Assembly: GCA_023250195.1 (NCBI GenBank)
Contig: JAHFBF010000002.1
Coordinates: 248,001 to 312,000, forward strand
DNA: 64,000 bases
Source: Candidatus Melainabacteria bacterium
GTDB taxonomy: Bacteria; Cyanobacteriota; Vampirovibrionia; 2-02-FULL-35-15
Direction: 5' to 3'
A program made the translations under genes and the position numbers. The notes below the pieces were generated by a model that saw nothing but the letters and a program-made list of their open reading frames with translations, did no database searches and was not told the origin of the DNA. Position 1 is the first letter of the stretch. Each line of letters opens with the position of its first letter. Shown piece after piece: positions 1-64,000 of this stretch.

Positions 1-1
1 A

Positions 2-1267
2 ACCGTTTTAGCCAAGACACCGGCAGCACCTGCAACAAGGCTTGGAGCTGAACTGGAAGCTACAATTGAAAAAATCCCAGTACGTAAAATTATGGCAACT
101 GATGAAGGTGCAATTGCAAATGACGTCAGAGCGTTGATGGCAGAAGCTTTAAATCATAGAGCAAGTGATATTCACTTTGAACCAACTACAAAAGGATTAA
201 TTGTAAGATTTCGTGTTGATGGAATCTTAAGAGATCTGTGCAGATATTTTTCAACTGTGCAGGATTTAAGAAAAGTTGTTATTGCTCGGATAAAAATCAT
301 TGCTGACTTAAATATTGCAGAACAAAGACAGCCGCAGGATGGACGTGTTACGGAAATTTTAGGCGGACAGAGAGTAGATCTTCGTGTATCCACACTTCCA
401 ACTCTTCATGGAGAAAAGTGTGTTATTAGAATGCTGCCTCATGAAAACAATTACTCAAACCTCCTTGATCTTGGTATGCCAAAAGGAAGACTTTCAATTT
501 ATGAAGAGTGGCTTAGTCGAAGCCAGGGGATGATTCTTATTACTGGGCCCACAGGTTCAGGAAAAACGAGTACTTTGTATACAAGTCTGGCAAAACTGGT
601 TGATACTACAAAAAACGTTGTGACTGTAGAGGATCCGGTTGAATATCAGCTGGCAAGAGTTAATCAAGTTCAGGTTAATGTAAAAGCAGGCTTAACCTTT
701 TCTGCGGGATTAAGAAGCATACTTCGTCAGGACCCTGATATTGTAATGATTGGTGAAATTAGAGATCTGGAAACTGCTGAAATTGCTATTCAGGCAGCAC
801 TTACCGGGCATTTAGTCTTAAGTACTTTACATACTAACGATGCGTCAAGCACTGTTGTTAGATTAATGGATATGGGTGTAGAGCCATTTTTAATAGCAAG
901 TGCACTAATTGGAGTTGTAGCCCAGAGACTTGTTCGTAAGGTTTGTACATGTCATAAAGAATATAAACCTTCAGTTGAGGAACTTGAATTATTACATTTA
1001 ACGTCATCAAAAGATGAGATCTTTGCAAAAGCTCAAGGTTGTGAAAAATGTAATGGATCGGGTTATTCTGGTAGAGAAGGTGTATTTGAAATTATGCCTG
1101 TAGGTGAAAAAATTCAGCAAATGATTCAGGAAAAAGCTACCTTAAATGAAATTAAAGCTGAATTAGCTCGTCTGGGTGTTCCAACACTTTCTCATGCAGG
1201 TATACAGAAAGTAAGAAAAAGACGTACTACTCTTGAAGAATTGCTCAGAGTTATTCCGATTCCATAA
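2..1267 (+). CDS. GspE/PilB-family secretion or type IV pilus assembly ATPase (5'-truncated by window edge)
   Basis: Hexameric ATPase that powers type II secretion or type IV pilus extension from the cytoplasmic face of the inner membrane. The frame is open from base 2 with no stop, so the gene starts before the window and the ATG at 92 is internal. Visible in order: the N2-type region (ASDIHFEP, RVDGILR), Walker A GPTGSGKT (538-575), the Asp box VEDPVEYQ, Walker B-like DIVMIGEIRD and the His box GHLVLSTLHTND. A Cys pair set (CTC ... CEKC) near the C-terminus marks the zinc-binding C domain typical of GspE/PilB and less so of PilT. The missing N-terminus would hold the N1 domain. No other pilus gene is recognisable nearby except possibly the next one, so pilus versus secretion cannot be settled. 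Confidence 0.93.
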   Translation, partial: TVLAKTPAAPATRLGAELEATIEKIPVRKIMATDEGAIANDVRALMAEALNHRASDIHFEPTTKGLIVRFRVDGILRDLCRYFSTVQDLRKVVIARIKIIADLNIAEQRQPQDGRVTEILGGQRVDLRVSTLPTLHGEKCVIRMLPHENNYSNLLDLGMPKGRLSIYEEWLSRSQGMILITGPTGSGKTSTLYTSLAKLVDTTKNVVTVEDPVEYQLARVNQVQVNVKAGLTFSAGLRSILRQDPDIVMIGEIRDLETAEIAIQAALTGHLVLSTLHTNDASSTVVRLMDMGVEPFLIASALIGVVAQRLVRKVCTCHKEYKPSVEELELLHLTSSKDEIFAKAQGCEKCNGSGYSGREGVFEIMPVGEKIQQMIQEKATLNEIKAELARLGVPTLSHAGIQKVRKRRTTLEELLRVIPIP

Positions 1268-1302
1268 CATTTCATATATCTAATAAGTAAGGAAACTTTT
1301 TT

Positions 1303-1330
1303 CTGGAAACATGGTTAATTGTGTTTCCAG
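1303..1330 (+). terminator. 9-bp stem hairpin after the GspE/PilB gene
   Basis: CTGGAAACA and TGTTTCCAG form a perfect 9-bp inverted repeat with a 10-nt loop, starting 36 nt after the stop codon. No T-run follows on the plus strand (a T-run precedes it instead), so this is not a textbook intrinsic terminator. It could be an RNA-processing hairpin or a binding site. Confidence 0.35.
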
Positions 1331-1350
1331 AGTTTATCTGAAGCATAAAA

Positions 1351-3342
1351 ATGATGGTTGATCTTAAACACAGATCTGAAAACGAATTTTATCAATCAAT
1401 AGAAGATGTTGACAAATATATAACTTCTATTTCGGTTTCTAATTTTAAAACAAATATTCCACGGGTAAATTTCAGGAAAATAAAGCTAAATAAATTTCAG
1501 AATCTTTATAGTACTTTTCAATCAGGTAATATTACCCGGTTTTATCTTGATGATAAGCTCTTAGAGCTAAACTTGCCTGTCAGGAAGACTGAATCAGAAA
1601 TAATCCTTGATAAAGTGAATACAAATCCGCTTAGAAAGAAAAAGATTGAAGATGAGAAGCCTCCTTTAATTGTTGAAGTAGAGGAAAATATCCAGGAGTC
1701 CCGACTTCCTGAACAGAGTTTAACTACTGAAAATCCATTTACTGATTTAAGTAATATTTTAGAAGAGTCTGAAGATTTAACCTTAGAAGAAAGTGTTATT
1801 GCTAAGGAGTCTGTTCTTAAACCAAAAAATACAGAAATTAAGAAAGATATTACTTTTGATTTGGAAGCTCAAGTAGTGCAGAAAGATGAAAATGTATTAT
1901 TGTCACCGAGTTTTCCATCTACTCCAAGGACTGAAGATGATTTAATTAGTTCTTCTGGAGAGCAGGCTGAATTTATATGGCCACCACTCCCTCAAAAAAA
2001 AGTTGTAAAAAAGGCTAAGTCTAAAAAATCCAAGAAAAAACCTTACTTTTTATCAGAGGAAAGTAAACCTTCTGAACAACTGGAAGAAAAATCTAAAATA
2101 GTAGAACCAAAAGTAGGTGAAACTTTAAATTTTCCATGGACGTTAACGCAAAAAGATGGTTCTCATATTGAAGAAATATTTGGGGGTGGGCTTGAGGCAG
2201 AACTTCTAGATACTCCAAGTTATCCTGAAAAAAGACCTGAAGCAGAATTTGAAAAGATAGAGGATAGAGAGTTGGAGATAGAGTTCAGAGAAGATAAGCA
2301 AGAAGAGCAAAAAATATATAAAGAAAAGTTAGAAAATACTAGCCAGACTATTGAAAATTTGCCTTTTGCCGGGAAAGCAGTTTATAAAGCACTTTTCCCA
2401 AATGTATCATTTGAGCCTCTGCCTGAAAATATCATAAATGATGCTTTAAAGAACATTGGTTGGTTTAGTAAGTTACTTGATAGGTTCAATAATTTAGAAT
2501 TTGGTATAGTTGTCACTGGAAAGATCGAGAAAAAAAATGAAAAAAAGGTTGGAAATATGTTTGAGAAATTTGGCTATAAACTTACTCCAATAAGAATAAT
2601 TATTTTAGGTGGCGCACTTGCTACGCTTGGGTATTCGGTTTGGAATTATTTATTACCTATAATTAACAGTAATTCTATTAACCAGATAAAAAACAAAAAA
2701 GTTATTGTCAAGAATTTATTTAAAATAAAAAATATTCAGACCAGTAATAAAGCAGTGATTGGTGAAAAAGAAGAAAAACTGCAAATTGCAGAAAATTTGG
2801 AGGAAAAAACTTTTAGTCCCATAACTGAACAAGAAAGACAGGCTTTAATTCTAATGGCAAGAGAAGCTCTTGAAAGTAGACTTGATCCGTTTGGACAGGA
2901 AGAAGTGCTGCCCAAAGAAGTTCTTCAGCAAAAATCCGAGGAACAAAATACTGGTCCACGTGAAATCTCTCTTGACAGACAACAGGTCGAGCTTGTAGGA
3001 GTAATAAGTGCTAATAATAAAAATCTGGCTCTTGTAAATATCTATAATGCGGATTACAAAGTAATTGAAGATGATGATAAAGCTGCAAGAGATAGTAAGT
3101 TGAAAACTGCATTGAGTATGGCAGTACCAAATAGACTTGAAGTTTCTTTATTGGATCCAGTGGATGAATGGTATGTAAAGCAGATTGTAAAAGGTAAGGC
3201 AAAAGGTGATGATCCAATGATTGAATTGGTTAAAGGTGATAAGAAGTTTAAGCTGAAAGTTGGACAGAAAGTATTGCTTCCTGAAGAAAAGCCGCCTGAA
3301 GAACCAATAGTAGAAGACAAAATGGATGCATCTGAAGAGTAA
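1351..3342 (+). CDS. Hypothetical one-TM protein with long acidic linker, possibly a secretion/pilus accessory protein
   Basis: 663 residues, family not recognised. The first ~410 residues are highly charged (E/K-rich, with a KKAKSKKSKKK patch around 220) and probably disordered. One hydrophobic stretch lies at about 415-439 (IRIIILGGALATLGYSVW). The C-terminal ~110 residues look folded and beta-rich (VELVGVISANNKNLALVNIY ... KVGQKVLLPEE). That LVGVI...ALV...GQ pattern, together with the single TM, recalls the layout of inner-membrane linker proteins such as PilP or GspC. This is a loose resemblance only. The gene lies 83 nt downstream of the GspE/PilB ATPase, which is the main reason to suspect a shared role. 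There is no clear ribosome-binding site; the ATG at 1354 is an equally good start. Confidence 0.75.
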   Translation: MMVDLKHRSENEFYQSIEDVDKYITSISVSNFKTNIPRVNFRKIKLNKFQNLYSTFQSGNITRFYLDDKLLELNLPVRKTESEIILDKVNTNPLRKKKIEDEKPPLIVEVEENIQESRLPEQSLTTENPFTDLSNILEESEDLTLEESVIAKESVLKPKNTEIKKDITFDLEAQVVQKDENVLLSPSFPSTPRTEDDLISSSGEQAEFIWPPLPQKKVVKKAKSKKSKKKPYFLSEESKPSEQLEEKSKIVEPKVGETLNFPWTLTQKDGSHIEEIFGGGLEAELLDTPSYPEKRPEAEFEKIEDRELEIEFREDKQEEQKIYKEKLENTSQTIENLPFAGKAVYKALFPNVSFEPLPENIINDALKNIGWFSKLLDRFNNLEFGIVVTGKIEKKNEKKVGNMFEKFGYKLTPIRIIILGGALATLGYSVWNYLLPIINSNSINQIKNKKVIVKNLFKIKNIQTSNKAVIGEKEEKLQIAENLEEKTFSPITEQERQALILMAREALESRLDPFGQEEVLPKEVLQQKSEEQNTGPREISLDRQQVELVGVISANNKNLALVNIYNADYKVIEDDDKAARDSKLKTALSMAVPNRLEVSLLDPVDEWYVKQIVKGKAKGDDPMIELVKGDKKFKLKVGQKVLLPEEKPPEEPIVEDKMDASEE

Positions 3343-3350
3343 ACTTCCCA

Positions 3351-3356
3351 TATAAT
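3351..3356 (+). promoter_or_regulatory. -10 box of nadC, 9 nt before the ATG
   Basis: TATAAT ends 9 nt before the nadC start at 3366. A start site 6-8 nt after the box would give a transcript with almost no leader, and no Shine-Dalgarno sequence is present. No convincing -35 box is visible. Confidence 0.45.
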
Positions 3357-3365
3357 ATTTGTATT

Positions 3366-4202
3366 ATGGAAAACGCTGTAAGTGAAAAACTTATTCTTAG
3401 TGCTTTAGAAGAAGATAAAGGGCAGCTTGGTGATATAACGTCAATTAATTTAATTGATAAAAATCACAAATCTAAATTTGAACTGACTGTTAATGAAAAT
3501 GCTGTTCTGGCAGGATTAAATATCTTTAAAAAAACTTTTGTATTGGTTGATAAAGATATTGTTATAAAAACAAATTTAAACAATGGTAATCCTATTAAAA
3601 AAGGAGATATTGTCTGCAGTCTTTCTGGAAATACTTTAGCGATTTTATTTGCAGAGAGGACTTCTTTGAATTATCTTTGTCATTTATCAGGAATAGCTAC
3701 GACTACTCAAGCGTTAGTTGAGTTAATTAAACATACTAAGGCTATTCTTCTTGATACAAGAAAGACAACTCCAAACCTGAGGCTTTTTGAAAAAGAGGCT
3801 ATCCTTGCCGGTGGTGCAAAAAATCATAGATTTAATTTAAGTGAAATGATCTTAATAAAAGATAATCATATTGCAGTTGCCGGTGGTGTGAAAAATGCCA
3901 TATTCACTGAAAGAAAATTTTATAAAGATAAATATAAAATTGAAATTGAAGTTCAAAATTTTGATGAATTAAAAGAAGCTATTTCATGTAAGCCGGATAT
4001 CATTATGTTTGATAATTGGAGTGTTGAGGATTTAAAAATTGGATTAAAATTAATTCCTGAAGGTGTTTTAACTGAAGTAAGTGGGCAAATATCCAAAGAA
4101 AATATAAAATATTATGCTGAGTCAGGTGTTAATTATATTTCTACCAGTTACATGGTTAAAAATTCCCGGTGGATTGATTTTTCGTTAAATGCTATTTGCT
4201 AA
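3366..4202 (+). CDS. nadC: Nicotinate-nucleotide diphosphorylase (carboxylating), quinolinate phosphoribosyltransferase
   Basis: Converts quinolinate and PRPP to nicotinate mononucleotide, CO2 and PPi, in the cytoplasm; it is the third step of de novo NAD synthesis. 278 aa, normal for NadC. Family motifs are visible: LGDITS at the N-terminus, ERTSLNYLCHLSGIAT (103-118), the substrate-binding DTRKTTPNLR (130-139) and HRFNLSEMILIKDNH (153-167), then EVQNFDE and DIIMFDN in the barrel. It is the first of three consecutive NAD genes (nadC, nadB, nadA), here in an uncommon order and each with its own -10-like box. No SD is seen; the start is fixed by homology to the family N-terminus. Confidence 0.95.
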   Translation: MENAVSEKLILSALEEDKGQLGDITSINLIDKNHKSKFELTVNENAVLAGLNIFKKTFVLVDKDIVIKTNLNNGNPIKKGDIVCSLSGNTLAILFAERTSLNYLCHLSGIATTTQALVELIKHTKAILLDTRKTTPNLRLFEKEAILAGGAKNHRFNLSEMILIKDNHIAVAGGVKNAIFTERKFYKDKYKIEIEVQNFDELKEAISCKPDIIMFDNWSVEDLKIGLKLIPEGVLTEVSGQISKENIKYYAESGVNYISTSYMVKNSRWIDFSLNAIC

Positions 4203-4209
4203 GCTTCTG

Positions 4210-4307
4210 GGACTTTCACTTTTTATGCTCACCATATTGCCCTCGCTCCATGTCCGCTTCGCTTCCAAATTATGCTTCGGGCAATAGGTTCGCTTTTGTG
4301 AAAGTCC
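4210..4307. repeat. GC-richer nested inverted repeat between nadC and nadB
   Basis: The outer arms GGACTTTCAC (4210-4219) and GTGAAAGTCC (4298-4307) enclose inner arms ATTGCCC (4235-4241) and GGGCAAT (4279-4285). Base composition differs from the AT-rich surroundings. It probably folds into a long hairpin and resembles a small non-coding element. I saw no second copy in this window. An open frame across it (4196-4384) looks non-coding. Confidence 0.5.
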
Positions 4308-4358
4308 TGGTTTTCCTATGTGTTAAATGTGATACTCTGTGTGTAATACCCCATACGC

Positions 4359-4364
4359 TATACT
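4359..4364 (+). promoter_or_regulatory. -10 box of nadB, 9 nt before the ATG
   Basis: TATACT ends 9 nt before the nadB ATG at 4374, the same spacing as in front of nadC. No SD is visible, so a leaderless or near-leaderless transcript is suggested. Confidence 0.4.
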
Positions 4365-4373
4365 ATTATTCCT

Positions 4374-5993
4374 ATGAGATTTGATGTTGCTGGCAAATAT
4401 GATGTTATTGTAATAGGCTCTGGTATAAGTGGCTTAATCTGTGCACTTGAACTTGCTAAAAAAAATAAAACAGTTTGTATGTTAGCCAAGGAAGCTGTAA
4501 CTGAAGGTTCAAGTCTATATGCACAGGGAGGTATTGCTGTTCCGTTAAGTGAGAGCGATAGTGTAGAAAAACATTTACAGGATACCTTAAATGCAGGAAC
4601 CGGTCTAATAAATATTGATGTAGCAAGAGAAATTATTGCTCATTCAGGTTCCAGCCTGGAACAATTAATTTCATACGGCGTAAATTTTGATTTAACTAAG
4701 CAAAACAAAATTCACCTGACAAAAGAAGCTGCTCATTCAACTTCACGGGTCTGTCATGTGGGTGGTGATGCATCAGGAAGATATATTACAAAGGTGCTGG
4801 TGGACAAAGCATGCAGAGAACCAAACATTTCAATTTCTCAGGGTACTGTTGCTTTAGCTCTTTTAACAGATGAGAGGAAAAATGCAAATGGAGTTTTAGT
4901 TGAAGATGTTACAAGGAATCATTATGCACTGTTAGCTGATGATATTGTTATCGCTACTGGTGGAATTGGTCAGATATTTACAAATACAACAAATCCAAAA
5001 GTCTGTACTGGTGATGGGATAGTAATGTCTTATCGTGGCGGGGCTGAGTTGCAGGATCTTGAAATGATTCAGTTTCACCCAACAGGTTTATTTGATAAGG
5101 GAGAACCATTTTTAATTTCTGAAGCTATAAGAGGTGAGGGTGGGAAATTGAAAAATATAAAAGGGGAATATTTTGCAAACCGTTATCACGAACAGGGAGA
5201 ATTAGCTCCAAGAGATGTTTTATCACGAGCGATATTTTTTGAACTTGAAAAAACAAATTCAAGTCATGTCTTTTTAGACATTTCGAATTTTGATAAAGAT
5301 TATTTCAAATCAAGATTTCCCTCTATTTATCAGACATGCCTGGATAGAAAAATTGAATTTTTTGAAATCGGAATTCCTGTAGCTCCTGCTGCACATTATT
5401 TTATTGGTGGTATTAAATGTGATTTATCTGGAGCTACGAATATAGGTAATCTGTGGTGTGTGGGGGAATGTGCTTCAAATGGTTTCCATGGTGCAAACAG
5501 ACTTGCAAGTAATTCACTTCTTGAATGTATAGTTTCTCCGCACTTTTTGGTAGAGCAATTATCGGAAAATTCTAAAGTAACTTTAAATAATGTTAACCAT
5601 TTTGAAATTGATTTGGATTTGAAAGAATATGATGATGATATTGTTTTTCGAATGACCGCTGATTTAAAAAGAAATAATTCCAATACTTTAGGCCTGATAA
5701 GAACAAAGTCTGTTTTAAGTAAACATTTGGATTACCTTACTTCTCTCTTTGAATTGTTAAACCCAGACAAATTAAGTCTTAACTGTCAAGTTCAGGAATT
5801 AAAGAATATGATTTTGCTTTCATTCTTGATATGTCAAGCTGCGCTTAAAAGAGAACATAGCTTAGGGGTTCACTATAGGCAGGACTTTATGAGTTTGCCA
5901 AGTGAGTTTAAGCACTCGATTTCTCGCAAAAATACTGAATTATATTGGTTATCTCAAATGTCTTCAAGTTCACTAACAGCAAATCTTAGATAA
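4374..5993 (+). CDS. nadB: L-aspartate oxidase
   Basis: FAD enzyme that oxidises L-aspartate to iminoaspartate, the first step of de novo NAD synthesis. 539 aa, normal length. It opens with the dinucleotide-binding motif VIVIGSGISGLICALELA (12-29), followed by the family signature SSLYAQGGIAVPL, the HSTSRVCHVGGDASGR active-site loop and the MIQFHPTGL / RGEGGKL segments. The capping and C-terminal helical domain is present (AALKREHSLGVHYRQDF), as in NadB rather than only in succinate dehydrogenase. It sits between nadC and nadA, and its product is passed to NadA, encoded 30 nt downstream. Confidence 0.95.
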   Translation: MRFDVAGKYDVIVIGSGISGLICALELAKKNKTVCMLAKEAVTEGSSLYAQGGIAVPLSESDSVEKHLQDTLNAGTGLINIDVAREIIAHSGSSLEQLISYGVNFDLTKQNKIHLTKEAAHSTSRVCHVGGDASGRYITKVLVDKACREPNISISQGTVALALLTDERKNANGVLVEDVTRNHYALLADDIVIATGGIGQIFTNTTNPKVCTGDGIVMSYRGGAELQDLEMIQFHPTGLFDKGEPFLISEAIRGEGGKLKNIKGEYFANRYHEQGELAPRDVLSRAIFFELEKTNSSHVFLDISNFDKDYFKSRFPSIYQTCLDRKIEFFEIGIPVAPAAHYFIGGIKCDLSGATNIGNLWCVGECASNGFHGANRLASNSLLECIVSPHFLVEQLSENSKVTLNNVNHFEIDLDLKEYDDDIVFRMTADLKRNNSNTLGLIRTKSVLSKHLDYLTSLFELLNPDKLSLNCQVQELKNMILLSFLICQAALKREHSLGVHYRQDFMSLPSEFKHSISRKNTELYWLSQMSSSSLTANLR

Positions 5994-6023
5994 AGCTATA
6001 TAATTATTTTAAATAAATTTATT

Positions 6024-7064
6024 ATGGTTGTTGAAATTACAAAGCAAAAGCACGATTTACAAAATGGGAATGGAAAAACTATTCCACAGCGTGACGTTCA
6101 GTCGTTAAAAGAAGAAATCAGAAAAATTGTTAAAGAAAAAAACGCAGTAGTTCTTACACATATTTATCAAAGGCTTGAAGTTCAGGATATTGCAGATCAT
6201 ATTGGAGATAGCCTGGCGCTTTCCAGAGCTGCTGCTAGAACAAATGCTGATATTATTGTTTTTTGCGGTGTGCATTTTATGGCTGAAACTGCAAAGCTTT
6301 TAAATCCGGTGAAAACTGTTTTATTGCCTGACTTGCAGTCTGGTTGTCCTATGGCTGATATGATTTCTGTGGATGATTTACGTGCTTTTAAAGCTGAGCA
6401 TCCCGGTGCTCCTGTGGTTTGTTATGTAAACTCAAGTGCTGGTGTTAAGGCTGAGTCAGATGTATGCTGCACCAGTACAAATGCAGTACAGGTAGTAAGT
6501 TCATTTAAAGAGAAAGAAGTTCTTTTTGTTCCGGATAAAGGTCTGGGAGTATGGGTTCAGGAGCGATTACCGGATAAAAAATTACATATTTATGATGGCT
6601 TTTGTCCTACTCACTATCAGATAACACCAAAAGATGTTTTTGTTATGAGAGAGAAATATCCAGAGGCTGTAGTCGTTGCTCACCCCGAATGTGATCCGGA
6701 AGTATGGAGATTAGCTGATTTTGTCGGCAGTACATCTCAAATATATAAATTTGTTTCAAATCATTCAAAAGAACAATTTATTATTCTTTCTGAACAGGGG
6801 CTGGTTGCAAGAATGCAGAGAGATATGTCTCATAAGACAATAGTTACTACTTTTCCTTTGCCACTCTGTCCGAATATGAAATATCATAAGCTGGAAAGTG
6901 TACTTAATTCTCTTATTAATAATGTAAATGAAATTGAAATTAGGGCTGATGTATTTCAGAAAGCAGCACAGACTATAACTAAAATGTTTGAAATTACAGA
7001 GTCTGATCCTGCAAAAAATACGAACTTGTGGGAAGGTCCAAGAAAACAAGCTGTAGAAGCGTAG
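6024..7064 (+). CDS. nadA: Quinolinate synthase
   Basis: Condenses iminoaspartate with dihydroxyacetone phosphate to quinolinate, using a [4Fe-4S] cluster. 346 aa. The three expected cluster ligands are visible: Cys108 in SGCPMAD, Cys194 in DGFCPTH and Cys282 in PLCPNMKYHKLE. The substrate region reads THIYQRLEVQDIADHIGDSLALS. The protein begins with ~25 extra residues ahead of the conserved core; the ATG at 6024 is supported by TATAAT at 5999-6004. Its stop codon lies inside a 28-bp palindrome, so the last residues (VEA) and the stop come from repeat sequence. As an Fe-S enzyme it is a client of the Suf system encoded at 35-42 kb. Confidence 0.95.
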   Translation: MVVEITKQKHDLQNGNGKTIPQRDVQSLKEEIRKIVKEKNAVVLTHIYQRLEVQDIADHIGDSLALSRAAARTNADIIVFCGVHFMAETAKLLNPVKTVLLPDLQSGCPMADMISVDDLRAFKAEHPGAPVVCYVNSSAGVKAESDVCCTSTNAVQVVSSFKEKEVLFVPDKGLGVWVQERLPDKKLHIYDGFCPTHYQITPKDVFVMREKYPEAVVVAHPECDPEVWRLADFVGSTSQIYKFVSNHSKEQFIILSEQGLVARMQRDMSHKTIVTTFPLPLCPNMKYHKLESVLNSLINNVNEIEIRADVFQKAAQTITKMFEITESDPAKNTNLWEGPRKQAVEA

Positions 7065-7080
7065 CACGCTACGCTTCTAC
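7053..7080. repeat. 28-bp palindrome (GTAG...CTAC family), overlapping the nadA stop codon
   Basis: Arms GTAGAAGCGTAG and CTACGCTTCTAC are perfectly complementary around CACG. The TAG at 7062-7064 is the nadA stop. It belongs to the family also seen at 14953, 21850, 22758, 28408, 32594, 43775 and 55265. As RNA it would form a strong hairpin and could act in transcript ending or 3'-end protection. Confidence 0.8.
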
Positions 7081-7101
7081 TTAAATGACTGGATTTCTTT
7101 A

Positions 7102-9234
7102 ATGAACATCAAATTACAACAGGCGCAGGCAGATTTTCTTAAAAGTTCTGTTTTTGCAGAGCTTGTAGAAAATCTTTTAATGCCGGAAGTCAGCAAAATA
7201 TGGCTGCAAAAAATCGCAAATTTATTAAAGCAGGTTATAAATACAAAAAGCTTAATTTTAAATGTCTGTAGCGATAATTCGATGGTTGTTGTCTCAAATA
7301 ATTCAAATGAAGAAAAGATCAATCATAGATACACTGAGATCTTAAATACTGAAAAGCCATTCTGGATATCAGAGAATTATATAGTACCTTTGGAGCTTGA
7401 AGGATATCTGGAGTTATACTGGCAAAAAAGACCTTCTAAAGATGAACTTGATGTTTATAATGTTATATTTTCTTTTTTGACAAATGCTTTAAAAACCAGA
7501 TCTAATCTTGTCTCTCAAAAGTTGTTGATTTCCAAAGAGGAGTTGTTAAGCAAATTTGAACATATATTAAATACTGAATCTGAATTTAAAACACAGATTG
7601 ATTTGTTTGCAAAAGAAATTGCTTTGTTTCTTGATGTTTCTCGATGCCAGATAAAATTCTTTTCTGAAAATGCATCTTCTGTTTTTGATGCTACTTTAAG
7701 TACAGAGTTCGTTAAAAAGGGATTTTTGGAGTCTGTGAATGTCGTTTCATCTATTGAGGATGAATGGCTTTCCATAATAAGGAATAATCAGGTTTTAATT
7801 TTAAATAATAATAAAGTCTTACTTCAGGAGTTGCCTTCAAAAGATGTTGAATCTTTATTGTCGATAAAATCTGTTTTAGGTTATCCTCTGGTTTGTAGAA
7901 ATAAGCCTTTAGGTGTTATTGTTTTACACCAATGTGATTATGGAAGAATCTGGAAAACTGAAGAAATTCAATGTATAAGAGAAGTCGCACTATTAATAAG
8001 TGCTTTAACGGGAAAAAATCTTGAATTAAAAGAAGGATGGCAGTCAAGACAGTCTCAACTGGATAATTTTGTTATTAATTCAGATGAGTTTTTAAAAGAA
8101 CTTAATCATCTGGAGGTTGATGCTCAGGTAAATAATTCATGTTTTAGTCTGGCAATGATCGATATAGAAAAATTAAAAGAAGTTAATTTAAATATGGGTT
8201 TTGTGGCTGGAAATCTAGTATTGTCTCAAACCGCAAGATTTTTAAACAGGCTTTATAAGGATATCTATAAGGTCGCAAGATATAACAATGATGAGTTCGT
8301 TGTGATTATGAAAAATGTAGATCACTCCAAAGCTCAAATTGAAGCAGAAAAATTAAAAGAAAAGCTGAGTGGTTTTTTAGTGCTTGGGGTTGGATTGGTT
8401 GAATATAATTTTTCTTTTGTTACCTATCCTATGCATACTGCTTCTATTCAGGAGCTTTTAGGATTTTTGGAGCAGGCTATGATTCTTTCTAAGTCCAGAG
8501 GGAAATTTCAGATTTCCAGTGTTGAAGAAATCAAAGGACAGCCTAAAGAGATATGGCAGCGGTTGGTTTCTTATGCAATTCCGGAAATTATTTTTAAGAA
8601 AACAAACTTTAAAACAGGTCCTGAGCTGATTGAAACAATTAATAAACAAATAAGTGATCATAAAGAGATGAGAACATACAGCACTGATATTTTGGACTCG
8701 ATTCAAAGTCTTGCTATTGCGCTGGATGCAAAGGATTCTTATACAGAAGGGCATAGCAACAGGGTCTCAGAATATGCATATATTCTGGCTAAAAAGATTT
8801 CTTTGGATTTGCAGGAGATTGAGTGGGTTCGTCTTGCTGCAGCAATGCATGATATTGGAAAGATTGGCATTCCTGAAAATATTTTGTGTAAACCGGGAAA
8901 GCTGACAAAAGATGAATATGAGATTATGAAAAAACATCCCGTTATCGGAGCAAAAATTTTAAAACCAATAAAGCCTTTGGAGAAAGTTGCAAATCTGGTG
9001 CTGTATCATCATGAGTATTGGGATGGATCGGGTTATCCACATGGACTTAAAAAGGAAGAGATTCCAATAGGTGCAAGAATTGTAAGTATTGTAGATGCTT
9101 ATCAGGCAATGACTAGTTCTAGACCTTATAGATCAGCTCTACCTTTTGAAGAAGCTATTAAAAGACTTAAGGAAGGAAAAGAAAAACAGTGGGACCCGGA
9201 ACTGATTGATGGTTTTATTAAATTGGTTACTTAG
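7102..9234 (+). CDS. GAF / degenerate GGDEF / HD-GYP protein, probable cyclic-di-GMP phosphodiesterase
   Basis: 710 aa, no TM segment. A GAF-like sensory region spans about 150-300. A GGDEF-type fold follows (about 330-470), whose signature is NNDEF (around 394) instead of GGDEF, so cyclase activity is unlikely and it may be regulatory. The C-terminal HD-GYP domain is intact: HSNRVSEYA, HDIGKIGIP (from about 583), KHPVIGAKIL, HHEYWDGSGYP (from about 636) and DAYQAMTSSRPYR. HD-GYP domains hydrolyse cyclic di-GMP to GMP with a di- or trimetal centre. The gene stands alone, 37 nt after nadA, with the palindrome between them. The ligand sensed by GAF is unknown. Confidence 0.88.
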   Translation: MNIKLQQAQADFLKSSVFAELVENLLMPEVSKIWLQKIANLLKQVINTKSLILNVCSDNSMVVVSNNSNEEKINHRYTEILNTEKPFWISENYIVPLELEGYLELYWQKRPSKDELDVYNVIFSFLTNALKTRSNLVSQKLLISKEELLSKFEHILNTESEFKTQIDLFAKEIALFLDVSRCQIKFFSENASSVFDATLSTEFVKKGFLESVNVVSSIEDEWLSIIRNNQVLILNNNKVLLQELPSKDVESLLSIKSVLGYPLVCRNKPLGVIVLHQCDYGRIWKTEEIQCIREVALLISALTGKNLELKEGWQSRQSQLDNFVINSDEFLKELNHLEVDAQVNNSCFSLAMIDIEKLKEVNLNMGFVAGNLVLSQTARFLNRLYKDIYKVARYNNDEFVVIMKNVDHSKAQIEAEKLKEKLSGFLVLGVGLVEYNFSFVTYPMHTASIQELLGFLEQAMILSKSRGKFQISSVEEIKGQPKEIWQRLVSYAIPEIIFKKTNFKTGPELIETINKQISDHKEMRTYSTDILDSIQSLAIALDAKDSYTEGHSNRVSEYAYILAKKISLDLQEIEWVRLAAAMHDIGKIGIPENILCKPGKLTKDEYEIMKKHPVIGAKILKPIKPLEKVANLVLYHHEYWDGSGYPHGLKKEEIPIGARIVSIVDAYQAMTSSRPYRSALPFEEAIKRLKEGKEKQWDPELIDGFIKLVT

Positions 9235-9420
9235 TTATGGACTCTTTAATTTTGAAATTTGAAATAAGATTTTAAAATTCTATTTTTAAGCGATACAAAA
9301 TTAAGAGCAATCTTAATACTTATTTAATTTTTCCTACTAGAAATTTTAAATTCTCGCTGTTAGTATATTATTCACGGTTTAGGTTTATATAAATTAAAAA
9401 TATTTAAGGAGAGTATATAT

Positions 9421-10065
9421 ATGGCAGTATCATTAGTTCCTACAAGTCAATTGGTTACAGCACTTCCTGATGGGGAAAGAGTTAGGACCCCTGGAGAAGC
9501 AGCACTTGCTTTAGCTAGAAGAGAGTTTGGTGATCGGAAGCGTAGCTTATGGGCTGACTATGAAGCTGGTTTAGGGGAAGCAAGAGGTCCACTTCAAGAA
9601 AAAGTAAATGCCAGAGCTCTTGAAAGGCTTGCTGAAAATGCAGCTAAAGAACTTGATGCAAAAGTAGGTGGTGGAACTGATGTTGCAGCAGAAACTGCGT
9701 TATTTCAAACCACTATAACTGATGCTATTAGAGCAAGAGTTGAGCTAAGAAGTACTCAAATTACAGAGCAAAGAGAATTGCAGAGTGATGGCGTTATTAA
9801 TGCAGCAGTTCTCAGGGCTGAGGGTATAGTTACTGCTATGTTGGGAAGTGTAAATAGAAAGCCAATCTCTGCAGATGTCTTCAGAGTTATTATTTCTTCA
9901 GCGATACAAATTCCTTCAAACGAAATTTTAACTGATGAAGTATTAGGAGCTTTCAGCGGTAACAGAGAGCAAGCAGTTAAGACTTTAACTGAGAAGGTTT
10001 TAGTTACGTTTAAGCCTAATGCTGTAGTAGAAGAGCTTCCTGTAGCATCTCCAGCTTCAGTTTAA
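9421..10065 (+). CDS. Hypothetical Ala/Glu-rich helical protein
   Basis: 214 aa, family not recognised. There is no signal peptide or TM segment. The sequence is rich in Ala, Glu, Arg and Leu and looks mostly helical (AALALARREFGDRKRSLWAD, ARALERLAENAAKELDAKVG), with a short Pro/Ala/Val tail. A strong SD, AAGGAGAG, stands at the right distance before the ATG, which is unusual in this window and argues for good expression. An intrinsic terminator follows, so it is a monocistronic unit. The 186-bp AT-rich space before it contains only promoter-like sequence. Confidence 0.7.
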   Translation: MAVSLVPTSQLVTALPDGERVRTPGEAALALARREFGDRKRSLWADYEAGLGEARGPLQEKVNARALERLAENAAKELDAKVGGGTDVAAETALFQTTITDAIRARVELRSTQITEQRELQSDGVINAAVLRAEGIVTAMLGSVNRKPISADVFRVIISSAIQIPSNEILTDEVLGAFSGNREQAVKTLTEKVLVTFKPNAVVEELPVASPASV

Positions 10066-10107
10066 TAAAATAAATTAAAACTTGAAAAAGTTTTTGTTTA
10101 ACTCATT

Positions 10108-10138
10108 AAATCCCTGTAGAATTTCTATGGGGATTTTT
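10108..10138 (+). terminator. Intrinsic terminator after the 9421-10065 gene
   Basis: AAATCCC pairs with GGGATTT across a 15-nt interior that adds partial pairing, followed by a T-run (TTTTTATTT). It starts 43 nt after the stop codon. Confidence 0.7.
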
Positions 10139-10197
10139 ATTTGTGTGGGTATCTAGTAACCTCCAAAGCAATGACATCAACAAATTACATAAATGAT

Positions 10198-10458
10198 AGC
10201 TAGATTGCCCCGCCTCACTTTGTTTGGCTCGCAAGAGCTCATCTCAAAAGTCCTACTATGAGCTTAACTGATTTTTTCAACATAAGGCCAATTGTCATTC
10301 CCATGAAAATGGGAATCCAGATAAGTACGCTATTGTGTAACCGTCTGGATTCCGGGTCAAGCCCGGAATGACATTTTATTTTTCAATCAATATTTATGTG
10401 ACAAAAATGCAAATTTACCCTATAAGAGTTTTGAGATGAGCTCCAATGACGTGTTACG
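10198..10458. repeat. Outer REP-like repeat, copy 1, interrupted by a 209-bp element
   Basis: Read on the minus strand, the ends join into CGTCATTG + CGAG...GGCAATCT, a REP-like pattern seen in many bacteria. The two halves (10198-10234 and 10444-10458) are separated by the inserted element at 10235-10443. Most of the gene-free stretch 10066-10485 consists of the terminator and this composite repeat. Confidence 0.65.
10235..10443. mobile_element. MITE-like element, copy 1, inserted in the outer repeat
   Basis: Perfect 15-bp terminal inverted repeats: GAGCTCATCTCAAAA (10235-10249) and TTTTGAGATGAGCTC (10429-10443). The interior has two hairpins, one made from TCATTCCCATG/CATGGGAATCC-type arms and one from GGATTCCGGG/CCCGGAATGAC-type arms. 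Flanking CAA on both sides looks like a 3-bp target duplication. It has no coding capacity. It is nearly identical to copy 2 at 15417-15624. Confidence 0.75.
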
Positions 10459-10485
10459 AAATATTTGCTTACCATATCTTTTTAA

Positions 10486-11430
10486 CTAAGCCGCAGCTTT
10501 TTTTAAAATTTCAGTTATTCTAGCTGTTAATTGTTCTACATTTTCATTGCCTATAAAACTAATCATAATTTTCATATTTTCTTGTTGTTTAATAGCCTCT
10601 ATAAGTACTCTGTCAGCATCTTCTGTTCCTTTTGCTATAAGGCATAGCATTGCCCATCTTTTAAGATCTTTGTCTTCAATGGCTTTTGATAAAACTTTTA
10701 TATCTAAGTTCTTACCAATTTCAAAAATTTCCAAATAAGCTTCTTCTGAAATATTTGCGTACTGCCGTTGTGGACATTTCTTTAGTACTTTTCTTACAAT
10801 ACTTAAAATTCTCTCAATATCAAATTTTTCTTCTAATAGCTGCAATTCTCTTAATGATTCTTTGATTGACTTTTGATCACAGGTTGCTAACCCTTCAGAG
10901 ACTGGTTCTTCAATCAATGCCCTAACATCTTCTCCACTAAGCCCGTCACCTTCTTCTGGGTGTATCCTTAGTCTTGCACCACTTCCTATTTCAGGTTCAA
11001 GAAGAGCTTCTCTATCTGTTTCAGGGAGATCGTGATAGTGATGGTGATGTTCAATAATCTTTTCAGTTATTTGTGGTGGCTTATCTTCAACAGGAGGTGC
11101 CTGCTTTTGTTCATTTGCTGCTTTTCTCCTTGCCTCAGAAATTAAATTATAGGTGTTGACCCAGCCTCCTATTGCTAAAGCAAGTCCTTTTGCTCCTATA
11201 AGAAATGATGGCACTTTTAGTTTTTCACTTCCTAAAATGCCACCTCCTAAACCAAGTCCTATTTCAGCAAGTCCAAGGATTGTTAATGGTGTAATTACTT
11301 CACTGGGTTTTCTTTCTTTTTCTAGGTGCCACTTTTCTAGTTGTTCACGAGTAACATTACCCTCTTTGCCAATGGACTGTATCCACCAGCTAACATGTTG
11401 AGCGGTATTAGTAGTTATAAGTAAGAGCAT
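10486..11430 (-). CDS. Hypothetical membrane protein with His-rich linker
   Basis: 314 aa, family not recognised. The N-terminal third has two weakly hydrophobic Gly-rich stretches (about 46-66, ILGLAEIGLGLGGGILG; about 74-92, FLIGAKGLALAIGGW), which could be membrane segments. A Lys/Glu/Pro-rich linker then contains HHHHYHD (about 128-134), a possible metal-binding cluster. The C-terminal half (about 165-314) is helical and charged and could be a repeat-type (HEAT-like) domain: YLEIFEIGKNLD, RWAMLCLIAKGTEDADRVLI. It faces the upstream gene across the repeat at 10.2 kb. No operon partner is evident. Confidence 0.6.
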   Translation of the reverse strand: MLLLITTNTAQHVSWWIQSIGKEGNVTREQLEKWHLEKERKPSEVITPLTILGLAEIGLGLGGGILGSEKLKVPSFLIGAKGLALAIGGWVNTYNLISEARRKAANEQKQAPPVEDKPPQITEKIIEHHHHYHDLPETDREALLEPEIGSGARLRIHPEEGDGLSGEDVRALIEEPVSEGLATCDQKSIKESLRELQLLEEKFDIERILSIVRKVLKKCPQRQYANISEEAYLEIFEIGKNLDIKVLSKAIEDKDLKRWAMLCLIAKGTEDADRVLIEAIKQQENMKIMISFIGNENVEQLTARITEILKKAAA

Positions 11431-11616
11431 TTTTTATTTATCTTTTTATATTAAATAAGCTTAAATAGTCTTTTCTTATTTAAGTAGTAATAATATAATC
11501 CATTCATGATGGACGTTTAGTTAAGAAAAATGAGTTATTATCCACTTTGAAGCAAGTTTTAGTTTTTTTTAATCTTTAAGGTTTTTTTAATTATTTCTTT
11601 GGGGAATAGATAAGCT

Positions 11617-12660
11617 GTGCTAACCACTAAAAACAAAGTAATTATTTATGCTCAGGATAGTTTTGGCGGAGAATCTGCAAAAACAGGAATTGGATTTATA
11701 AGATATGGAATCTGTGAGACCGTTGCTGTTGTAGATAGGAAATTAGCTGGTAAAACAGTTTCTGATGTTGTAAGCGGATTACCTAAGATTCCTATTTTTG
11801 AATCAATTGAATCTGCAAAAAAAAATAGACCTGATGCTGATGTTTTGCTTGTAGGGATAGCCCCGGCAGGCGGAAAGTTTCCGCTTGAATGGTTGTCAGA
11901 TATTAAAGCTGCTATAAATCTGAAAATGAATATTATTAATGGGCTGCATGACTTCTTGGAAAATATTCCAGAAATAAAAGAATTAGCAAACAAACAAAAA
12001 ACTTTTATATGGGATGTTAGAAAGTATAAAGGAGAACTTATTATTGCAAATGCACTATTGCTTGATTTACCGATGCAGGTAGTACTTACTGTGGGTACTG
12101 ATGCAGCAGTTGGAAAAATGACAGTTTCGCTTGAGCTTGCAAAAGCGGCAAGAAAAAATAATTTTCAGGCTGAGTTTGTTGCTACCGGGCAGACAGGCAT
12201 GATGATAAGTGGAAATGGTGTTCCTATTGATGCGATTATCGGTGATTTTATGGCAGGTGCCATTGAACAACAGCTTTTAAAAGTGGCAAAGAAAAAATGT
12301 GATTTTGCTTTTGTAGAAGGACAGGGTTCTATACTGCATCCTGCATGGTCTGGTGTAACTCTGGCTTTATATCATGGTTCACTACCGCATAAACTTATAC
12401 TGTGTCATAAAGTCGGCAACAAATATCTAAGAAATACAAAGATTGAGATTGAATCATTAAATCAGTTTATTAAGGTTTATGAGTCTGTTTCATTGCCTTT
12501 AAGAAATGCTAAAGTAGCTGGTATTGCTTTAAATATGCAGGGATTTACAAATGAACAGGCTCTAGATGCTATAAAGAAGGCTGAAGATGAAACAGGGTTG
12601 CTTGCTGATGATGTAGTAAGAAACGGTGGAGAAAAATTATTTAAGTCATGTCTAAAATAA
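11617..12660 (+). CDS. dgcN: DUF1611 P-loop protein, probable D-glutamate N-acetyltransferase
   Basis: 347 aa, full-length DUF1611. N-terminal Rossmann-like domain (1-~140), then a P-loop-type domain opening with LTVGTDAAVGKMTVSLELAK (~158-177) and the family signature EFVATGQTGMMISGNGVPID, DFMAGAIEQ and VEGQGSILHP. Members of this family paired with an enolase-superfamily epimerase have been characterised as DgcN, which acetylates D-glutamate. The next gene is exactly such an epimerase and overlaps this one by 13 bp, so the pair is translationally coupled. Start is GTG at 11617 behind GGGGAATAG; older annotation would call it only 'DUF1611'. Substrate is inferred from the pairing, not from seen residues. 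Confidence 0.75.
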   Translation: MLTTKNKVIIYAQDSFGGESAKTGIGFIRYGICETVAVVDRKLAGKTVSDVVSGLPKIPIFESIESAKKNRPDADVLLVGIAPAGGKFPLEWLSDIKAAINLKMNIINGLHDFLENIPEIKELANKQKTFIWDVRKYKGELIIANALLLDLPMQVVLTVGTDAAVGKMTVSLELAKAARKNNFQAEFVATGQTGMMISGNGVPIDAIIGDFMAGAIEQQLLKVAKKKCDFAFVEGQGSILHPAWSGVTLALYHGSLPHKLILCHKVGNKYLRNTKIEIESLNQFIKVYESVSLPLRNAKVAGIALNMQGFTNEQALDAIKKAEDETGLLADDVVRNGGEKLFKSCLK

Positions 12661-13748
12661 AGCTGAATGTCAGACCGTTAAATCTAAAATTGAAACATCC
12701 TTTTGGAATATCGCGTGGATCGATCTCTTATGCAAAAAATGTTTTAATTACACTTTCTTTTGGAGATATTGTGGCTTATGGAGAAGCTGCCCCATCATCA
12801 TATTACGGGGAAGATCAAAATACGGTAATAAAATTTGTTAATGATTTTATTGCAGGAAAATCAGTTGAAGAATATATAACAAATGTTCATAAATTAAAAG
12901 AAGATCTAAATTATTTTTCTTCTAATGTTTTTCGTTTGTCTGCTCCATCAGCCAGAGCTGCGATAGAAATGGCTTTTTGGGATTTAATTGGAAAGATTAA
13001 TAATAAATCCTTATACCAATTTTTCTTTCAGGAGGATGACCCTTTTTTAGAAAATGGAAATGGTTTTAAACATTTGCCTCAAACATCTTATACGATTGGG
13101 CTTGATAATCTGCTTATTATTGAACAGAAAGTAGAGGAAGCTTTATCTGATGGATATAGAATTCTAAAAATAAAACTTGGACATGGCTATGAGCAGGATC
13201 TAAACATTTTAAAAAAAATAAATCAAATGATAAAAGATTATTCCTGTATTTTAAGAGTAGATGTAAATGGTGGCTGGGATCTGGAAACTACAAAAAAGAT
13301 GCTTGATCTTTTACCGCTTTATAAGGTTGAACTTCTTGAACAGCCATTACCAAAAGGCAGTGTGAAATTACTCTTTGATGTTTATGAAAAATCTCCTATT
13401 CCGATATTTGTAGATGAAGACTGTATGGGAAGCAGGGATGTTGAAGCGTTAGCAGGAAAAGTGCATGGCATAAATATTAAACTTATGAAAAGCGGCAGCA
13501 TTATTGAAGCTTCAAATATGATTAATTTGGCAAGATCATATAACTTGAAAATTATGCTTGGATGTATGATCGAGTCTTCCTGTGCTATTTCTGCTGCTGC
13601 CAGTTTGTCTCCTATGGCAGATTATTTAGACCTGGATGGACATTTATTACTGGAACAGGATCCATTTAGTGGTTTATCATTTGAGAATAACAAAATCATT
13701 CCATCCTTTCAGCCAGGCTTAGGAGTTGATTTAGCACTATCAAACTAG
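12648..13748 (+). CDS. dgcA: Enolase-superfamily racemase, probable N-acetyl-D-glutamate racemase (dipeptide-epimerase-like)
   Basis: 366 aa, muconate-lactonising subgroup of the enolase superfamily. Catalytic features are visible: KIKLG (K-x-K general base), metal ligands in DVNGGW, LEQPL and VDEDC, the opposite-face lysine in NIKLMKSG, and the C-terminal DLDGHLLLEQDPF loop (DxD) typical of dipeptide epimerases. Alone it would be annotated as L-Ala-D/L-Glu epimerase (YcjG/YkfB). Overlap with the DUF1611 gene points to DgcA, which interconverts N-acetyl-D- and N-acetyl-L-glutamate. Both products would derive from peptidoglycan D-Glu. The alternative, muropeptide dipeptide epimerase, remains possible. 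Confidence 0.78.
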   Translation: MSKIKLNVRPLNLKLKHPFGISRGSISYAKNVLITLSFGDIVAYGEAAPSSYYGEDQNTVIKFVNDFIAGKSVEEYITNVHKLKEDLNYFSSNVFRLSAPSARAAIEMAFWDLIGKINNKSLYQFFFQEDDPFLENGNGFKHLPQTSYTIGLDNLLIIEQKVEEALSDGYRILKIKLGHGYEQDLNILKKINQMIKDYSCILRVDVNGGWDLETTKKMLDLLPLYKVELLEQPLPKGSVKLLFDVYEKSPIPIFVDEDCMGSRDVEALAGKVHGINIKLMKSGSIIEASNMINLARSYNLKIMLGCMIESSCAISAAASLSPMADYLDLDGHLLLEQDPFSGLSFENNKIIPSFQPGLGVDLALSN

Positions 13749-13897
13749 ATATTAATTCTGTAATACGCTCTCAATATTAACAACTAGAGGTATTATCTCT
13801 CATTAGAAATGTAAAAATACATTCAGTTTTATTTAAAAGTTGTAAGATCTTATAGTACACAAGGTTAATTTTAAAAGATAGATATAAGGGGGATATA

Positions 13898-14479
13898 GTG
13901 GCTACAATGACAGAAAAAACAGTTAGTATGAACGGTTCTTCAATGATGACCTGTTCAAGACCATTAGTGGGTCAAATGGCACCGCAGTTTAAAGCTCAAT
14001 CATATATGGATGGCCAGATTAAAGAAATTTCGTTATCAGATTATAAAGGAAAATGGGTAGTATTATTCTTTTATCCATTAGATTTTACCTTTGTATGTCC
14101 TACTGAAATCTTGGAATTCAATAAAAAAACCGATGCGTTTAAAAAGAATAATGCACAGCTTATTGGTGGAAGCATTGACAGTGTTTACTCGCATAAGGGT
14201 TGGTGTGAACAAGGTGGCTTAGGTAAATTAAACTTTCCACTTATCTCTGATATAACAAAGAAAATCAGCCAGGATTATGGAATTCTTCTAGAGGATAAAG
14301 GGATTTCACTTAGAGGCACATTTATCATTGATCCAGAGGGTAAGGTAAGAGCAGCAACAATTCATGACTTACAGGTAGGAAGAAGTGTTGATGAAACCTT
14401 GCGTGTATTAAGTGCATTCCAAACTGGTGAACTATGCCCAGTTGGTTGGACACCTGGTCAAAAGACCCTTGGTAAGTAA
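13898..14479 (+). CDS. 2-Cys peroxiredoxin (AhpC/Prx1 type)
   Basis: 193 aa thiol peroxidase that reduces H2O2 and organic peroxides in the cytoplasm. The peroxidatic Cys is in DFTFVCPTE and the resolving Cys in GELCPVGW. The GGLGKLNFPLISD and YGILLEDKGISLRGTFIID segments are those of typical 2-Cys enzymes, including the GGLG motif linked to overoxidation sensitivity; the C-terminal YF motif is absent. The start is GTG at 13898 behind AAGGGGGAT; an ATG at 13907 is the alternative. A clean terminator follows, so it is its own unit. The ~20-residue N-terminal extension (MTEKTVSMNGSSMMTC) is unusual. Confidence 0.93.
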   Translation: MATMTEKTVSMNGSSMMTCSRPLVGQMAPQFKAQSYMDGQIKEISLSDYKGKWVVLFFYPLDFTFVCPTEILEFNKKTDAFKKNNAQLIGGSIDSVYSHKGWCEQGGLGKLNFPLISDITKKISQDYGILLEDKGISLRGTFIIDPEGKVRAATIHDLQVGRSVDETLRVLSAFQTGELCPVGWTPGQKTLGK

Positions 14480-14502
14480 TTCCATTTATATAACCGATTC
14501 TT

Positions 14503-14536
14503 AAACCCTCTTACTAAAAAATGAGAGGGTTTTTAT
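14503..14536 (+). terminator. Intrinsic terminator of the peroxiredoxin gene
   Basis: AAACCCTCT pairs with AGAGGGTTT over a 12-nt loop and is followed by TTTATTT. It lies 24 nt after the stop codon. Confidence 0.85.
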
Positions 14537-14630
14537 TTAAAATGAAATTTCTTTAATAAAAGTCAAAAAGGTTAAGGACTTGACTTTGTATGTTTGGAAG
14601 TCAGTAATAAGTTATAAAGAGGTTAAATAA

Positions 14631-15257
14631 ATGGATTTAGAAAAGAATTTCACTAAAGATGAAGGTGCTGTTAATAAAGATTTAAAGGCATCTAACGAGT
14701 TAGCAAATTTAAAAAATATAAGTGAGTTGGATAATGATGTAAATTTTATTGATGGTGATTTAGTTGTTTCTACTGCTAATGAAGATCATGTAAAAGAAAT
14801 TGCAGAACTTTGGGCAAACCTTGCAACTATTCAGCAGATATATGCACCTGATAGATACAATTTTTTGCCGGAAGGAAAAGACTGGCGGGCATTTGTCAGA
14901 AGAAAAATGGAAAAAAATTATAATCTTCTTTTAGTTGCGCATAATAAAGAAGATAGAGACATGCCGCGGCATGTCTGTCCTGAAATTAAAGGATTTTTAT
15001 ATCTTCAGGCTATAACAATTCCTTCGTCAGATTTGGTTTTAAAAGGTGTTATTGAAGATATTTATACTAAGCCTCAATACAGAAGGCAGGATATTGCATC
15101 TACATTACTGAATGTCTCAATTGCATGGGCACTAAAACAAAACATTAAGCAAATTGATTTAATTTCTTTAACAAGATCAAATGATTTACTTCAGTTTTAT
15201 CTAAGATTTATAAAAGGATCAAAGCAGGATATAAGCCTGGATTTGGTTACAGTTTAA
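14631..15257 (+). CDS. GNAT-family N-acetyltransferase
   Basis: 208 aa. The first ~40 residues are charged and low-complexity. The GNAT fold follows: VSTANEDHVKEIAELW (strand/helix 1) and the acetyl-CoA region GVIEDIYTKPQYRRQDIAST, in which QYRRQDIA is a poor version of the Q/RxxGxG/A loop (Gly partly replaced). ALKQNIKQIDLISLTRSNDL and FYLRFIKG complete it. Substrate unknown. The segment EDRDMPRHVCPE (about 108-119), between two strands, is encoded by a 28-bp palindrome of the dispersed family, so part of this protein appears to be repeat-derived. Confidence 0.75.
   Translation: MDLEKNFTKDEGAVNKDLKASNELANLKNISELDNDVNFIDGDLVVSTANEDHVKEIAELWANLATIQQIYAPDRYNFLPEGKDWRAFVRRKMEKNYNLLLVAHNKEDRDMPRHVCPEIKGFLYLQAITIPSSDLVLKGVIEDIYTKPQYRRQDIASTLLNVSIAWALKQNIKQIDLISLTRSNDLLQFYLRFIKGSKQDISLDLVTV
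14953..14980. repeat. 28-bp palindrome (GTAG...CTAC family) inside the GNAT coding sequence
   Basis: The core AGACATGCC / GGCATGTCT is perfectly palindromic (14957-14976). The outer bases (ATAG...GTCC) match the family consensus GTAG...CTAC imperfectly, as expected for an older copy under coding constraint. The reading frame is kept. Confidence 0.65.
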
Positions 15258-15290
15258 GTTTATTAACATTACCTAAGTGTAATTTTTTTT

Positions 15291-15640
15291 GGTAACGCGT
15301 CATTGTGAGGAGGTTCTGAAAGAGTCGACCCGCTCCGACGAGTCGGAGGCGAGGCGAGCGTGGCAATCTCATAACGTTGGGAGATTGCTTCGTCACAACA
15401 AAGTTGTTCCTCGCAAGAGGCTATCTCAAAAGTCCTACTATGAGCTTAACTGATTTTTTCAACATAAGGGCAATTGTCATTCCCATGAAAATGGGAATCC
15501 AGATAAGTCCGATATTGTGTAACCGTCTGGATTCCGGGTCAAGCCCGGAATGACATTTTGTTTTTCAATCAATATTTATGTGACAAAATGCCAACTTACC
15601 CTATAAGAGTTTTGAGATGAGCTCCAATGACGTGCCACGT
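15291..15640. repeat. Outer REP-like palindromic repeat, copy 2, interrupted by a 208-bp element
   Basis: The left end reads GGTAACGCGTCATTGTGAGG; the right end, on the opposite strand, reads CGTGGCACGTCATTG. Between them are GTGGCAATCTC and GAGATTGCTTCG facing each other. It is therefore a large palindrome split by the element at 15417-15624. Together they fill the gene-free stretch 15258-15658; I see no gene there. Confidence 0.65.
15417..15624. mobile_element. MITE-like element, copy 2, inserted at the same point of the outer repeat
   Basis: Right terminal repeat TTTTGAGATGAGCTC is perfect; the left one is GAGGCTATCTCAAAA, slightly changed. The interior is nearly identical to copy 1 at 10235-10443. 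CAA flanks both sides as in copy 1, and the flanks again join into CGTCATTG+CGAG on the minus strand. Confidence 0.75.
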
Positions 15641-15641
15641 T

Positions 15642-15671
15642 TTGCTTAACATACTACTTTGCGTGTACAAT
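15642..15671 (+). promoter_or_regulatory. Probable promoter of the 15680-16957 gene
   Basis: TTGCTT (15642-15647), 18-bp spacer, TACAAT (15666-15671). The box ends 8 nt before the ATG at 15680, again predicting a very short leader. The -35 lies directly beside the outer repeat end. Confidence 0.45.
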
Positions 15672-15679
15672 ATACGAAT

Positions 15680-16957
15680 ATGGGCTATCCGAAAATAGTT
15701 GTTATTGGAAGTAGTTATAGTGCTGCAGCAGTGTTTAATTACTTGGAGCGTTCTTTAGCTAACCTCAGAGAACCATTTGATCTCTTGTTAGTGTCAGATA
15801 AAAATCATTATTTATACAGTGACTTATTAAGTCAGTATTTATGTGATTCATGTAATCTTGGAGATATCTGTCAATGGCTAAGAGGGGTTGCTTTTTTAAG
15901 ACCCGGGGTTTCATATCTGGAGGCAGAAGTTTTAAATATTGATTTTCAGTCAAAGACTATTTCAACCTCAAGAGGGGAAGTTAATTATCAGTATTTGATC
16001 CTTGCACCACAAAATGATTTATTTGATAAACCTGATATTGATAATCAAAGCAATTCTTTTGTGATTAAAAATTTAAGTGATGTCTTAAAACTAAGAACTC
16101 ATATTCTGGGAAATTTGGAAAAAGCTGTGTTTGAAGGTGACCCCGAAACTAAAAGTTCACTATTGACTTTTTCTGTTATCGGAACAGGCAAAGAAGGTAT
16201 TCAGCTTTCCTGCTCAATAAGTGATTTTGCCAATAGATTGGTAAAAGACTATTTCCCTGAAATAAAAAAGGCACTCTTGAAATTTAATTTAATTGAAGAA
16301 AACAATGTAATAACTTTAAGCAAAGAGCCATTTTATAATAATAGAATCTTTTATAATTTGAATAAAAAAGGGATTACTTTGCATACAAATTCCCAGATAA
16401 CTAAAATTGAAAATAATAAAATTACAATAAACAATAAAAATATTATTTTCTCTGGAACAACTATTCTTGCTAATTTGAAAGGTTCTTTTGGTCTGCTAAG
16501 AAGATTAAAAACTCTTTCCACGTCATGTAATGTAGATCTTTATATGAAGTTAGAGGGCTTGGATAATGTATTCATGATTGGAGAAATTGCAAATTGTCTT
16601 GATCTTGGAGAAAATCTTGAAAAAACGAATTTCTTTTACAGAAGCCAGGCTAAAATTTGTGCTCAAAACGTTTGTGCAAAAATAAATAGTATTCCAATGA
16701 AGCTATTAAAATATGATTTTCAGGTTGACTTTCTTTCTCTTGGATATAGAAATTCTCTGGCAGAATTTAAGAATATTCATATTGATGGAATTGTTGGTTG
16801 GATTTTGCATAGATTGTCCTTCGTGTTTTGTTCTTTATCCTGGAAAAAGAGATTAAGAGCTTTTGTAGCATTGATCAGTAACATTTGTGGTTCTTCTGAT
16901 TTTGAACAAATGAATATATATGAATTTAAATTAAGTAAGCAGGCTTTGAAGAAGTAG
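15680..16957 (+). CDS. NDH-2-like FAD/NAD(P)-disulfide oxidoreductase family protein, degenerate
   Basis: About 425 aa from the ATG at 15680 (a TTG at 15659 would add 7 residues). The overall plan follows type II NADH dehydrogenases: first Rossmann strand KIVVIGSSYSAAAVFNYLE, NHYLYSDLLSQYL (compare F.PLL), YLILAP, second nucleotide motif FSVIGTGKEGIQL and FMIGEIANC near the FAD-binding end. The first glycine motif reads GSSYSA instead of GxGxxG/A, and the substrate-side residues are weak. Whether it binds FAD or transfers electrons to quinone is therefore uncertain. The C-terminal ~80 residues (VGWILHRLSFVFCSLSWKK) could peripherally bind membrane. It is transcribed alone and ends in a strong terminator. 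Confidence 0.7.
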   Translation: MGYPKIVVIGSSYSAAAVFNYLERSLANLREPFDLLLVSDKNHYLYSDLLSQYLCDSCNLGDICQWLRGVAFLRPGVSYLEAEVLNIDFQSKTISTSRGEVNYQYLILAPQNDLFDKPDIDNQSNSFVIKNLSDVLKLRTHILGNLEKAVFEGDPETKSSLLTFSVIGTGKEGIQLSCSISDFANRLVKDYFPEIKKALLKFNLIEENNVITLSKEPFYNNRIFYNLNKKGITLHTNSQITKIENNKITINNKNIIFSGTTILANLKGSFGLLRRLKTLSTSCNVDLYMKLEGLDNVFMIGEIANCLDLGENLEKTNFFYRSQAKICAQNVCAKINSIPMKLLKYDFQVDFLSLGYRNSLAEFKNIHIDGIVGWILHRLSFVFCSLSWKKRLRAFVALISNICGSSDFEQMNIYEFKLSKQALKK

Positions 16958-16967
16958 TTTTATTTCC

Positions 16968-17000
16968 GCAGCACAATTTTCTAATAAAATTGTGCTGCTT
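16968..17000 (+). terminator. Strong hairpin terminator after the NDH-2-like gene
   Basis: Perfect 13-bp stem GCAGCACAATTTT / AAAATTGTGCTGC with a 5-nt loop, 11 nt after the stop codon and followed by TTT. The A/T half of the stem would also work as a bidirectional terminator. Confidence 0.75.
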
Positions 17001-17070
17001 TGCAAAGTGCTTCTGGTAGGCAAGAAGTAGCATTGTCAAGGTTTTGCCGAACAAGTCGGACAAAACCTTA
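16997..17070 (-). repeat. Dispersed hairpin repeat (TTTTG-CCGA type), copy in minus orientation
   Basis: Contains the hairpin AAGGTTTTG / CAAAACCTT (17038-17069) with inner CCGA/TCGG and, on the minus strand, the conserved GCACTTTGCAAAGC box. The same hairpin-then-box order occurs at 50812-50925 and 58911-59044. Confidence 0.6.
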
Positions 17071-17149
17071 CTTTGTTAAATATTGGGCTAGTCAATTATC
17101 AAGTACTAAGAATTTGCATATACTTTAAGAAAAAATCAAGATTCTTTTA

Positions 17150-17155
17150 TATACT
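17150..17155 (+). promoter_or_regulatory. -10 box of mtnP, 8 nt before the ATG
   Basis: TATACT (overlapping TATAAA at 17155-17160) lies immediately before the ATG at 17164, with no SD. A leaderless transcript is suggested. Confidence 0.4.
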
Positions 17156-17163
17156 ATAAAACT

Positions 17164-17967
17164 ATGTCAGATCATAAAGCTGAAATTGGAATATTTGGTG
17201 GATCGGGTTTTTATAATTTTTTGGAAAAAATTGAAGAAGTTCAAATTAAAACTCCATATGGAGAACCTTCTGACAATTTATTTCTAGGAGAAGTTGAAGG
17301 GAAAAAAGTTGCATTTTTACCAAGGCATGGTAGAAAGCATTCTATCCCACCGCATAAAATTAACTACAGAGCAAATCTCTGGGCAATGAAAGAGCTTGGA
17401 GTAACCAGGATTATAAGTCCCTGTGCTGCAGGCAGCTTGCAGAAAAATATTAAACCGGGAGATTTTGTAATCAGCGATCAGTATGTAGATAGAACTTCCG
17501 GCAGAATTGATACCTTTTATGATGGACCGATTGCTACACATGTAAGTGCAGCAGATCCATATTGTCATGAGCTTAGAGAGCTTGCTATAAAAGCTACAGA
17601 GGACTGTAAGGTTTCATGTCATAAGACTGGAACTGTTGTAATTATTCAGGGACCAAGATTTAGTACAAAGTCTGAATCAAAGTGGTTTACATCAATGGGC
17701 TGGTCTACTATAAACATGACACAATATCCTGAAGCTCATCTGGCAAAAGAGCTTGAGATGTGTGTGGTAAATATTGTACTGGCTACTGATTATGATTCTG
17801 GCTTGGTGGGAGATGTACCTCCTGTCAGTCATAGTGAGGTCATGCTTGTTTTTCAACAAAACCTTGATAGGCTTAGAAAAGTTCTATTTAAATTAATTGG
17901 GACCGTTCCACAGGAACGCTTAAAATGTAAATGTAATGAGATCTTGAAACACTCGAGATTTTTGTAA
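17164..17967 (+). CDS. mtnP: 5'-methylthioadenosine phosphorylase (MTAP/PNP family)
   Basis: 267 aa. Cleaves methylthioadenosine with phosphate into adenine and 5-methylthioribose-1-phosphate, in purine and methionine salvage. Phosphate- and substrate-site motifs are clear: GIFGGSGFYNF (N-terminus), LPRHGRKHSIPPHKINYRAN, ISPCAAGSLQ, GPRFSTKSES and NMTQYPEAHLAKELEMC, then ATDYDSG. The purine-site ATDYDSG favours MTAP-type 6-aminopurine use, though inosine/guanosine activity cannot be excluded by eye. It overlaps the DUF971 gene by one base (TAATG). Confidence 0.88.
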   Translation: MSDHKAEIGIFGGSGFYNFLEKIEEVQIKTPYGEPSDNLFLGEVEGKKVAFLPRHGRKHSIPPHKINYRANLWAMKELGVTRIISPCAAGSLQKNIKPGDFVISDQYVDRTSGRIDTFYDGPIATHVSAADPYCHELRELAIKATEDCKVSCHKTGTVVIIQGPRFSTKSESKWFTSMGWSTINMTQYPEAHLAKELEMCVVNIVLATDYDSGLVGDVPPVSHSEVMLVFQQNLDRLRKVLFKLIGTVPQERLKCKCNEILKHSRFL

Positions 17968-18263
17968 TGAATGATTTTATCCCAAAGCTTGTAACAAAAG
18001 ATTCTGTTCATAATTTGAAAATTATTTGGAGCGATAATAAAGAATGTCTTTATAATCTTCGTGAACTTAGATCTAATTGTCACTGTGCTTTATGTAGGCA
18101 TGAGGTAACTGGAGAGAAATTAATTTCTCTTGATAAGATTCCCTCGGATATAAATTTAATAAAAGCAGAAGTTGTTGGTAATTATGCTTTGCATTTTACC
18201 TGGAGTGATAATCACACTACGGGGATTTACAGTTATGAGTATCTAAGAAAACTATGTGTGTGA
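17967..18263 (+). CDS. DUF971 (gamma-butyrobetaine hydroxylase-like N-terminal domain) protein
   Basis: 98 aa, a stand-alone DUF971 domain. It has the C-x-C-x2-C-type cluster SNCHCALCRHE (about 36-46) and ends in the SYEYLRKLC motif. DUF971 domains are zinc-binding and are often fused or adjacent to Mrp/ApbC Fe-S carriers, so a role in Fe-S or metal handling is plausible but unproven. The start overlaps the mtnP stop (1 bp), indicating translational coupling. It converges with htrA only 7 bp downstream, with no terminator visible between them. Confidence 0.82.
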   Translation: MNDFIPKLVTKDSVHNLKIIWSDNKECLYNLRELRSNCHCALCRHEVTGEKLISLDKIPSDINLIKAEVVGNYALHFTWSDNHTTGIYSYEYLRKLCV

Positions 18264-18270
18264 AATGTGC

Positions 18271-19386
18271 CTATGGCTCATTTGCCAAGCCATCTTCATC
18301 AGGTAATGTACCTACTTTTAGTGTAATTGTTTTAACTTTTCCACTTCTAAGTAATCTTACATGCAGCTTATCTCCAACTTTTTTGTTTCTTACAACTTCT
18401 GCAACTTTTCTTGGATCATTTATTTCTTCATCCTCAATTTTTTGAATTATATCTCCGGGCTGAATTCCACCTAACTGTGCAGGGCTGTCTGGAACAGCTT
18501 CAATCACAGATACACCGGGAGTATCTTTTGGCAAACCCTCTACTTTTAATTTTTCTTCTTCAAGGGGCGACATTTTTATTCCAAGATAGGGATGGCTTAT
18601 TGCTCCGTGTGAAATCAATTCATCAGATACAGACTTTGCATAATCAGCAGGAATTGAAAAATTTAAATTTTGTGTATTAGGTTTACCAATAATAAAAGTA
18701 TTTATTCCGATAACCTCGCCTTTTAAATTTACAAGTGGACCCCCTGAATTACCTGGATTAATTGCTACATCAGTTTGAATATACTTAAATGCGCCCTGAG
18801 CAGAACCAAAAGTGACACCTACATGTCTTGAAAGTGCACTTATAATTCCAAATGTAACAGTGTGTTCAAGCCCAAGCGGAGAACCTATTGCAATTACCCA
18901 CTCTCCTGGGCGTAATTTTTTTGAATCTCCCAACTTTGCAACAGATAAATTCTTTGCATCAATTTTAATTATTGCAAAGTCGCTGTATGAATCGTGTGAA
19001 ATTAACTTACCGTCGTATTTTTTTCCATCCTGAAGTGTAATTGTAATTTTAGTTGCATTTTTCACGACGTGAAAATTTGTTAAAATGTATCCATCTGGTC
19101 TAATGATAATTCCAGAACCTGTTCCTCCTTCTGAGGGATGTTCAACTCTAGGAATTACTGTTTCAGGATTGTCTGAGTTTAAGTTTTTCTTTTTGGGCTC
19201 ATTTTCTTTAACTTCAGGTGATGTGTCAATATTTACTACTGATTTGCTGACTTCCTCTGCAACATCAGCTATCGTGTCAGAATCAATTGGTATCACTGCA
19301 TTTGTAGGTAATATATAATTTTTTGCCAAAAAAGCAAAGAACACTAAAAATATAACTAATGTAGTAATTTTATTTTTTGTATTCAT
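18271..19386 (-). CDS. HtrA/DegP-family serine protease with PDZ domain
   Basis: 371 aa from the ATG at 19386. An upstream ATG at 19515 would add an implausible 43-residue N-terminus and overlap the divergent aldolase gene. N-terminal membrane anchor TLVIFLVFFAFLAKNYIL, Pro/Glu-rich linker, then a trypsin-like S1C domain with the catalytic triad in ILTNFHVV (His), SYSDFAIIKID (Asp) and NPGNSGGPLVN (Ser). One PDZ domain follows (GIKMSPLEEEKLKV ... GGIQPGDIIQKIED). It acts in the periplasm or cell envelope on misfolded proteins. A single PDZ and a membrane anchor make it DegS- or cyanobacterial HhoA-like rather than DegP proper. Confidence 0.92.
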   Translation of the reverse strand: MNTKNKITTLVIFLVFFAFLAKNYILPTNAVIPIDSDTIADVAEEVSKSVVNIDTSPEVKENEPKKKNLNSDNPETVIPRVEHPSEGGTGSGIIIRPDGYILTNFHVVKNATKITITLQDGKKYDGKLISHDSYSDFAIIKIDAKNLSVAKLGDSKKLRPGEWVIAIGSPLGLEHTVTFGIISALSRHVGVTFGSAQGAFKYIQTDVAINPGNSGGPLVNLKGEVIGINTFIIGKPNTQNLNFSIPADYAKSVSDELISHGAISHPYLGIKMSPLEEEKLKVEGLPKDTPGVSVIEAVPDSPAQLGGIQPGDIIQKIEDEEINDPRKVAEVVRNKKVGDKLHVRLLRSGKVKTITLKVGTLPDEDGLANEP

Positions 19387-19483
19387 GATTACATTTTCCC
19401 TGTTTTGGTTTTTTTCTTTAATTGTTTTAGTATACAAGATATAATTATTACTGTTGTTTAATATATAAAATGAGGAAATACAA

Positions 19484-20413
19484 ATGGCAGTAGAAACTAA
19501 AGTGGGTGGGTTCAAAATGAAAGTAAAAAGACCAAAATTAGAAGAGTTGGATATTTCAATTGGTAAAAAAACCAGATTATATAGAATGCTTTATGAGCAT
19601 GGTCCGGCAAATGGTACATTAATGATTTTGCCAATTGATCAGGGTATTGAGCATGGTCCGTTAAACTTTTTCCCAAATCCTCCAAGCGAAGATCCTGATT
19701 TTCAGTATAGATTAGCACTTGAAGGTGGATATTCAGCTATTGCACTGCATATAGGGCTTGCTCAAAAATATTCAAGAAAATATGTAGGTAAAGTCCCCCT
19801 CATTTTAAAAATAAACGGAAAGACAAATATTCCTTCAGATGATAATTCATTCTCTCCATTAACAGCCTGTGTTGAAGATGCAGTAAGGCTTGGAGCTGAT
19901 GCAGTGGGTTATACATTGTATGCAGGATCGCCATCTCAGGATAGAGATATAAGACAGTTAATGGAAGTTCGCTTTGATTGTGAAAAATATGGTATGCCGC
20001 TTATTGTCTGGTCTTATCCCCGAGGTTCTGCAATTGAAGCAAAAGGCGGGAAAGATAGTTTGTATGCAATTGATTATGCAGCAAGACTGGCATGTGAATT
20101 TGGGGTAGATATAGTTAAAATCAATGTTCCGAAAATTGATGAAACCAAATTAGATAAGCTTCCAAAACCTTACAATACTTTAAAGCTGTCATATGAAGAA
20201 TCTATTGCAAAGGTTGTTCATGCTGCAGGCAGAACAATGGTTTTATTTTCCGGTGGAAGTAAAGAGAGTGATCAGGATTTAATCCACAAAGCAAAAGCAG
20301 CAATGGATAATGGTGCAACAGGATTAATTTTTGGAAGGAATATGTGGCAGAGAGAATATTCTGATGCTCTGAAAATCGCCTCACAGATTAAAAAAATGAT
20401 GCTTGAAAGTTAA
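19484..20413 (+). CDS. Fructose-bisphosphate aldolase class I, archaeal type (DhnA/LacD fold)
   Basis: 309 aa. Cleaves fructose-1,6-bisphosphate to glyceraldehyde-3-phosphate and DHAP by a Schiff base. The archaeal class I pattern is visible: PIDQGIEHGP near the N-terminus, GAVGYTLYAGS-like GADAVGYTLYAGS, WSYPRG, the Schiff-base lysine region FGVDIVKINVP, VLFSGGSK and GATGLIFGRNMWQR. SD GAGGAAAT precedes the ATG at 19484; the ATG at 19517 is an alternative start. It diverges from htrA (97 bp apart) and is followed 8 nt later by pyruvate kinase, so the two form a small glycolytic operon. Confidence 0.92.
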   Translation: MAVETKVGGFKMKVKRPKLEELDISIGKKTRLYRMLYEHGPANGTLMILPIDQGIEHGPLNFFPNPPSEDPDFQYRLALEGGYSAIALHIGLAQKYSRKYVGKVPLILKINGKTNIPSDDNSFSPLTACVEDAVRLGADAVGYTLYAGSPSQDRDIRQLMEVRFDCEKYGMPLIVWSYPRGSAIEAKGGKDSLYAIDYAARLACEFGVDIVKINVPKIDETKLDKLPKPYNTLKLSYEESIAKVVHAAGRTMVLFSGGSKESDQDLIHKAKAAMDNGATGLIFGRNMWQREYSDALKIASQIKKMMLES

Positions 20414-20421
20414 TTTATACT

Positions 20422-21840
20422 GTGCCAATCTCAAGATTAACAAAAATAATTTCTACTATTGGTCCAGCTTCGCAGGACCCTGATGTTATTTATGGATTAA
20501 TGGAAGCCGGCACAAATGTTTTTAGAATTAACTGTTCACATAGTGATTTGCCGACTCGAGAAAAAGTTGTTAAGCATATAAGGGATTTATCTCTTAAAAC
20601 TAAAAGAGAAATCGGGATTTTGCTGGATTTACAGGGTCCAAAAATCAGGGTTGGGAAATTAAAAAATGGATCCATAAATCTGCGGGATAGAAAAAATGTT
20701 TTTTTGACTGCTGAAAATATTATTGGTACTGAAGAGAGGTTCTATGTGGTTCATTTTGAGCAAATTATTAACAGTCTTAAGCCGGGTCATAGAATACTCT
20801 TGAATGATGGAATTATTGAATTAAAAGTACATAAGATTCTAGACAATAAAAACATTGAATGTGAAATTGTTCTTGGTGGTGAGTTAAGTGATGGAAAAGG
20901 AGTTAATTTTCCTGATACACATCTTAAAGATGTACCTTCAATTACAGAAAAAGATATTGAAGACTTGAAACATGGTCTGTCAATTGGGATTGATCTGGTT
21001 GCTCTTTCTTTTGTACGTTCTGCTCAGGATATAACTACGCTTAGAAGTTATTTGCCGGCAAATTCGATAATAAAAATTATTGCAAAAATAGAAAAGCCGC
21101 AGGCAATTGAGGATTTAAGTAATATTTTAAAAGTCTCTGATGGAATAATGGTTGCCAGGGGAGATCTTGGTGTAGAGCTTCCTTATGAGCAGCTTCCAGC
21201 AATACAAAAACAAATAATACAAAAAGCAAATGAGAACAATGTCTTGGTAATTACTGCTACACAAATGCTTGAATCAATGATTAATTCACCCAGACCTACT
21301 CGTGCGGAGTTAAGTGATGTTGCAAATGCAATTTTTGACGGTACTGATGCAATTATGCTTTCCGGTGAAACCGCAGTTGGCAAATATCCTGTTTTAGCCG
21401 TTCAGACAATGCATAAAGTTGCCCTTTCTACAGAAGGTGTTGCTCCACGCTATAGGCATGATGTAAGCAGTGTTCAGGAAAATCTTGCTAGAAGTGTATG
21501 TGATCTTGCAGAGCGCGTAAAAGCCACTGCAATTGCTACTTTTACACTTTCTGGGAAATCAGCAAATCTGGTTTCAAAGCAACGACCACCGGTTAAGGTA
21601 ATGGCACTTACCCAAAATGAGGTTGTAAGTCGTCAGTTAAGTTTGTATTGGGGGATTACACCGATTTTACTTACAGATATTACTGATACCGAGACCATGA
21701 TGTATCTGGTGGAAAAAACACTGATGGAAAAAGGCTTTGTTAAAAAAGGTGATTTAGTGATTGTTACAGGTGGCTTGCCTATTGCAGCCCGCGGTGAAAG
21801 TAATTTTATGAAGATTCACAGGTGTGAAGGAAAGTTTTGA
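20422..21840 (+). CDS. pyk: Pyruvate kinase
   Basis: 472 aa, standard bacterial length. Transfers phosphate from PEP to ADP. Signature segments: TIGPASQDPDVI, FRINCSHSD, ILLDLQGPKIRVG, the active-site lysine region IIAKIEKPQAIE, MVARGDLGVELP and ITATQMLESMINSPRPTRAE. The C-terminal allosteric domain is complete (LARSVCDLAERVKATAI ... GLPIAARGESNFMKIH). The start codon is GTG at 20422, 8 nt after the aldolase stop, which suggests co-transcription. A 28-bp palindrome 9 nt after the stop probably ends or protects the transcript. Confidence 0.95.
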   Translation: MPISRLTKIISTIGPASQDPDVIYGLMEAGTNVFRINCSHSDLPTREKVVKHIRDLSLKTKREIGILLDLQGPKIRVGKLKNGSINLRDRKNVFLTAENIIGTEERFYVVHFEQIINSLKPGHRILLNDGIIELKVHKILDNKNIECEIVLGGELSDGKGVNFPDTHLKDVPSITEKDIEDLKHGLSIGIDLVALSFVRSAQDITTLRSYLPANSIIKIIAKIEKPQAIEDLSNILKVSDGIMVARGDLGVELPYEQLPAIQKQIIQKANENNVLVITATQMLESMINSPRPTRAELSDVANAIFDGTDAIMLSGETAVGKYPVLAVQTMHKVALSTEGVAPRYRHDVSSVQENLARSVCDLAERVKATAIATFTLSGKSANLVSKQRPPVKVMALTQNEVVSRQLSLYWGITPILLTDITDTETMMYLVEKTLMEKGFVKKGDLVIVTGGLPIAARGESNFMKIHRCEGKF

Positions 21841-21849
21841 TTATTATTT

Positions 21850-21877
21850 GTAGGTACGTAGCATGCTACGTACCTAC
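21850..21877. repeat. 28-bp palindrome (GTAG...CTAC family) after pyk
   Basis: Perfect arms GTAGGTACGTAG and CTACGTACCTAC around CATG. It lies between the convergent pyk and epimerase genes and could serve as a bidirectional terminator hairpin. Confidence 0.8.
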
Positions 21878-21888
21878 AATGTCAAAGC

Positions 21889-22890
21889 CTATAATAAACC
21901 ATTTTCTCTATAAAATCTTACTGTCTTTTTAATACACTCCCTAAATGGGATAATCGGCATCTTTAATTCTTTAATTGCTTTTGAGCTATTGTAATAAATA
22001 TTTCTTCCAAAGAAACAAAGTTGTGAAGCAGCTGGTCGGGGTGAAATTCCTGTAACTGTTCCAAGAGCTTCCTGTATATATGAAAATAGAACTACAGGGA
22101 GTTTAGGTAGTAGTAAAAAAGGTCTTTTTACATGTAGTTCATCTGCAATAATTCCAAGAAATTCTTTAATAGTGAGATTCTCTCCGCCTAAAATATATCG
22201 TTCCTGGCATTTACCAATTTCAATTGCATTTATAATAGCCTTGCACACAGCATCTACATCTACAAAATTGGTCCCTGCATTTACATAAAAAGGTAAGCCA
22301 TATTTAATTGCTTTTATTAGGGTTACTCTTCTGCCTCGGAAGTCGCCAGCTCCCCATACATTTGCAGGATTTACCATTACTGCATTTAGTCCTTTTTTAA
22401 TTGCTTTTTGGACTTCGAGTTCTGCTTCACGTTTTGTTTCCATGTAACAAATTTTATGTTTACTCCAATTATATGGATGCTGTTCATTTATAGGTTCATT
22501 GTTTTCACCATAGCCAACTGCAGCTACAGAACTTATATGAATAAACTTCTTGCAGTTTGCTTTAAGTGCTTCATCCAAAACATTTTTTGTGCCAATTACA
22601 TTTACTTTATAGACCTTATCCCAGATTCCATTCCAGAATGCAATTATCGCTGCAGAGTGAATAATTATTTCACAGTCATTTATTTTCCCGGCAAATGTTT
22701 CGGGTTCAAGGATATCACCCCAAATTATTTCTACGTTATCTTTCCCTAGGTAACGTTCTGGAGATGCGCCACGGCGCGTCTCTACATTCTGCCTTACGAG
22801 AATTTTTACTTTGTATCCTTTGTCTAATAACTTCACTACAAGGTTTCCGCCTATAAATCCTGTTGCGCCTGTGATGAATACCTTGGTCAT
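21889..22890 (-). CDS. NAD(P)-dependent epimerase/dehydratase (extended SDR)
   Basis: 333 aa. N-terminal Rossmann motif FITGATGFIGGNLV, NAD-binding D in WGDILEP, HSAAIIAFW, the catalytic region ISSVAAVGYG and YMETKREAE (YxxxK). The later sugar or substrate loop (NPANVWGAGDFRG) resembles dihydroflavonol-reductase/HpnA-type members. Its four-base overlap with the upstream ubiA gene suggests a shared lipid, quinone or hopanoid-type pathway, but the substrate cannot be read. The stretch VETRRGASPER (about 36-46), between the first helix and second strand, is encoded by a 28-bp palindrome and looks like an in-frame repeat insertion. Confidence 0.85.
   Translation of the reverse strand: MTKVFITGATGFIGGNLVVKLLDKGYKVKILVRQNVETRRGASPERYLGKDNVEIIWGDILEPETFAGKINDCEIIIHSAAIIAFWNGIWDKVYKVNVIGTKNVLDEALKANCKKFIHISSVAAVGYGENNEPINEQHPYNWSKHKICYMETKREAELEVQKAIKKGLNAVMVNPANVWGAGDFRGRRVTLIKAIKYGLPFYVNAGTNFVDVDAVCKAIINAIEIGKCQERYILGGENLTIKEFLGIIADELHVKRPFLLLPKLPVVLFSYIQEALGTVTGISPRPAASQLCFFGRNIYYNSSKAIKELKMPIIPFRECIKKTVRFYRENGLL
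22758..22785. repeat. 28-bp palindrome (GTAG...CTAC family) inside the epimerase coding sequence
   Basis: On the minus strand: GTAGAGACGCGCC followed by GTGGCGCATCTCCAG. The arms are imperfect but fit the family. They encode VETRRGAS, a peptide pattern I associate with similar palindromes inside cyanobacterial genes. Confidence 0.65.
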
Positions 22891-23744
22891 ATTAACTTTT
22901 CCAGCAATATAAAAACAAAAAACCCAATACTAACCCATCCATTTATAGTGAAAAATGCAAGATTAACTTTGCTTAGATCGTTTTCTTTTACTAGGCTTTG
23001 TTCATAAAGTAACATTGCTGAAACAAATATTACTCCAAGCCAGTAAATAAAAGAAGCTTTTGTTAAGGTGCTAAGAATAATTAGAAATAAAACAGTTAAA
23101 AAATGAAATATCCTTGAAATTAAAAGTGCATTTTTAATTCCAAATTTTGAAGGGATACTATGAAGCTTATTTTCTTTATCAAAGTTATAGTCCTGGCAGG
23201 CATAAATAATATCAAAGCCTGCTGTCCAGAATGTAACTGCTAAGCCTAGTATATAAGGAATAGAAGATGAAATATTCCCTCCAGCTGCTAACCATCCTGC
23301 TAAAACCGAAGCTCCAAGAGCAACTCCAAGCCATAGATGTGATAAGAATGTAAATCTTTTTGTAAATGGATAAATAAAAAACCAGACAGCTGCTATCGGC
23401 AAAAGAAGTAGGCAAATTCTTGGCAAGTTTAATGCAGCATAAATGAAAACTAAAAGTGAGATTATAGAAAAGATGATTGCATTTGACAGTTTGATCTTGC
23501 CTTCCGGGAGTTCTCTGTTTTTAGTTCTTGGATTTTTAAGATCGATGTTTGTATCAATGATTCTATTTATACTCATGGCAAATGAGCGAGCTCCCACCAT
23601 TGCAAGAATTATTAGAACTATTGTTCTAGCTTCTGGAAGTCCTGAATCCTTAACCAGGAACGTTCCAGAAAGTGCAAATGGCAATGCAAAAATAGAATGT
23701 TCAAATTTTATGAAGTTAAAGTAATTGCTTATAATATTTTTCAT
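22887..23744 (-). CDS. UbiA-family prenyltransferase (4-hydroxybenzoate polyprenyltransferase-like, possibly MqnP)
   Basis: 285 aa, eight to nine TM segments. Both Asp-rich prenyl-diphosphate/Mg motifs are present: NRIIDTNIDLKNPRTKNREL (about 60-79) and DIIYACQDYNFDKENKL (about 173-189). ALPFALSGTFLV near the N-terminus is typical of bacterial 4-hydroxybenzoate polyprenyltransferases and of MqnP in the futalosine menaquinone route. It attaches a polyprenyl chain to an aromatic ring in the inner membrane. It overlaps the epimerase by four bases (ATGA). No other quinone gene is in the window, so ubiquinone versus menaquinone is open. Confidence 0.88.
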   Translation of the reverse strand: MKNIISNYFNFIKFEHSIFALPFALSGTFLVKDSGLPEARTIVLIILAMVGARSFAMSINRIIDTNIDLKNPRTKNRELPEGKIKLSNAIIFSIISLLVFIYAALNLPRICLLLLPIAAVWFFIYPFTKRFTFLSHLWLGVALGASVLAGWLAAGGNISSSIPYILGLAVTFWTAGFDIIYACQDYNFDKENKLHSIPSKFGIKNALLISRIFHFLTVLFLIILSTLTKASFIYWLGVIFVSAMLLYEQSLVKENDLSKVNLAFFTINGWVSIGFFVFILLEKLI

Positions 23745-23833
23745 TTGGTTATAATTACTTTCTTTAATCCAAGGTGATTTTATTACAATATTGAATTATA
23801 TGATGTTTGGTAGTGATAAAATTAACCTCTTAG

Positions 23834-24229
23834 TTGATTATGAAAGAAGCAACTCAAAATTGGTTAACACTTGCTAATAAAGAGCTAAGACTTGCTGAAT
23901 TATCTCTTAATGGTGGTGAACCTTTAGGGGTAATTTATCATTTGCATACAACAATTGAAAAATTACTTAAAGGGATATATGAAGAAGCTAAAGGAAATCC
24001 ACCAAAAATACACAGCCTTAAAAAGCCGGCTATAGATTGCTGCAATATTGTTTTACAGCAAAAAGAATTGAAATTGCTAGATGTTTTGGATAAGGCTTAT
24101 ATAGATTCACGGTATCCAGATGATGTGGTGTCTTTTGAAAATAAGTATAATATTAGTAATTGTAAGGAATTAATAAAGGAAACAAAGGATGCAATAAAAT
24201 GCTTGAACTCTTTACTGAAGAAAAATTAA
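23834..24229 (+). CDS. HEPN-domain protein (partner of MNT nucleotidyltransferase)
   Basis: 131 aa, all-helical HEPN domain (PF05168 type). Conserved pattern: NWLTLANKELRLAELSL, YHLHTTIEKLLKGIYEE, PPKIHSLKK, and YIDSRYPDD near the end. The R-x4-6-H catalytic motif of RNase HEPN toxins is not obvious here, so ribonuclease activity is doubtful. It overlaps the MNT gene by 31 bp, the standard layout of HEPN/MNT toxin-antitoxin pairs, in which the nucleotidyltransferase can modify its partner. Chromosomal copies like this are common. Confidence 0.85.
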   Translation: MIMKEATQNWLTLANKELRLAELSLNGGEPLGVIYHLHTTIEKLLKGIYEEAKGNPPKIHSLKKPAIDCCNIVLQQKELKLLDVLDKAYIDSRYPDDVVSFENKYNISNCKELIKETKDAIKCLNSLLKKN

Positions 24230-24561
24230 ATAAAATTATTAATGATTATCTCTCTAAACTAGATGGAAAGATCAATATTGACAAAGCAATTTTATTTGGT
24301 TCATATGCTGCAGGTACTGCGACAGAATTAAGTGACATTGATCTTCTTATAATTTCTAAAGATTTACCGGAAGATAAGCTAAAAGGAATGAATGGATATT
24401 ACCTTGATACATTAGTAGGGGATTTTAATCCAAGTCTGGAAGTTATTGCTATACACCCAAATAAATTAAACCACTCTGTTACAAAAGGCTTCTTTGAAGA
24501 GATAATTAAAACAGGGAAAGTTATTATTTCTAAAAATATTAATGTGGAGAAAGCGGCTTAA
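24199..24561 (+). CDS. MNT-type nucleotidyltransferase (HEPN partner)
   Basis: 120 aa. Pol-beta-type nucleotidyltransferase with the motif GSYAAGTATELSDIDLLI (GS-x10-D-x-D, about 35-52), which carries two catalytic metal-binding aspartates. A third acidic site may be LEVIAIHP. Minimal nucleotidyltransferases of this kind add AMP to a HEPN toxin and thereby neutralise it. The start at 24199 lies inside the HEPN gene (31-bp overlap), so the two are co-translated. Confidence 0.87.
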   Translation: MLELFTEEKLNKIINDYLSKLDGKINIDKAILFGSYAAGTATELSDIDLLIISKDLPEDKLKGMNGYYLDTLVGDFNPSLEVIAIHPNKLNHSVTKGFFEEIIKTGKVIISKNINVEKAA

Positions 24562-24739
24562 ATATTTAAACTGTAAAAGTTAGAACAGTTAAGAAAAACG
24601 GTTAAGAAAACTAACATAGGTTAACTTAACTTTTTAATAAATAGCCAACCTTAATAAAAATTTAACAATCTTTTTAAACTTAGGTATTTACTTTAGTTAG
24701 ATAAATTGGTTAATATCGGATTAAGAGAGATCTTAAATT

Positions 24740-27301
24740 ATGATTAACCCTAACAGTGCAATGCAGGCAGGAAAGCAAGGATTAAATTTCTTTTCAGCGA
24801 TAATTCAATCTGGTCTTGTTCAGACAGCTACTGGTTATTTAGGTAAACCTGTTCCTGGCATTGGTACAAATAAAGAAAGTCGTTCTAGAGAGTCATATAA
24901 AGATCCAAAGGCACATTCGTCTTGGATGTTTTGGCTTAGAGAAAAAATTCCTACTTTTGGTAACATCGGTGGGGTGTTAGCTATATTTGCATCTGTTGTA
25001 CTCGGGCGAGCAACGCAAAGTGATGATCCTGAAAAACCAGGCTCCAGGTTTGGTTTCTTAAGTACCTTATTAAAGTGGGGCGGAGTATTAAGTGTAGCTG
25101 GTTCTATATATTCTCATTTTCAAGGAACGTTTATAGCTGATGAAGAAGAGCGATCCCTATATGTATTAGGTGGAGTTCTGCCTGAAATGCTTAAAGATGT
25201 TGATTTTAACTGGGCTAAAGATCAAGGTTACTTAAGAGATGAAGATAGTACAGATCATTCCCCAACTTCAATGAGTTATAACTCTGATGAAAGAGTAGAT
25301 ATTTTAAGGCCTATAGAGCAATTATGGAGTGGAGAGTCTGCAGTGAGGGCATTTTATATAGGCGGTCCTGGTACTGGTAAAACACATACCATGTATCATA
25401 CTCTTAAGCAATTTGAACAATATGGAAAATCTAAAGGTAAAAAGGTCATTATAAAAGAACTTAATGGAGATGTATTAGCTAAAGGTATTAGCAAGAAAAG
25501 TGTTTTACAACAAGTAGCTGATGTTGCTAAAGATGTAGCTGGAGAAGAAGGCAAAGCATTACAGCAAGCTACTGATATGTTATCAACTTCTACAGAAACA
25601 AAATTCCAGATGGCAATTGGTAGTTTGCTAGATTTTGCTAATGACTGTAAAGATGACGAAATTAGAGTAATTTCAATTGATGAAATAGATAAGATGTGGA
25701 AATTGGCAGAAGGAGATGATGGAACTCCAAATTTAGCCAAGATGGCATTTATCGCAAAAAGATTTCAAGACTTACTTAATTCTAATAAAGTTCACATACT
25801 TATGACTGGTAATGGGACTGTTAATAAAATGTGTGGAATTGAAAACCTGATGGCAAAGGGAATAATAAAAAGAGAAGAAGATATACCACCTGAATTAGCA
25901 GGATTAAGATCTAGGTTACTTAAAGTAAAAGTCTCTATGACTGCAGCGACACTTCCAACAGTCTGTGAAATGATTGGCAAAGAGTTAGGACGTTATAGTG
26001 ATATTCAGATTGATGGTGTTTTGCAAACTAGGCTGAGCTGTGGCTATAATGGTAATAAGCACGATACATTAGGATTAGTTTCTGATGATGATGGTATTCC
26101 TGGCTTCGATAAGTTTATTATAAGAGATGAGCAAGAACACGTAACAAAAATTGATAAAAGAATATTTGACCTGGATGTAGATTCTAATAAATTATTAACA
26201 GCTTTAGCATATACAAGAATACAAGGACGAATTGTAAATGATGCAATAAAAAAATATGTTACTGATATAAGAACAGGGAAAGTACCTTCAGATAGAGTCT
26301 TAGAAGAGGGCGGTGTTAAAAAGATTACAATAGCGGGATTAAGGAAATATATTGAAGAGCATGCAGAGTTTGTTGAACATAAAAAAGCTTTAGAAACTGA
26401 ATATGCTGCAGAAATTACAACATTAAACACAACCAATGAGAGGAAAAGAATCTCTGAAGAACAAATCCAGGAGAGATTAAATCATCCACATATAAAAGCT
26501 TTAATTAAAAAGGTTATTCCTCTCTTACAAGTTAGTGTTGATGGTAATGAGCCAACGACTGCTGCTAGTTTGAAGAAGAGCTTATCTGAAATTAATTGTA
26601 GTGGTACATTAACATCTGTTGACTTGAAGAAACTTTTATTAGCCTTAAAATTTAATGGTGAAGAACATGATGGATTAAAGGGTGTTTATGGTCAACTAAC
26701 AGCTTTCTTTACACGTGACAAGTTACTAACGCATGATGTCGATGAAATACCACAACTGGTATTTGGATTAAATGCAGAATTAACCAGACAAGTAAAAATG
26801 AGTCAATTTAAATTAACAACTCATGAAACTGAAATTGAAACGAAGATAGCGGGTTGTACGAATTTGCTTGAATTGAGAAAATTACTTGCACCTGGTTCAG
26901 CTGAAAGATTTAAACTAGAAAAATATTTAGGAGATGCAGGTGTCTCTAAATGGAGAAAGTTACTTGAAGGCTCTTCACTTTATGCGATGAAAGATAAAGA
27001 ACTTCCAAAATTAGAGCTAGAAGCTGAAACAGTATTACATAACTTTGCTGCTCACAAGGGAGCTGAAAAAGAAAGAGAGCTGGAACTAGCAGCTTCAGAT
27101 CCTGTTAAAGAGTTAAATCTATGGTTACAGGGAGTACCGGCAACAGTTCTAAAACAGCTAGCTGCTGCAAATGATATAGTAAAAGATTCTCTTGACTGTT
27201 TGCGTAGAGGAGAAAATCCAGAGACCAATTCTATTATTGTTTTAGGAGCACTTAAAGAACATTATAAAGGTGTAATGCCTAAGACAGCAGTAGCAGCATA
27301 A
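24740..27301 (+). CDS. Large membrane-anchored AAA+ ATPase of unknown function
   Basis: 853 aa, not assignable to a named family. Two likely membrane segments in the first 130 residues (about 75-92, NIGGVLAIFASVVLG; about 106-126, FLSTLLKWGGVLSVAGSIYS). A AAA+ core follows: Walker A GGPGTGKTHT (208-217), Walker B VISIDEID (310-317), sensor-1-like ILMTGNGT (353-360) and possible arginine finger residues in AGLRSRLLKV. The last ~450 residues are helical and charged with no recognisable domain. The gene has AAGAGAGAT upstream of the ATG and is transcribed alone, 178 nt after the HEPN/MNT pair. The mid-gene AAA+ with an unusual C-terminal half makes it the least explained large gene here. Confidence 0.75.
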   Translation: MINPNSAMQAGKQGLNFFSAIIQSGLVQTATGYLGKPVPGIGTNKESRSRESYKDPKAHSSWMFWLREKIPTFGNIGGVLAIFASVVLGRATQSDDPEKPGSRFGFLSTLLKWGGVLSVAGSIYSHFQGTFIADEEERSLYVLGGVLPEMLKDVDFNWAKDQGYLRDEDSTDHSPTSMSYNSDERVDILRPIEQLWSGESAVRAFYIGGPGTGKTHTMYHTLKQFEQYGKSKGKKVIIKELNGDVLAKGISKKSVLQQVADVAKDVAGEEGKALQQATDMLSTSTETKFQMAIGSLLDFANDCKDDEIRVISIDEIDKMWKLAEGDDGTPNLAKMAFIAKRFQDLLNSNKVHILMTGNGTVNKMCGIENLMAKGIIKREEDIPPELAGLRSRLLKVKVSMTAATLPTVCEMIGKELGRYSDIQIDGVLQTRLSCGYNGNKHDTLGLVSDDDGIPGFDKFIIRDEQEHVTKIDKRIFDLDVDSNKLLTALAYTRIQGRIVNDAIKKYVTDIRTGKVPSDRVLEEGGVKKITIAGLRKYIEEHAEFVEHKKALETEYAAEITTLNTTNERKRISEEQIQERLNHPHIKALIKKVIPLLQVSVDGNEPTTAASLKKSLSEINCSGTLTSVDLKKLLLALKFNGEEHDGLKGVYGQLTAFFTRDKLLTHDVDEIPQLVFGLNAELTRQVKMSQFKLTTHETEIETKIAGCTNLLELRKLLAPGSAERFKLEKYLGDAGVSKWRKLLEGSSLYAMKDKELPKLELEAETVLHNFAAHKGAEKERELELAASDPVKELNLWLQGVPATVLKQLAAANDIVKDSLDCLRRGENPETNSIIVLGALKEHYKGVMPKTAVAA

Positions 27302-27418
27302 AAACGGTATTTAAGACCTGTATAATTCCTTTTAATATACTTATAAGTTACAAATTTTAAAATTATTTCATCATGGATACGTAAGAAAAATATTACCTGT
27401 CCATGATAGAACGAAGCT

Positions 27419-27581
27419 ATGAAATTTCTTGATTTGAAAACAAAAAGAAAAGATTTTATATAAGTGTAAAAATCTTAACTTTAAAAAAATATCTGAAGAT
27501 TTAGAGCCTTTGGTTTTTAATTCAAAAGACTTAAATAAAGTATTGCTTTTTAATCAATGTATTGAACAAAGTGAACTTTAG
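27419..27581 (+). pseudogene. Probable decayed remnant, possibly of an AbiEii-type nucleotidyltransferase gene
   Basis: In the 359-bp gap 27302-27660 no intact gene is visible, but coding-like fragments are. One frame reads MKFLDLKTKRKDFI then a stop; another, from about 27492, reads KISEDLEPLVFNSKDL and runs on to a stop at 27581. KDFI plus DLEP..F/Y....L..VLLF.. recalls the C-terminal end of AbiEii-type nucleotidyltransferases. The frames are broken between the two, so this is a low-confidence remnant. The rest of the gap, apart from the L25 promoter, holds an imperfect inverted repeat (ATCATGGA ... TCCATGAT-like, 27370-27408). Confidence 0.3.
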
Positions 27582-27623
27582 GGTAAGATGTTTTCTGTAT
27601 AGATATAAGATCTCTTTGATTTA

Positions 27624-27651
27624 TTGAAGAATTAGCTATTTAAGTTATAAT
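27624..27651 (+). promoter_or_regulatory. Promoter of the L25 gene
   Basis: TTGAAG (27624-27629), 16-bp spacer, TATAAT (27646-27651). The -10 box ends 9 nt before the ATG at 27661 and no SD exists, so the transcript is probably leaderless or nearly so. This is the clearest -35/-10 pair among the short-leader genes. Confidence 0.6.
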
Positions 27652-27660
27652 ATAAACCCT

Positions 27661-28401
27661 ATGGCAAAACAACTAACAATAAATGCAAAACAAAGAGAAA
27701 AAAAGAAAACTCCGAATAAATTAAGATCTGAAGGATCTGTCCCTGCTACGGTTTATGGACATGGATTTGAATCACATTCAGTTCAGATTAACGCAAAAGA
27801 ATTCTCTAAAATACCTCATAATGCCTATTCACACATTAACGAATTAAATGTTGATGGTGAAAAATTTCCAGTGTTAATTAGAAATGTACAGGTTGATCCT
27901 GTTAGAGATAAGTTTTTAAATATTGAGTTTTATAAGATTAAAAGTGATGAGAAGATTAAGGTCAAAGTTCCTTTGAATTATATTGGGACTTCTCCTGCAA
28001 TTCTTGCCGGCGGAATATTAATCATTTCCCATAATGACATTGAAATTCAATGCTTACCAAAAGATATTCCTGATGTGATTGATGTGAATCTTGAAGAGAT
28101 TAAAGAAATTGGACAGGCAATTCATTCAAAAGATTTAAAGATTTCAGAAAACATTCAGCTCCTTGCAAAACCTCAGGAAGTACTGGTAAAAGTAGAAGTA
28201 CCTAAGACACATGAAGTTGAAGAAGCTGCTCCTGCTGCTGCAGTTGCTGTTGAAGGTGCTGCAGTTCCAGCTGCTGGTGCTGCTACAACGACTCCTGGTG
28301 CTGCTGCTCCTGGTAAAGAAGCTGCTGCAAAAACACCTGGTAAAGAGGCTGCTAAACCAGCGGTTGCACCAAAAGCTGGTGAAAAGCCTACAAAGAAATA
28401 A
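27661..28401 (+). CDS. rplY: 50S ribosomal protein L25/general stress protein Ctc family
   Basis: 246 aa, long (Ctc/TL5-type) form of L25, which binds 5S rRNA in the large subunit. N-terminal L25 domain (MAKQLTINAKQREKKKTPNK, LRSEGSVPATVYGHG), then the TL5 beta-domain (VKVPLNYIGTSPAILAGGIL, IEVQCLPKDIP-like IEIQCLPKDIP). The C-terminal ~55 residues are an Ala/Pro/Lys-rich low-complexity tail (AAPAAAVAVEGAAVPAAGAA), common in long L25 proteins and probably disordered. The usual neighbour pth is absent. The palindrome at 28408 follows the stop codon by 6 nt. Confidence 0.92.
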   Translation: MAKQLTINAKQREKKKTPNKLRSEGSVPATVYGHGFESHSVQINAKEFSKIPHNAYSHINELNVDGEKFPVLIRNVQVDPVRDKFLNIEFYKIKSDEKIKVKVPLNYIGTSPAILAGGILIISHNDIEIQCLPKDIPDVIDVNLEEIKEIGQAIHSKDLKISENIQLLAKPQEVLVKVEVPKTHEVEEAAPAAAVAVEGAAVPAAGAATTTPGAAAPGKEAAAKTPGKEAAKPAVAPKAGEKPTKK

Positions 28402-28407
28402 ATGTTT

Positions 28408-28435
28408 GTAGAGGCTTGCCATGGCAAGCCTCTAC
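28408..28435. repeat. 28-bp palindrome (GTAG...CTAC family) after the L25 gene
   Basis: Perfect arms GTAGAGGCTTGC and GCAAGCCTCTAC around CATG, placed directly 3' of the L25 gene. Confidence 0.8.
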
Positions 28436-28468
28436 ATCGATTCACGATAAATTTGATACCATAGCGAT

Positions 28469-28738
28469 ATGGATTTCCCCTTCCCATGTCTAAAATGTGG
28501 CAGTAGCATTTGCCGAAGAGCATATAACATGAATCTTGCTCTAGGTTATGTAGAAGAACAGTTTTGCTTAAAATGTCTATCTGAAATTCATGGTCAGGAT
28601 ATGGACAGCATGTTTGATTTTGTATATGGATATATTCAAAGTAGAGATTGTTTTAAAAAAGAATGGGTAAAAATGAAAACAAGAGAAGAATGTCCATTAC
28701 CTGATTTTTGTGTAATTAATAAATGCTTTAAGGTGTAA
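28469..28738 (+). CDS. Small Cys-rich protein, probable metal-binding partner of TusA-like protein
   Basis: 89 aa, family not recognised. Ten cysteines are arranged as CLKCGSSIC (7-15), FCLKCLSE (about 32-39), DC, ECPLPDFC and NKC, strongly suggesting zinc or Fe-S binding or a sulfur-relay role. No signal peptide. It ends 3 nt before the TusA-family gene, so the two are almost certainly one transcript and probably act together in sulfur transfer. A -10-like TACCAT lies 6 nt before the ATG. Confidence 0.72.
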   Translation: MDFPFPCLKCGSSICRRAYNMNLALGYVEEQFCLKCLSEIHGQDMDSMFDFVYGYIQSRDCFKKEWVKMKTREECPLPDFCVINKCFKV

Positions 28739-28741
28739 AAG

Positions 28742-28978
28742 ATGAAAAACATAATTCCTGATATTACTTTGGATTTAAGAGGAGTTGAATGTCCTCTAAA
28801 CTTTGTCAAAACAAAGATTCAATTAGAGAAAATGCGAAGCGGAGAAAAACTTGAAGTGCTGCTGGATTCCGGTGAAGCTATTGAAAGTGTTCCACCAAGC
28901 GTTCTTGAAGAAGGTCATATTGTTTTAAATATAGAGTCTGTTGAAGATTATTTTAAAGTTTTAATCCAAAAGAATTAA
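28742..28978 (+). CDS. TusA/SirA-family sulfurtransferase-like protein
   Basis: 78 aa. The family signature is present: DLRGVECPLNFVKTKIQLEK (about 10-29), with the active cysteine followed by Pro (CP motif), then GEKLEVLLDSGEAIESVP. TusA-type proteins carry sulfur as a cysteine persulfide for tRNA thiolation, molybdopterin or other sulfur acceptors. Pairing with the Cys-rich protein 3 nt upstream is unlike E. coli tusA and suggests a different partner. It overlaps the convergent 28975-29931 gene by four bases. Confidence 0.88.
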   Translation: MKNIIPDITLDLRGVECPLNFVKTKIQLEKMRSGEKLEVLLDSGEAIESVPPSVLEEGHIVLNIESVEDYFKVLIQKN

Positions 28979-29931
28979 TCAACATAGCCTTGTTCTTCAA
29001 AGTGTCCTTTAATTACTCTTTGAGCTTTGGATGAATTTTGTACTGTTATTTCAGCTAGGTTTTGTACATCGGAATCACTATCATTAATTCCATACCCATC
29101 CTGTGTAAGAACGTTATTTATTGTTTGAAGACTTCCTAAATCGTCACTTAAATCTTTAAATGTAATTATAGACAAGAAATTCTCGATTCCATCTTCTCTA
29201 ATAAAAGGAAGTGTTTCGGATTGTTTTGCCATTTGAAATTTTAACCAGATAGATTTAACAATTCCATCCAATATTAATATTGAAGCTGATCTTATTTCAG
29301 GGTTGCGATGTTTTACTCCAAAGTCATTAGCACCAAGTATTGCTGCAGTATATGCCGGGTCAGCAGACTGAATCCCAAACATGGCAAGCGGAAATAAAAA
29401 CCTTCTTGTTATATAGAACTCATTTGTATCTCTTCTTTTTTGCCCCAGTAGATCTCTATATGCAACAGCAGCAGGCGACATGTCCATTTTTGAACCCAGC
29501 TCTGAAAAGTCAAAAGTACTTTCAGGATTATTGTTTTGATTATTTGGAGGTTTTGCTCTTTCTCTTATTCTCCTTTCTATTGTTTCCTTTTCTGTTGCCT
29601 CGTCTTCTGTTTTCTGTGGAAGCCTTGGATCCTTATTAAGAACCAGGAAATTTCTAACCTCTTCGCTTAACTCATTTCTTGAACGTGGTCTTAATGCAAT
29701 AGCTAAAGCCTGGTTTAGATTAAGTAATCCACCTGTGTAAGCTCTTACAGGAGAGCTATTTATTTCTGTGCTTTCTGGGAAACCATGTTGATTTAAAGAA
29801 TAGCTTAGTCCCGGTAGTTTCCTTAATTCTTTTATTCCATCCGGGTTTCTACACTTTAATGACATATAGTCCAGATAGTTAACACTAACTCTTATTTTTT
29901 TTATAGGTTCGTCATATAATCCCATTTTCAT
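28975..29931 (-). CDS. Hypothetical cytoplasmic protein
   Basis: 318 aa, family not recognised. No signal peptide or TM segment. There is a central Gln/Asn/Glu-rich low-complexity section (RRIRERAKPPNNQNNNPE, about 123-140), and the C-terminal half (about 150-318) looks helical, possibly armadillo/HEAT-like (EIRSASILILDGIVKSIWL, FLSIITFKDLSDDLGS). The start may be the ATG at 29931 or at 29925 (MGLYDEP). It converges with the TusA gene by a four-base overlap. No functional clue from context. Confidence 0.55.
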   Translation of the reverse strand: MKMGLYDEPIKKIRVSVNYLDYMSLKCRNPDGIKELRKLPGLSYSLNQHGFPESTEINSSPVRAYTGGLLNLNQALAIALRPRSRNELSEEVRNFLVLNKDPRLPQKTEDEATEKETIERRIRERAKPPNNQNNNPESTFDFSELGSKMDMSPAAVAYRDLLGQKRRDTNEFYITRRFLFPLAMFGIQSADPAYTAAILGANDFGVKHRNPEIRSASILILDGIVKSIWLKFQMAKQSETLPFIREDGIENFLSIITFKDLSDDLGSLQTINNVLTQDGYGINDSDSDVQNLAEITVQNSSKAQRVIKGHFEEQGYVD

Positions 29932-30243
29932 TTATTTATACTGTAATGCTATTACGAATCGATTTTTACCAATTAAATTTTTAAAGATAACTTATTATCA
30001 ATAAAGTATCAATTTAAGACTTGTATGTCAAGCATTTAAAATAAAAAGCTTGTTTTATTGTAAGAACTTTGCAAGTTATAATTAATTTGTTTTCTGAATT
30101 CTGATTCTTTCCTGCATTATCTATAAGCGAGAACTTTCTGGATACAAAAGTTTGAGCGTGCGGGATAAGATAGCTAATAGCCGAGGAGTCTGTTCTTCAC
30201 TTTGTTCAGGATAACCTCCGCAGCTCCGAGGCGTTATAAAAAC
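29932..30243. other. Intergenic stretch between the 28975 gene and tRNA-Ile
   Basis: 312 bp of mostly AT-rich DNA with the tRNA promoter region (TATAAA at 30235-30240). A GC-richer segment at 30150-30232 looks repeat-derived, but I could not match it to another copy in this window. No gene is visible. Confidence 0.5.
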
Positions 30244-30317
<74 letters not shown>

Positions 30318-30319
30318 TT

Positions 30320-30673
30320 TCATAAAAGTTCAGTTTTATCACTTCTATCAATTGGTTTGCGAGGCAGTTTATCCAGAAGTTTGTAGCGATAAGCCTGTGA
30401 TGCGAATTTTATAATATCCTTGGGTTTTACTTCGACTTCATCTGCAATCTTAAGTTTTTCGCCGTTTACAGAGGTTCCATTTGTAGAGCCCATATCTACG
30501 GCAAGAATATTATCTCCTGGTAAGTCAACAAGGATTGTGTTTTGTCTGCTGACTCCACTCTCTTTTACAGGTGTATGTACTTCTGAAATTCTTCCAACTT
30601 TATGAGTGCGCCTTCCGCCACGAAACAATATGTGCACTTCACGTGGATTGGCTATGGATTGTAGTACTTTCAT
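30320..30673 (-). CDS. FHA-domain protein
   Basis: 117 aa, a stand-alone forkhead-associated domain, which binds phosphothreonine peptides. Motifs: VGRISEVHTPVKESGVSRQN (G-R plus SRxH-like SRQN, in which the usual His is Asn) and VDMGSTNGTSVNGEKL (S-TNGT-xVNG, intact). The His-to-Asn change is tolerated in some family members. It lies 23 nt downstream of a second FHA gene in the same direction, so both are one transcript. No Ser/Thr kinase is in the window. GGGAG lies a short distance before the ATG. Confidence 0.85.
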   Translation of the reverse strand: MKVLQSIANPREVHILFRGGRRTHKVGRISEVHTPVKESGVSRQNTILVDLPGDNILAVDMGSTNGTSVNGEKLKIADEVEVKPKDIIKFASQAYRYKLLDKLPRKPIDRSDKTELL

Positions 30674-30696
30674 TTAAAGCAACTCCCATGCAAATA

Positions 30697-31131
30697 TTAT
30701 TTGACAACAACATCTACAATATCTACAGCGCTAAGTTCTACTTCTCCTGAATCAGTTGGAGCAGGTTCTCTGCCTTCGTTTTGTAGCTGAAATCTAAGAT
30801 TTATTGAACCTAAGCTAATGCTGTCGTTGTTCTGTAATGCTACTGGAGTTGCTTTAACAGGGACAGAGTTAACTTTAGTACCATTTAGAGATTCTAAGTC
30901 AACTATTGTCCATACTCCATCGATTTCTCTAAAAGCAACTTGAGCGTGTCCTCTGCTAACTGTTATAGAGGTGTTTTCGTCTTCAGTTGCCCCTTCTCTT
31001 CGGAATGGGACACCATCATTGTTATCTAGAACTATGTCACTCTTAGTAGAGCTTCTTCCTATAACTTGTACTGGTGGAGTTAGAGGTATTGTTCTACCAT
31101 CTGACTTATTAACTATTAATACTGCAGGCAT
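30697..31131 (-). CDS. FHA-domain protein
   Basis: 144 aa, FHA domain. The core is intact: VIGRSSTKSDIVLDN (GRSSTKSDI), ITVSRGHAQV (SRGHA, with the canonical His) and IVDLESLNGTKVNSVPV (SLNGT-VN). A strong SD (AAAGGAG) precedes the ATG at 31131. First gene of a two-FHA transcript with 30320-30673. The two have diverged: this one keeps the standard SRxH, the other does not, so they may bind different phosphopeptides or only one binds. Confidence 0.87.
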   Translation of the reverse strand: MPAVLIVNKSDGRTIPLTPPVQVIGRSSTKSDIVLDNNDGVPFRREGATEDENTSITVSRGHAQVAFREIDGVWTIVDLESLNGTKVNSVPVKATPVALQNNDSISLGSINLRFQLQNEGREPAPTDSGEVELSAVDIVDVVVK

Positions 31132-31328
31132 TGTTTATTCTCCTTTATTTATTAAATTATATTGTGTTTCTATAATATGAATATAATTAATTTTGATTAG
31201 ATTATTGATCTTTTAAAAGATTAACAAAGTTCAATTGAAATTTCTATGAGAGAATCTAAATAAAAAATTAAATTTTCTTTGAATTAAAATTAAAAAAATA
31301 GTATTAACTAGGTTAAAATAACTAAAGA

Positions 31329-31982
31329 ATGAAAAATTTATTATTACATCAAATGGAAGTCGGACCAATGGAAAATTTTGTTTATTTTATTGGTGACAAA
31401 ACTATAGGTGAAGTGGCAGTTATTGATCCTGCATGGGATGTAAAGTTATTGCAGGATGAAGCAAAGAAAAATAACTTAAAAATCAAAGCAGTACTTGTTA
31501 CTCATGGTCATTTTGACCATACGAATGGTGTTGAAGAGCTTTTAAGAACTTTAGATATACCGGTTTATATAAATGAAAAAGAAGCGGATTTTTTTAAATT
31601 TGACTGGGGAAAAGAAAATGTAAAAAGAACAAAGTCAAGTGAGAAATTAAAAATTGGAAATATTGAAATTGAATTTGTTCATACTCCCGGACATACACCG
31701 GGTTCACAATGTTTTTTAATCCATAATAATCTAGTTTCTGGGGATACACTATTTATAAATGGTTGTGGGAGATGTGATTTGCCTGGTGGTAATGCAGAGC
31801 AGATGTTTGACACTATCTGTAATAAGCTTATGAAAATGCCTGATGATATGCTGATTTTCCCCGGGCATAATTATGCTGATAAAAAGCATGATGATCTGAA
31901 AAATCAAAAAAAAACAAATCCATTTATGCAGTATGATAATCTTATGTCTTTTCTCGGAAGACGTATGCCAAAATTAAATTAA
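31329..31982 (+). CDS. Metallo-beta-lactamase-fold hydrolase (glyoxalase II-like)
   Basis: 217 aa. Metal ligands are clear: THGHFDHTNG (HxHxDH), HTPGHTPGS (His), VSGDTLF (bridging Asp) and FPGHNY (His). It has the glyoxalase II/ETHE1-like fold, but the C-terminal helical domain of true glyoxalase II is short (CRCDLPGGNAEQMF...). Substrate may be a thioester or persulfide. It is followed 9 nt later by bolA and then grxD, which suggests a thiol or Fe-S link. TAAAAT ends 9 nt before the ATG; no SD. Confidence 0.87.
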   Translation: MKNLLLHQMEVGPMENFVYFIGDKTIGEVAVIDPAWDVKLLQDEAKKNNLKIKAVLVTHGHFDHTNGVEELLRTLDIPVYINEKEADFFKFDWGKENVKRTKSSEKLKIGNIEIEFVHTPGHTPGSQCFLIHNNLVSGDTLFINGCGRCDLPGGNAEQMFDTICNKLMKMPDDMLIFPGHNYADKKHDDLKNQKKTNPFMQYDNLMSFLGRRMPKLN

Positions 31983-31991
31983 GGAGTATTT

Positions 31992-32273
31992 ATGTTAACT
32001 GTCTCTCAAATGGAAGAAAGAATTAAACAAAAACTAAAAACTGTACTTGTAGAAGTTATTGATTTAAGAGGCGGTGATCATATTCAGGCAATTATTGTAT
32101 CTCCTGAATTTGAAGGGAAGACTTTGGTTGAACAGCATAAAACTATCTATGATATTTTTTCAGATGAAATGAAATCAAATGAAATACATGCTTTAACTTT
32201 AAAAACTTATTCACCTTCTCAGTGGGAAAAAGTTAAAGGGACATTTAGCAGAGATATAGGACATGCGATTTAA
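31992..32273 (+). CDS. BolA-family protein
   Basis: 93 aa, full BolA domain. Conserved features: N-terminal helix VSQMEERIKQKLKTV, EVIDLRGGDHIQAIIVSPEF and the C-terminal IHALTLKTYSPSQWE. The His in the Grx-partner position (about 75, EIHALTLKT) is where BolA coordinates a shared [2Fe-2S] cluster with monothiol glutaredoxins. The next gene, 3 nt downstream, is such a glutaredoxin. An SD, AAGGAG, precedes the ATG. Acts in cytoplasmic Fe-S trafficking. Confidence 0.92.
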   Translation: MLTVSQMEERIKQKLKTVLVEVIDLRGGDHIQAIIVSPEFEGKTLVEQHKTIYDIFSDEMKSNEIHALTLKTYSPSQWEKVKGTFSRDIGHAI

Positions 32274-32276
32274 AAA

Positions 32277-32597
32277 ATGGAGGATATGAAAATGACTGAT
32301 ATTTTAAAAAAGATTGATGAGGAAGTTAAATCAAACAAAATAATGGTTTATATGAAAGGCTCTAAAGATGCACCTCAATGCGGCTTTTCTGCAGCGGTTG
32401 TAGAGGTCTTTAATGCATTGAATGTCCCATTTGAAACCAGAGATGTTCTCTCGGATAATGAGTTAAGAGATGGCGTAAAAAAATATTCAAATTGGACTAC
32501 CATTCCACAGATTTTTATAAACGGTAAGTTTGTTGGCGGTTGTGATATTACAAGAGAGCTTTATAAAACAGGTGAACTTCAAGAATTGATCAAGTAG
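32277..32597 (+). CDS. grxD: Monothiol glutaredoxin (Grx4/GrxD type)
   Basis: 106 aa. The CGFS active site is visible in PQCGFSAAVV (about 36-45), followed by TIPQIFINGKFVGGCDI (cis-Pro and GG GSH-binding turn). This type delivers [2Fe-2S] clusters rather than reducing disulfides and pairs with BolA, encoded 3 nt upstream. Its stop codon is the TAG at 32595-32597, inside the 28-bp palindrome. The start could also be the ATG at 32286 or 32292. Fe-S genes of the suf cluster lie 3 kb downstream. Confidence 0.93.
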   Translation: MEDMKMTDILKKIDEEVKSNKIMVYMKGSKDAPQCGFSAAVVEVFNALNVPFETRDVLSDNELRDGVKKYSNWTTIPQIFINGKFVGGCDITRELYKTGELQELIK

Positions 32598-32621
32598 AAG
32601 CGCGATTAATCGCGCTTCTAC
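32594..32621. repeat. 28-bp palindrome (GTAG...CTAC family), overlapping the grxD stop codon
   Basis: Perfect arms GTAGAAGCGCGA and TCGCGCTTCTAC around TTAA. The TAG in GTAG is the grxD stop, as at nadA. It also overlaps the end of the convergent 32618 gene by four bases. Confidence 0.8.
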
Positions 32622-34333
32622 TCTATAACAAACAAGCCACCGGTAATTTGATCTCTAAGTCCAAAACTAGGGCTTGTTGCATCTAGTTGGTCACCTGTAA
32701 AAATTATATTTCTTGGACCAGGAGTAACATCAGAAGCACATGTGATATCTGCAGTGATGCCATTAACCTGATCAGGTTCATCTGTTAATTCCTGTGTAGC
32801 CGGGCACAACGGGCTTCTGTTGCACATGGTTTCTGGAGTATCATCACAATCTTCGCAGACAACATTAGGTGAAATCATAATACTGGCATTCATAACATTA
32901 CTAACAGTTATTCCAGGTCCACTCACAGAAAGCGTTCCAAATACAGTACTTATATTGTCTCCCCAAAATTGTAAATTTGTTAAAGTTTGACCGGGTGATA
33001 TTTTTATAGGTAGAAGTGCTGAACCACCACTCTCATTTACGTTAACTTCTCTTAAAACATTTGTCTGGTAATTTATGTTAAAAGCAGAAGCAGAGAGTTC
33101 GTTAACCTGGATTTTAATTCTTGTGGTTTTGCCTTCTGATATAACAACGGGGGTAGGATAAAGGTTGGTTGTGAAATTTAAATCTGCAGTAAAGCCAAAG
33201 AAATTTAGTGGCAGTCCTTTTTTCCTTATAGGACCATCTAAAGGTTCGGCATAAATATTATAGGTATTAGGGGGTATAGCAATGATTGTGAATCTGCCAA
33301 TAAGATCAGATACTGCACTGGCAACTGGTTCTCCTGTTGTTGTATCTTCAATTACAATATGAGCACCTCTTACAGGTCTTTTATTTAAAGTTACCCTACC
33401 TTTTAGAGTCCCAAGAACTTTTACTTTTTCAGTGTCAGGATAAATGTTTGCAAGTCCAATTTTGTCATCATCTGTTAGTTCATACCTTGTCATTATTTTT
33501 GAAACATGGCTTGTAGCAGAGCTTGTAATGGCAGAACCTGTAAGTCCAAGTAAATCTCCAATACCTCCTACAGCCAGATCTGTTAAATCCCCACCGATTA
33601 TTTTTCCGGCACAAGCTTCAAGATCTTTTGCCGGAATATTTGGATCTATTCCACCTTCAATGGTAGGAGAAGAATCATCACCGCCACTTTTTAAGGTTCC
33701 TTCTGTAGTTTCAATAGCAATGCATGGATTGTTTGCAGGATCAATAACTATATCTGCATCAAGTATTGTGCCAGGCTTTACCATTATTAGTTGATTCATA
33801 AATGTAACAGTGTCTGTCTTTGCAAAATTTACTATAGTTACTATAGAGCCCCCAAAATCTTTATCTTCTATTGCTCGAAAAGTTACAATATTCTTGCCGT
33901 CATTTGTATCTACTTGTCCGGATGCAAACTTTAAAGGAGCAAATTTTACCTTTGCAATATCAACACTTTCCCAGATCATTATTGCTTCGGCTATTTTGTT
34001 TAAAAATTCTTCATTTGATATAGGAAGCTGAATATCTTTTTTTGTTCTTACAGAATTTCCAGAAGTGTCTATTTCTACTTTTACATTTAGAGGATCTGCC
34101 TGCATTGCATAAATTGTGAAGAGCTTGTCGGGTTTTAACTTTGCAGGGTTTTTAATGGTTTCATTTTTTAATTTATTTTTTTTAATTGTTTCTAATGTTT
34201 CAGTAATTTTTTCTGGATCGACTGACATTCCGTCAAATACAAGATCTACGACTCTGGTAAATGCTGTAGAACAGGGAGAAAACAAAAATAAAATTATTGT
34301 ACAAAGAGAGATGTAAATTATTGTTTTTTTCAT
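32618..34333 (-). CDS. Secreted protein with degenerate matrixin-like metalloprotease domain and carboxypeptidase-regulatory-like domain
   Basis: 571 aa. Signal peptide TIIYISLCTIILFLFSPCSTA at the N-terminus. Residues ~110-300 follow the matrixin (M10) plan: AEAIMIWESVDIAKVKFAP, IVTFRA, GTILDADIVIDP and, at the far end, YELTDDDKIGLANIYP. The zinc site, however, reads GGIGDLLGLTGS (about 254-265) where active members have HEIGHLLGLDHS: all three His ligands and the Glu are gone. A CarboxypepD_reg-like beta sandwich follows (~310-370, LKGRVTLNKRPVRGAHIVI), then a long beta-rich region ending in a Cys-rich piece. Probably a cell-surface pseudoenzyme, binding rather than cutting. Overlaps the next exported protein's gene by four bases. 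Confidence 0.78.
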   Translation of the reverse strand: MKKTIIYISLCTIILFLFSPCSTAFTRVVDLVFDGMSVDPEKITETLETIKKNKLKNETIKNPAKLKPDKLFTIYAMQADPLNVKVEIDTSGNSVRTKKDIQLPISNEEFLNKIAEAIMIWESVDIAKVKFAPLKFASGQVDTNDGKNIVTFRAIEDKDFGGSIVTIVNFAKTDTVTFMNQLIMVKPGTILDADIVIDPANNPCIAIETTEGTLKSGGDDSSPTIEGGIDPNIPAKDLEACAGKIIGGDLTDLAVGGIGDLLGLTGSAITSSATSHVSKIMTRYELTDDDKIGLANIYPDTEKVKVLGTLKGRVTLNKRPVRGAHIVIEDTTTGEPVASAVSDLIGRFTIIAIPPNTYNIYAEPLDGPIRKKGLPLNFFGFTADLNFTTNLYPTPVVISEGKTTRIKIQVNELSASAFNINYQTNVLREVNVNESGGSALLPIKISPGQTLTNLQFWGDNISTVFGTLSVSGPGITVSNVMNASIMISPNVVCEDCDDTPETMCNRSPLCPATQELTDEPDQVNGITADITCASDVTPGPRNIIFTGDQLDATSPSFGLRDQITGGLFVIE

Positions 34334-34737
34334 AAGATTTCCTTATAGAGTATTCCTTCCTTTGGAATGGTGTAAAGGTTTTGTTTTTTTGTTTTATTAA
34401 GCAGAAAAACAGCCTCTTTATTTAAAACGATGTTATCGGGTGAAATTGAAGCTTTAATTATCAATCCTTTTTCAGGCAAATCAGCGCCAAGAATCTTTAT
34501 TTTTATAATCCTCTTTTCTTCTATATAGGATTTTCTAAATAGCCACTTAGTTATTTCCAGCTTGTATTCTGTTAAATATAAATTACCTGACTTTGTGACT
34601 TTTGATTTGATTAATTTGCCGGAAACAATTGCCTCATATTTTTTTGTGTCTGGAATTAAAGATGCTTTACTGTAGACTTTAAAATAAAAGCCAGAAAATA
34701 AAATCAATGTAATTGTTATAAGTGGTAAAAATCTCAT
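34330..34737 (-). CDS. Hypothetical exported protein
   Basis: 135 aa with signal peptide FLPLITITLILFSGFYF, then a beta-rich sequence (YEAIVSGKLIKSKVTKSGNL, KIKILGADLPEKGLIIKAS). No family recognised. First gene of a two-gene unit with the pseudo-metalloprotease (overlap of four bases), so it may be a partner on the same cell surface or periplasm. Confidence 0.7.
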   Translation of the reverse strand: MRFLPLITITLILFSGFYFKVYSKASLIPDTKKYEAIVSGKLIKSKVTKSGNLYLTEYKLEITKWLFRKSYIEEKRIIKIKILGADLPEKGLIIKASISPDNIVLNKEAVFLLNKTKKQNLYTIPKEGILYKEIL

Positions 34738-34888
34738 ATTATTTATGGTTAATCAGCCACAAATATATGACTTTTTATATCTTAAATAGTTGCAGAAATT
34801 ACTTACAAGCTTATGTAATATTTCCAAGTAGACTATTTACACGATAAAATTTTGACGATTCACTTGACAAAATTTGCATAATTTATAA

Positions 34889-34968
34889 ATGGTAGACCAT
34901 GAGTACATTGCAAAGCCTGACAAGCGAAGAATGAGCGAAGAAGGCGATAGGGAAAAACTTGCAGGAGG
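34889..34968 (+). repeat. Dispersed repeat, partial copy (TTGCAAAGCC box)
   Basis: The segment ATTGCAAAGCCTGACAAGCG and following AAGAATGAGCGAAGAAGGCG matches the box at 50868-50920. A weaker ACTTGACAAAATTTGC hairpin-like part lies before it at 34862. It lies downstream of the convergent iscA-type gene. Nothing else is seen between 34738 and 34969. Confidence 0.5.
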
Positions 34969-34969
34969 C

Positions 34970-35380
34970 TTAATCTTTAGTACTTGGGCATACATTCATG
35001 GGCTTTTTGCTGCTTATAAATTCAAGAGTTACTTCTTTATCTCCTACTGAAAATGATGTACCGCAGCCGCAGCTTTTTTTAGCATTTGGATTTGAAAATA
35101 CAAAGCCTCTTCCTGTTAACCCACCCTGATAATCTAAAATTACGCCACTTAAATAAAGGGCACTTTTTGGATCTACAAAAACTTTTATTCCATCGTAGTT
35201 GCAGACATAATCTTTTTCTTGTAATTTATCAAATTGTAAATGATATGAAAGTCCTGAACAACCGCCTGCCAGCAGGCTTAGTCTTACACCATCAGGATTA
35301 TCTGTTTCTTTTATAATAAGGTTTTTTAGCTCTTCTTTTGCAGAATCTGACAGATTTACAATTTCCATGTTTATAGGCAT
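34970..35380 (-). CDS. IscA/SufA/HesB-family Fe-S carrier
   Basis: 136 aa, A-type carrier with a ~25-residue C-terminal extension (FISSKKPMNVCPSTKD). Three cluster-binding cysteines in the standard positions: LAGGCSGLSY (Cys) and SCGCGTSF (two Cys, near 104-106), plus SFSV. Moves Fe-S clusters from the SufBCD scaffold to apoproteins. It diverges from the Rrf2/suf transcript across 89-117 bp, so both are likely to be controlled by one regulator. The -10 on this strand is TATAAT (35404-35409). Confidence 0.92.
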   Translation of the reverse strand: MPINMEIVNLSDSAKEELKNLIIKETDNPDGVRLSLLAGGCSGLSYHLQFDKLQEKDYVCNYDGIKVFVDPKSALYLSGVILDYQGGLTGRGFVFSNPNAKKSCGCGTSFSVGDKEVTLEFISSKKPMNVCPSTKD

Positions 35381-35446
35381 GTCTTTTATCCTTGTTTAAT
35401 AACATTATACCCAGAAATTGGTTAAATCTTGAATAAGTTGTCAAGA

Positions 35447-35467
35447 TTTAGGTATAATATACCTAAA
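35447..35467. promoter_or_regulatory. Perfect inverted repeat over the rrf2 -10 box, likely autoregulatory operator
   Basis: TTTAGGTAT (35447-35455) and ATACCTAAA (35459-35467) pair perfectly around AAT. The TATAAT (35453-35458) lies inside it, so a protein bound here would block RNA polymerase. TTGAAT (35429-35434) is an 18-bp-spaced -35. The site sits between the divergent iscA-type gene and rrf2, the usual place for IscR- or SufR-type control. Confidence 0.6.
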
Positions 35468-35496
35468 AGATGTTTCTAGAGGATATTAAGGATATT

Positions 35497-36000
35497 ATGA
35501 AAATTACAGCTCAGGAAGAATATGGATTAAGATGCTTGCTTCAAGTAGCAGTGCTGACTGTAAAAGATGAACTAGCTTCACTTGAAGATATTGCAAAGGC
35601 AGAGCATATTACTACTGACTACGCGGCAAAATTATTAACAGTTTTACGTCAGACAAATTTAATTCAAAGTGTTCGTGGAAAAAATGGTGGTTATAAATTG
35701 TCTAGACCGCCTGAAAAAATTTATTTAGATGAAGTTATAAGATCTTTAAGTGGTGAACTATTTGAAAGTGAATCATGCCAGCAGTTTCCGGGGAATGATT
35801 CGAAATGTGTTCATATTAGTTGTTGTTCTATTAGATCTGTATGGATGTCAATTTCACAGGTATTGTTTGGTATGTTAGAACGTATTTCATTATTTGACCT
35901 TATCTCTAAAGAAGATATTCTAACTAAATATTTAAAAAAAGAATTAGCATTAACTATTTCATCCCCTATTAATCTTGAGAAAGTTGTCAAGTATAATTAG
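35497..36000 (+). CDS. Rrf2-family Fe-S-responsive transcriptional regulator (IscR/SufR-like)
   Basis: 167 aa from the ATG at 35497 (SD AAGG five nt before it); the ATG at 35470 would add nine residues. Starting with MKITAQEEYGLRCLLQVAVL fits the Rrf2 family N-terminus. Winged helix HTH: SLEDIAKAEHITTDYAAKLL (helix-turn-helix), LIQSVRGKNGGYKLSRPPE (wing). The C-terminal cysteine set C-x9-C-x4-CC (SCQQFPGNDSKCVHISCC) probably binds a [2Fe-2S] cluster for sensing. It is 37 nt upstream of sufC and its operator lies in front of it, so autoregulation and suf control are inferred. Confidence 0.9.
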   Translation: MKITAQEEYGLRCLLQVAVLTVKDELASLEDIAKAEHITTDYAAKLLTVLRQTNLIQSVRGKNGGYKLSRPPEKIYLDEVIRSLSGELFESESCQQFPGNDSKCVHISCCSIRSVWMSISQVLFGMLERISLFDLISKEDILTKYLKKELALTISSPINLEKVVKYN

Positions 36001-36037
36001 AGAGAAGTTTTGGGAGATATTTTAAAGGAAAAATAAA

Positions 36038-36799
36038 ATGGCTGAATTATTAAAAATTAAAAATTTAAGTATAGGAATTGATGGAAAAGAAATTTTACAT
36101 GGACTTAACCTAGAAATTAACTCAGGAGAAATTCATGCAGTTATGGGAAGGAATGGTTCCGGAAAAAGTACATTTTCAAATGCTTTAATGGGGCATCCTG
36201 CTTATAAGATTTCAACCGGGGAAATTAATTTTAATGGTACCCTTATAAATAATTTAAAGCCCAATGAACGTGCAAAACTGGGTTTGTTTTTAGGTTTTCA
36301 ATATCCTCTTAGTATTCCTGGGGTTACAGTTGCAAATTTTTTAAGACAGGCAAATAAAGCTCTCAAAGGTGACGCTGTTTCACCACGGGATTTCAGAAAA
36401 CTACTTTATGAAAAAATGGATGATCTGGAAATCGATCATGTATTTGCTACTCGTTACATAAACGATGGATTTTCCGGTGGCGAAAAAAAGAGAATGGAAA
36501 TTCTTCAGATGGCAATGCTTGAGCCAAAACTGGCTATTTTAGATGAGCCTGATTCCGGCTTGGATATTGACTCTTTAAAATTAGTAGCCCAGAGCATAAA
36601 TAAATATAAAGAAAAAAATCCTTCTGTCAGTGTTTTGTTAATTACACATTATCAAAGGATGCTTGATTATATAAAGCCTGACAAAGTTCATGTTTTTGTA
36701 GATGGAAATATTGTTGAGTCTGGAGGCCCTGAACTAGCTTTGGAATTAGAAAAGAAGGGCTATGATTGGTTGACAGAAAAAGAAGCTGTTAAAGCTTAA
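36038..36799 (+). CDS. sufC: Fe-S cluster assembly ATPase SufC
   Basis: 253 aa ABC-type soluble ATPase. Walker [10 protein letters not shown] (about 37-45), signature [20 protein letters not shown], Walker [12 protein letters not shown], His-loop LLITHYQR. Works in the SufBC2D scaffold on which sulfur and iron are assembled into clusters. It is followed immediately by sufB. Complete and ordinary. Confidence 0.97.
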
Positions 36800-36800
36800 G

Positions 36801-38213
36801 GTGGGTAATGTGGCTCTTGAACTAAACAATGAATATCAGTATGGGTTTCATGATTCAGAAGAAAACTATGCTTTTAAATCTGGAAGAGGGCTTACTAAAG
36901 AGATTGTTCTTAGCATATCAAAGATGAAAAATGAACCTCAGTGGATGACTGAATTTCGTTTAAAATCTCTTGAAATCTTTTATAAAAAACCAATGCCGAA
37001 GTGGGGAAACACTCAGCTTATAAGTGAAATTGATTTTGAAAATATTTTTTACTATGTGAAATCCAGTGAAAAACAAGAAAAAAATTGGGAAGATGTTCCT
37101 AAGGAAATTAAAAACACATTTGACAGGCTTGGTATTCCTGAAGCAGAAAGGAAATTTTTAGCCGGTGTCTCAGCTCAGTATGAATCAGAAGTTGTCTACC
37201 ATTCACTAAGAGAAGATTTGAAAAAACTTGGTGTGCTTTTTCTCGATATGGATTCAGGGTTACGTGAGCATCCTGAAATAGTAAAAAAATACTTTTCTAC
37301 AATTATTCCTCCTGAAGACAATAAATTTGCAGCATTAAACAGTGCTGTCTGGTCAGGCGGATCATTTATTTATGTGCCGCCAAATACAAAAGTAGAAATA
37401 CCTCTGCAGGCATATTTCAGAATTAATACTGAAAATATGGGTCAGTTTGAAAGAACTTTAATTATTGCTGATGAGGGAAGCTCTGTTCATTACATAGAAG
37501 GTTGTACAGCACCTACTTATAGCTCAGACTCTCTGCATTCTGCTGTTGTTGAATTAATTGCACTTAAAAACGCAAAGATTAGATATACGACTATTCAAAA
37601 CTGGTCTAAAAATGTTTATAACCTTGTAACAAAACGTGCAGTTGCACATGAAGGTGCAGTAGTTGAATGGCTTGATGGAAATATGGGCTCAAAACTTACA
37701 ATGAAATACCCGTCAATTTATTTGGTTGGTGAAAAGGCTCATGGAGAAGTGGTTTCTGTAGCCCTTGCAAGTGGTTCTGATCAGCATCAGGATGCAGGTG
37801 CAAAAATTATTCATGCTGCTCCAAATACTACTTCTGTTATTATTTCAAAGTCTATATCCAGAAATGGTGGCAGAGCAAGTTACAGAGGTTTACTGAAAGT
37901 TCTTAAAGGGGCAGCAAATGTTAAATCATCAGTTAAGTGTGATGCACTTATGTTGGATGAAAAATCCAGATCAGACACTTATCCGACCATGGAAATAGAT
38001 GAACAGGGTGTTCAGATTGAACATGAAGCTACAGTAAGCAAGATTGAAGATGAAAAGCTGTTTTATTTAATGAGTAGAGGTCTTTCTGAAGAGCAGGCAA
38101 AACTTATGATAGTTAATGGTTTTATGGAACCCTTTGTAAAAGAACTTCCTATGGAATATGCTGTAGAGCTTAACCGTTTGATAGAGCTTGAAATGGAAGG
38201 GGCTGTAGGGTAA
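36801..38213 (+). CDS. sufB: Fe-S cluster assembly scaffold SufB
   Basis: 470 aa. Core Suf B motifs: [54 protein letters not shown], and the C-terminal [29 protein letters not shown] segment with the conserved His. It makes the beta-helix surface with SufD on which the cluster forms. The start is GTG at 36801, directly after the sufC stop (1 nt). Cys in [10 protein letters not shown] is the likely sulfur acceptor. Confidence 0.96.
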
Positions 38214-38227
38214 TTGAGAGTTGAAAA

Positions 38228-39451
38228 ATGAAAACCAAGGAAAAAAAAAAGAGTTTTGAACTCCCCTCAGATGAGCCTAAATGGTTGTTTGAAAAAAGAT
38301 TATCAGCATTAATTTCATATGAAAAAGAACCTTTACCAAATAGAGTTTCGCATCTCTGGAAATATTCAGATCCAAGCTGGTTTGAGTTTAATTCAAATAA
38401 TGGATCTATAGTTTCTTCTGAAAAACTAAAACCTGTTTTTGCTCTTGATAATGAAGCTACAGAAAAGGGTGTTGTTTTAATTGAGCTTAGTGATGCTTTT
38501 AGAAATGAAAAATATAACGATTTGATTCTGAAATATTTTAGTCAGCTTACTGCTAAATGTCCAAACAAATTTGCATATTTTAATGAAGCTATATGGTCCA
38601 GTGGATATTTTCTTTATGTGCCTAAAAATGTAAAAATCGAAAAACCTATAACAGTAAGATTATTGTTTAATCAATTAAGTAGTCTTGAAGCTGTACGAAT
38701 TTTGATTTTATTGGAAGAAGGTTCAAGTCTTAATTTGATTGATGAAATGTCTTCCCCAGAAGATTCTAAGCGGTTGCTTAATACCGTTACTGAAATATTT
38801 CTAGAAAAGGAGTCCAGGTTAAGCTATGCAAATCTACAATTACATTCAAAGCAGACAATCAGTCATCTTTTTCAAAGAGCGGAGATTAAAAACAATGCTG
38901 AGTTGACAAATGTAATAGTTGCGCTGGGCGGAAAAATATCAAAAGCCGATCTTGGTACAGATCTCTGTGGAACCCATGCAGGTGTTACTACTTATGGGAT
39001 TGTTCTGGGTGATGGTGTTCAGAAGTTTGATCATCATACTACGCTTGAACATAATGCACCATATACAAAATCGGATTTAAATTTTAGAGTTGCACTTAAA
39101 GATACGTCACGTTCTGCTTATACAGGGAATTTGAAAATATCTCATGAAGCTGTTAAATCTGATGCTCACCAGGAAAATAGGAATTTACTTTTATCCAGTG
39201 ATGCTAAAGCGGAATCTATTCCTGAACTCGAAATTCTTACAAATGATGTAACCAGGTGTAATCATGGTGTAACCGTGGGGCAGATTGATAAAGATCAGGT
39301 TTTTTATCTTATGTCACGAGGTCTTTCACAAAAAGAAGCTGAACAAGTGATTATAGAAGGATTTGTAGAACCTACAATTTCAAGAATTCCTGAAGAGAGT
39401 TTACGTGAAGATATTATGTTAAAAATTAAAAATAAGCTTGGGGTGTTGTAG
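38228..39451 (+). CDS. sufD: Fe-S cluster assembly protein SufD
   Basis: 407 aa, paralogue of SufB and partner in SufBC2D. Conserved pattern: [70 protein letters not shown], with the conserved His in the first part of that segment. N-terminal ~40 residues KKKSFELPSDEPKWLFEKR. Begins 14 nt after sufB. No oddity seen. Confidence 0.95.
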   Translation: MKTKEKKKSFELPSDEPKWLFEKRLSALISYEKEPLPNRVSHLWKYSDPSWFEFNSNNGSIVSSEKLKPVFALDNEATEKGVVLIELSDAFRNEKYNDLILKYFSQLTAKCPNKFAYFNEAIWSSGYFLYVPKNVKIEKPITVRLLFNQLSSLEAVRILILLEEGSSLNLIDEMSSPEDSKRLLNTVTEIFLEKESRLSYANLQLHSKQTISHLFQRAEIKNNAELTNVIVALGGKISKADLGTDLCGTHAGVTTYGIVLGDGVQKFDHHTTLEHNAPYTKSDLNFRVALKDTSRSAYTGNLKISHEAVKSDAHQENRNLLLSSDAKAESIPELEILTNDVTRCNHGVTVGQIDKDQVFYLMSRGLSQKEAEQVIIEGFVEPTISRIPEESLREDIMLKIKNKLGVL

Positions 39452-39453
39452 AA

Positions 39454-39774
39454 ATGTCGCTGCAGACAAAAATAAAGAAATCAGAAATAGCTCCTGGTGA
39501 GGCAAAATCTTATCAGATGGGTGATTCTAAAGTAGTAGTGTGTAATGTGAATGGTGAATACTTTGCAGTTAGTGATGTTTGTTCTCATGATGATGGTGAG
39601 CTTGTTTCAGGGGAAGGTACATTGCTGGATGGGTGTCAGCTGGAATGTCCAAGACATGGAGCAAGATTTGATGTTAAAACAGGAAAGGCTACTAGAATGC
39701 CTGCTGCTGTTGAGATTAAAACATATAATGTTAAGGTGTTAAATGATGAGTTAGAGGTTGAGCTTACGGAATAG
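39454..39774 (+). CDS. Rieske-type [2Fe-2S] ferredoxin
   Basis: 106 aa. Ligand motifs CSHDDGEL (C-x-H) and CPRHGARF (C-x2-H), the usual Rieske pattern, here soluble with no TM segment. It resembles dioxygenase-type Rieske ferredoxins and occurs in suf operons of several bacterial groups, where it may donate electrons for cluster assembly. It starts 2 nt after sufD, with a 58-nt gap before sufS that contains a small hairpin. Confidence 0.93.
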   Translation: MSLQTKIKKSEIAPGEAKSYQMGDSKVVVCNVNGEYFAVSDVCSHDDGELVSGEGTLLDGCQLECPRHGARFDVKTGKATRMPAAVEIKTYNVKVLNDELEVELTE

Positions 39775-39778
39775 AGAT

Positions 39779-39804
39779 GTAAGGGCAGACCTTTGTGTCT
39801 GCCC
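39779..39804. repeat. Small hairpin repeat before sufS (GTAAGGGCAGAC...GTCTGCCC)
   Basis: GGGCAGAC (39783-39790) and GTCTGCCC (39797-39804) pair with a 6-nt loop. It may be a shorter relative of the GTAG palindromes. It lies between the Rieske gene and sufS inside the suf operon. Confidence 0.55.
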
Positions 39805-39832
39805 AATATAATGGAATGGATAAATATAGGTA

Positions 39833-41107
39833 ATGTTTGACATAGAAAAAATCAGAAAAGATTTCTCTATTCTGGAACGAAAAATCTGGGATGATAAGCT
39901 TCTTGTTTATCTTGATAATGCTGCAACAACTCAAAAACCAAAAGTTGTCATAAATGCACTTGTTGAATATTATGAAAATTATAATGCAAATATCCACAGA
40001 GGTGTTCACAAACTTGCTGAAGAAGCAACCTCTGCTTATGAAAATGTAAGAGCAAAGGTGAAAAGTTTTCTTTCATGTGACGAAGCTTCTGAAGTAATCT
40101 TTACACGAAATACAACTGAATCAATTAACTTACTAGCCTATTCTCTGGGTGAATCTTTAAATGATGGTGATGAGGTCTTACTGACGGAAATGGAGCATCA
40201 TTCAAATATCATTCCCTGGTATCTGCTGCGGGGGAGAAAAAAAATAAACATCAAATTTATTCCAATTACAGATCAGTATGAGTTAGATTATGAAAAATTA
40301 GAAAAGTTGATTGTAAAAGGAACAAAAATCATTTCAATTACTCATAAATCAAATGTTTTAGGTACGGTAAATGATATTAAAAAAATTGCTAAATTGGCGA
40401 AAGATAATGGTTCTATTTTGATCGTTGATGCTGCGCAAAGTGCTCCACATATGAAAATTAATTTTACTGATTTGGGTTGTGACTTTCTGTCCTTTTCATC
40501 TCATAAAATGTGTGGACCGACAGGTGTCGGTGTACTGGTTGGAAAGAAGGAGTTGCTGGAAAAAATGCCGCCGTTTTTAGGTGGTGGAGAAATGATTAGA
40601 AAAGTAACCTTTGAAGACTTTACTTTAAATGATGTCCCCTGGAAATTTGAAGCAGGTACTCCAAATATTGCTGATGTAATAGCTTTTGGTGTAGCGATAG
40701 AATATATTCAGAAAATTGGATTAGAGAATATTCATAAACATGAAATTGAGCTTACAAAATATGCCTTGGATAAGCTAAGTAAATTTACTTTTCTTAAAAT
40801 TTATGGAAGTAGTGATGCAAGTAAGCGAGCAGGAATAATTACATTTAGTAATCCTGTCGTTCATCCTCATGACATAGCCACAATTATTGATCAGGATGGC
40901 GTTGCAATTCGTGCTGGACATCACTGTGCCCAGCCTTTGATGAAAAGGCTGGGTGTTTCAGCTACAGCCAGAGCTAGTTTTTATTTCTATAATACAGAAG
41001 AAGAAATTGATATTTTTGTAAGTGTACTTCAAAAGGCTTTTGATTATTTTGAAGTTGGAGCATGTAAGGAATTAAAGGGGGAAAGTAAAGAACGAGTTTC
41101 AAAATGA
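39833..41107 (+). CDS. sufS: Cysteine desulfurase SufS
   Basis: 424 aa PLP enzyme, group II desulfurase. Features: LDNAATTQKP, NIHRGVHKLAEEATSAYENV, PLP lysine in SSHKMCGPTGVG, and the catalytic Cys in RAGHHCAQPLMKRLG near the C-terminus. Removes sulfur from L-cysteine and passes it as a persulfide to SufU. Overlaps sufU by four bases (ATGA). Length and motifs are ordinary. Confidence 0.96.
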   Translation: MFDIEKIRKDFSILERKIWDDKLLVYLDNAATTQKPKVVINALVEYYENYNANIHRGVHKLAEEATSAYENVRAKVKSFLSCDEASEVIFTRNTTESINLLAYSLGESLNDGDEVLLTEMEHHSNIIPWYLLRGRKKINIKFIPITDQYELDYEKLEKLIVKGTKIISITHKSNVLGTVNDIKKIAKLAKDNGSILIVDAAQSAPHMKINFTDLGCDFLSFSSHKMCGPTGVGVLVGKKELLEKMPPFLGGGEMIRKVTFEDFTLNDVPWKFEAGTPNIADVIAFGVAIEYIQKIGLENIHKHEIELTKYALDKLSKFTFLKIYGSSDASKRAGIITFSNPVVHPHDIATIIDQDGVAIRAGHHCAQPLMKRLGVSATARASFYFYNTEEEIDIFVSVLQKAFDYFEVGACKELKGESKERVSK

Positions 41108-41583
41108 TTCAAATGAAAGAAAAAACTCAAAGCCAGGCGCTGCCACATTTAGATGAGCTCTATAAGGAGATTATTCTTGAGCATTATAGAAAGCCTTGTG
41201 GTAGAGAACCTTTGGATAAGGTAGACTATCATGCGGAAGGGATGAATCCATTGTGTGGAGATGAGGTTAGGCTGAGTTTGTGTATGAAAGATAAAAAAAT
41301 TGATAAGGTTCACATTGAAGGTCACGGTTGTTCAATAAGTGTTGCATCCGGTTCAATTCTTGCTGATATGTTACGTGGAAAAACTATTGATGAGGCAAAA
41401 AGAGTATCAAGATATCTGAAAGATTTGATGCATGATAAATCTAATAAAGAAAAAATTGATATTGGTGATTTAGAAGCATTGGAAGGTGTAAAGAAATTTC
41501 CGGTACGGATTAAATGTGCATTACTACCATGGACTACTTTTGAAGAGGCATTGGTTGGGCATGAACATGTGGAGATTTCATAA
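41104..41583 (+). CDS. sufU: SufU-type zinc-dependent sulfur-transfer protein
   Basis: 159 aa. Metal ligands as in SufU: Cys and Asp in NPLCGDEVRL, Cys in GHGCSISVAS, Cys in IKCALLPW. The ~18-residue insert HDKSNKEKIDIGDLEALEGV between the third and fourth ligand is typical of SufU rather than IscU. It accepts sulfur from SufS. The start overlaps sufS (41104); the ATG at 41113 is an alternative. Confidence 0.92.
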   Translation: MIQMKEKTQSQALPHLDELYKEIILEHYRKPCGREPLDKVDYHAEGMNPLCGDEVRLSLCMKDKKIDKVHIEGHGCSISVASGSILADMLRGKTIDEAKRVSRYLKDLMHDKSNKEKIDIGDLEALEGVKKFPVRIKCALLPWTTFEEALVGHEHVEIS

Positions 41584-41601
41584 ATAAAAAGGAGATGGGT
41601 T

Positions 41602-41922
41602 ATGGAAATAGCTAAACTTACAAAAGAAGACGTGATGCAAGCGTTGAAACCAATTCAGGATCCTGAACTTAGCATTGGCATTGTTGATCTTGGATTAATT
41701 TACAATGTGGATTTTCAGAATGATGGTAAAAAAGTTTTAGTTGAAATGACATTAACCAGTCCGGGCTGCCCGGTAGGCCCTCAGCTTATGGCAGCCGTCC
41801 ATACAAAAGCAGCAGCTATACCTGGAGTTGAAGATGCAGAAGTAAAACTAATTTGGACTCCAAAATGGGACCCGAAAATAATGGCATCTGAAGAAGCTAA
41901 GGATCAATTAGGTATTTTTTAA
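41602..41922 (+). CDS. sufT: SufT/MIP18-family Fe-S assembly protein (DUF59)
   Basis: 106 aa, DUF59 domain. Motifs DPELSIGIVDLGLIYNV and VEMTLTSPGCPVGPQLMAAV (Cys-Pro motif), typical of SufT and related to eukaryotic Ciao2. Helps cluster maturation or delivery. SD AAAGGAGAT precedes the ATG. It ends the suf transcript; 65 nt later a new promoter serves the 2-oxoacid oxidoreductase. Confidence 0.92.
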   Translation: MEIAKLTKEDVMQALKPIQDPELSIGIVDLGLIYNVDFQNDGKKVLVEMTLTSPGCPVGPQLMAAVHTKAAAIPGVEDAEVKLIWTPKWDPKIMASEEAKDQLGIF

Positions 41923-41952
41923 CTATAAGCGAGATACATAATAAATTCTCTG

Positions 41953-41980
41953 TTGATTATGACTAAAAATCGGATAAAAT
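41953..41980 (+). promoter_or_regulatory. Promoter of the 2-oxoacid oxidoreductase genes
   Basis: TTGATT (41953-41958), 16-bp spacer, TAAAAT (41975-41980), ending 7 nt before the ATG at 41988. No SD is seen, so the transcript is probably leaderless. Confidence 0.5.
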
Positions 41981-41987
41981 AATTTAG

Positions 41988-43775
41988 ATGGCAAATAGCA
42001 CAATAGTAAGAATTGCAGGTGCGGCTGGTGACGGTATACAGTCTACTGGAGAATTACTTGGTAAAACTTGCTCACGAATGGGATTGCATGTTCTAGCATA
42101 TAACTCTTTCCAATCAGCAATTCGTGGTGGTCATGTCTGGCTGCAAATGGCAATTGGTTCGGAGAAACAATATGACCATGGTGAAGAACCTGAAGTAGTT
42201 TTACTTTTCAATAAAACTTCACCGGCAGTACATGTGCCTGATGTTAAATCTGGTGGCATTGTGTTTTATAATGCCGGCAGCATAAAAAAAGAAGAAATAG
42301 AATCTTTGCGTTCCGATGTTAATTTTTATGGTTTAGATTTTAAAGCTATGGTGGATGCAGTAAAGCTAACTGATGTAAACCCGGTAATGATCAATGTTAT
42401 GCTTGCTGGTGCTTTAGTACAAACTCTCAATCTTGATGCCAAAGTTACATTAGAGTTTATTAAAGATAAATTTCTTAAAAAAGGTGAAAAAGTAGTTGAA
42501 CTGAATAATGCAATATTTAATCTTGGTTTTGAATGGACAAAAGCAAACACTAAACCACTTGAATTAAAACTTAAAGGCAATAATATTCCTAAAATGTTTC
42601 TGTCTGGCAATGATGCTATAGGAATGGGACTTGTTGCAGGTGGACTTAAATTTTATGCTGCTTATCCAATGAGCCCGGCAACGGGTATTCTTCACTATAT
42701 TTCTACTTTGGCACAATCAGATAAGTTAATTGTTAAACAGGTAGAAGATGAGCTTGCAGCTATTAATTGGGCTGTTGGTGCTGGACATGCTGGTGTACGT
42801 GCAGCTACCGGAACTGCTGGTGGTGGTTTTTGCCTTATGGTAGAAGGGCTTGGGCTTGCTGCTATGGCAGAAGTTCCTCTAGTTACTATACTGGTTCAAC
42901 GTGGTGGCCCGTCTACTGGAGTTCCTACTAAAATAGAACAGGCAGATATTAGCTTAGCAATGGGTGGTAATGGAGAATTTCCCAGATTTATTCTTGCTCC
43001 AAAAGATCTGGAAGATTGTTTCTATCAGTCTGCCCGTGCACTCAATATTGCTGAAAAATATCAGGTACCAGTTATATTAATGAGTGATTTTTTCCTGTCA
43101 GAGCACTTTGGAACAGTTGATGATTTAGACTTTTCTAAAATTAAAATTGAACGAGGAAAACTTACCACTGAATGGAATAGTAATGAAAAGTATAAGCGCT
43201 ATGCTTATACTGAAGATGGTGTATCACCCAGAGTACGTCCTGGAACCCCTGGTGCAATGCACTTGGTAGTAAGTGATGAACATAATGAATATGGGCATCT
43301 TATGTCTGATGTGGATGCCGGTCTGCCACATGCTCGCGAGGCACGTATAAAAATGCATGCTAAGCGTATGCATAAAGTGGAGCTCATGATTGAAAACGGT
43401 GATGCTAGTCCACCAATCCTTGAAGGAGATGTAAATGCTGAAACTACTTTTGTTACATGGGGTTCTACTTATGCCTATATTAAATCAGCCATGGTGCTAC
43501 TTGAAAAAGAAGGTGTAAAAGCCAACCATCTGCATTTCACGGATATTTATCCTGTTCCTCGTGAACAAACACTTGCACTATTTAAGAAGTGTAAACGTTT
43601 AATATCTGTAGAGGCTAATATGTGCAATGCACTATGTCGTCAAATCCTTACTGAGACTGGATTTGAAATTACAGAGCATATTAATCGCTGGGATGGGGAA
43701 CCATTTACCGGTGAATATATAGTAAATGAGCTAAAAAGATTAGAGATAAAAAAAAAGCAATTAATTAGTGTTTGA
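41988..43775 (+). CDS. 2-oxoacid:acceptor oxidoreductase, alpha subunit (gamma-alpha fusion)
   Basis: 595 aa. The N-terminal ~190 residues are the gamma domain (RIAGAAGDGIQSTGELLGKT, FQSAIRGGHVWLQMAIG). The alpha (pyrimidine-binding) domain follows: GLKFYAAYPMSPATGILHYI, VEDELAAINWAVGAGHAGVR, ATGTAGGGFCLMVEGLGLA. The fused two-subunit form uses ferredoxin and TPP with the beta subunit encoded next, to decarboxylate a 2-oxoacid to acyl-CoA or the reverse. Substrate (2-oxoglutarate, pyruvate or branched-chain) cannot be read by eye; the two-gene layout is usual for 2-oxoglutarate KorAB. Confidence 0.92.
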   Translation: MANSTIVRIAGAAGDGIQSTGELLGKTCSRMGLHVLAYNSFQSAIRGGHVWLQMAIGSEKQYDHGEEPEVVLLFNKTSPAVHVPDVKSGGIVFYNAGSIKKEEIESLRSDVNFYGLDFKAMVDAVKLTDVNPVMINVMLAGALVQTLNLDAKVTLEFIKDKFLKKGEKVVELNNAIFNLGFEWTKANTKPLELKLKGNNIPKMFLSGNDAIGMGLVAGGLKFYAAYPMSPATGILHYISTLAQSDKLIVKQVEDELAAINWAVGAGHAGVRAATGTAGGGFCLMVEGLGLAAMAEVPLVTILVQRGGPSTGVPTKIEQADISLAMGGNGEFPRFILAPKDLEDCFYQSARALNIAEKYQVPVILMSDFFLSEHFGTVDDLDFSKIKIERGKLTTEWNSNEKYKRYAYTEDGVSPRVRPGTPGAMHLVVSDEHNEYGHLMSDVDAGLPHAREARIKMHAKRMHKVELMIENGDASPPILEGDVNAETTFVTWGSTYAYIKSAMVLLEKEGVKANHLHFTDIYPVPREQTLALFKKCKRLISVEANMCNALCRQILTETGFEITEHINRWDGEPFTGEYIVNELKRLEIKKKQLISV

Positions 43776-43803
43776 TAGAGGCGGGTTTAAAACCCTCCTG
43801 TAC
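43775..43803. repeat. GTAG-family palindrome between alpha and beta subunit genes (29 bp)
   Basis: ATAGAGGCGGGTTT / AAAACCCTCCTGTAC with a few mismatches; centre at 43789. It lies between the two oxidoreductase genes; the open frame that starts at 43772 translates through it. Confidence 0.6.
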
Positions 43804-43822
43804 AGAACAAGAGGCAAAAAAT

Positions 43823-44731
43823 ATGACTGCAAATATAATAGATAGAAAAGATAGACCCGCATTAGATCCTAAAGACTTTAAAGGAGATGTACATCCTGAC
43901 TGGTGTCCGGGTTGTGGAGACTTTGGTGTACTTAACTGTTTGCAGCGTGCATTTGCTGAGCTGGGTATTCCACAGCATGAAATAGCAGTTATTTCAGGGA
44001 TAGGATGCTCTTCAAATCTACCTGGTTTTATAAATACTTACGGTATGCATACATTGCATGGTAGATCTTTACCAAACGCTCAAGGATTCAAGCTTTCTCA
44101 CCATGATATGACAGTAGTTGCTGTTGGTGGAGATGGAGATGGATATGGTATAGGAGTAGGTCACTTTATCCATGCATTAAGAAGAAATATAGATTTAACC
44201 TATATAGTAATGAATAACTCCATATATGGACTTACGACTGGTCAAACCTCACCTACAAGTGCTTTAGGAATGAAAACAAAATCTACTCCATTTGGAAATC
44301 CTGAAGCTCCACTTAATCCACTAACCTTGGCTTTAGGTTCTGGAGCCGGTTTTGTATCGCGTGTGTTTACTGGTAATCCTAAGCAGGTAATTGAAGTTTA
44401 TAAGGCTGCTATTAAACATAAGGGATTTGCACTCATTGATACTTTCTCGCCCTGTGTAACTTTTAATAAAATTAACACTGCAAAATTTTATAAGGATACT
44501 ACTTACGATCTGAATGCAAAAGGTCATGATACCAGCGATATAAAAGCTGCCTTTGCAGTTGCTATGAAAACCCCTGATGGCTCAGAGCCTATTGCTACCG
44601 GTATTTTCTATCAAAGTGAAAGACCCTGTTATGAAGAGTCTGAAAAGGATACGCTTTCAATTCCAGTTGTAGATCACCAGCTAGGCATTTCTCCTCAAAG
44701 AGCAAAAGAACTTAAGGCAAAATTTAAATAA
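43823..44731 (+). CDS. 2-oxoacid:ferredoxin oxidoreductase, beta subunit
   Basis: 302 aa from the ATG at 43823 (SD GAGGC just upstream). An upstream ATG at 43772 would translate the palindrome into a nonsense N-terminus. TPP-binding fold: WCPGCGDFGVL (Cys-x2-Cys cluster ligands), GIGCSSNLPGF, HGRSLPNAQGF, GGDGDGYGIGVGHFIHALRR (GDG...N-type TPP motif) and MNNSIYGLTTGQTSPTS. Fourth cluster Cys probably in FSPCVTFN. The gene ends in a one-base overlap with the YCII gene. Confidence 0.93.
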   Translation: MTANIIDRKDRPALDPKDFKGDVHPDWCPGCGDFGVLNCLQRAFAELGIPQHEIAVISGIGCSSNLPGFINTYGMHTLHGRSLPNAQGFKLSHHDMTVVAVGGDGDGYGIGVGHFIHALRRNIDLTYIVMNNSIYGLTTGQTSPTSALGMKTKSTPFGNPEAPLNPLTLALGSGAGFVSRVFTGNPKQVIEVYKAAIKHKGFALIDTFSPCVTFNKINTAKFYKDTTYDLNAKGHDTSDIKAAFAVAMKTPDGSEPIATGIFYQSERPCYEESEKDTLSIPVVDHQLGISPQRAKELKAKFK

Positions 44732-45036
44732 TGCAGTTTTTACTCGTAGCCTATGATGGAAATGATGCAAAAGCCTTAGAGCGACGCTTATCTGTAAGGC
44801 AAAGTCATATAGATTATAGTAATAAACTAAAAGAAAATGGCAATATGATTTTTGGGGTAGCTATTTTAGGTGAAGCTGAGAAAATGATTGGTTCAGTAGT
44901 TGTATATAATTTTTCTTCAAGAGAAGATCTTAATTCTTGCCTTGAAAAAGAACCATATGTTATAAGCAAAGTCTGGCAAAAGATTGAAATCAAGCCTTGT
45001 AAAATTGGACCAAGTTTTGTAAATGACTTTAAATAA
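44731..45036 (+). CDS. YCII-related domain protein
   Basis: 101 aa, dimeric alpha-beta barrel of the YCII type: MQFLLVAYDGNDAKALERRL, RQSHIDYSNKLKENGNMIFG, KIEIKPCKIGPSF. Function in the family is poorly known (possible peroxidase or hydrolase with a conserved His). It overlaps the beta-subunit stop by one base (TAATG), so it is translated together with the oxidoreductase. Confidence 0.85.
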   Translation: MQFLLVAYDGNDAKALERRLSVRQSHIDYSNKLKENGNMIFGVAILGEAEKMIGSVVVYNFSSREDLNSCLEKEPYVISKVWQKIEIKPCKIGPSFVNDFK

Positions 45037-45039
45037 ATC

Positions 45040-46275
45040 TTACAACAACATCCCCACAATACATCCTGAAACACAGGAAGTTAATGCACCGCAAATCATA
45101 GCCTTGAATCCTAACTCAGCAAAATCACTTTTTCTTTCTGGAGCCATTTGTGAAAGTCCACCTACTTGAATAGCAATGCTTGAGAAGTTTGCAAAGCCGC
45201 ATAAAATAAATGTAGTAATTGCAATTGTTTTTGGATTAAGTGTGTCCTGAACTTTTGTAAAATCCAAATAAGCAATAAATTCATTTAGAGATATCTTTGT
45301 TCCAATCAGTTGAGCTACTGTATTTATGTCATTTGAGGGTATTCCAAGTAGATAAACTATTGGAGTGAATAAATAGCCCAGTAAAAATTTTAAACTTAAA
45401 GCATGATTTAAAGCAAAAAGTAATTTATCAATCATGGCGATAAGACTGATAAATGCAATTAACATGGCTATTACACCGACACTTATTTTTATTCCGCTGT
45501 AGGCACCGTCTAAAATTGATTCAACAAGATTTTTTTCTCTAATTTTAAAATTAACATTAACTGTATCTTTTGTAAGTGGTGTTTTGTCTTCAGGATAAAA
45601 TAATTTCGATAGAACAAAACTCCCTGGAATTGCCATAAAGCTTGCAGCTAATAAATATTCGGTTTTTATGCCAAAGCTGGAATAGATAGCCATAAGTGAG
45701 CCTGAAATGCAGGCCATTCCGCCTGTCATAATGGTAAGGATTTCAGACTTTGTCATTTTTCCTAGATAGGGCTGAACAATTATTGCTGATTCTACCTGCC
45801 CGACTATTGCTACCAATGTATTTGCCAGAGCTTCAGCACCGCTTACTCCAAGCAGCTTATTAAAAACCCAGGCAAAAGCTTTTACGATGTATTGCAAAAT
45901 ATTAAAGTAATAAAGTGCTGAAACAAGAGCACAAATAAAAACAATTGTTGGAATAATTTGAATTATGAAAATGAAACCATTTGAGCTTCCAAATGTTTTA
46001 GAAAGCAAGTCCTGATTTGCCAATGGTCCAAATACAAACTTTCCGCCAACTCTTGAAAGTTCTAAAATAGCTGTAACTACGCCAGCTAAAATTCCAAAAA
46101 TATACCTTCCAAGTGGTACCTTTAAAATGAAAAATCCTGTTAATGCCTGAAGCAAAATGCCTACTGTTATAAGTTTGTAGTTAATTATCTTTCTATTGTT
46201 TGATAAAATATAACCAATTAAAAGTATTGTAATTATTCCAAGGATTCCAACTGCTTTTTCTTTAATAATATCCAT
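45040..46275 (-). CDS. NupC/CNT-family concentrative nucleoside transporter
   Basis: 411 aa with about ten TM segments. CNT signature regions: VVGQVESAIIVQPYLGKMTK-like VAIVGQVESAIIVQPYL, TGGMACISGSLMAIYSSFGI and CGFANFSSIAIQVGGLSQMAPERKS (C-terminal half). Imports nucleosides with sodium or proton at the inner membrane. It is transcribed toward the YCII gene and converges with it, the ends 3 bp apart. With mtnP it may belong to purine salvage. Confidence 0.92.
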   Translation of the reverse strand: MDIIKEKAVGILGIITILLIGYILSNNRKIINYKLITVGILLQALTGFFILKVPLGRYIFGILAGVVTAILELSRVGGKFVFGPLANQDLLSKTFGSSNGFIFIIQIIPTIVFICALVSALYYFNILQYIVKAFAWVFNKLLGVSGAEALANTLVAIVGQVESAIIVQPYLGKMTKSEILTIMTGGMACISGSLMAIYSSFGIKTEYLLAASFMAIPGSFVLSKLFYPEDKTPLTKDTVNVNFKIREKNLVESILDGAYSGIKISVGVIAMLIAFISLIAMIDKLLFALNHALSLKFLLGYLFTPIVYLLGIPSNDINTVAQLIGTKISLNEFIAYLDFTKVQDTLNPKTIAITTFILCGFANFSSIAIQVGGLSQMAPERKSDFAELGFKAMICGALTSCVSGCIVGMLL

Positions 46276-46355
46276 TTGATTGATTTGTATTAATTTTACA
46301 CATTAATTACTGTATTTCGTATAAAATCAATCGTTAATTTTTTCTAAGGCTTTAT

Positions 46356-48068
46356 ATGTCTGTAAGATTACATGGAACAGAGAGAGATGCTCAGCTTCTA
46401 AGAAGCAGGGGTCCGGGAATTCCTGAATTATTGAGGACTAATAAAGTGATTAATAGAGTTAATCAAAATGACTTAAACGAGGAATTTGATCTTATTGTTA
46501 TTGGTGGTGGGATAAATGGCTGTGGAATTGCTAGAGATGCTGCTGAAAGAGGACTTAGAGTTTTATTAATTGAAAAAGAAGATTTTGGTTCAGCAACTTC
46601 CAGTACTAATACCAGATTAAAACATGGAGGTCTTAGATACTTGGAATTTCTTGAATTTAATTTAGTAAGAGAATCGCTTAAAGAAAGAGAATTGTTACTG
46701 AAAAATGCAAATTATTTAGTTAAACCACTTCCTGTTTGCATACCGATTTTTAAAGATGATAAAAGAGGCTATTGGACTATTAAAGCAGGAATGCTTCTAT
46801 ATGATTTATTGTCTATTGGCAAGAGTTTGCCATCTCATAGAATGATGTCAAAAAATGAATTTGAAATTTTTGAGCCAAGCATTAATAGTCAGAATTTAGT
46901 TGGAGCAGCATTATATTATGATGCTCAGATTACTTATCCTGAGAGACTGTGCCTTGCTAATGCGTTAATGGCTAAGAATAACAAAGCTACTGTTATCAAC
47001 CACGCAGAAGTAGTTTTTTTTACAAAGCAAAGGGATTCTATTACTGGAGTAGAGTTCGTTGATAGGCTTACAGGTAAAAAACTTTTTGCAAGAGGGAAGT
47101 TGATTATAAATTCTTCAGGTCCATGGGTTGACTCTATTTGTGGTCTTGCAAGTTCTGATATTGATAGAAAGATTGGAGGAACAAAGGGCAGTCACATTGT
47201 TATCAAGCAATTTGATGGAGGTCCAAAAAATGCAATTTATGTTAGTGCAAAATCTGATAGAAGACCTTTTTTTATTATTCCATGGCAGGATTATTATCTG
47301 ATTGGTACAACTGATATTCATTTTGATGGTGATTTAGATAAATTAAAAATATCAAATAAAGAAATCTCTTATCTAATTAATGAATCTAATAGAGTTTTTA
47401 AAAACAAACAAATTTCCATAGAAGATATAATTTTTTCTTATGCAGGAGTGAGACCACTTCCATTTGTTGGTGATAAAGATCCTGCTGGTATTACCAGACG
47501 ACATTTAATTTTTGATCATAAAAAAGAAGGGGTTTCTAATTTTATATCGATTATTGGTGGCAAACTTACGACTTATCGTAATTTATCAGAAGGGGTAGCT
47601 GATTTAGCGTTTAAAAAATTAGGTTATAAATTTATACCGACAAAAACAAAAAGAAACCCTATCCCAGGAAATTTAAATATTTCAGAAACACGTTTTAAAG
47701 AGACGCTTTCTAGAAGTATTGAAGGGATACCGTTTGAGGTTATTTCCCATCTTGTTGATTTATATGGTACTAATTCTATCGATGTATTAAAATTACTTCA
47801 GAAAGATCCAGGTGGAAGAAAATTATTATCACCAAATGGATTTGATATATTTGGGCAGGTTGACTATGCTGTGACTGAAGAAATGGCATTTACCGTTAGC
47901 GATGTTATTTTAAGAAGACTTTCTTTAGGTCTACGTGAAGGAATGGGCACGGATTGTGTTGAAGCTATAGGTAGTAAATTAAAACAATCTTTAGGACTGA
48001 CTAATGAAGAACTTTCCACACAGGTTGATGATTATTTTTCAAAAGTTGTTAATTTAAGAAAAGTCTAA
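46356..48068 (+). CDS. glpD: FAD-dependent glycerol-3-phosphate dehydrogenase (GlpD type)
   Basis: 570 aa. Oxidises glycerol-3-phosphate to DHAP, donating to quinone at the inner membrane. FAD motif LIVIGGGINGCGIARDAAER (about 47-66), SSTNTRLKHGGLRYLE, IGTTDIHFDGD and GVRPLPFVGDKDPAG, IIGGKLTTYRNLSEG are typical. The first ~40 residues before the FAD fold form an extension (RLHGTERDAQLLRSRGPGIP), not part of the usual enzyme. A C-terminal DAO-C domain is present. The ATG at 46356 has weak SD; TATAAAAT at 46319-46326 is a promoter candidate. Confidence 0.93.
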   Translation: MSVRLHGTERDAQLLRSRGPGIPELLRTNKVINRVNQNDLNEEFDLIVIGGGINGCGIARDAAERGLRVLLIEKEDFGSATSSTNTRLKHGGLRYLEFLEFNLVRESLKERELLLKNANYLVKPLPVCIPIFKDDKRGYWTIKAGMLLYDLLSIGKSLPSHRMMSKNEFEIFEPSINSQNLVGAALYYDAQITYPERLCLANALMAKNNKATVINHAEVVFFTKQRDSITGVEFVDRLTGKKLFARGKLIINSSGPWVDSICGLASSDIDRKIGGTKGSHIVIKQFDGGPKNAIYVSAKSDRRPFFIIPWQDYYLIGTTDIHFDGDLDKLKISNKEISYLINESNRVFKNKQISIEDIIFSYAGVRPLPFVGDKDPAGITRRHLIFDHKKEGVSNFISIIGGKLTTYRNLSEGVADLAFKKLGYKFIPTKTKRNPIPGNLNISETRFKETLSRSIEGIPFEVISHLVDLYGTNSIDVLKLLQKDPGGRKLLSPNGFDIFGQVDYAVTEEMAFTVSDVILRRLSLGLREGMGTDCVEAIGSKLKQSLGLTNEELSTQVDDYFSKVVNLRKV

Positions 48069-48078
48069 GTTTCTATCA

Positions 48079-49407
48079 TTACTTCTGCTTTAAAATTAAA
48101 TCATCATAAGTTTCTCTTTCGATAATGATCTCGGATTTTCCATTATTAACAAGAATACAGGCTGGTCTTGACACTAAATTGTAATTTGATGACATGCTGT
48201 AATTGTAGGCACCTGTACCAAATACAGTAATTAAATCTCCATGAATTATTTTAGGTAATTCAATGTCTTTTATTAAAATATCCCCGGTTTCACAGTATCT
48301 TCCAGCAATAGTTACATTTTCCAGTTCCTTAGAGTTCATTTTATTTGCCACAACTGCAGTATATTTTGCCTGGTAAGTTATTGGTCTTGGATTATCTGCC
48401 ATTCCTCCATCTACTGAAACAAACTTTCTTCCGTTTGGTACCTGTTTAATACTGCCAACTTTATATATGGTTATTCCACTTGGAGCAATAAGGCTTCTGC
48501 CAGGCTCGCATATAAGTTTTGGTAAATTCAAATCAAGTTTTTTGCATTTTTGTTTTATTGTATTTGTTGTGACTTTTGCCCATTCATCAATAGGTATTGG
48601 ATCATCTTCTTTTGTGTATGAAATTCCTATCCCACCACCAATGTTTAATTCAGCAAGTTCTATTTTGTATTTTTCTTTTACATATTGAAACTGGTCTAAT
48701 AAAATTTCTACAGAATCCGAGAATGGTTCAATTTCGAATATTTGTGAACCTATATGTGAGTGAAAGCCTTTTAATAAGAGGTTTTTGCTGTCTTTTGTAA
48801 TAAGGTTTAAAACCTCATCAAGATACTCAAGATCAAATCCAAATTTACTATCTAAATGTCCGGTTTTAATATATTCATGAGTATGACACTCAATTCCAGG
48901 GGTTAATCTGATTAAAATTTCTAAGACTTTGTTTTCGTTTTTTGCAATCTTTTGCAGTAATTCTAATTCATAAAAATTATCACAAACGATTCTCCCCACA
49001 TTATTTTTAACTGCAAGTTGAATTTCCTCTTGAGATTTATTATTGCCGTGGAAATAAATATTTTTTAAATTAAAATCAGATTTTATAGCAGTATATAATT
49101 CTCCACCTGACACTACATCCAACCCAAGTCCAATTTCATTAGCAAGTCTAAATATTTTTTTGCATGCAAAAGCTTTTGCGGCATAGAGTACTAAAAAATT
49201 ACTGTAATATTTTTTTAAGCTATTCAGGTATTCGTCTGCATTGTATCCAAAGGTGGCTTCGTCAATTACATAAAGCGGGGTCCCGTATTTTTTTACCAGC
49301 TCAGCAGTATCAAAGCCGGATATTGTTAGATGCCCTATTTCATTAACTCCAAGGTTGATAGGATATAGTTTTTGAAATTTGTTATTTTTTAACTCTATTA
49401 CAGTCAT
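48079..49407 (-). CDS. lysA: Diaminopimelate decarboxylase
   Basis: 442 aa PLP enzyme, last step of lysine synthesis from meso-diaminopimelate. Motifs: YAAKAFACKKIFRL (PLP Lys), YFHGNNKS, SHIGSQIFE, NIGGGIGISY, CEPGRSLIAPSG (phosphate-binding and substrate), RYCETGDIL (active Cys), AYNYSMSSNYN. Complete. It diverges from the amino-acid permease gene across a short region with TATACT on the plus strand. Confidence 0.95.
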   Translation of the reverse strand: MTVIELKNNKFQKLYPINLGVNEIGHLTISGFDTAELVKKYGTPLYVIDEATFGYNADEYLNSLKKYYSNFLVLYAAKAFACKKIFRLANEIGLGLDVVSGGELYTAIKSDFNLKNIYFHGNNKSQEEIQLAVKNNVGRIVCDNFYELELLQKIAKNENKVLEILIRLTPGIECHTHEYIKTGHLDSKFGFDLEYLDEVLNLITKDSKNLLLKGFHSHIGSQIFEIEPFSDSVEILLDQFQYVKEKYKIELAELNIGGGIGISYTKEDDPIPIDEWAKVTTNTIKQKCKKLDLNLPKLICEPGRSLIAPSGITIYKVGSIKQVPNGRKFVSVDGGMADNPRPITYQAKYTAVVANKMNSKELENVTIAGRYCETGDILIKDIELPKIIHGDLITVFGTGAYNYSMSSNYNLVSRPACILVNNGKSEIIIERETYDDLILKQK

Positions 49408-49450
49408 CTTAGCTTTGCATATTATACTTTATTTCTCTTTAGTATATTTT

Positions 49451-50776
49451 ATGATACGGTTTATGAAAAACAAAGCTAAATTACTTACTCTTATATCAAT
49501 AATATTTTTTTCAGTCAGTGGAGGACCTTATGGTCTTGAAGATATTGTTGCATCAGTAGGACCATTTACCACTCTTTTGTTAATTTTGATTCTTCCTCTT
49601 GTTTGGACTGTCCCTGAAGTTATGATTGTGGCTGAATTATCAAGTACATACCCTGTTCAAGGCGGCTATTATCGCTGGGTAGAGATGGGGCTTGGTAAAT
49701 TCTGGGGATTTATGGAAGGCTGGTGGAGTCTCTTATATTCGTTAATTGATCTTTCCCTTTATCCAATTTTGTTTACTATGTATTTAAAAATATTATTTCC
49801 TGAAATGAACAGTTTAGCCTTATATTTTGTGGAATTAACAGTTATCTGGTCCTGTGCACTGTTAAATATTTATGGTATTAAACCTATAGGTTACTCTTTA
49901 ACTTTATTTAAGTTCTTCATACTTTTTTCGTTTTTAATGTTTATATTTATTGGCTTCAGCCATATGTCGTTTAACTTTTTGCCAATTTTTAGATCCAGTC
50001 AGCACCTTGATTCGAAAAATTTTTTATATGGCTTATCTCTTGCGTTTTGGAATTTTATTGGTTGGGATAATAGTTCTGCTGTTTTACATGAAGTTGATAA
50101 ACCGGATAAAATTTTTTTTAAAGCATTGTTTATTACAATTCCCATTATTGTCTTTTTTTATTTTTTTTCTATTTTAGTTGGAACATCAATTGATACTGAT
50201 TGGCAGCATTGGAAATTTGGACAGTTCTCTTATATTGCAAATTCGATGAATCATCCTTTACTTGGCATTCTTCTTGCAATCGGCGGTATGCTTATGTGTC
50301 TTGGTATTTTTAATTCACTTTTGCTTTCATCTACCAGAGTTTTTCAAACAATGGCGCAGGATAAATTCCTTCCTTCTTTTTTTTCAAGATCTCATAAAAA
50401 GCTTTTTACTCCGCATGTTTCTATTCTCTTTTTTGCGTTTATGTATAGCATTCTAGTCTTACTTAGTTTCGAAAAGCTTCTTATTTATGATGTTCTGTTA
50501 TATCTATTTGCAATGTTATTAGAAGCTCTTGCGCTTATTGCCCTTAGAAGGAAAAACAAAAATGCCCGGACTTATTTTAAAATTCCATTTGGTTCTTTTG
50601 GGATGTATTTTATTGTTTCAATAGTAGTAATTGTTATTTTGTTTGTAGCCGGAATCAATATTGTGAATCTCGATATTTCTTTTAGCAGTATTTTATTGAT
50701 AAGTTTTTTAATATTTGGTGGTATACCTGTTTATTATTACTTCAAGTCTTTAATTGATAAAAATATAATTATTTAG
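49451..50776 (+). CDS. Amino acid permease (APC superfamily)
   Basis: About 442 aa from the ATG at 49451 (an ATG at 49463 is also possible; the frame is open upstream to 49379, but that part overlaps lysA). About 12 TM segments. APC signature GGPYGLEDIVASVGPFTTLL (substrate loop of TM1) and PEVMIVAELSSTYPVQGGYY (TM2-3). In TM6, AFWNFIGWDNSSAVLHEVDKP. Adjacent to lysA, so lysine or a related basic or neutral amino acid is a possible substrate, which is inference only. Confidence 0.88.
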   Translation: MIRFMKNKAKLLTLISIIFFSVSGGPYGLEDIVASVGPFTTLLLILILPLVWTVPEVMIVAELSSTYPVQGGYYRWVEMGLGKFWGFMEGWWSLLYSLIDLSLYPILFTMYLKILFPEMNSLALYFVELTVIWSCALLNIYGIKPIGYSLTLFKFFILFSFLMFIFIGFSHMSFNFLPIFRSSQHLDSKNFLYGLSLAFWNFIGWDNSSAVLHEVDKPDKIFFKALFITIPIIVFFYFFSILVGTSIDTDWQHWKFGQFSYIANSMNHPLLGILLAIGGMLMCLGIFNSLLLSSTRVFQTMAQDKFLPSFFSRSHKKLFTPHVSILFFAFMYSILVLLSFEKLLIYDVLLYLFAMLLEALALIALRRKNKNARTYFKIPFGSFGMYFIVSIVVIVILFVAGINIVNLDISFSSILLISFLIFGGIPVYYYFKSLIDKNIII

Positions 50777-50811
50777 CATCTGTTAATTGACTGGATAGGA
50801 GGCTTAACATA

Positions 50812-50925
50812 GAAAAGTTTTGTCCAACTTGTTTGGCAAAACTTGAATAATGGGAGGTTAAGCAGGATAGATGCACTTTGCAAAGCCCGACAAGCGACGA
50901 AGGAGCAAGGAGGGCGGAGTAATTA
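50812..50925 (+). repeat. Dispersed hairpin repeat, full copy, at the 3' end of the KdpD-like gene
   Basis: Hairpin AAGTTTTG / CAAAACTT (50815-50844, inner TCCA/TTGG), then GATGCACTTTGCAAAGCC and ACAAGCGACGAAGGAGCAAG. The repeat reaches the stop codon of the convergent KdpD-like gene. Confidence 0.6.
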
Positions 50926-53148
50926 TGTACTGCCTTCTCTTGTGAAATCTCCAATAACCCATATATGGGAATTGGAGATTTTATTTAATATATTTCTTAT
51001 AATTCCACCTTGCAGTAATGTGAATACTCCTTTTTTTCGTGCTTCACCAAGAACGGTATAATCCGGTTTGACTTTTTCTACGGCACGTATTATTTCGTTT
51101 ACAATATTTTTTCCTTCAACCAGTCTGAAATCTCCACCCAGCTCTACAATTAATTGTTCAAGTTCTATAATTGAAATTTTCTTTTCTTCTGAAAGCTTGC
51201 TGGTCGTTTTTGCTATATGCATAACTATAAGTTCTGCTTGTAATCTGTTGGCAATTCTTGCGGATTTTCTTATTAAACGTAATGTATTTAAATTTATGTC
51301 TACAAAGCATAAAACTTTTGGCTTCTTTTCTCTTGGATGCATCTCATGTTCTACGCTTTCAGCAACTTCTCTAAGGGAAAGTTCTCTGAGTGCAATAAGA
51401 TTTTTTTTCTGAAAAAAATGTGTAAGTGCCTGCTCGATTTTATTCAAAGAATAAATTTTCCCAGCTTTAAGTCTTTCCTGAAGAGCTTCGGGACTTAGAT
51501 CAATTAATACAATTTCACTTGCATGAGAAATTATCCAGTCCGGTACAGTTTCTCTTACTTTAATTCCAGTTACCTGTTCTACAATGTCATTTAAACTTTC
51601 TATGTGCTGGATGTTAACTGTTGACATTACATTAATTCCTGCTCTAAGCAAATATTGAACATCCTGATATCGTTTATTGTTTATTGCTCCTGATACATTA
51701 GTATGTGCGAGCTCATCTATCAATATGCATTCTGGTTTTGCTAAAATTGCACTTTCCAGATCAAATTCCTGTAAATATTTCCCTTTATGTTCAATTAGTT
51801 TGGAAGGTAATATATTTAAGCCTTCCATTAATTCTGCAGTTTCAGGTCTTCCATGTGTATCAATTACTCCCAATAAGACATTTATTCCCTGTTTGTGGAA
51901 TCCCTGGGCATCCTGAAGCATTTTATAGGTTTTTCCAACACCAGGAGCCATACCAATGTAAATTTTCAGTTTTCCCAAATTTAGATTGTCTGAAATTTTA
52001 TCAATTACCTCCAACTCCTTGTTTTTATTTTCTGCCGGAGTTTGATAGCCTTCTTTTTTATTATCAATGATTAATACATCTAGGTTGCTTGTTTTTTCCA
52101 AAACCTTAAAAACTTTAGAATCTGAAAATAACTGTTTCCATCTGGATGTCTTTGAATAACCCATTACGACCTGAGTTATTCTGTTTAATTTAATAAAGTG
52201 AACAAGTTCATCAGCAATGCTTTTTCTTAAATCTTTTACAAGAAAAAAATTTCCATTATATAGTTTAGTTGATTCTCTTAATTGATTGATAATAGTATGA
52301 TCAATATCCTTTGTAAGTATGCATAAAATATCTAAATCGGCATGTGAAATTTTCAATAGTTCACCGGCATGTTTAATAAAATTCAGTGATTTTCCCTTTG
52401 GGCTTGCAGCTACTAAAACTCTGGCTTTAATTTTAGCGCTTAGTTTTTCATTTACAACTTCTACGTCAACCCTTTCAGCAACTAAATTTAAAGCTAGATC
52501 TCTAAGTAAAACCAGATTACTCCTTTTGAAAAAATATTTCATTGCATGTTTTAATTGTTCGGGTGAGTATATTTGTTTTATCTGTAAACGGTTATACAAT
52601 TCATCAACTGATATGTCTATTAAGACCACTTCATCGGCTTGGTTTAAGACCCAGTCGGGAACCGTTTCATTTATTTTTATTCCAATATTTCTTTCTATTA
52701 TGGGGGCAATACTGTCAAGTTGATGAATGTTTAAAGTTGATAGAATACTTATCCCGTTGCTTAGAAGTTCTTCTATGTCCTGGTATCTTTTTTGGTTAAG
52801 TGAGCCAGGGAAGTTATTATGAGCTAATTCATCTATTATTACTGTTGCAGGTCTTCTTTCAATTATTGCCTCAAGATCCAGATCGTAGAACTCATTATTA
52901 TTAACTTTGAAAACTTTTTTTGGAATGATTTCATGTATATTTAGAAGATCCAGATTCTCAGATCTGTTTTGAGCTTCAATATAGCCAACGATAATATCAA
53001 CTCCTTTTTTCTTAAGTTCCTTCCCTTCTTCAAGCATTCTGTAAGTTTTGCCTACTCCGGGAGCCATTCCAAGAAAAATTTTATGTCTTCCTGAAGAGAG
53101 TTTGACAATTTGTTTTAATATTTCGTCTGGTTCTGCTCTTCTTGGCAT
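50923..53148 (-). CDS. Tandem KdpD N-terminal sensor domain protein without histidine kinase
   Basis: 741 aa. Two KdpD-type P-loop/Usp units in tandem. Unit 1: Walker A GMAPGVGKT (27-35), Walker B VIIDELAHN (103-111), Usp-like fold from about 244. Unit 2: Walker A GMAPGVGKT (399-407), ILIDELAHT, Usp-like fold from about 613. Each unit carries KRYQDIEELL/KRYQDVQYLL and ETVPDWV/ETVPDWI, so they are clear duplicates. There is no TM segment, GAF, DHp or HATPase domain, so it cannot phosphorylate KdpE by itself. Truncated KdpD without kinase is known in cyanobacteria, but I know of no doubled form. Located 26 nt downstream of kdpB. Confidence 0.87.
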   Translation of the reverse strand: MPRRAEPDEILKQIVKLSSGRHKIFLGMAPGVGKTYRMLEEGKELKKKGVDIIVGYIEAQNRSENLDLLNIHEIIPKKVFKVNNNEFYDLDLEAIIERRPATVIIDELAHNNFPGSLNQKRYQDIEELLSNGISILSTLNIHQLDSIAPIIERNIGIKINETVPDWVLNQADEVVLIDISVDELYNRLQIKQIYSPEQLKHAMKYFFKRSNLVLLRDLALNLVAERVDVEVVNEKLSAKIKARVLVAASPKGKSLNFIKHAGELLKISHADLDILCILTKDIDHTIINQLRESTKLYNGNFFLVKDLRKSIADELVHFIKLNRITQVVMGYSKTSRWKQLFSDSKVFKVLEKTSNLDVLIIDNKKEGYQTPAENKNKELEVIDKISDNLNLGKLKIYIGMAPGVGKTYKMLQDAQGFHKQGINVLLGVIDTHGRPETAELMEGLNILPSKLIEHKGKYLQEFDLESAILAKPECILIDELAHTNVSGAINNKRYQDVQYLLRAGINVMSTVNIQHIESLNDIVEQVTGIKVRETVPDWIISHASEIVLIDLSPEALQERLKAGKIYSLNKIEQALTHFFQKKNLIALRELSLREVAESVEHEMHPREKKPKVLCFVDINLNTLRLIRKSARIANRLQAELIVMHIAKTTSKLSEEKKISIIELEQLIVELGGDFRLVEGKNIVNEIIRAVEKVKPDYTVLGEARKKGVFTLLQGGIIRNILNKISNSHIWVIGDFTREGST

Positions 53149-53174
53149 GCAATCCTCTTATTCTTTAATTAGAA

Positions 53175-55190
53175 TCATTTAATAAATCTTTCAACTAATA
53201 TGACTATTAATTTAATACTGACAAATGGAGCTATTAATCCTCCCATGCCAAATATTATTAAATTTTGTAATACAAGGTACTTATGGGTCAAGTTTTTAAT
53301 TTTAATTCCATTTAGTGCAACTGGCATAAGTGATGGTATTAATAATGCGTTAAGAGCAAGTACCGATATTATCATGGATATATTAGAGGTTAAATTTAAG
53401 ATATTTAAAATTTGGAATTCTTTGAAAGGAATAATTGCTGGAAGAATTATGATACATTTAGCTATGTTAGATGTGAATGAAAACATTGTAAGAGAAGTTC
53501 TGGTTATTATTAATTGTTTCCCTGTTTTGATTATGTCAATTATTTTTGCGGGATTAGAATCCAGATCAATTAAGTTTGAAGCTTCTTTTGCTGCTATAGT
53601 TCCTGAATTCATTGCTAAACCAATATCTGCTTGTGCAAGTGCAGGTGCATCATTTGTACCATCCCCAATCATTCCTACAATTAATCCTTTTGCTTGATTT
53701 TCCCTTATTAATAAGATTTTATCCTGTGGCTTTGCCTGAGCAATATATTCATCAATTCCTGCTTCTTTTGTAATTACTTTAGCAGTTAAATTATTATCCC
53801 CTGTACACATTATGGTTTTTATTCCTGTGTTGTGGAGTTCTTTAAATCGCTCTTTTAGAGATGTCTTAATAATATCCTTTAAATGTATTAATCCTATGAT
53901 TTCATTATTTTTTGATATTAATAGTGGTGTGCCTCCTTGAATAGAAATACTTTCCACTACTTGATCAGTGTTTTCCCAGATCTTTCCATTTTTGCTAATA
54001 ACCATTTTTTTTATTGCGTCACTGGCACCTTTCCTTAAAATCTCACCATTTTCTAAATCAATCCCACTCATTCTTATATGTGAGTTGAATTCATGAGGAA
54101 TGACTTTCATTTCTTTTATTCCATCTTCTATGCCATATCTTCTTGAAAGGGCAAGAATGGATTTTCCTTCCGGTGTTTGATCATAGTAACTGCTCATATA
54201 TGCTGCTTTTGCTACGTCAATTATAGAATTAGCACCAAGAGAGATAAATTCAGTTGCTATTCTGTTTCCAAATGTAATTGTTCCTGTCTTATCTAAATAG
54301 ATAATATTTAAATTTGATGCTATTTCAAGAGTCTGTTCTGACATTGCAAGGACATTTAACTTATTCATTCTGTCAAATCCTGCAATTCTAATTGAGTTGA
54401 TCAATCCGCTAATTGTAGTTGGTATAAGAGCTATTAATAAAGCTATCCAAAAACTTATTTCTATTTTTATCTTTAAGTAATTAAAAACTGTTATTAGTAT
54501 AGTAACTAAACATAGAGATAAGATTGTAGATGTTATTACCAGTGTGTTTAAACGGATTTCACCAGGAGTCTTCTGTCTTCCAATGCCTTCAGCAATGTTG
54601 ACCATTTGGTCTAAATAGGATTGTCCCTGTTCAGAGGTTATTTTTATAAGTAACCAGTCGGTTAAAATTCTTGTTCCGCCTGTTACTGAGCTTGAAGTAT
54701 CAGTGCTTGGTTCTTTAAGTACAGGAGAAGATTCTCCTGTAATAGCCGATTCATCTACAGTTGCAACACCATCAATAACTTCACCATCTATTGGTATAAG
54801 ATCTCCTTCCTCTACTTTAATGATGTCATTTTTATTTAATTGTGAAGTGAAAATGTATTCTATTAAGCCATTATCCAAAACTCTTTTAACTTCTATATCT
54901 CCATGTACAATTCGTAAGCTGTCTACCAATGCTTTTGCATAATTTCTTGCAAGGCTTTCCGCAAGGTTTGAAAATAATATTGTTAACAAAAGTATTAGTG
55001 AGATTATTAGGTTAATCTCTTTTGTAAGTGTTGTTGATCCAAATAAATCCGGCTTAATAGTTAAAACTACCATTACAATCAAGCAACATTCAGTTATAAA
55101 TAAAACAGGATTTCTGATTGTTGTTATTGGATTAAAAAGTTTAATTGAATCAAGTAGTGATCTTTGTGCTATGTTGTAATGATTGATCAT
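53175..55190 (-). CDS. kdpB: Potassium-transporting P-type ATPase subunit KdpB
   Basis: 671 aa, complete P-type ATPase core with the Kdp pattern IPTTISGLINSIRIAGFDRM and NVLAMSEQTLEIA. TGES at 151-154 (Ser154 matches the regulatory phosphoserine of E. coli KdpB), phosphorylation Asp300 in DKTGTIT, GDGTNDAPALAQADIGLAM hinge. Normally hydrolyses ATP to drive K+ through KdpA with KdpC. In TM5 the Asp of the Asp-x2-Lys dipole (D583/K586 in E. coli) is Asn575 here, with Lys578 kept. Neither kdpA (usually upstream) nor kdpC (usually between kdpB and kdpD) is present. See findings. Confidence 0.92.
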   Translation of the reverse strand: MINHYNIAQRSLLDSIKLFNPITTIRNPVLFITECCLIVMVVLTIKPDLFGSTTLTKEINLIISLILLLTILFSNLAESLARNYAKALVDSLRIVHGDIEVKRVLDNGLIEYIFTSQLNKNDIIKVEEGDLIPIDGEVIDGVATVDESAITGESSPVLKEPSTDTSSSVTGGTRILTDWLLIKITSEQGQSYLDQMVNIAEGIGRQKTPGEIRLNTLVITSTILSLCLVTILITVFNYLKIKIEISFWIALLIALIPTTISGLINSIRIAGFDRMNKLNVLAMSEQTLEIASNLNIIYLDKTGTITFGNRIATEFISLGANSIIDVAKAAYMSSYYDQTPEGKSILALSRRYGIEDGIKEMKVIPHEFNSHIRMSGIDLENGEILRKGASDAIKKMVISKNGKIWENTDQVVESISIQGGTPLLISKNNEIIGLIHLKDIIKTSLKERFKELHNTGIKTIMCTGDNNLTAKVITKEAGIDEYIAQAKPQDKILLIRENQAKGLIVGMIGDGTNDAPALAQADIGLAMNSGTIAAKEASNLIDLDSNPAKIIDIIKTGKQLIITRTSLTMFSFTSNIAKCIIILPAIIPFKEFQILNILNLTSNISMIISVLALNALLIPSLMPVALNGIKIKNLTHKYLVLQNLIIFGMGGLIAPFVSIKLIVILVERFIK

Positions 55191-55225
55191 TTCTGTGCTT
55201 TATATTTTCTCTTTTAATACTATTC

Positions 55226-55255
55226 AGATTTTACCGAATGAATCGGATAAAATCT
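55226..55255. repeat. Hairpin of the dispersed TTTTG/CCGA repeat type, upstream of kdpB
   Basis: AGATTTTA and TAAAATCT pair with inner CCGA and TCGG (55226-55255), the same plan as the hairpins at 17038, 50815 and 58913. It is in the region before kdpB. Confidence 0.55.
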
Positions 55256-55264
55256 TACTTTATA

Positions 55265-55292
55265 GTAGAGGCGTATTGCAATACGCCTCTAC
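55265..55292. repeat. 28-bp palindrome (GTAG...CTAC family) before kdpB
   Basis: Perfect arms GTAGAGGCGTAT and ATACGCCTCTAC around TGCA, in the gap before the kdpB transcript. Confidence 0.8.
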
Positions 55293-55343
55293 GGAAGGGT
55301 TACATTAGCTAGGCAGTAACATCTTAGAGTTAACTGTCTTGTA

Positions 55344-55466
55344 ATGAAAGATTTTAGTCCTCAAATTATAAAAAGAATTGACAAAATCTATAGGATCTGG
55401 CAAAAGGGATATCAAAAACTTTTTACGGTGAGTAATAACAATTTAAAATTATTCAGATTTTGTTAA
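55344..55466 (+). CDS. Possible small ORF (40 aa)
   Basis: Reads MKDFSPQIIKRIDKIYRIWQ onward to a stop at 55464-55466. It runs into the 3' end of the convergent 55449 gene. Basic and not hydrophobic, so it is not KdpF. Only the plausible codon pattern supports it; it may be chance. Confidence 0.15.
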   Translation: MKDFSPQIIKRIDKIYRIWQKGYQKLFTVSNNNLKLFRFC

Positions 55467-55961
55467 GATTGAAAAAGTTTTATACTCTCCAATGAACTTT
55501 CCGTTTTTATATTGCAATACGATACTTTCGGAATGAATTGTATTGTCTTCAGTTAATTTCAGATGATCAATTAATATGGACTTCCATTTGTTTTTATCAT
55601 TTGTTTTAAAGTTTGTTACTCTTTCACTGATAGCTTCTCTTTCGTTCAGTAATTTTATGGTTCCTGAACTATTTGTCCATTTACCACCTTTCCATAAAGC
55701 TTTGAGAAAGTTTACTTCTTTTCTTTTTGTTGCTGCTGATTTTATTTCTAGGTTGGATTCTGTAGTTGTACCGGTAAGAATGTAAGGGCAATTTGAGCTT
55801 GTAACTATTGTCTGCATATTCCAGTTACCTAAAAACCCTTCTTTTGCGTTAACTGTTTTTTCTTTTGGAATTGTTATAGCGTTTGTAATCTGCCAGTTAT
55901 TACTCAATAAGCAGCTTATTGAAATTATCAGACAAAAAATAGGTTTTTTTAAATTATTCAT
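55449..55961 (-). CDS. Hypothetical exported protein
   Basis: 170 aa. Signal peptide IFCLIISISCLLSNNWQITN, then GFLGNWNMQTIVTSSNCPYI, a beta-rich globular part resembling small secreted proteins with a lipocalin-like GxW pattern. No assigned family. It has no clear partner and is transcribed away from cysS. Confidence 0.68.
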   Translation of the reverse strand: MNNLKKPIFCLIISISCLLSNNWQITNAITIPKEKTVNAKEGFLGNWNMQTIVTSSNCPYILTGTTTESNLEIKSAATKRKEVNFLKALWKGGKWTNSSGTIKLLNEREAISERVTNFKTNDKNKWKSILIDHLKLTEDNTIHSESIVLQYKNGKFIGEYKTFSILTKSE

Positions 55962-56083
55962 TTGGTTATACTTAAATGAATAATTCGGTGCAATTCAATT
56001 AAAAAACAGAAACCCTGGTGATAACCCTATGTAGAAGTAAGTGTTTTTGCTCGATTTTGGAGCTATTAGTTATTAAATTTAAT

Positions 56084-56953
56084 TTAGTTTTTCTCGCTGA
56101 TTTCTTCATCTATTTCTTTAAAATCAACATTCGAGTCAGAATCAATGATAAATCCATTAAAGTTGGAGTAAAAGGTAAGCTTGGATTTGATTGTTTTATA
56201 CATATCACTTATATCATCATCAGAAAGTACAGTAGCATGTTTAGTTAAATCAATATTATAAGCACATGTTATATCATTCCATTTTATGTCTAACTTTTCA
56301 AGTTTGTCCAAATCATCAATGAGAAAAATGACCTTGTCTGTATAGTCACAAACATTTTCTGCAAAACTTTTTTTAGGTCCTTCATAAGCACTAAACCAAA
56401 AAGGAAAATCAGCAATGAATTGCTTATTTCTTTTTTTTGTTTCTATGTAAATAGCTGAATATGCATCAAGCATTTGATTTAATGTCTGAACTTGAAACTC
56501 AACAGCATTTTTCCAGATATTTATTTTATTGGGCTGGGTTTTAAGAATTATTCCATCTATATGATTTTCATACTGATCAAGAGCGGCTATAACATTTACA
56601 AGTCCTTTTCTTCCAAACCAACTGTCTCTTCCTATAAATAAATAAAGCTTTGCTTCATATTTATGAGCGATTTTATGTAATTTTTGTAAAAGGTTTTCAT
56701 TGCCTTTTTCTGCCAAAATCCACTGTTCAATATATATGGCTTTGGGTCTTTTTGATTTAACTAATTCTTCAACTGATTTAACGTTTTTTGCAGCTCTGAC
56801 TGAAATATTTATGTGATCTAATTCAGTTAATAAATGCTTTTTGTCAATTTGTTCATTAATTTCAGGCTTTGCTTCCGATGAGCAGCAAGAGGTTATGGCT
56901 ATAACAATTGCAATAGCTATAGAAATTGATTTTTTCTTGAAGTCGTTTGTCAT
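56084..56953 (-). CDS. Putative lipoprotein, TIM-barrel-like
   Basis: 289 aa from the ATG at 56953; an ATG at 56974 overlaps cysS by 19 bp. N-terminal signal SIAIAIVIAITSC ends in a lipobox (ITSC), so lipid attachment is likely. The mature part, IYIEQWILAEKGNENLLQKL, LYLFIGRDSWFGRKGLVNVI and FNGFIIDSDSNVD, resembles a (beta/alpha)8 glycosidase-like fold, which is only a guess. Directly downstream of cysS but function unrelated. Confidence 0.62.
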   Translation of the reverse strand: MTNDFKKKSISIAIAIVIAITSCCSSEAKPEINEQIDKKHLLTELDHINISVRAAKNVKSVEELVKSKRPKAIYIEQWILAEKGNENLLQKLHKIAHKYEAKLYLFIGRDSWFGRKGLVNVIAALDQYENHIDGIILKTQPNKINIWKNAVEFQVQTLNQMLDAYSAIYIETKKRNKQFIADFPFWFSAYEGPKKSFAENVCDYTDKVIFLIDDLDKLEKLDIKWNDITCAYNIDLTKHATVLSDDDISDMYKTIKSKLTFYSNFNGFIIDSDSNVDFKEIDEEISEKN

Positions 56954-56955
56954 TA

Positions 56956-58350
56956 TTAAGATTTGATTCGCCATTTATATGTGTTTTCAGGAAGATCTTT
57001 TATTTCTATATTTGTCTCATTTAAGATATCCCTTATTTTATCTCCACTAATAAAATCTTTTTTTAATTTACACTCTTTTCTCCATATCATTAACTTATCA
57101 ATTATTTTTGATATTAATTTAGTACTACTCCCTGTATTTGTTTTGGGGTTTAATGATAAGTCAAATCCTAGTACACAGCATAAATTATACAAAGTTGCCT
57201 GTAATTTGAGTTTTATTTTCTCTTCATTTTCTTTATGTATATTATCAGTTAGTTTAAAAAGAATAGCTAATGCCTGAGGGCTATTAAAGTCATCTGACAT
57301 TGCGCTTTTAAATTCTTTAGTATATTCATTTTCTTCATTAGGTGGATTAATAGAGTTAGTTGTGTAGTCTGACAATGCTTCAGTAATTCTGTCTATTCCG
57401 TTTTTGGCTGCAGTTATTCCTTCTTCTGTATAGTTTACAGGCATTCTGTAATGGCTGTTAAGCATAAAAAATCTAAGTGCATTACCTGTTGTATTTTGTA
57501 GAGCATCTTTTATCGTTATGAAATTTCCTTCTGACTTTGCCATTTTCTTCCCATTAACTAATATCATGCCGTTATGGAGCCAATAGTTTGCAAATTTGGA
57601 TTTTGTAAATGATTCACTCTGTGCAATTTCATTTTCATGGTGAGGAAATATTAAATCATCTCCTCCTCCGTGGATATCAAGATTGGTTTTATATATTGCA
57701 TAGTTCATTGCAGAACATTCAAGATGCCATCCTGGTCTTCCTTTTCCCCATGGGCTTTCAAAGCCATGATCATTTGAATCTTTAACTCCTTTCCAGAGTG
57801 CAAAATCCAGAGGATGTTTCTTTTTAATATTTACCTCAATTCTTCCAAAACCTTTTTCCAGTTCGCTGATTGGCTGACCTTTAAGCTGTCCGTAGTTTTT
57901 AAATGATGATACTGAGAAATAAACATCACTTTCGATCTGATATGCAGAGCTGTTTTTGATAAGCCCTTCGATAAAACTAATCATATTTGGTATATGTTGA
58001 GTAGCAGTAGGCTCAAAGTCAGGCCAGTCAACATTCAATGCATGCATATCTTCGTGAAAAGAATGAGCATATATTCTTGCAACTTTATCAGGATGTAAAT
58101 TAAGCTCATTAGCTTTGTTTATTATTTTGTCGTCTATATCTGTAATATTTCTTGTCCATATAACTTTATAATTTAAAGATCTTAAAAATCTCACTATAAA
58201 ATCCCAGGTTATTGATGCTCTTGCATGACCAATGTGTGAATGATCATATACAGTTGGACCACAGGTATAAATATTTAAATCAGGGGAGTTGATTGGTTTT
58301 AGTATTTCTTTTTTTCGTGTCAGTGAATTATATACAGTAATTTCTTTCAT
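56956..58350 (-). CDS. cysS: Cysteinyl-tRNA synthetase
   Basis: 464 aa, class Ia synthetase. HIGH-type motif HIGHARASI (HIGH) near residue 40 in TCGPTVYDHSHIGHARAS and KMSKS-type motif KMAKSEGN; zinc ligands include TCGP (Cys), SAMNYAIYK with CSAMN (Cys) and HHENEIAQSE (His). Complete with C-terminal helical bundle. It begins near 58350, where ybeY ends; 16 nt separate them. Confidence 0.96.
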   Translation of the reverse strand: MKEITVYNSLTRKKEILKPINSPDLNIYTCGPTVYDHSHIGHARASITWDFIVRFLRSLNYKVIWTRNITDIDDKIINKANELNLHPDKVARIYAHSFHEDMHALNVDWPDFEPTATQHIPNMISFIEGLIKNSSAYQIESDVYFSVSSFKNYGQLKGQPISELEKGFGRIEVNIKKKHPLDFALWKGVKDSNDHGFESPWGKGRPGWHLECSAMNYAIYKTNLDIHGGGDDLIFPHHENEIAQSESFTKSKFANYWLHNGMILVNGKKMAKSEGNFITIKDALQNTTGNALRFFMLNSHYRMPVNYTEEGITAAKNGIDRITEALSDYTTNSINPPNEENEYTKEFKSAMSDDFNSPQALAILFKLTDNIHKENEEKIKLKLQATLYNLCCVLGFDLSLNPKTNTGSSTKLISKIIDKLMIWRKECKLKKDFISGDKIRDILNETNIEIKDLPENTYKWRIKS

Positions 58351-58366
58351 GGTTTAATAATTATAC

Positions 58367-58852
58367 CTAGCGACTTAAAAAAGTCAGTTCTAACAGCAGT
58401 TTGTTTTGTAATGCAAACATTTGCTTTGCATCTTTTTTAAGCTTATGGTTATATCCAAGTAAATGTAAATAAGCATGAATTAGTAACATTAACAGCTCGC
58501 TTTCTATGGGAAAGTATTTTTCAGAAGCCTGCTTTTTAGCTTGTTCATAAGAAATTACAATATCGCCCAGATAGTTGTTTTCTATTTGTTCTCTTTTATT
58601 TAGATGAAATGACAGTACATCGGTTGGTTTATTTACTTTTCGGTGTTTGTAATTTAGTTTTTGAATCTCAGTATTATTGGTTATTAGTAGGGTAAGAGTT
58701 GAATTTTTGGCAAGCAGAATTTTTGATTTTGGTAAATGCTTTGTAAGTAAGCCCTTAAGCTTTTTTAAATATTTTACCCACCATTGTCTTGACCTAATGT
58801 TACAATTTTTTCTGGTTATTAATTCAAAATTTTGAATTGTGGTTTTCATCAA
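58367..58852 (-). CDS. ybeY: YbeY endoribonuclease
   Basis: 161 aa. The zinc site reads HAYLHLLGYNH (H-x3-H-x5-H), a slight variant of HGxLHLxGYDH. PTDVLSFHLNKREQI and LGDIVISYEQA are the expected core motifs. Needed for 16S rRNA 3'-end processing and ribosome quality control. ATG at 58852 or 58849. Directly upstream of cysS in the same direction. Confidence 0.92.
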   Translation of the reverse strand: MMKTTIQNFELITRKNCNIRSRQWWVKYLKKLKGLLTKHLPKSKILLAKNSTLTLLITNNTEIQKLNYKHRKVNKPTDVLSFHLNKREQIENNYLGDIVISYEQAKKQASEKYFPIESELLMLLIHAYLHLLGYNHKLKKDAKQMFALQNKLLLELTFLSR

Positions 58853-58910
58853 ACCCTAATGTAACATAGTTTATAATTTCTCAGAATAACTGAAATAGTG
58901 ATTAATAAGG

Positions 58911-59044
58911 AAAGGCTTTGTCCAACTTGTTTGGCGAAACCTGACTAACGCAGGGCTTAGCATACCAGATGCACTATGCAAAGCCGGCGAAGCCAAAACA
59001 GCATAACCATGCTGTTATACACAAACAAAGAGCGAGCCGACGGT
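58911..59044 (+). repeat. Dispersed hairpin repeat, full copy, before rnc
   Basis: Hairpin AGGCTTTG / CGAAACCT (58913-58942), then AGATGCACTATGCAAAGCCG. Within it AACAGCAT and ATGCTGTT (58997-59016) form a further hairpin. Together this occupies most of the 58853-59066 gap between divergent ybeY and rnc. Confidence 0.6.
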
Positions 59045-59053
59045 AAAAAATAG

Positions 59054-59059
59054 TATAGT
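59054..59059 (+). promoter_or_regulatory. -10 box of rnc, 7 nt before the ATG
   Basis: TATAGT ends 7 nt before the ATG at 59067, with no SD. Consistent with the short-leader pattern at several other genes. Confidence 0.4.
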
Positions 59060-59066
59060 AATAACT

Positions 59067-59783
59067 ATGAATACTTACTTGACACCAGGTAGGAAAAAAG
59101 ATTTAGTAAGCCTTTTAAAGTGCTTAAAGCTAAATATTAAAGATTTAACTTTGCTTGATACAGCTTTTAGACATTCCTCTTATCTAAAAGAAAATAAAAA
59201 GAGCAAAACTGAAAACAATGAACGATTGGAATTCTTTGGAGATGCAGTTTTAAAACTTGTTATTAGTGAATATTTAATGAAAGACTACCCTGACTATTCT
59301 GAAGGAGAATTAAGCAAGCTAAGAGCATTTGTCGTAAGCGAAAAAGTCTTAACTCAAGTAGCAGGTAGACTTGACTTGAAAAAATACATATTGGTTGGTA
59401 AAAATGAAAAAAGATCTATGCCAGTATCAATATTAGCTGATTCCCTGGAAGCAATCCTTGCAGTTATTTACTATGATTGTGGAATTGATATTACAAGAAA
59501 ATTTATTTATGAATATTTTAAAGAATTTATGGAATTAGCTGGAAAAAACACAGAAATTGATAATTATAAAGCTATTTTGCAGGAATACACACAGAAATAT
59601 AATCTTGGACTACCCCTTTATAAGACTGTATCTGAAACAGGTCCAGAGCATAACAAAGAATTTGAAGTTGTTGTCGTTTTGAATAACAATAAATTAGCAC
59701 AGGGGAAAGGGAAATCAAAAAAAGAAGCAAGTCAGGTTGCTGCAAAAAATGCATTAGAAGCTATAAATAAATCTAAAAAATAA
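59067..59783 (+). CDS. rnc: Ribonuclease III
   Basis: 238 aa. RNase III catalytic signature ERLEFFGDAVLKLVISEYL, LADSLEAILAVIYYDCG (second catalytic acidic set), then a double-stranded-RNA-binding domain at the C-terminus (YKAILQEYTQKYNLGLPLYK, KGKSKKEASQVAAKNALEAI). Processes rRNA precursors and other dsRNA. Followed 4 nt later by argB. Confidence 0.96.
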   Translation: MNTYLTPGRKKDLVSLLKCLKLNIKDLTLLDTAFRHSSYLKENKKSKTENNERLEFFGDAVLKLVISEYLMKDYPDYSEGELSKLRAFVVSEKVLTQVAGRLDLKKYILVGKNEKRSMPVSILADSLEAILAVIYYDCGIDITRKFIYEYFKEFMELAGKNTEIDNYKAILQEYTQKYNLGLPLYKTVSETGPEHNKEFEVVVVLNNNKLAQGKGKSKKEASQVAAKNALEAINKSKK

Positions 59784-59787
59784 ATTT

Positions 59788-60663
59788 ATGCAATCAAAAT
59801 CAAATAAAAAAACTTCAAATTCTAGAGTGCAGGTTTTATCACAGGCGCTTCCTTATATTCAGAAATTCCATGGAAAGACTTTTGTTATTAAATATGGTGG
59901 TTCTGCCATGACTGAGCCTGAGTTAAAAAAAGAAACAATTAAGGATTTGGTCTTACTTAGTTGTGTAGGAATTAAATTGATTTTAGTTCATGGTGGTGGA
60001 CCTGAAATTAGTACCATGTCAAAACGTTTAAACCTTCCTGTGAAATTTGTTGATGGTTACAGGGTTACTGATAAAGAGACTATGGAAATTGTTGAAATGG
60101 TTCTTGTTGGGAAGGTTCAAAAAGATCTTGTTAATTTGATAAATGTATCTGGGGCAAGAGCAATCGGACTCTGTGGGAAAGACGGAAGACTATTCTCTGC
60201 AAAACCAATTTCTAAAATGAAAAAATATGGCTTCATTGGTGAAGTGCAATCTATTGATGCTGATATATTGATGACACTCCTGGAAAAAGGGTTTATCCCT
60301 GTAATTAGCTCTGTAGGAGCAGATCGAAAAGGTCAAAATTATAATATCAATGCTGATAATGTAGCCAGTTCCATAGCTTCTGTCATAAAGGCTTCAAAAC
60401 TAATATTAATGACTGATACTCCGGGTATATTAAAAAATTCAAAGAGACTGGATTCTCTTATTTCAAAACTTTCTGTTGCTGAAGCCAAGAAACTGATTCA
60501 AAGCAAGCATATTTCAGGTGGTATGATTCCGAAGACAACTGCTGCAATAAGTGCCATAAAGACAGGTGTTAATGCTGTGCATATTATTGATGGTGGATTA
60601 AAGCATTCTATCTTACTTGAAGTTTTTACAGATACCGGTATTGGCTCTATGATTGTTCGTTGA
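59788..60663 (+). CDS. argB: Acetylglutamate kinase
   Basis: 291 aa. Phosphorylates N-acetyl-L-glutamate, second step of arginine synthesis. Motifs: FVIKYGGSAM, LVHGGGPEISTMSKRL, VEMVLVGKVQKDLVNLIN, NYNINADNVASSIASVIKAS, LILMTDTPGIL, SGGMIPKTTAAISAIKTGV. Follows rnc by 4 nt. If DgcN/DgcA at 11.6 kb work as proposed, this enzyme would use their product. Confidence 0.96.
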   Translation: MQSKSNKKTSNSRVQVLSQALPYIQKFHGKTFVIKYGGSAMTEPELKKETIKDLVLLSCVGIKLILVHGGGPEISTMSKRLNLPVKFVDGYRVTDKETMEIVEMVLVGKVQKDLVNLINVSGARAIGLCGKDGRLFSAKPISKMKKYGFIGEVQSIDADILMTLLEKGFIPVISSVGADRKGQNYNINADNVASSIASVIKASKLILMTDTPGILKNSKRLDSLISKLSVAEAKKLIQSKHISGGMIPKTTAAISAIKTGVNAVHIIDGGLKHSILLEVFTDTGIGSMIVR

Positions 60664-60693
60664 TTTTCTGTTTAATGTGCTTAAATATTATTT

Positions 60694-63537
60694 ATGACGA
60701 ATAGCAAGGAAATAGAAAATCCAATTGATTATAAAAAAACCATAAATTTGCCTCAGACAGATTTCCCAATGAAAGGTGATGGTCCAAAGCGAGAACCTGA
60801 AATTCAAAAATTCTGGGCTGAAAATAAAATTTACGAAAAAGCTTTGGAAAAGCGTAAAAAGATAAATGCAGAAAGATTTTTACTCCATGATGGACCTCCA
60901 TACTTAAGCTCTGGAAATATTCATATAGGGACTGCTTTAAATAAAATTTTAAAAGATATTGTTGTTAAATATAAAACTTTAAAAGGATTCTATTCTCCAT
61001 ATTTGCCAGGTTTTGACTGTCATGGTTTGCCTATAGAAAGTGCTGTCCAGAGGTCAGAGAGCAGAGCTCAGAGGTCAGAGGAGAAAGGTCAGAACAAACT
61101 TACACCGTTAGAACTTCGAAAAGAGTGTACTGAATTTGTTTTAAGAAATAAAAAATCGCAAGAAGAAAAATTTAAAAGACTAGGTGTGCTTGGTGACTGG
61201 GAGCATGCCTATATGACTATAAATCCAAAGTTTGAAGCTGCACAGCTCAGGCTCTTTGGCGAAATGGTTGATAAAGGTTATATCTATAGAGGTTTAAAGC
61301 CTGTTTTTTGGTGTGCTACATGTCAGACTGCACTTGCTGAAGCAGAGGTGGAATATGTGGAAAATTATAAATCACCAAGTGTTTATGTCTCTTTTCAGCT
61401 TACTAAGCTATCAAGTACTGCAAAAAAGCTGGATAAGTTTAAAGATTTAAAAATAGTAATCTGGACTACTACACCCTGGACTATCCCGGGGAATATGGCG
61501 ATTTGTTTAAATAAAGATTTTGAATATGTAGTTGTAAAGTCTCAAAAGTTTGGACATCTTTTACTGGCAAAAAAACTTTTAGGTGAGTTTAATAAAAAAA
61601 TAACCGAAGAATGTGAAGCCTTAGAAAGCCTGCAGGGTAAAGATTTAGAACATGCTGTATGCAAGCATCCATTCTATGAGAGAGAAAGTCTTGTTATTTT
61701 AGGTGATCATGTTACTTTGGAAACCGGCACTGGTTGTGTTCATACTGCTCCGGGGCATGGTCTTGAAGATTTTTCAGTAGCTCATAAATATGGAATTAAA
61801 GTTATCTCACCTGTTGATGCTAAGGGACTTTTAATGGAAGAAGCCGGTGAAAATCTAAAAGGACTATATGCTCATAAAGGTGGTAATCAGAAAGTTATTG
61901 AACTTTTAGCTCAAGCTGGGGCTTTAATTTATCAGGAAGATTATTATCATAGTTATCCTCATTGCTGGAGATCAAAAACCCCGCTTATGTTTCGTGCTAC
62001 TGAACAGTGGTTCTGTAGTGTAAAAGATTTTAGGGATAAGGCTTTGGAAGAAATTAAAAAAGTAAACTGGGTCCCGAAAATTGGTGAGAATAGAATTTAT
62101 ACAATGGTTGAAGGGAGAACAGACTGGTGTATCAGTAGACAGCGTGTCTGGGGTGTGCCAATTCCTGCTTTTTATTGTACTGGCTGTAATCAAGAACATT
62201 TAAATAAAACTATTATTGAGCATGTCGCAGAATTTGTAGAACAAAAAGGGACAAATGTCTGGTGGGAATTAGAAGCGGAAGAATTATTGCCCAATGGATA
62301 TAAATGCTCCTGTCAAAATATAAAATTCAAAAAAGAAACAGACATAATGGATGTCTGGTTTGATTCTGGTTCTACGCATTATTCCGTCGTTGAGCAAAGT
62401 CCAGATTTGTTTGATAAAAACAAAAAAGGTTCGCCAAGCGAAATCTATCTTGAAGGTAGTGATCAGCATCGGGGCTGGTTTCAGTCATCTCTCTTAACTT
62501 CTGTAGCTATTAATGGGAAAGCACCTTATAAAACAGTTCTTACTCATGGTTTTGTTCTGGATGAAAATGGACGGAAAATGTCTAAATCTCTAGGGAATGT
62601 GGTAGACCCTGAAAAAGTTATTAGTGAATATGGGGCAGATATTTTAAGACTCTGGGTAGCAAGTACTGATTACTCTTCTGATATGAAAATTGGTCAAACC
62701 ATGCTTAAGCAGCTTGCAGAGATTTATAGAAATATCAGAAATACAATCAGATTTATTTTAGGTAATTTGCATGATTATAATCCAAAGAATACTAGTATGT
62801 TTTATGAAAAACTTTGGAATATAGACAAATATGCACTTTGTAAGCTTGAAGAAATAAAACGAGATGTGACGAATGCATTTGAAAATTATGAATTTTATAA
62901 GTACTATCAAATGCTTCAGGTTTATTGTGCAGTTCATCTTTCGAGTTTTTATTTTGATATTGTAAAAGATCGATTATATGTAGGGAAAAAATCATCAAGA
63001 CAGTCTGTTCAGTTTGTTTTAAAGGAAATCCTAGAAGCTTTACTACCTATGATTTCTCCTGTTATGCCTCACTTAGCTCAAGATATATGGAACCATTTGC
63101 CGTTAACTTTTAATAAATCCCTAGAATCTCCAATTTGTTTAGAATGGATTACTTCAAATAGTCAATTTGAAAATAATAAGCTTTACATTGATTTTGCAGG
63201 TTTAATGCCAATAAGATCTGATGCAAATAACAAATTAGAATTACTTCGTAAAAATGGAGTTATTGGTAAGTCGGTTGAAGCAAAGCTAATTATTAATTCA
63301 GATAAAACAGTAGCTGAATTGCTTTCTAAATACAAAGATGAATTACCAATTATTTTTAATGTTTCTAAAGTTGAGTTATTAGAGACTTCTAATTACAGCA
63401 TAGAAGCTTTGTCAGCAGATGGTTCAAAATGTCCTCGTTGCTGGAAGCATGCCACTGACATAGGTAAAAATCCTAAGCATTCTACGATATGTGCTCCATG
63501 TGCTGAAGCTGTTGAAGAAGGCAAGCAACTTACTTAA
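60694..63537 (+). CDS. ileS: Isoleucyl-tRNA synthetase with in-frame low-complexity insertion
   Basis: 947 aa, class Ia enzyme. The HIGH motif reads GNIHIGTALN (HIGT), a variant found in some bacterial lineages; KMSKSLGN is intact; editing-domain motifs WTTTPWTIPGN and TGTGCVHTAPGHG are present; C-terminal zinc finger CPRCWKH...CAPC. After GLPIES, where other IleRS have a short connection, the segment QRSESRAQRSEEKGQN (residues ~121-136) is built from repeated AGAGGTCAG and related units (61050-61092). It ends 8 bp past the 3' end of the convergent SLOG gene. Confidence 0.95.
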   Translation: MTNSKEIENPIDYKKTINLPQTDFPMKGDGPKREPEIQKFWAENKIYEKALEKRKKINAERFLLHDGPPYLSSGNIHIGTALNKILKDIVVKYKTLKGFYSPYLPGFDCHGLPIESAVQRSESRAQRSEEKGQNKLTPLELRKECTEFVLRNKKSQEEKFKRLGVLGDWEHAYMTINPKFEAAQLRLFGEMVDKGYIYRGLKPVFWCATCQTALAEAEVEYVENYKSPSVYVSFQLTKLSSTAKKLDKFKDLKIVIWTTTPWTIPGNMAICLNKDFEYVVVKSQKFGHLLLAKKLLGEFNKKITEECEALESLQGKDLEHAVCKHPFYERESLVILGDHVTLETGTGCVHTAPGHGLEDFSVAHKYGIKVISPVDAKGLLMEEAGENLKGLYAHKGGNQKVIELLAQAGALIYQEDYYHSYPHCWRSKTPLMFRATEQWFCSVKDFRDKALEEIKKVNWVPKIGENRIYTMVEGRTDWCISRQRVWGVPIPAFYCTGCNQEHLNKTIIEHVAEFVEQKGTNVWWELEAEELLPNGYKCSCQNIKFKKETDIMDVWFDSGSTHYSVVEQSPDLFDKNKKGSPSEIYLEGSDQHRGWFQSSLLTSVAINGKAPYKTVLTHGFVLDENGRKMSKSLGNVVDPEKVISEYGADILRLWVASTDYSSDMKIGQTMLKQLAEIYRNIRNTIRFILGNLHDYNPKNTSMFYEKLWNIDKYALCKLEEIKRDVTNAFENYEFYKYYQMLQVYCAVHLSSFYFDIVKDRLYVGKKSSRQSVQFVLKEILEALLPMISPVMPHLAQDIWNHLPLTFNKSLESPICLEWITSNSQFENNKLYIDFAGLMPIRSDANNKLELLRKNGVIGKSVEAKLIINSDKTVAELLSKYKDELPIIFNVSKVELLETSNYSIEALSADGSKCPRCWKHATDIGKNPKHSTICAPCAEAVEEGKQLT

Positions 63538-64000
63538 TATATTTGATAGCTTTTAGCACAGCGTCTTTAGCGTTTTTTGCAATAATAATCTTTTTATCAA
63601 TTTTTGCCCAGGTGCTTTTTAGTGCAATTACTTTCTTATTGCGTGAAAGGGCAAATCCTAGCTCACTTAGTGTGCCATAGCTTCCTGCAATCATAATGAT
63701 TACTGAGCCTGAGTTCTGTACTATGTAATTTCTTGCAGAGTTTATACCTGTTGGAATAACTATGTCTAAGTATTTATTATCCAAATTATCTTCAGGGTCA
63801 CATTCAGGAATAATTCCTATAGTAAAACCCTTGTTTTCTTTTGCTCCGCGGCAGGCGGCTTCCATTACGCCGCCTTTTCCGCCACAAACTACTATATATC
63901 TATTTTTTGCAATCTCTTTTCCTGTTTCATAGGCTGCATTTAATTGTTTCTTTGAAGCTTTGCTTCCGCCAATAATAACAATCTGTTTTTTAAAAAGACT
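63530..64000 (-). CDS. TIGR00725-type SLOG/LOG-like Rossmann nucleotide-binding protein (5'-truncated by window edge)
   Basis: On the minus strand the frame is open from the window end, so the start lies beyond 64000. It reads KKQIVIIGGSKASKKQLNAA, VVCGGKGGVMEAACRGAKEN, IIPECDPEDNLDN, AGSYGTLSELGFALSRNKKV. GG-x-GG-VMEA and the G-x-GT-x2-E motif are those of the SLOG superfamily (TIGR00725; related to cytokinin-activating LOG proteins). Nucleotide-binding, function unknown. It overlaps the ileS stop by 8 bp. Confidence 0.85.
   Translation of the reverse strand, partial: SLFKKQIVIIGGSKASKKQLNAAYETGKEIAKNRYIVVCGGKGGVMEAACRGAKENKGFTIGIIPECDPEDNLDNKYLDIVIPTGINSARNYIVQNSGSVIIMIAGSYGTLSELGFALSRNKKVIALKSTWAKIDKKIIIAKNAKDAVLKAIKYIK

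What the first reader, a model, noticed from the sequence alone, without database searches (positions are those of the whole stretch)
50923..53148. Tandem duplication of the KdpD sensor unit with no histidine kinase
Both halves contain a full P-loop/ETVPDW/Usp unit with intact Walker A, so both may bind nucleotide. The kinase part is absent, yet the gene still follows kdpB. A double sensor fused head to tail may act as a soluble regulator, for example binding cyclic di-AMP or ATP through the Usp parts, or as a partner of KdpB directly.
Basis: partly seen in the sequence, partly recalled or inferred. Interest (0 to 1): 0.6.

Follow-up and report, generated by a model that had tools for sequence, protein, structure and literature searches.

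The report
Doubled KdpD regulator without histidine kinase
A group of non-photosynthetic relatives of cyanobacteria carries a fused double copy of a known potassium-pump regulator; it probably switches the pump off by tagging it with phosphate, and the doubled layout, found in every genome of the group, is a new variant of a known protein.

Summary
Window 50923-53148 (minus strand) encodes a 741-aa protein made of two KdpD N-terminal units (P-loop plus Usp) with no histidine kinase. It is not an oddity of one genome: all 11 genomes of this melainabacterial order have exactly this form as their only KdpD. None of the other matching genomes among 386 sampled in the phylum has it. No histidine-kinase KdpD exists in the order, not even split. 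The 'solo' KdpB is derived: eight relatives have a full kdpA2-B2-C2-DD operon at the same place. The window's lineage lost kdpA2 and kdpC2 but keeps a canonical kdpABC operon without kdpD elsewhere. No diadenylate cyclase was found in the order, which argues against cyclic di-AMP control. The best explanation rests on work showing that the KdpD N-terminal domain is an atypical serine kinase that inactivates KdpB: this is a tandem, soluble version of that kinase. Its C-terminal half is canonical. Its N-terminal half keeps the catalytic residues but has replaced 26 otherwise conserved positions. KdpB2 kept its cytosolic machinery, target serine included, but changed in its membrane helices after KdpA2/C2 were lost. 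New variant of a known kind; function untested.

The parts
50923..53148 (-). kdpDD: doubled KdpD N-terminal (ASK-Usp-ASK-Usp) protein, 741 aa, no histidine kinase
52453..53085 (-). N-half KdpD/ASK P-loop domain (residues 22-232)
   Evidence: PF02702 265 bits; catalytic residues K34, Y36, D106, E107, R187 kept
53044..53070 (-). Walker A of N half, GMAPGVGKT (residues 27-35)
   Evidence: sequence
52063..52428 (-). N-half Usp-like domain (residues 241-362)
   Evidence: NF038185 match covers residues 3-363; not found by Pfam Usp
51340..51975 (-). C-half KdpD/ASK P-loop domain (residues 392-603)
   Evidence: PF02702 304 bits; PDB 2r8r match; K406, Y408, D478, E479, R559 kept
51928..51954 (-). Walker A of C half, GMAPGVGKT (residues 399-407)
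   Evidence: sequence
50944..51324 (-). C-half Usp domain (residues 609-735), with D617 at the c-di-AMP specificity serine position
   Evidence: PF00582 weak
53175..55190 (-). kdpB2: divergent second KdpB, 671 aa
   Evidence: TIGR01497 776 bits against 1026 for the canonical copy
54729..54740 (-). TGES motif of KdpB2 (S154 = E. coli KdpB S162, the published ASK target)
53466..53468 (-). KdpB2 N575, where E. coli has D583, needed for K+ transport
   Evidence: PMC12629597

Best explanation
KdpDD is a soluble, fused pair of atypical serine kinase (ASK) domains of the short-KdpD type. Inferred mechanism: the C half, and possibly also the N half, binds ATP and phosphorylates the TGES serine of KdpB when K+ is sufficient, freezing the pump. 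This is post-translational control only, because the order has no KdpD histidine kinase. The natural target is KdpB2, encoded just upstream, and probably also KdpB1, whose operon has no kdpD. The two halves arose by one tandem duplication in the ancestor of the order. The C half kept the general KdpD surface. The N half kept the ATP and catalytic residues but changed otherwise conserved surface positions, so it is probably a regulatory or target-specialised partner held in cis, doing within one chain what two single chains would otherwise do. Signal input is probably not cyclic di-AMP; another nucleotide bound by the Usp domains, or ATP itself, is more likely. Shown here: anatomy, conservation, gene context, purifying selection, absence of HK and DAC. 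Shown elsewhere for homologues: the phosphorylation. Inferred: activity, target, division of labour and signal.
For: E. coli and D. geothermalis KdpD N-terminal units phosphorylate KdpB S162; in E. coli Walker A, W39/R190 and D109/E110 are required, and short KdpDs without HK are mostly found in species without KdpE (PMC11018627). The required residues are present in both halves of nearly all sequences: GKT, aromatic, D, E, R (exceptions are single changes in three N halves, GKS in G008, GTGKT in G010 and Cys for the aromatic in G007). KdpB1 and KdpB2 keep TGES in all genomes, and KdpB2 keeps S162, E161, D307, F377 and K395. The doubled gene is 3' of kdpB2 or kdpC2 in all 11 genomes and is the only KdpD there. 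No DUF4118 chain and no DAC. N halves and C halves each form one clade, 100/100; N plus C as one clade is not rejected (p-AU 0.45). Synonymous far exceeds nonsynonymous change in all four domains (dN 0.04-0.15 against dS 1.0-2.1, window to G002). 26 near-universal KdpD positions are replaced in all or nearly all N halves, against 9 in C halves.
Against: No biochemical test. The 26 replaced N-half positions (HGR, HTN, NVQHLESLND and others) could mean that half is inactive as a kinase. In the window's genome the adjacent KdpB2 has lost its KdpA2/KdpC2 partners and carries Asn at the D583 position, which in E. coli leaves little or no activity, so phosphorylating KdpB2 would have no obvious transport consequence there. 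The AlphaFold model is too weak (pLDDT 64, pTM 0.41) to show how the halves pack.
Confidence: 0.58

Rival explanations
1. KdpDD is a non-phosphorylating adaptor or inhibitor: both P-loops bind nucleotide, and the protein binds the KdpB cytosolic domains stoichiometrically and holds them, a direct structural partner of KdpB.
For: Conserved gene pairing with kdpB2 even after kdpA2 and kdpC2 are gone; strong divergence of the N-half surface; KdpB2 conserved in its cytosolic domains but not in TM5-7 in the reduced lineages.
Against: All catalytic residues needed for phosphotransfer in E. coli are kept in both halves, which a pure binder would not need; the C-half ASK domain is the slowest evolving of the four.
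Confidence: 0.2
2. KdpDD is a cyclic di-AMP sensor, as short KdpD in Deinococcus geothermalis is.
For: Short KdpD of D. geothermalis is stimulated by c-di-AMP (PMC11018627); 8 of 10 N-half Usp domains keep the Ser equivalent to S. aureus S244.
Against: No PF02457 diadenylate cyclase in 11 of 11 genomes, while the same search rings in 11 of 14 control genomes. C-half Usp has Asp (10) or Glu (1) at the S244 position; Asp is typical of ATP-binding Usp and was predicted to clash with c-di-AMP (PMC8214093). D. radiodurans has Ala there, so the residue alone is not decisive.
Confidence: 0.06
3. kdpB2-kdpDD in the window's genome is a decaying remnant of the kdp2 operon with no present function.
For: kdpA2 and kdpC2 are lost; KdpB2 carries changes at 16 of 157 otherwise invariant sites, including D583N.
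Against: Both frames are intact at about 17-26% protein divergence from G002; dN/dS is about 0.1 in KdpB2 cytosolic domains, about 0.23 in TM5-7 and about 0.15 or less across KdpDD; the same kdpB2-DD pair is kept after an apparently independent loss in G005.
Confidence: 0.12

Closest known systems
Short KdpD (KdpD/Usp ASK without HK; D. geothermalis KdpD; NCBIfam NF038185 KdpD_non_kinase)
   Same: Same P-loop plus Usp unit, no HK, same place 3' of the kdp structural genes, same catalytic residues.
   Different: Two units fused in one chain with an asymmetrically diverged N half; no diadenylate cyclase in the genomes; a domain survey of 5495 species does not mention a doubled form in the text read (PMC11018627).
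E. coli KdpD (tandem serine histidine kinase)
   Same: N-terminal ASK domain and Usp domain.
   Different: No TM, GAF or DHpCA kinase part in the protein, and no KdpD membrane part anywhere in the order. 'Tandem' there means ASK plus HK, not two ASKs.
Cyanobacterial and Deinococcus kdp operons with truncated kdpD-N
   Same: The kdp2 operon is of the cyanobacterial type (KdpA2 37-38% identical to the nearest cyanobacterial KdpA against 29-36% to KdpA1 of the order); kdpD-N follows the pump genes (PMC5716572; D. radiodurans record).
   Different: Single kdpD-N there, with a separate HK/RR pair in D. radiodurans; doubled here, with partial operon loss in some species.
P. syringae KdpD N-terminal domain structure 2R8R
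   Same: Best sequence and fold match.
   Different: Single domain; no double unit in the PDB by sequence search.

Membership tests
KdpD N-terminal sensor domain (PF02702) | Match above curated cut-off | tested here: met
   Both halves, 265 and 304 bits against a cut-off of 26.1
KdpD-like non-kinase (NF038185) | Match over the whole unit above curated cut-off, no kinase domain | tested here: inconclusive
   Whole protein 670 bits against 550, reached only by summing two units; each half alone is 315 and 369 bits, below 550, though each covers nearly the whole 373-position profile
KdpD atypical serine kinase | Walker A, aromatic/Arg adenine pair, Walker B Asp-Glu | tested here: met
   both halves of the window protein (Tyr in place of E. 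coli W39)
KdpD atypical serine kinase | Phosphorylates KdpB TGES serine | not testable with these tools
   Target serine present in both KdpB copies
c-di-AMP-controlled short KdpD | Diadenylate cyclase in the genome | tested here: not met
   0 of 11 genomes
c-di-AMP-controlled short KdpD | S. aureus Usp c-di-AMP motif | tested here: not met
   Not met in either half; also not met in photosynthetic cyanobacteria and D. radiodurans, so the motif is of limited use outside Firmicutes
KdpD sensor histidine kinase (two-component) | TM/DUF4118 and DHpCA kinase domains | tested here: not met
   None in the protein; no DUF4118 in any genome of the order
KdpB (TIGR01497) for the upstream gene | Match above curated cut-off and catalytic residues | tested here: met
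   776 bits against 527.9; S162, E161, D307, F377, K395 present, D583 absent

The most novel reading that the evidence does not exclude
In the window's lineage and in G005, KdpB2 has stopped being a pump subunit and, with KdpDD, forms a non-transporting P-type-ATPase/serine-kinase pair: KdpB2's cytosolic domains serve as a substrate, decoy or sensor for the double ASK, whose two halves have split the work (canonical C half, re-targeted or regulatory N half), controlling the remaining KdpA1B1C1 pump without any two-component system or cyclic di-AMP.
Probability: 0.22. Interest if true: 0.68.

Novelty: new variant of a known kind. Interest (0 to 1): 0.45.

Why it matters
KdpD's serine kinase activity on KdpB was published only in 2024. 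An order in which that part alone was kept, doubled and partly re-shaped, with no histidine kinase, no cyclic di-AMP synthesis and sometimes with its own pump partners gone, separates the serine-kinase role from every other KdpD role and gives a natural test of what controls it.

Tried and rejected
(1) I first took the KdpA2 selectivity filter as newly rewritten; comparison with photosynthetic cyanobacterial KdpA showed that most differences are ordinary for the cyanobacterial type, so I dropped it as a claim. (2) A tree of neighbouring genes put G003 with G000 at full support, implying a regain or separate losses; without glpD, whose identities are out of line, and with three other neighbours added, the grouping vanished. 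(3) The AlphaFold model of the whole protein gave no reliable arrangement of the halves; matches to tandem Usp proteins are only a hint. (4) A search for doubled forms in other phyla could not be run (the single genome-contig scan finds close relatives only); listed plasmid hits were all single units of about 1 kb. (5) No riboswitch in the window at Rfam thresholds.

Full report
What is there. Window 50923-53148 on the minus strand is one intact 741-aa gene. Pfam and NCBIfam find the KdpD N-terminal unit twice and no kinase domain. The two halves are 34% identical (E = 1e-68), so the doubling is real and old. Upstream, 26 bp away, lies a kdpB gene (53175-55190, minus).

Genome context. PF02702 occurs nowhere else in the 2.2-Mb genome (98.9% complete), so there is no histidine-kinase KdpD, and DUF4118, the KdpD membrane part, is absent from the whole order. 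The genome does have a complete canonical kdpA-kdpB-kdpC operon on another contig, with no kdpD beside it. The window's KdpB is therefore a second, divergent copy (776 against 1026 bits).

Relatives. Named hits are Candidatus Melainabacteria metagenome-assembled genomes. All 11 genomes of the order, in 8 genera, have exactly one KdpD gene, the doubled one; in G004 it is interrupted by a stop. None of the other matching genomes among 386 sampled across the phylum has two units in one frame; they have single units of about 370-450 aa or longer forms with one unit. Gene order around the locus is conserved. In eight genomes the operon is kdpA2-B2-C2-DD or the part of it that the contig shows (G009's contig ends at kdpB2). 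In the window's genome, G002 and G005, kdpA2 and kdpC2 are gone and kdpB2-DD remain. KdpA2 is closest, outside the order, to the KdpA of photosynthetic cyanobacteria, so kdp2 is the cyanobacterial-type operon with its short KdpD doubled. The loss of kdpA2/kdpC2 probably happened once in G000 and G002 (closest in all nine neighbouring genes compared, and sisters in the KdpB2 tree) and once in G005. The branching inside the genus is not firmly resolved.

How it most likely works. In E. coli and D. geothermalis the KdpD N-terminal part acts as an atypical serine kinase that phosphorylates the TGES serine of KdpB and inhibits the pump; the residues needed in E. coli are Walker A, an aromatic/Arg pair and Walker B Asp-Glu (PMC11018627). 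Both halves of the window protein have all of them, and both KdpB copies have the TGES serine. I therefore read KdpDD as a soluble tandem serine kinase that provides post-translational control only. Activity, target and signal are inference.

Two unequal halves. Of 89 positions near-universal in other KdpDs, 26 are absent from all or nearly all N halves and 9 from C halves. The N half lost HGR (to QNR), HTN (to HNN) and VNVQHLESLND (to LNIHQLESIAP), yet keeps its own version of these across the genera compared and evolves under strong constraint. Each half is one clade with full support, and a common origin of N and C is not rejected. This fits a duplication followed by specialisation of the N half.

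Signal. The order has no diadenylate cyclase (the same search rings in 11 of 14 controls). The C-half Usp has Asp, once Glu, at the position of the serine that S. aureus KdpD uses for cyclic di-AMP. Cyclic di-AMP control is therefore unlikely, though that one residue is not decisive, since D. radiodurans has Ala there.

KdpB2 after loss of its partners. At 157 sites invariant in E. coli KdpB, all KdpB1 and the KdpB2 copies of the eight other genomes, the window's KdpB2 differs at 16: 11 of 31 in TM5-7 against 3 of 105 in the cytosolic domains (p = 4e-6). G002 has 9 of 31 against 0 of 105 (p = 6e-7) and G005 8 of 31 against 4 of 105 (p = 8e-4). The eight other genomes, tested one at a time, show 0-7 changes, most of them outside TM5-7. 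These tests treat sites as independent, domain borders are approximate, and G000 and G002 share history. D583 is Asn in the window and Ser in G002; D583N gave little or no activity in E. coli (PMC12629597). The frames are intact and dN/dS stays well below 1. So KdpB2 seems to be kept for its cytosolic machinery rather than as an ordinary pump.

Limits. Eleven genomes, mostly fragmented drafts, with absences resting on 79-99% completeness; phyla outside this one not searched for doubled forms; no reliable model of the double unit; no experiment.

Noticed in passing
G000 contig C2 18113-22448 (L007:6114-10448): Complete canonical kdpA-kdpB-kdpC operon with no regulator gene next to it; present at other places in 10 of 11 genomes of the order (not found in G001).
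   Followed up: partly
L087, L089, L090, L092, L093, L094, L096 (kdpA2): KdpA2 shows changes in the selectivity filter beyond the cyanobacterial type (SF2 GGG to G[LQ]S in most, SF1 DQQHY to CQTHH), so ion selectivity of the kdp2 pump may differ.
   Followed up: partly
L090:4773-5300 (G004): The doubled gene is interrupted by an in-frame TAG in G004 (draft assembly, 180 contigs); real break or sequencing error not settled.
   Followed up: no
window 46356-48068 (glpD): glpD identity between species is out of line with its neighbours (76% to G003, 56% to G002), suggesting replacement or gene conversion.
   Followed up: partly
window 55449-55961 and 56084-56974: Two conserved genes upstream of kdp2 with only sub-threshold family matches (one faintly like protease inhibitor Inh), syntenic across the order.
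   Followed up: no
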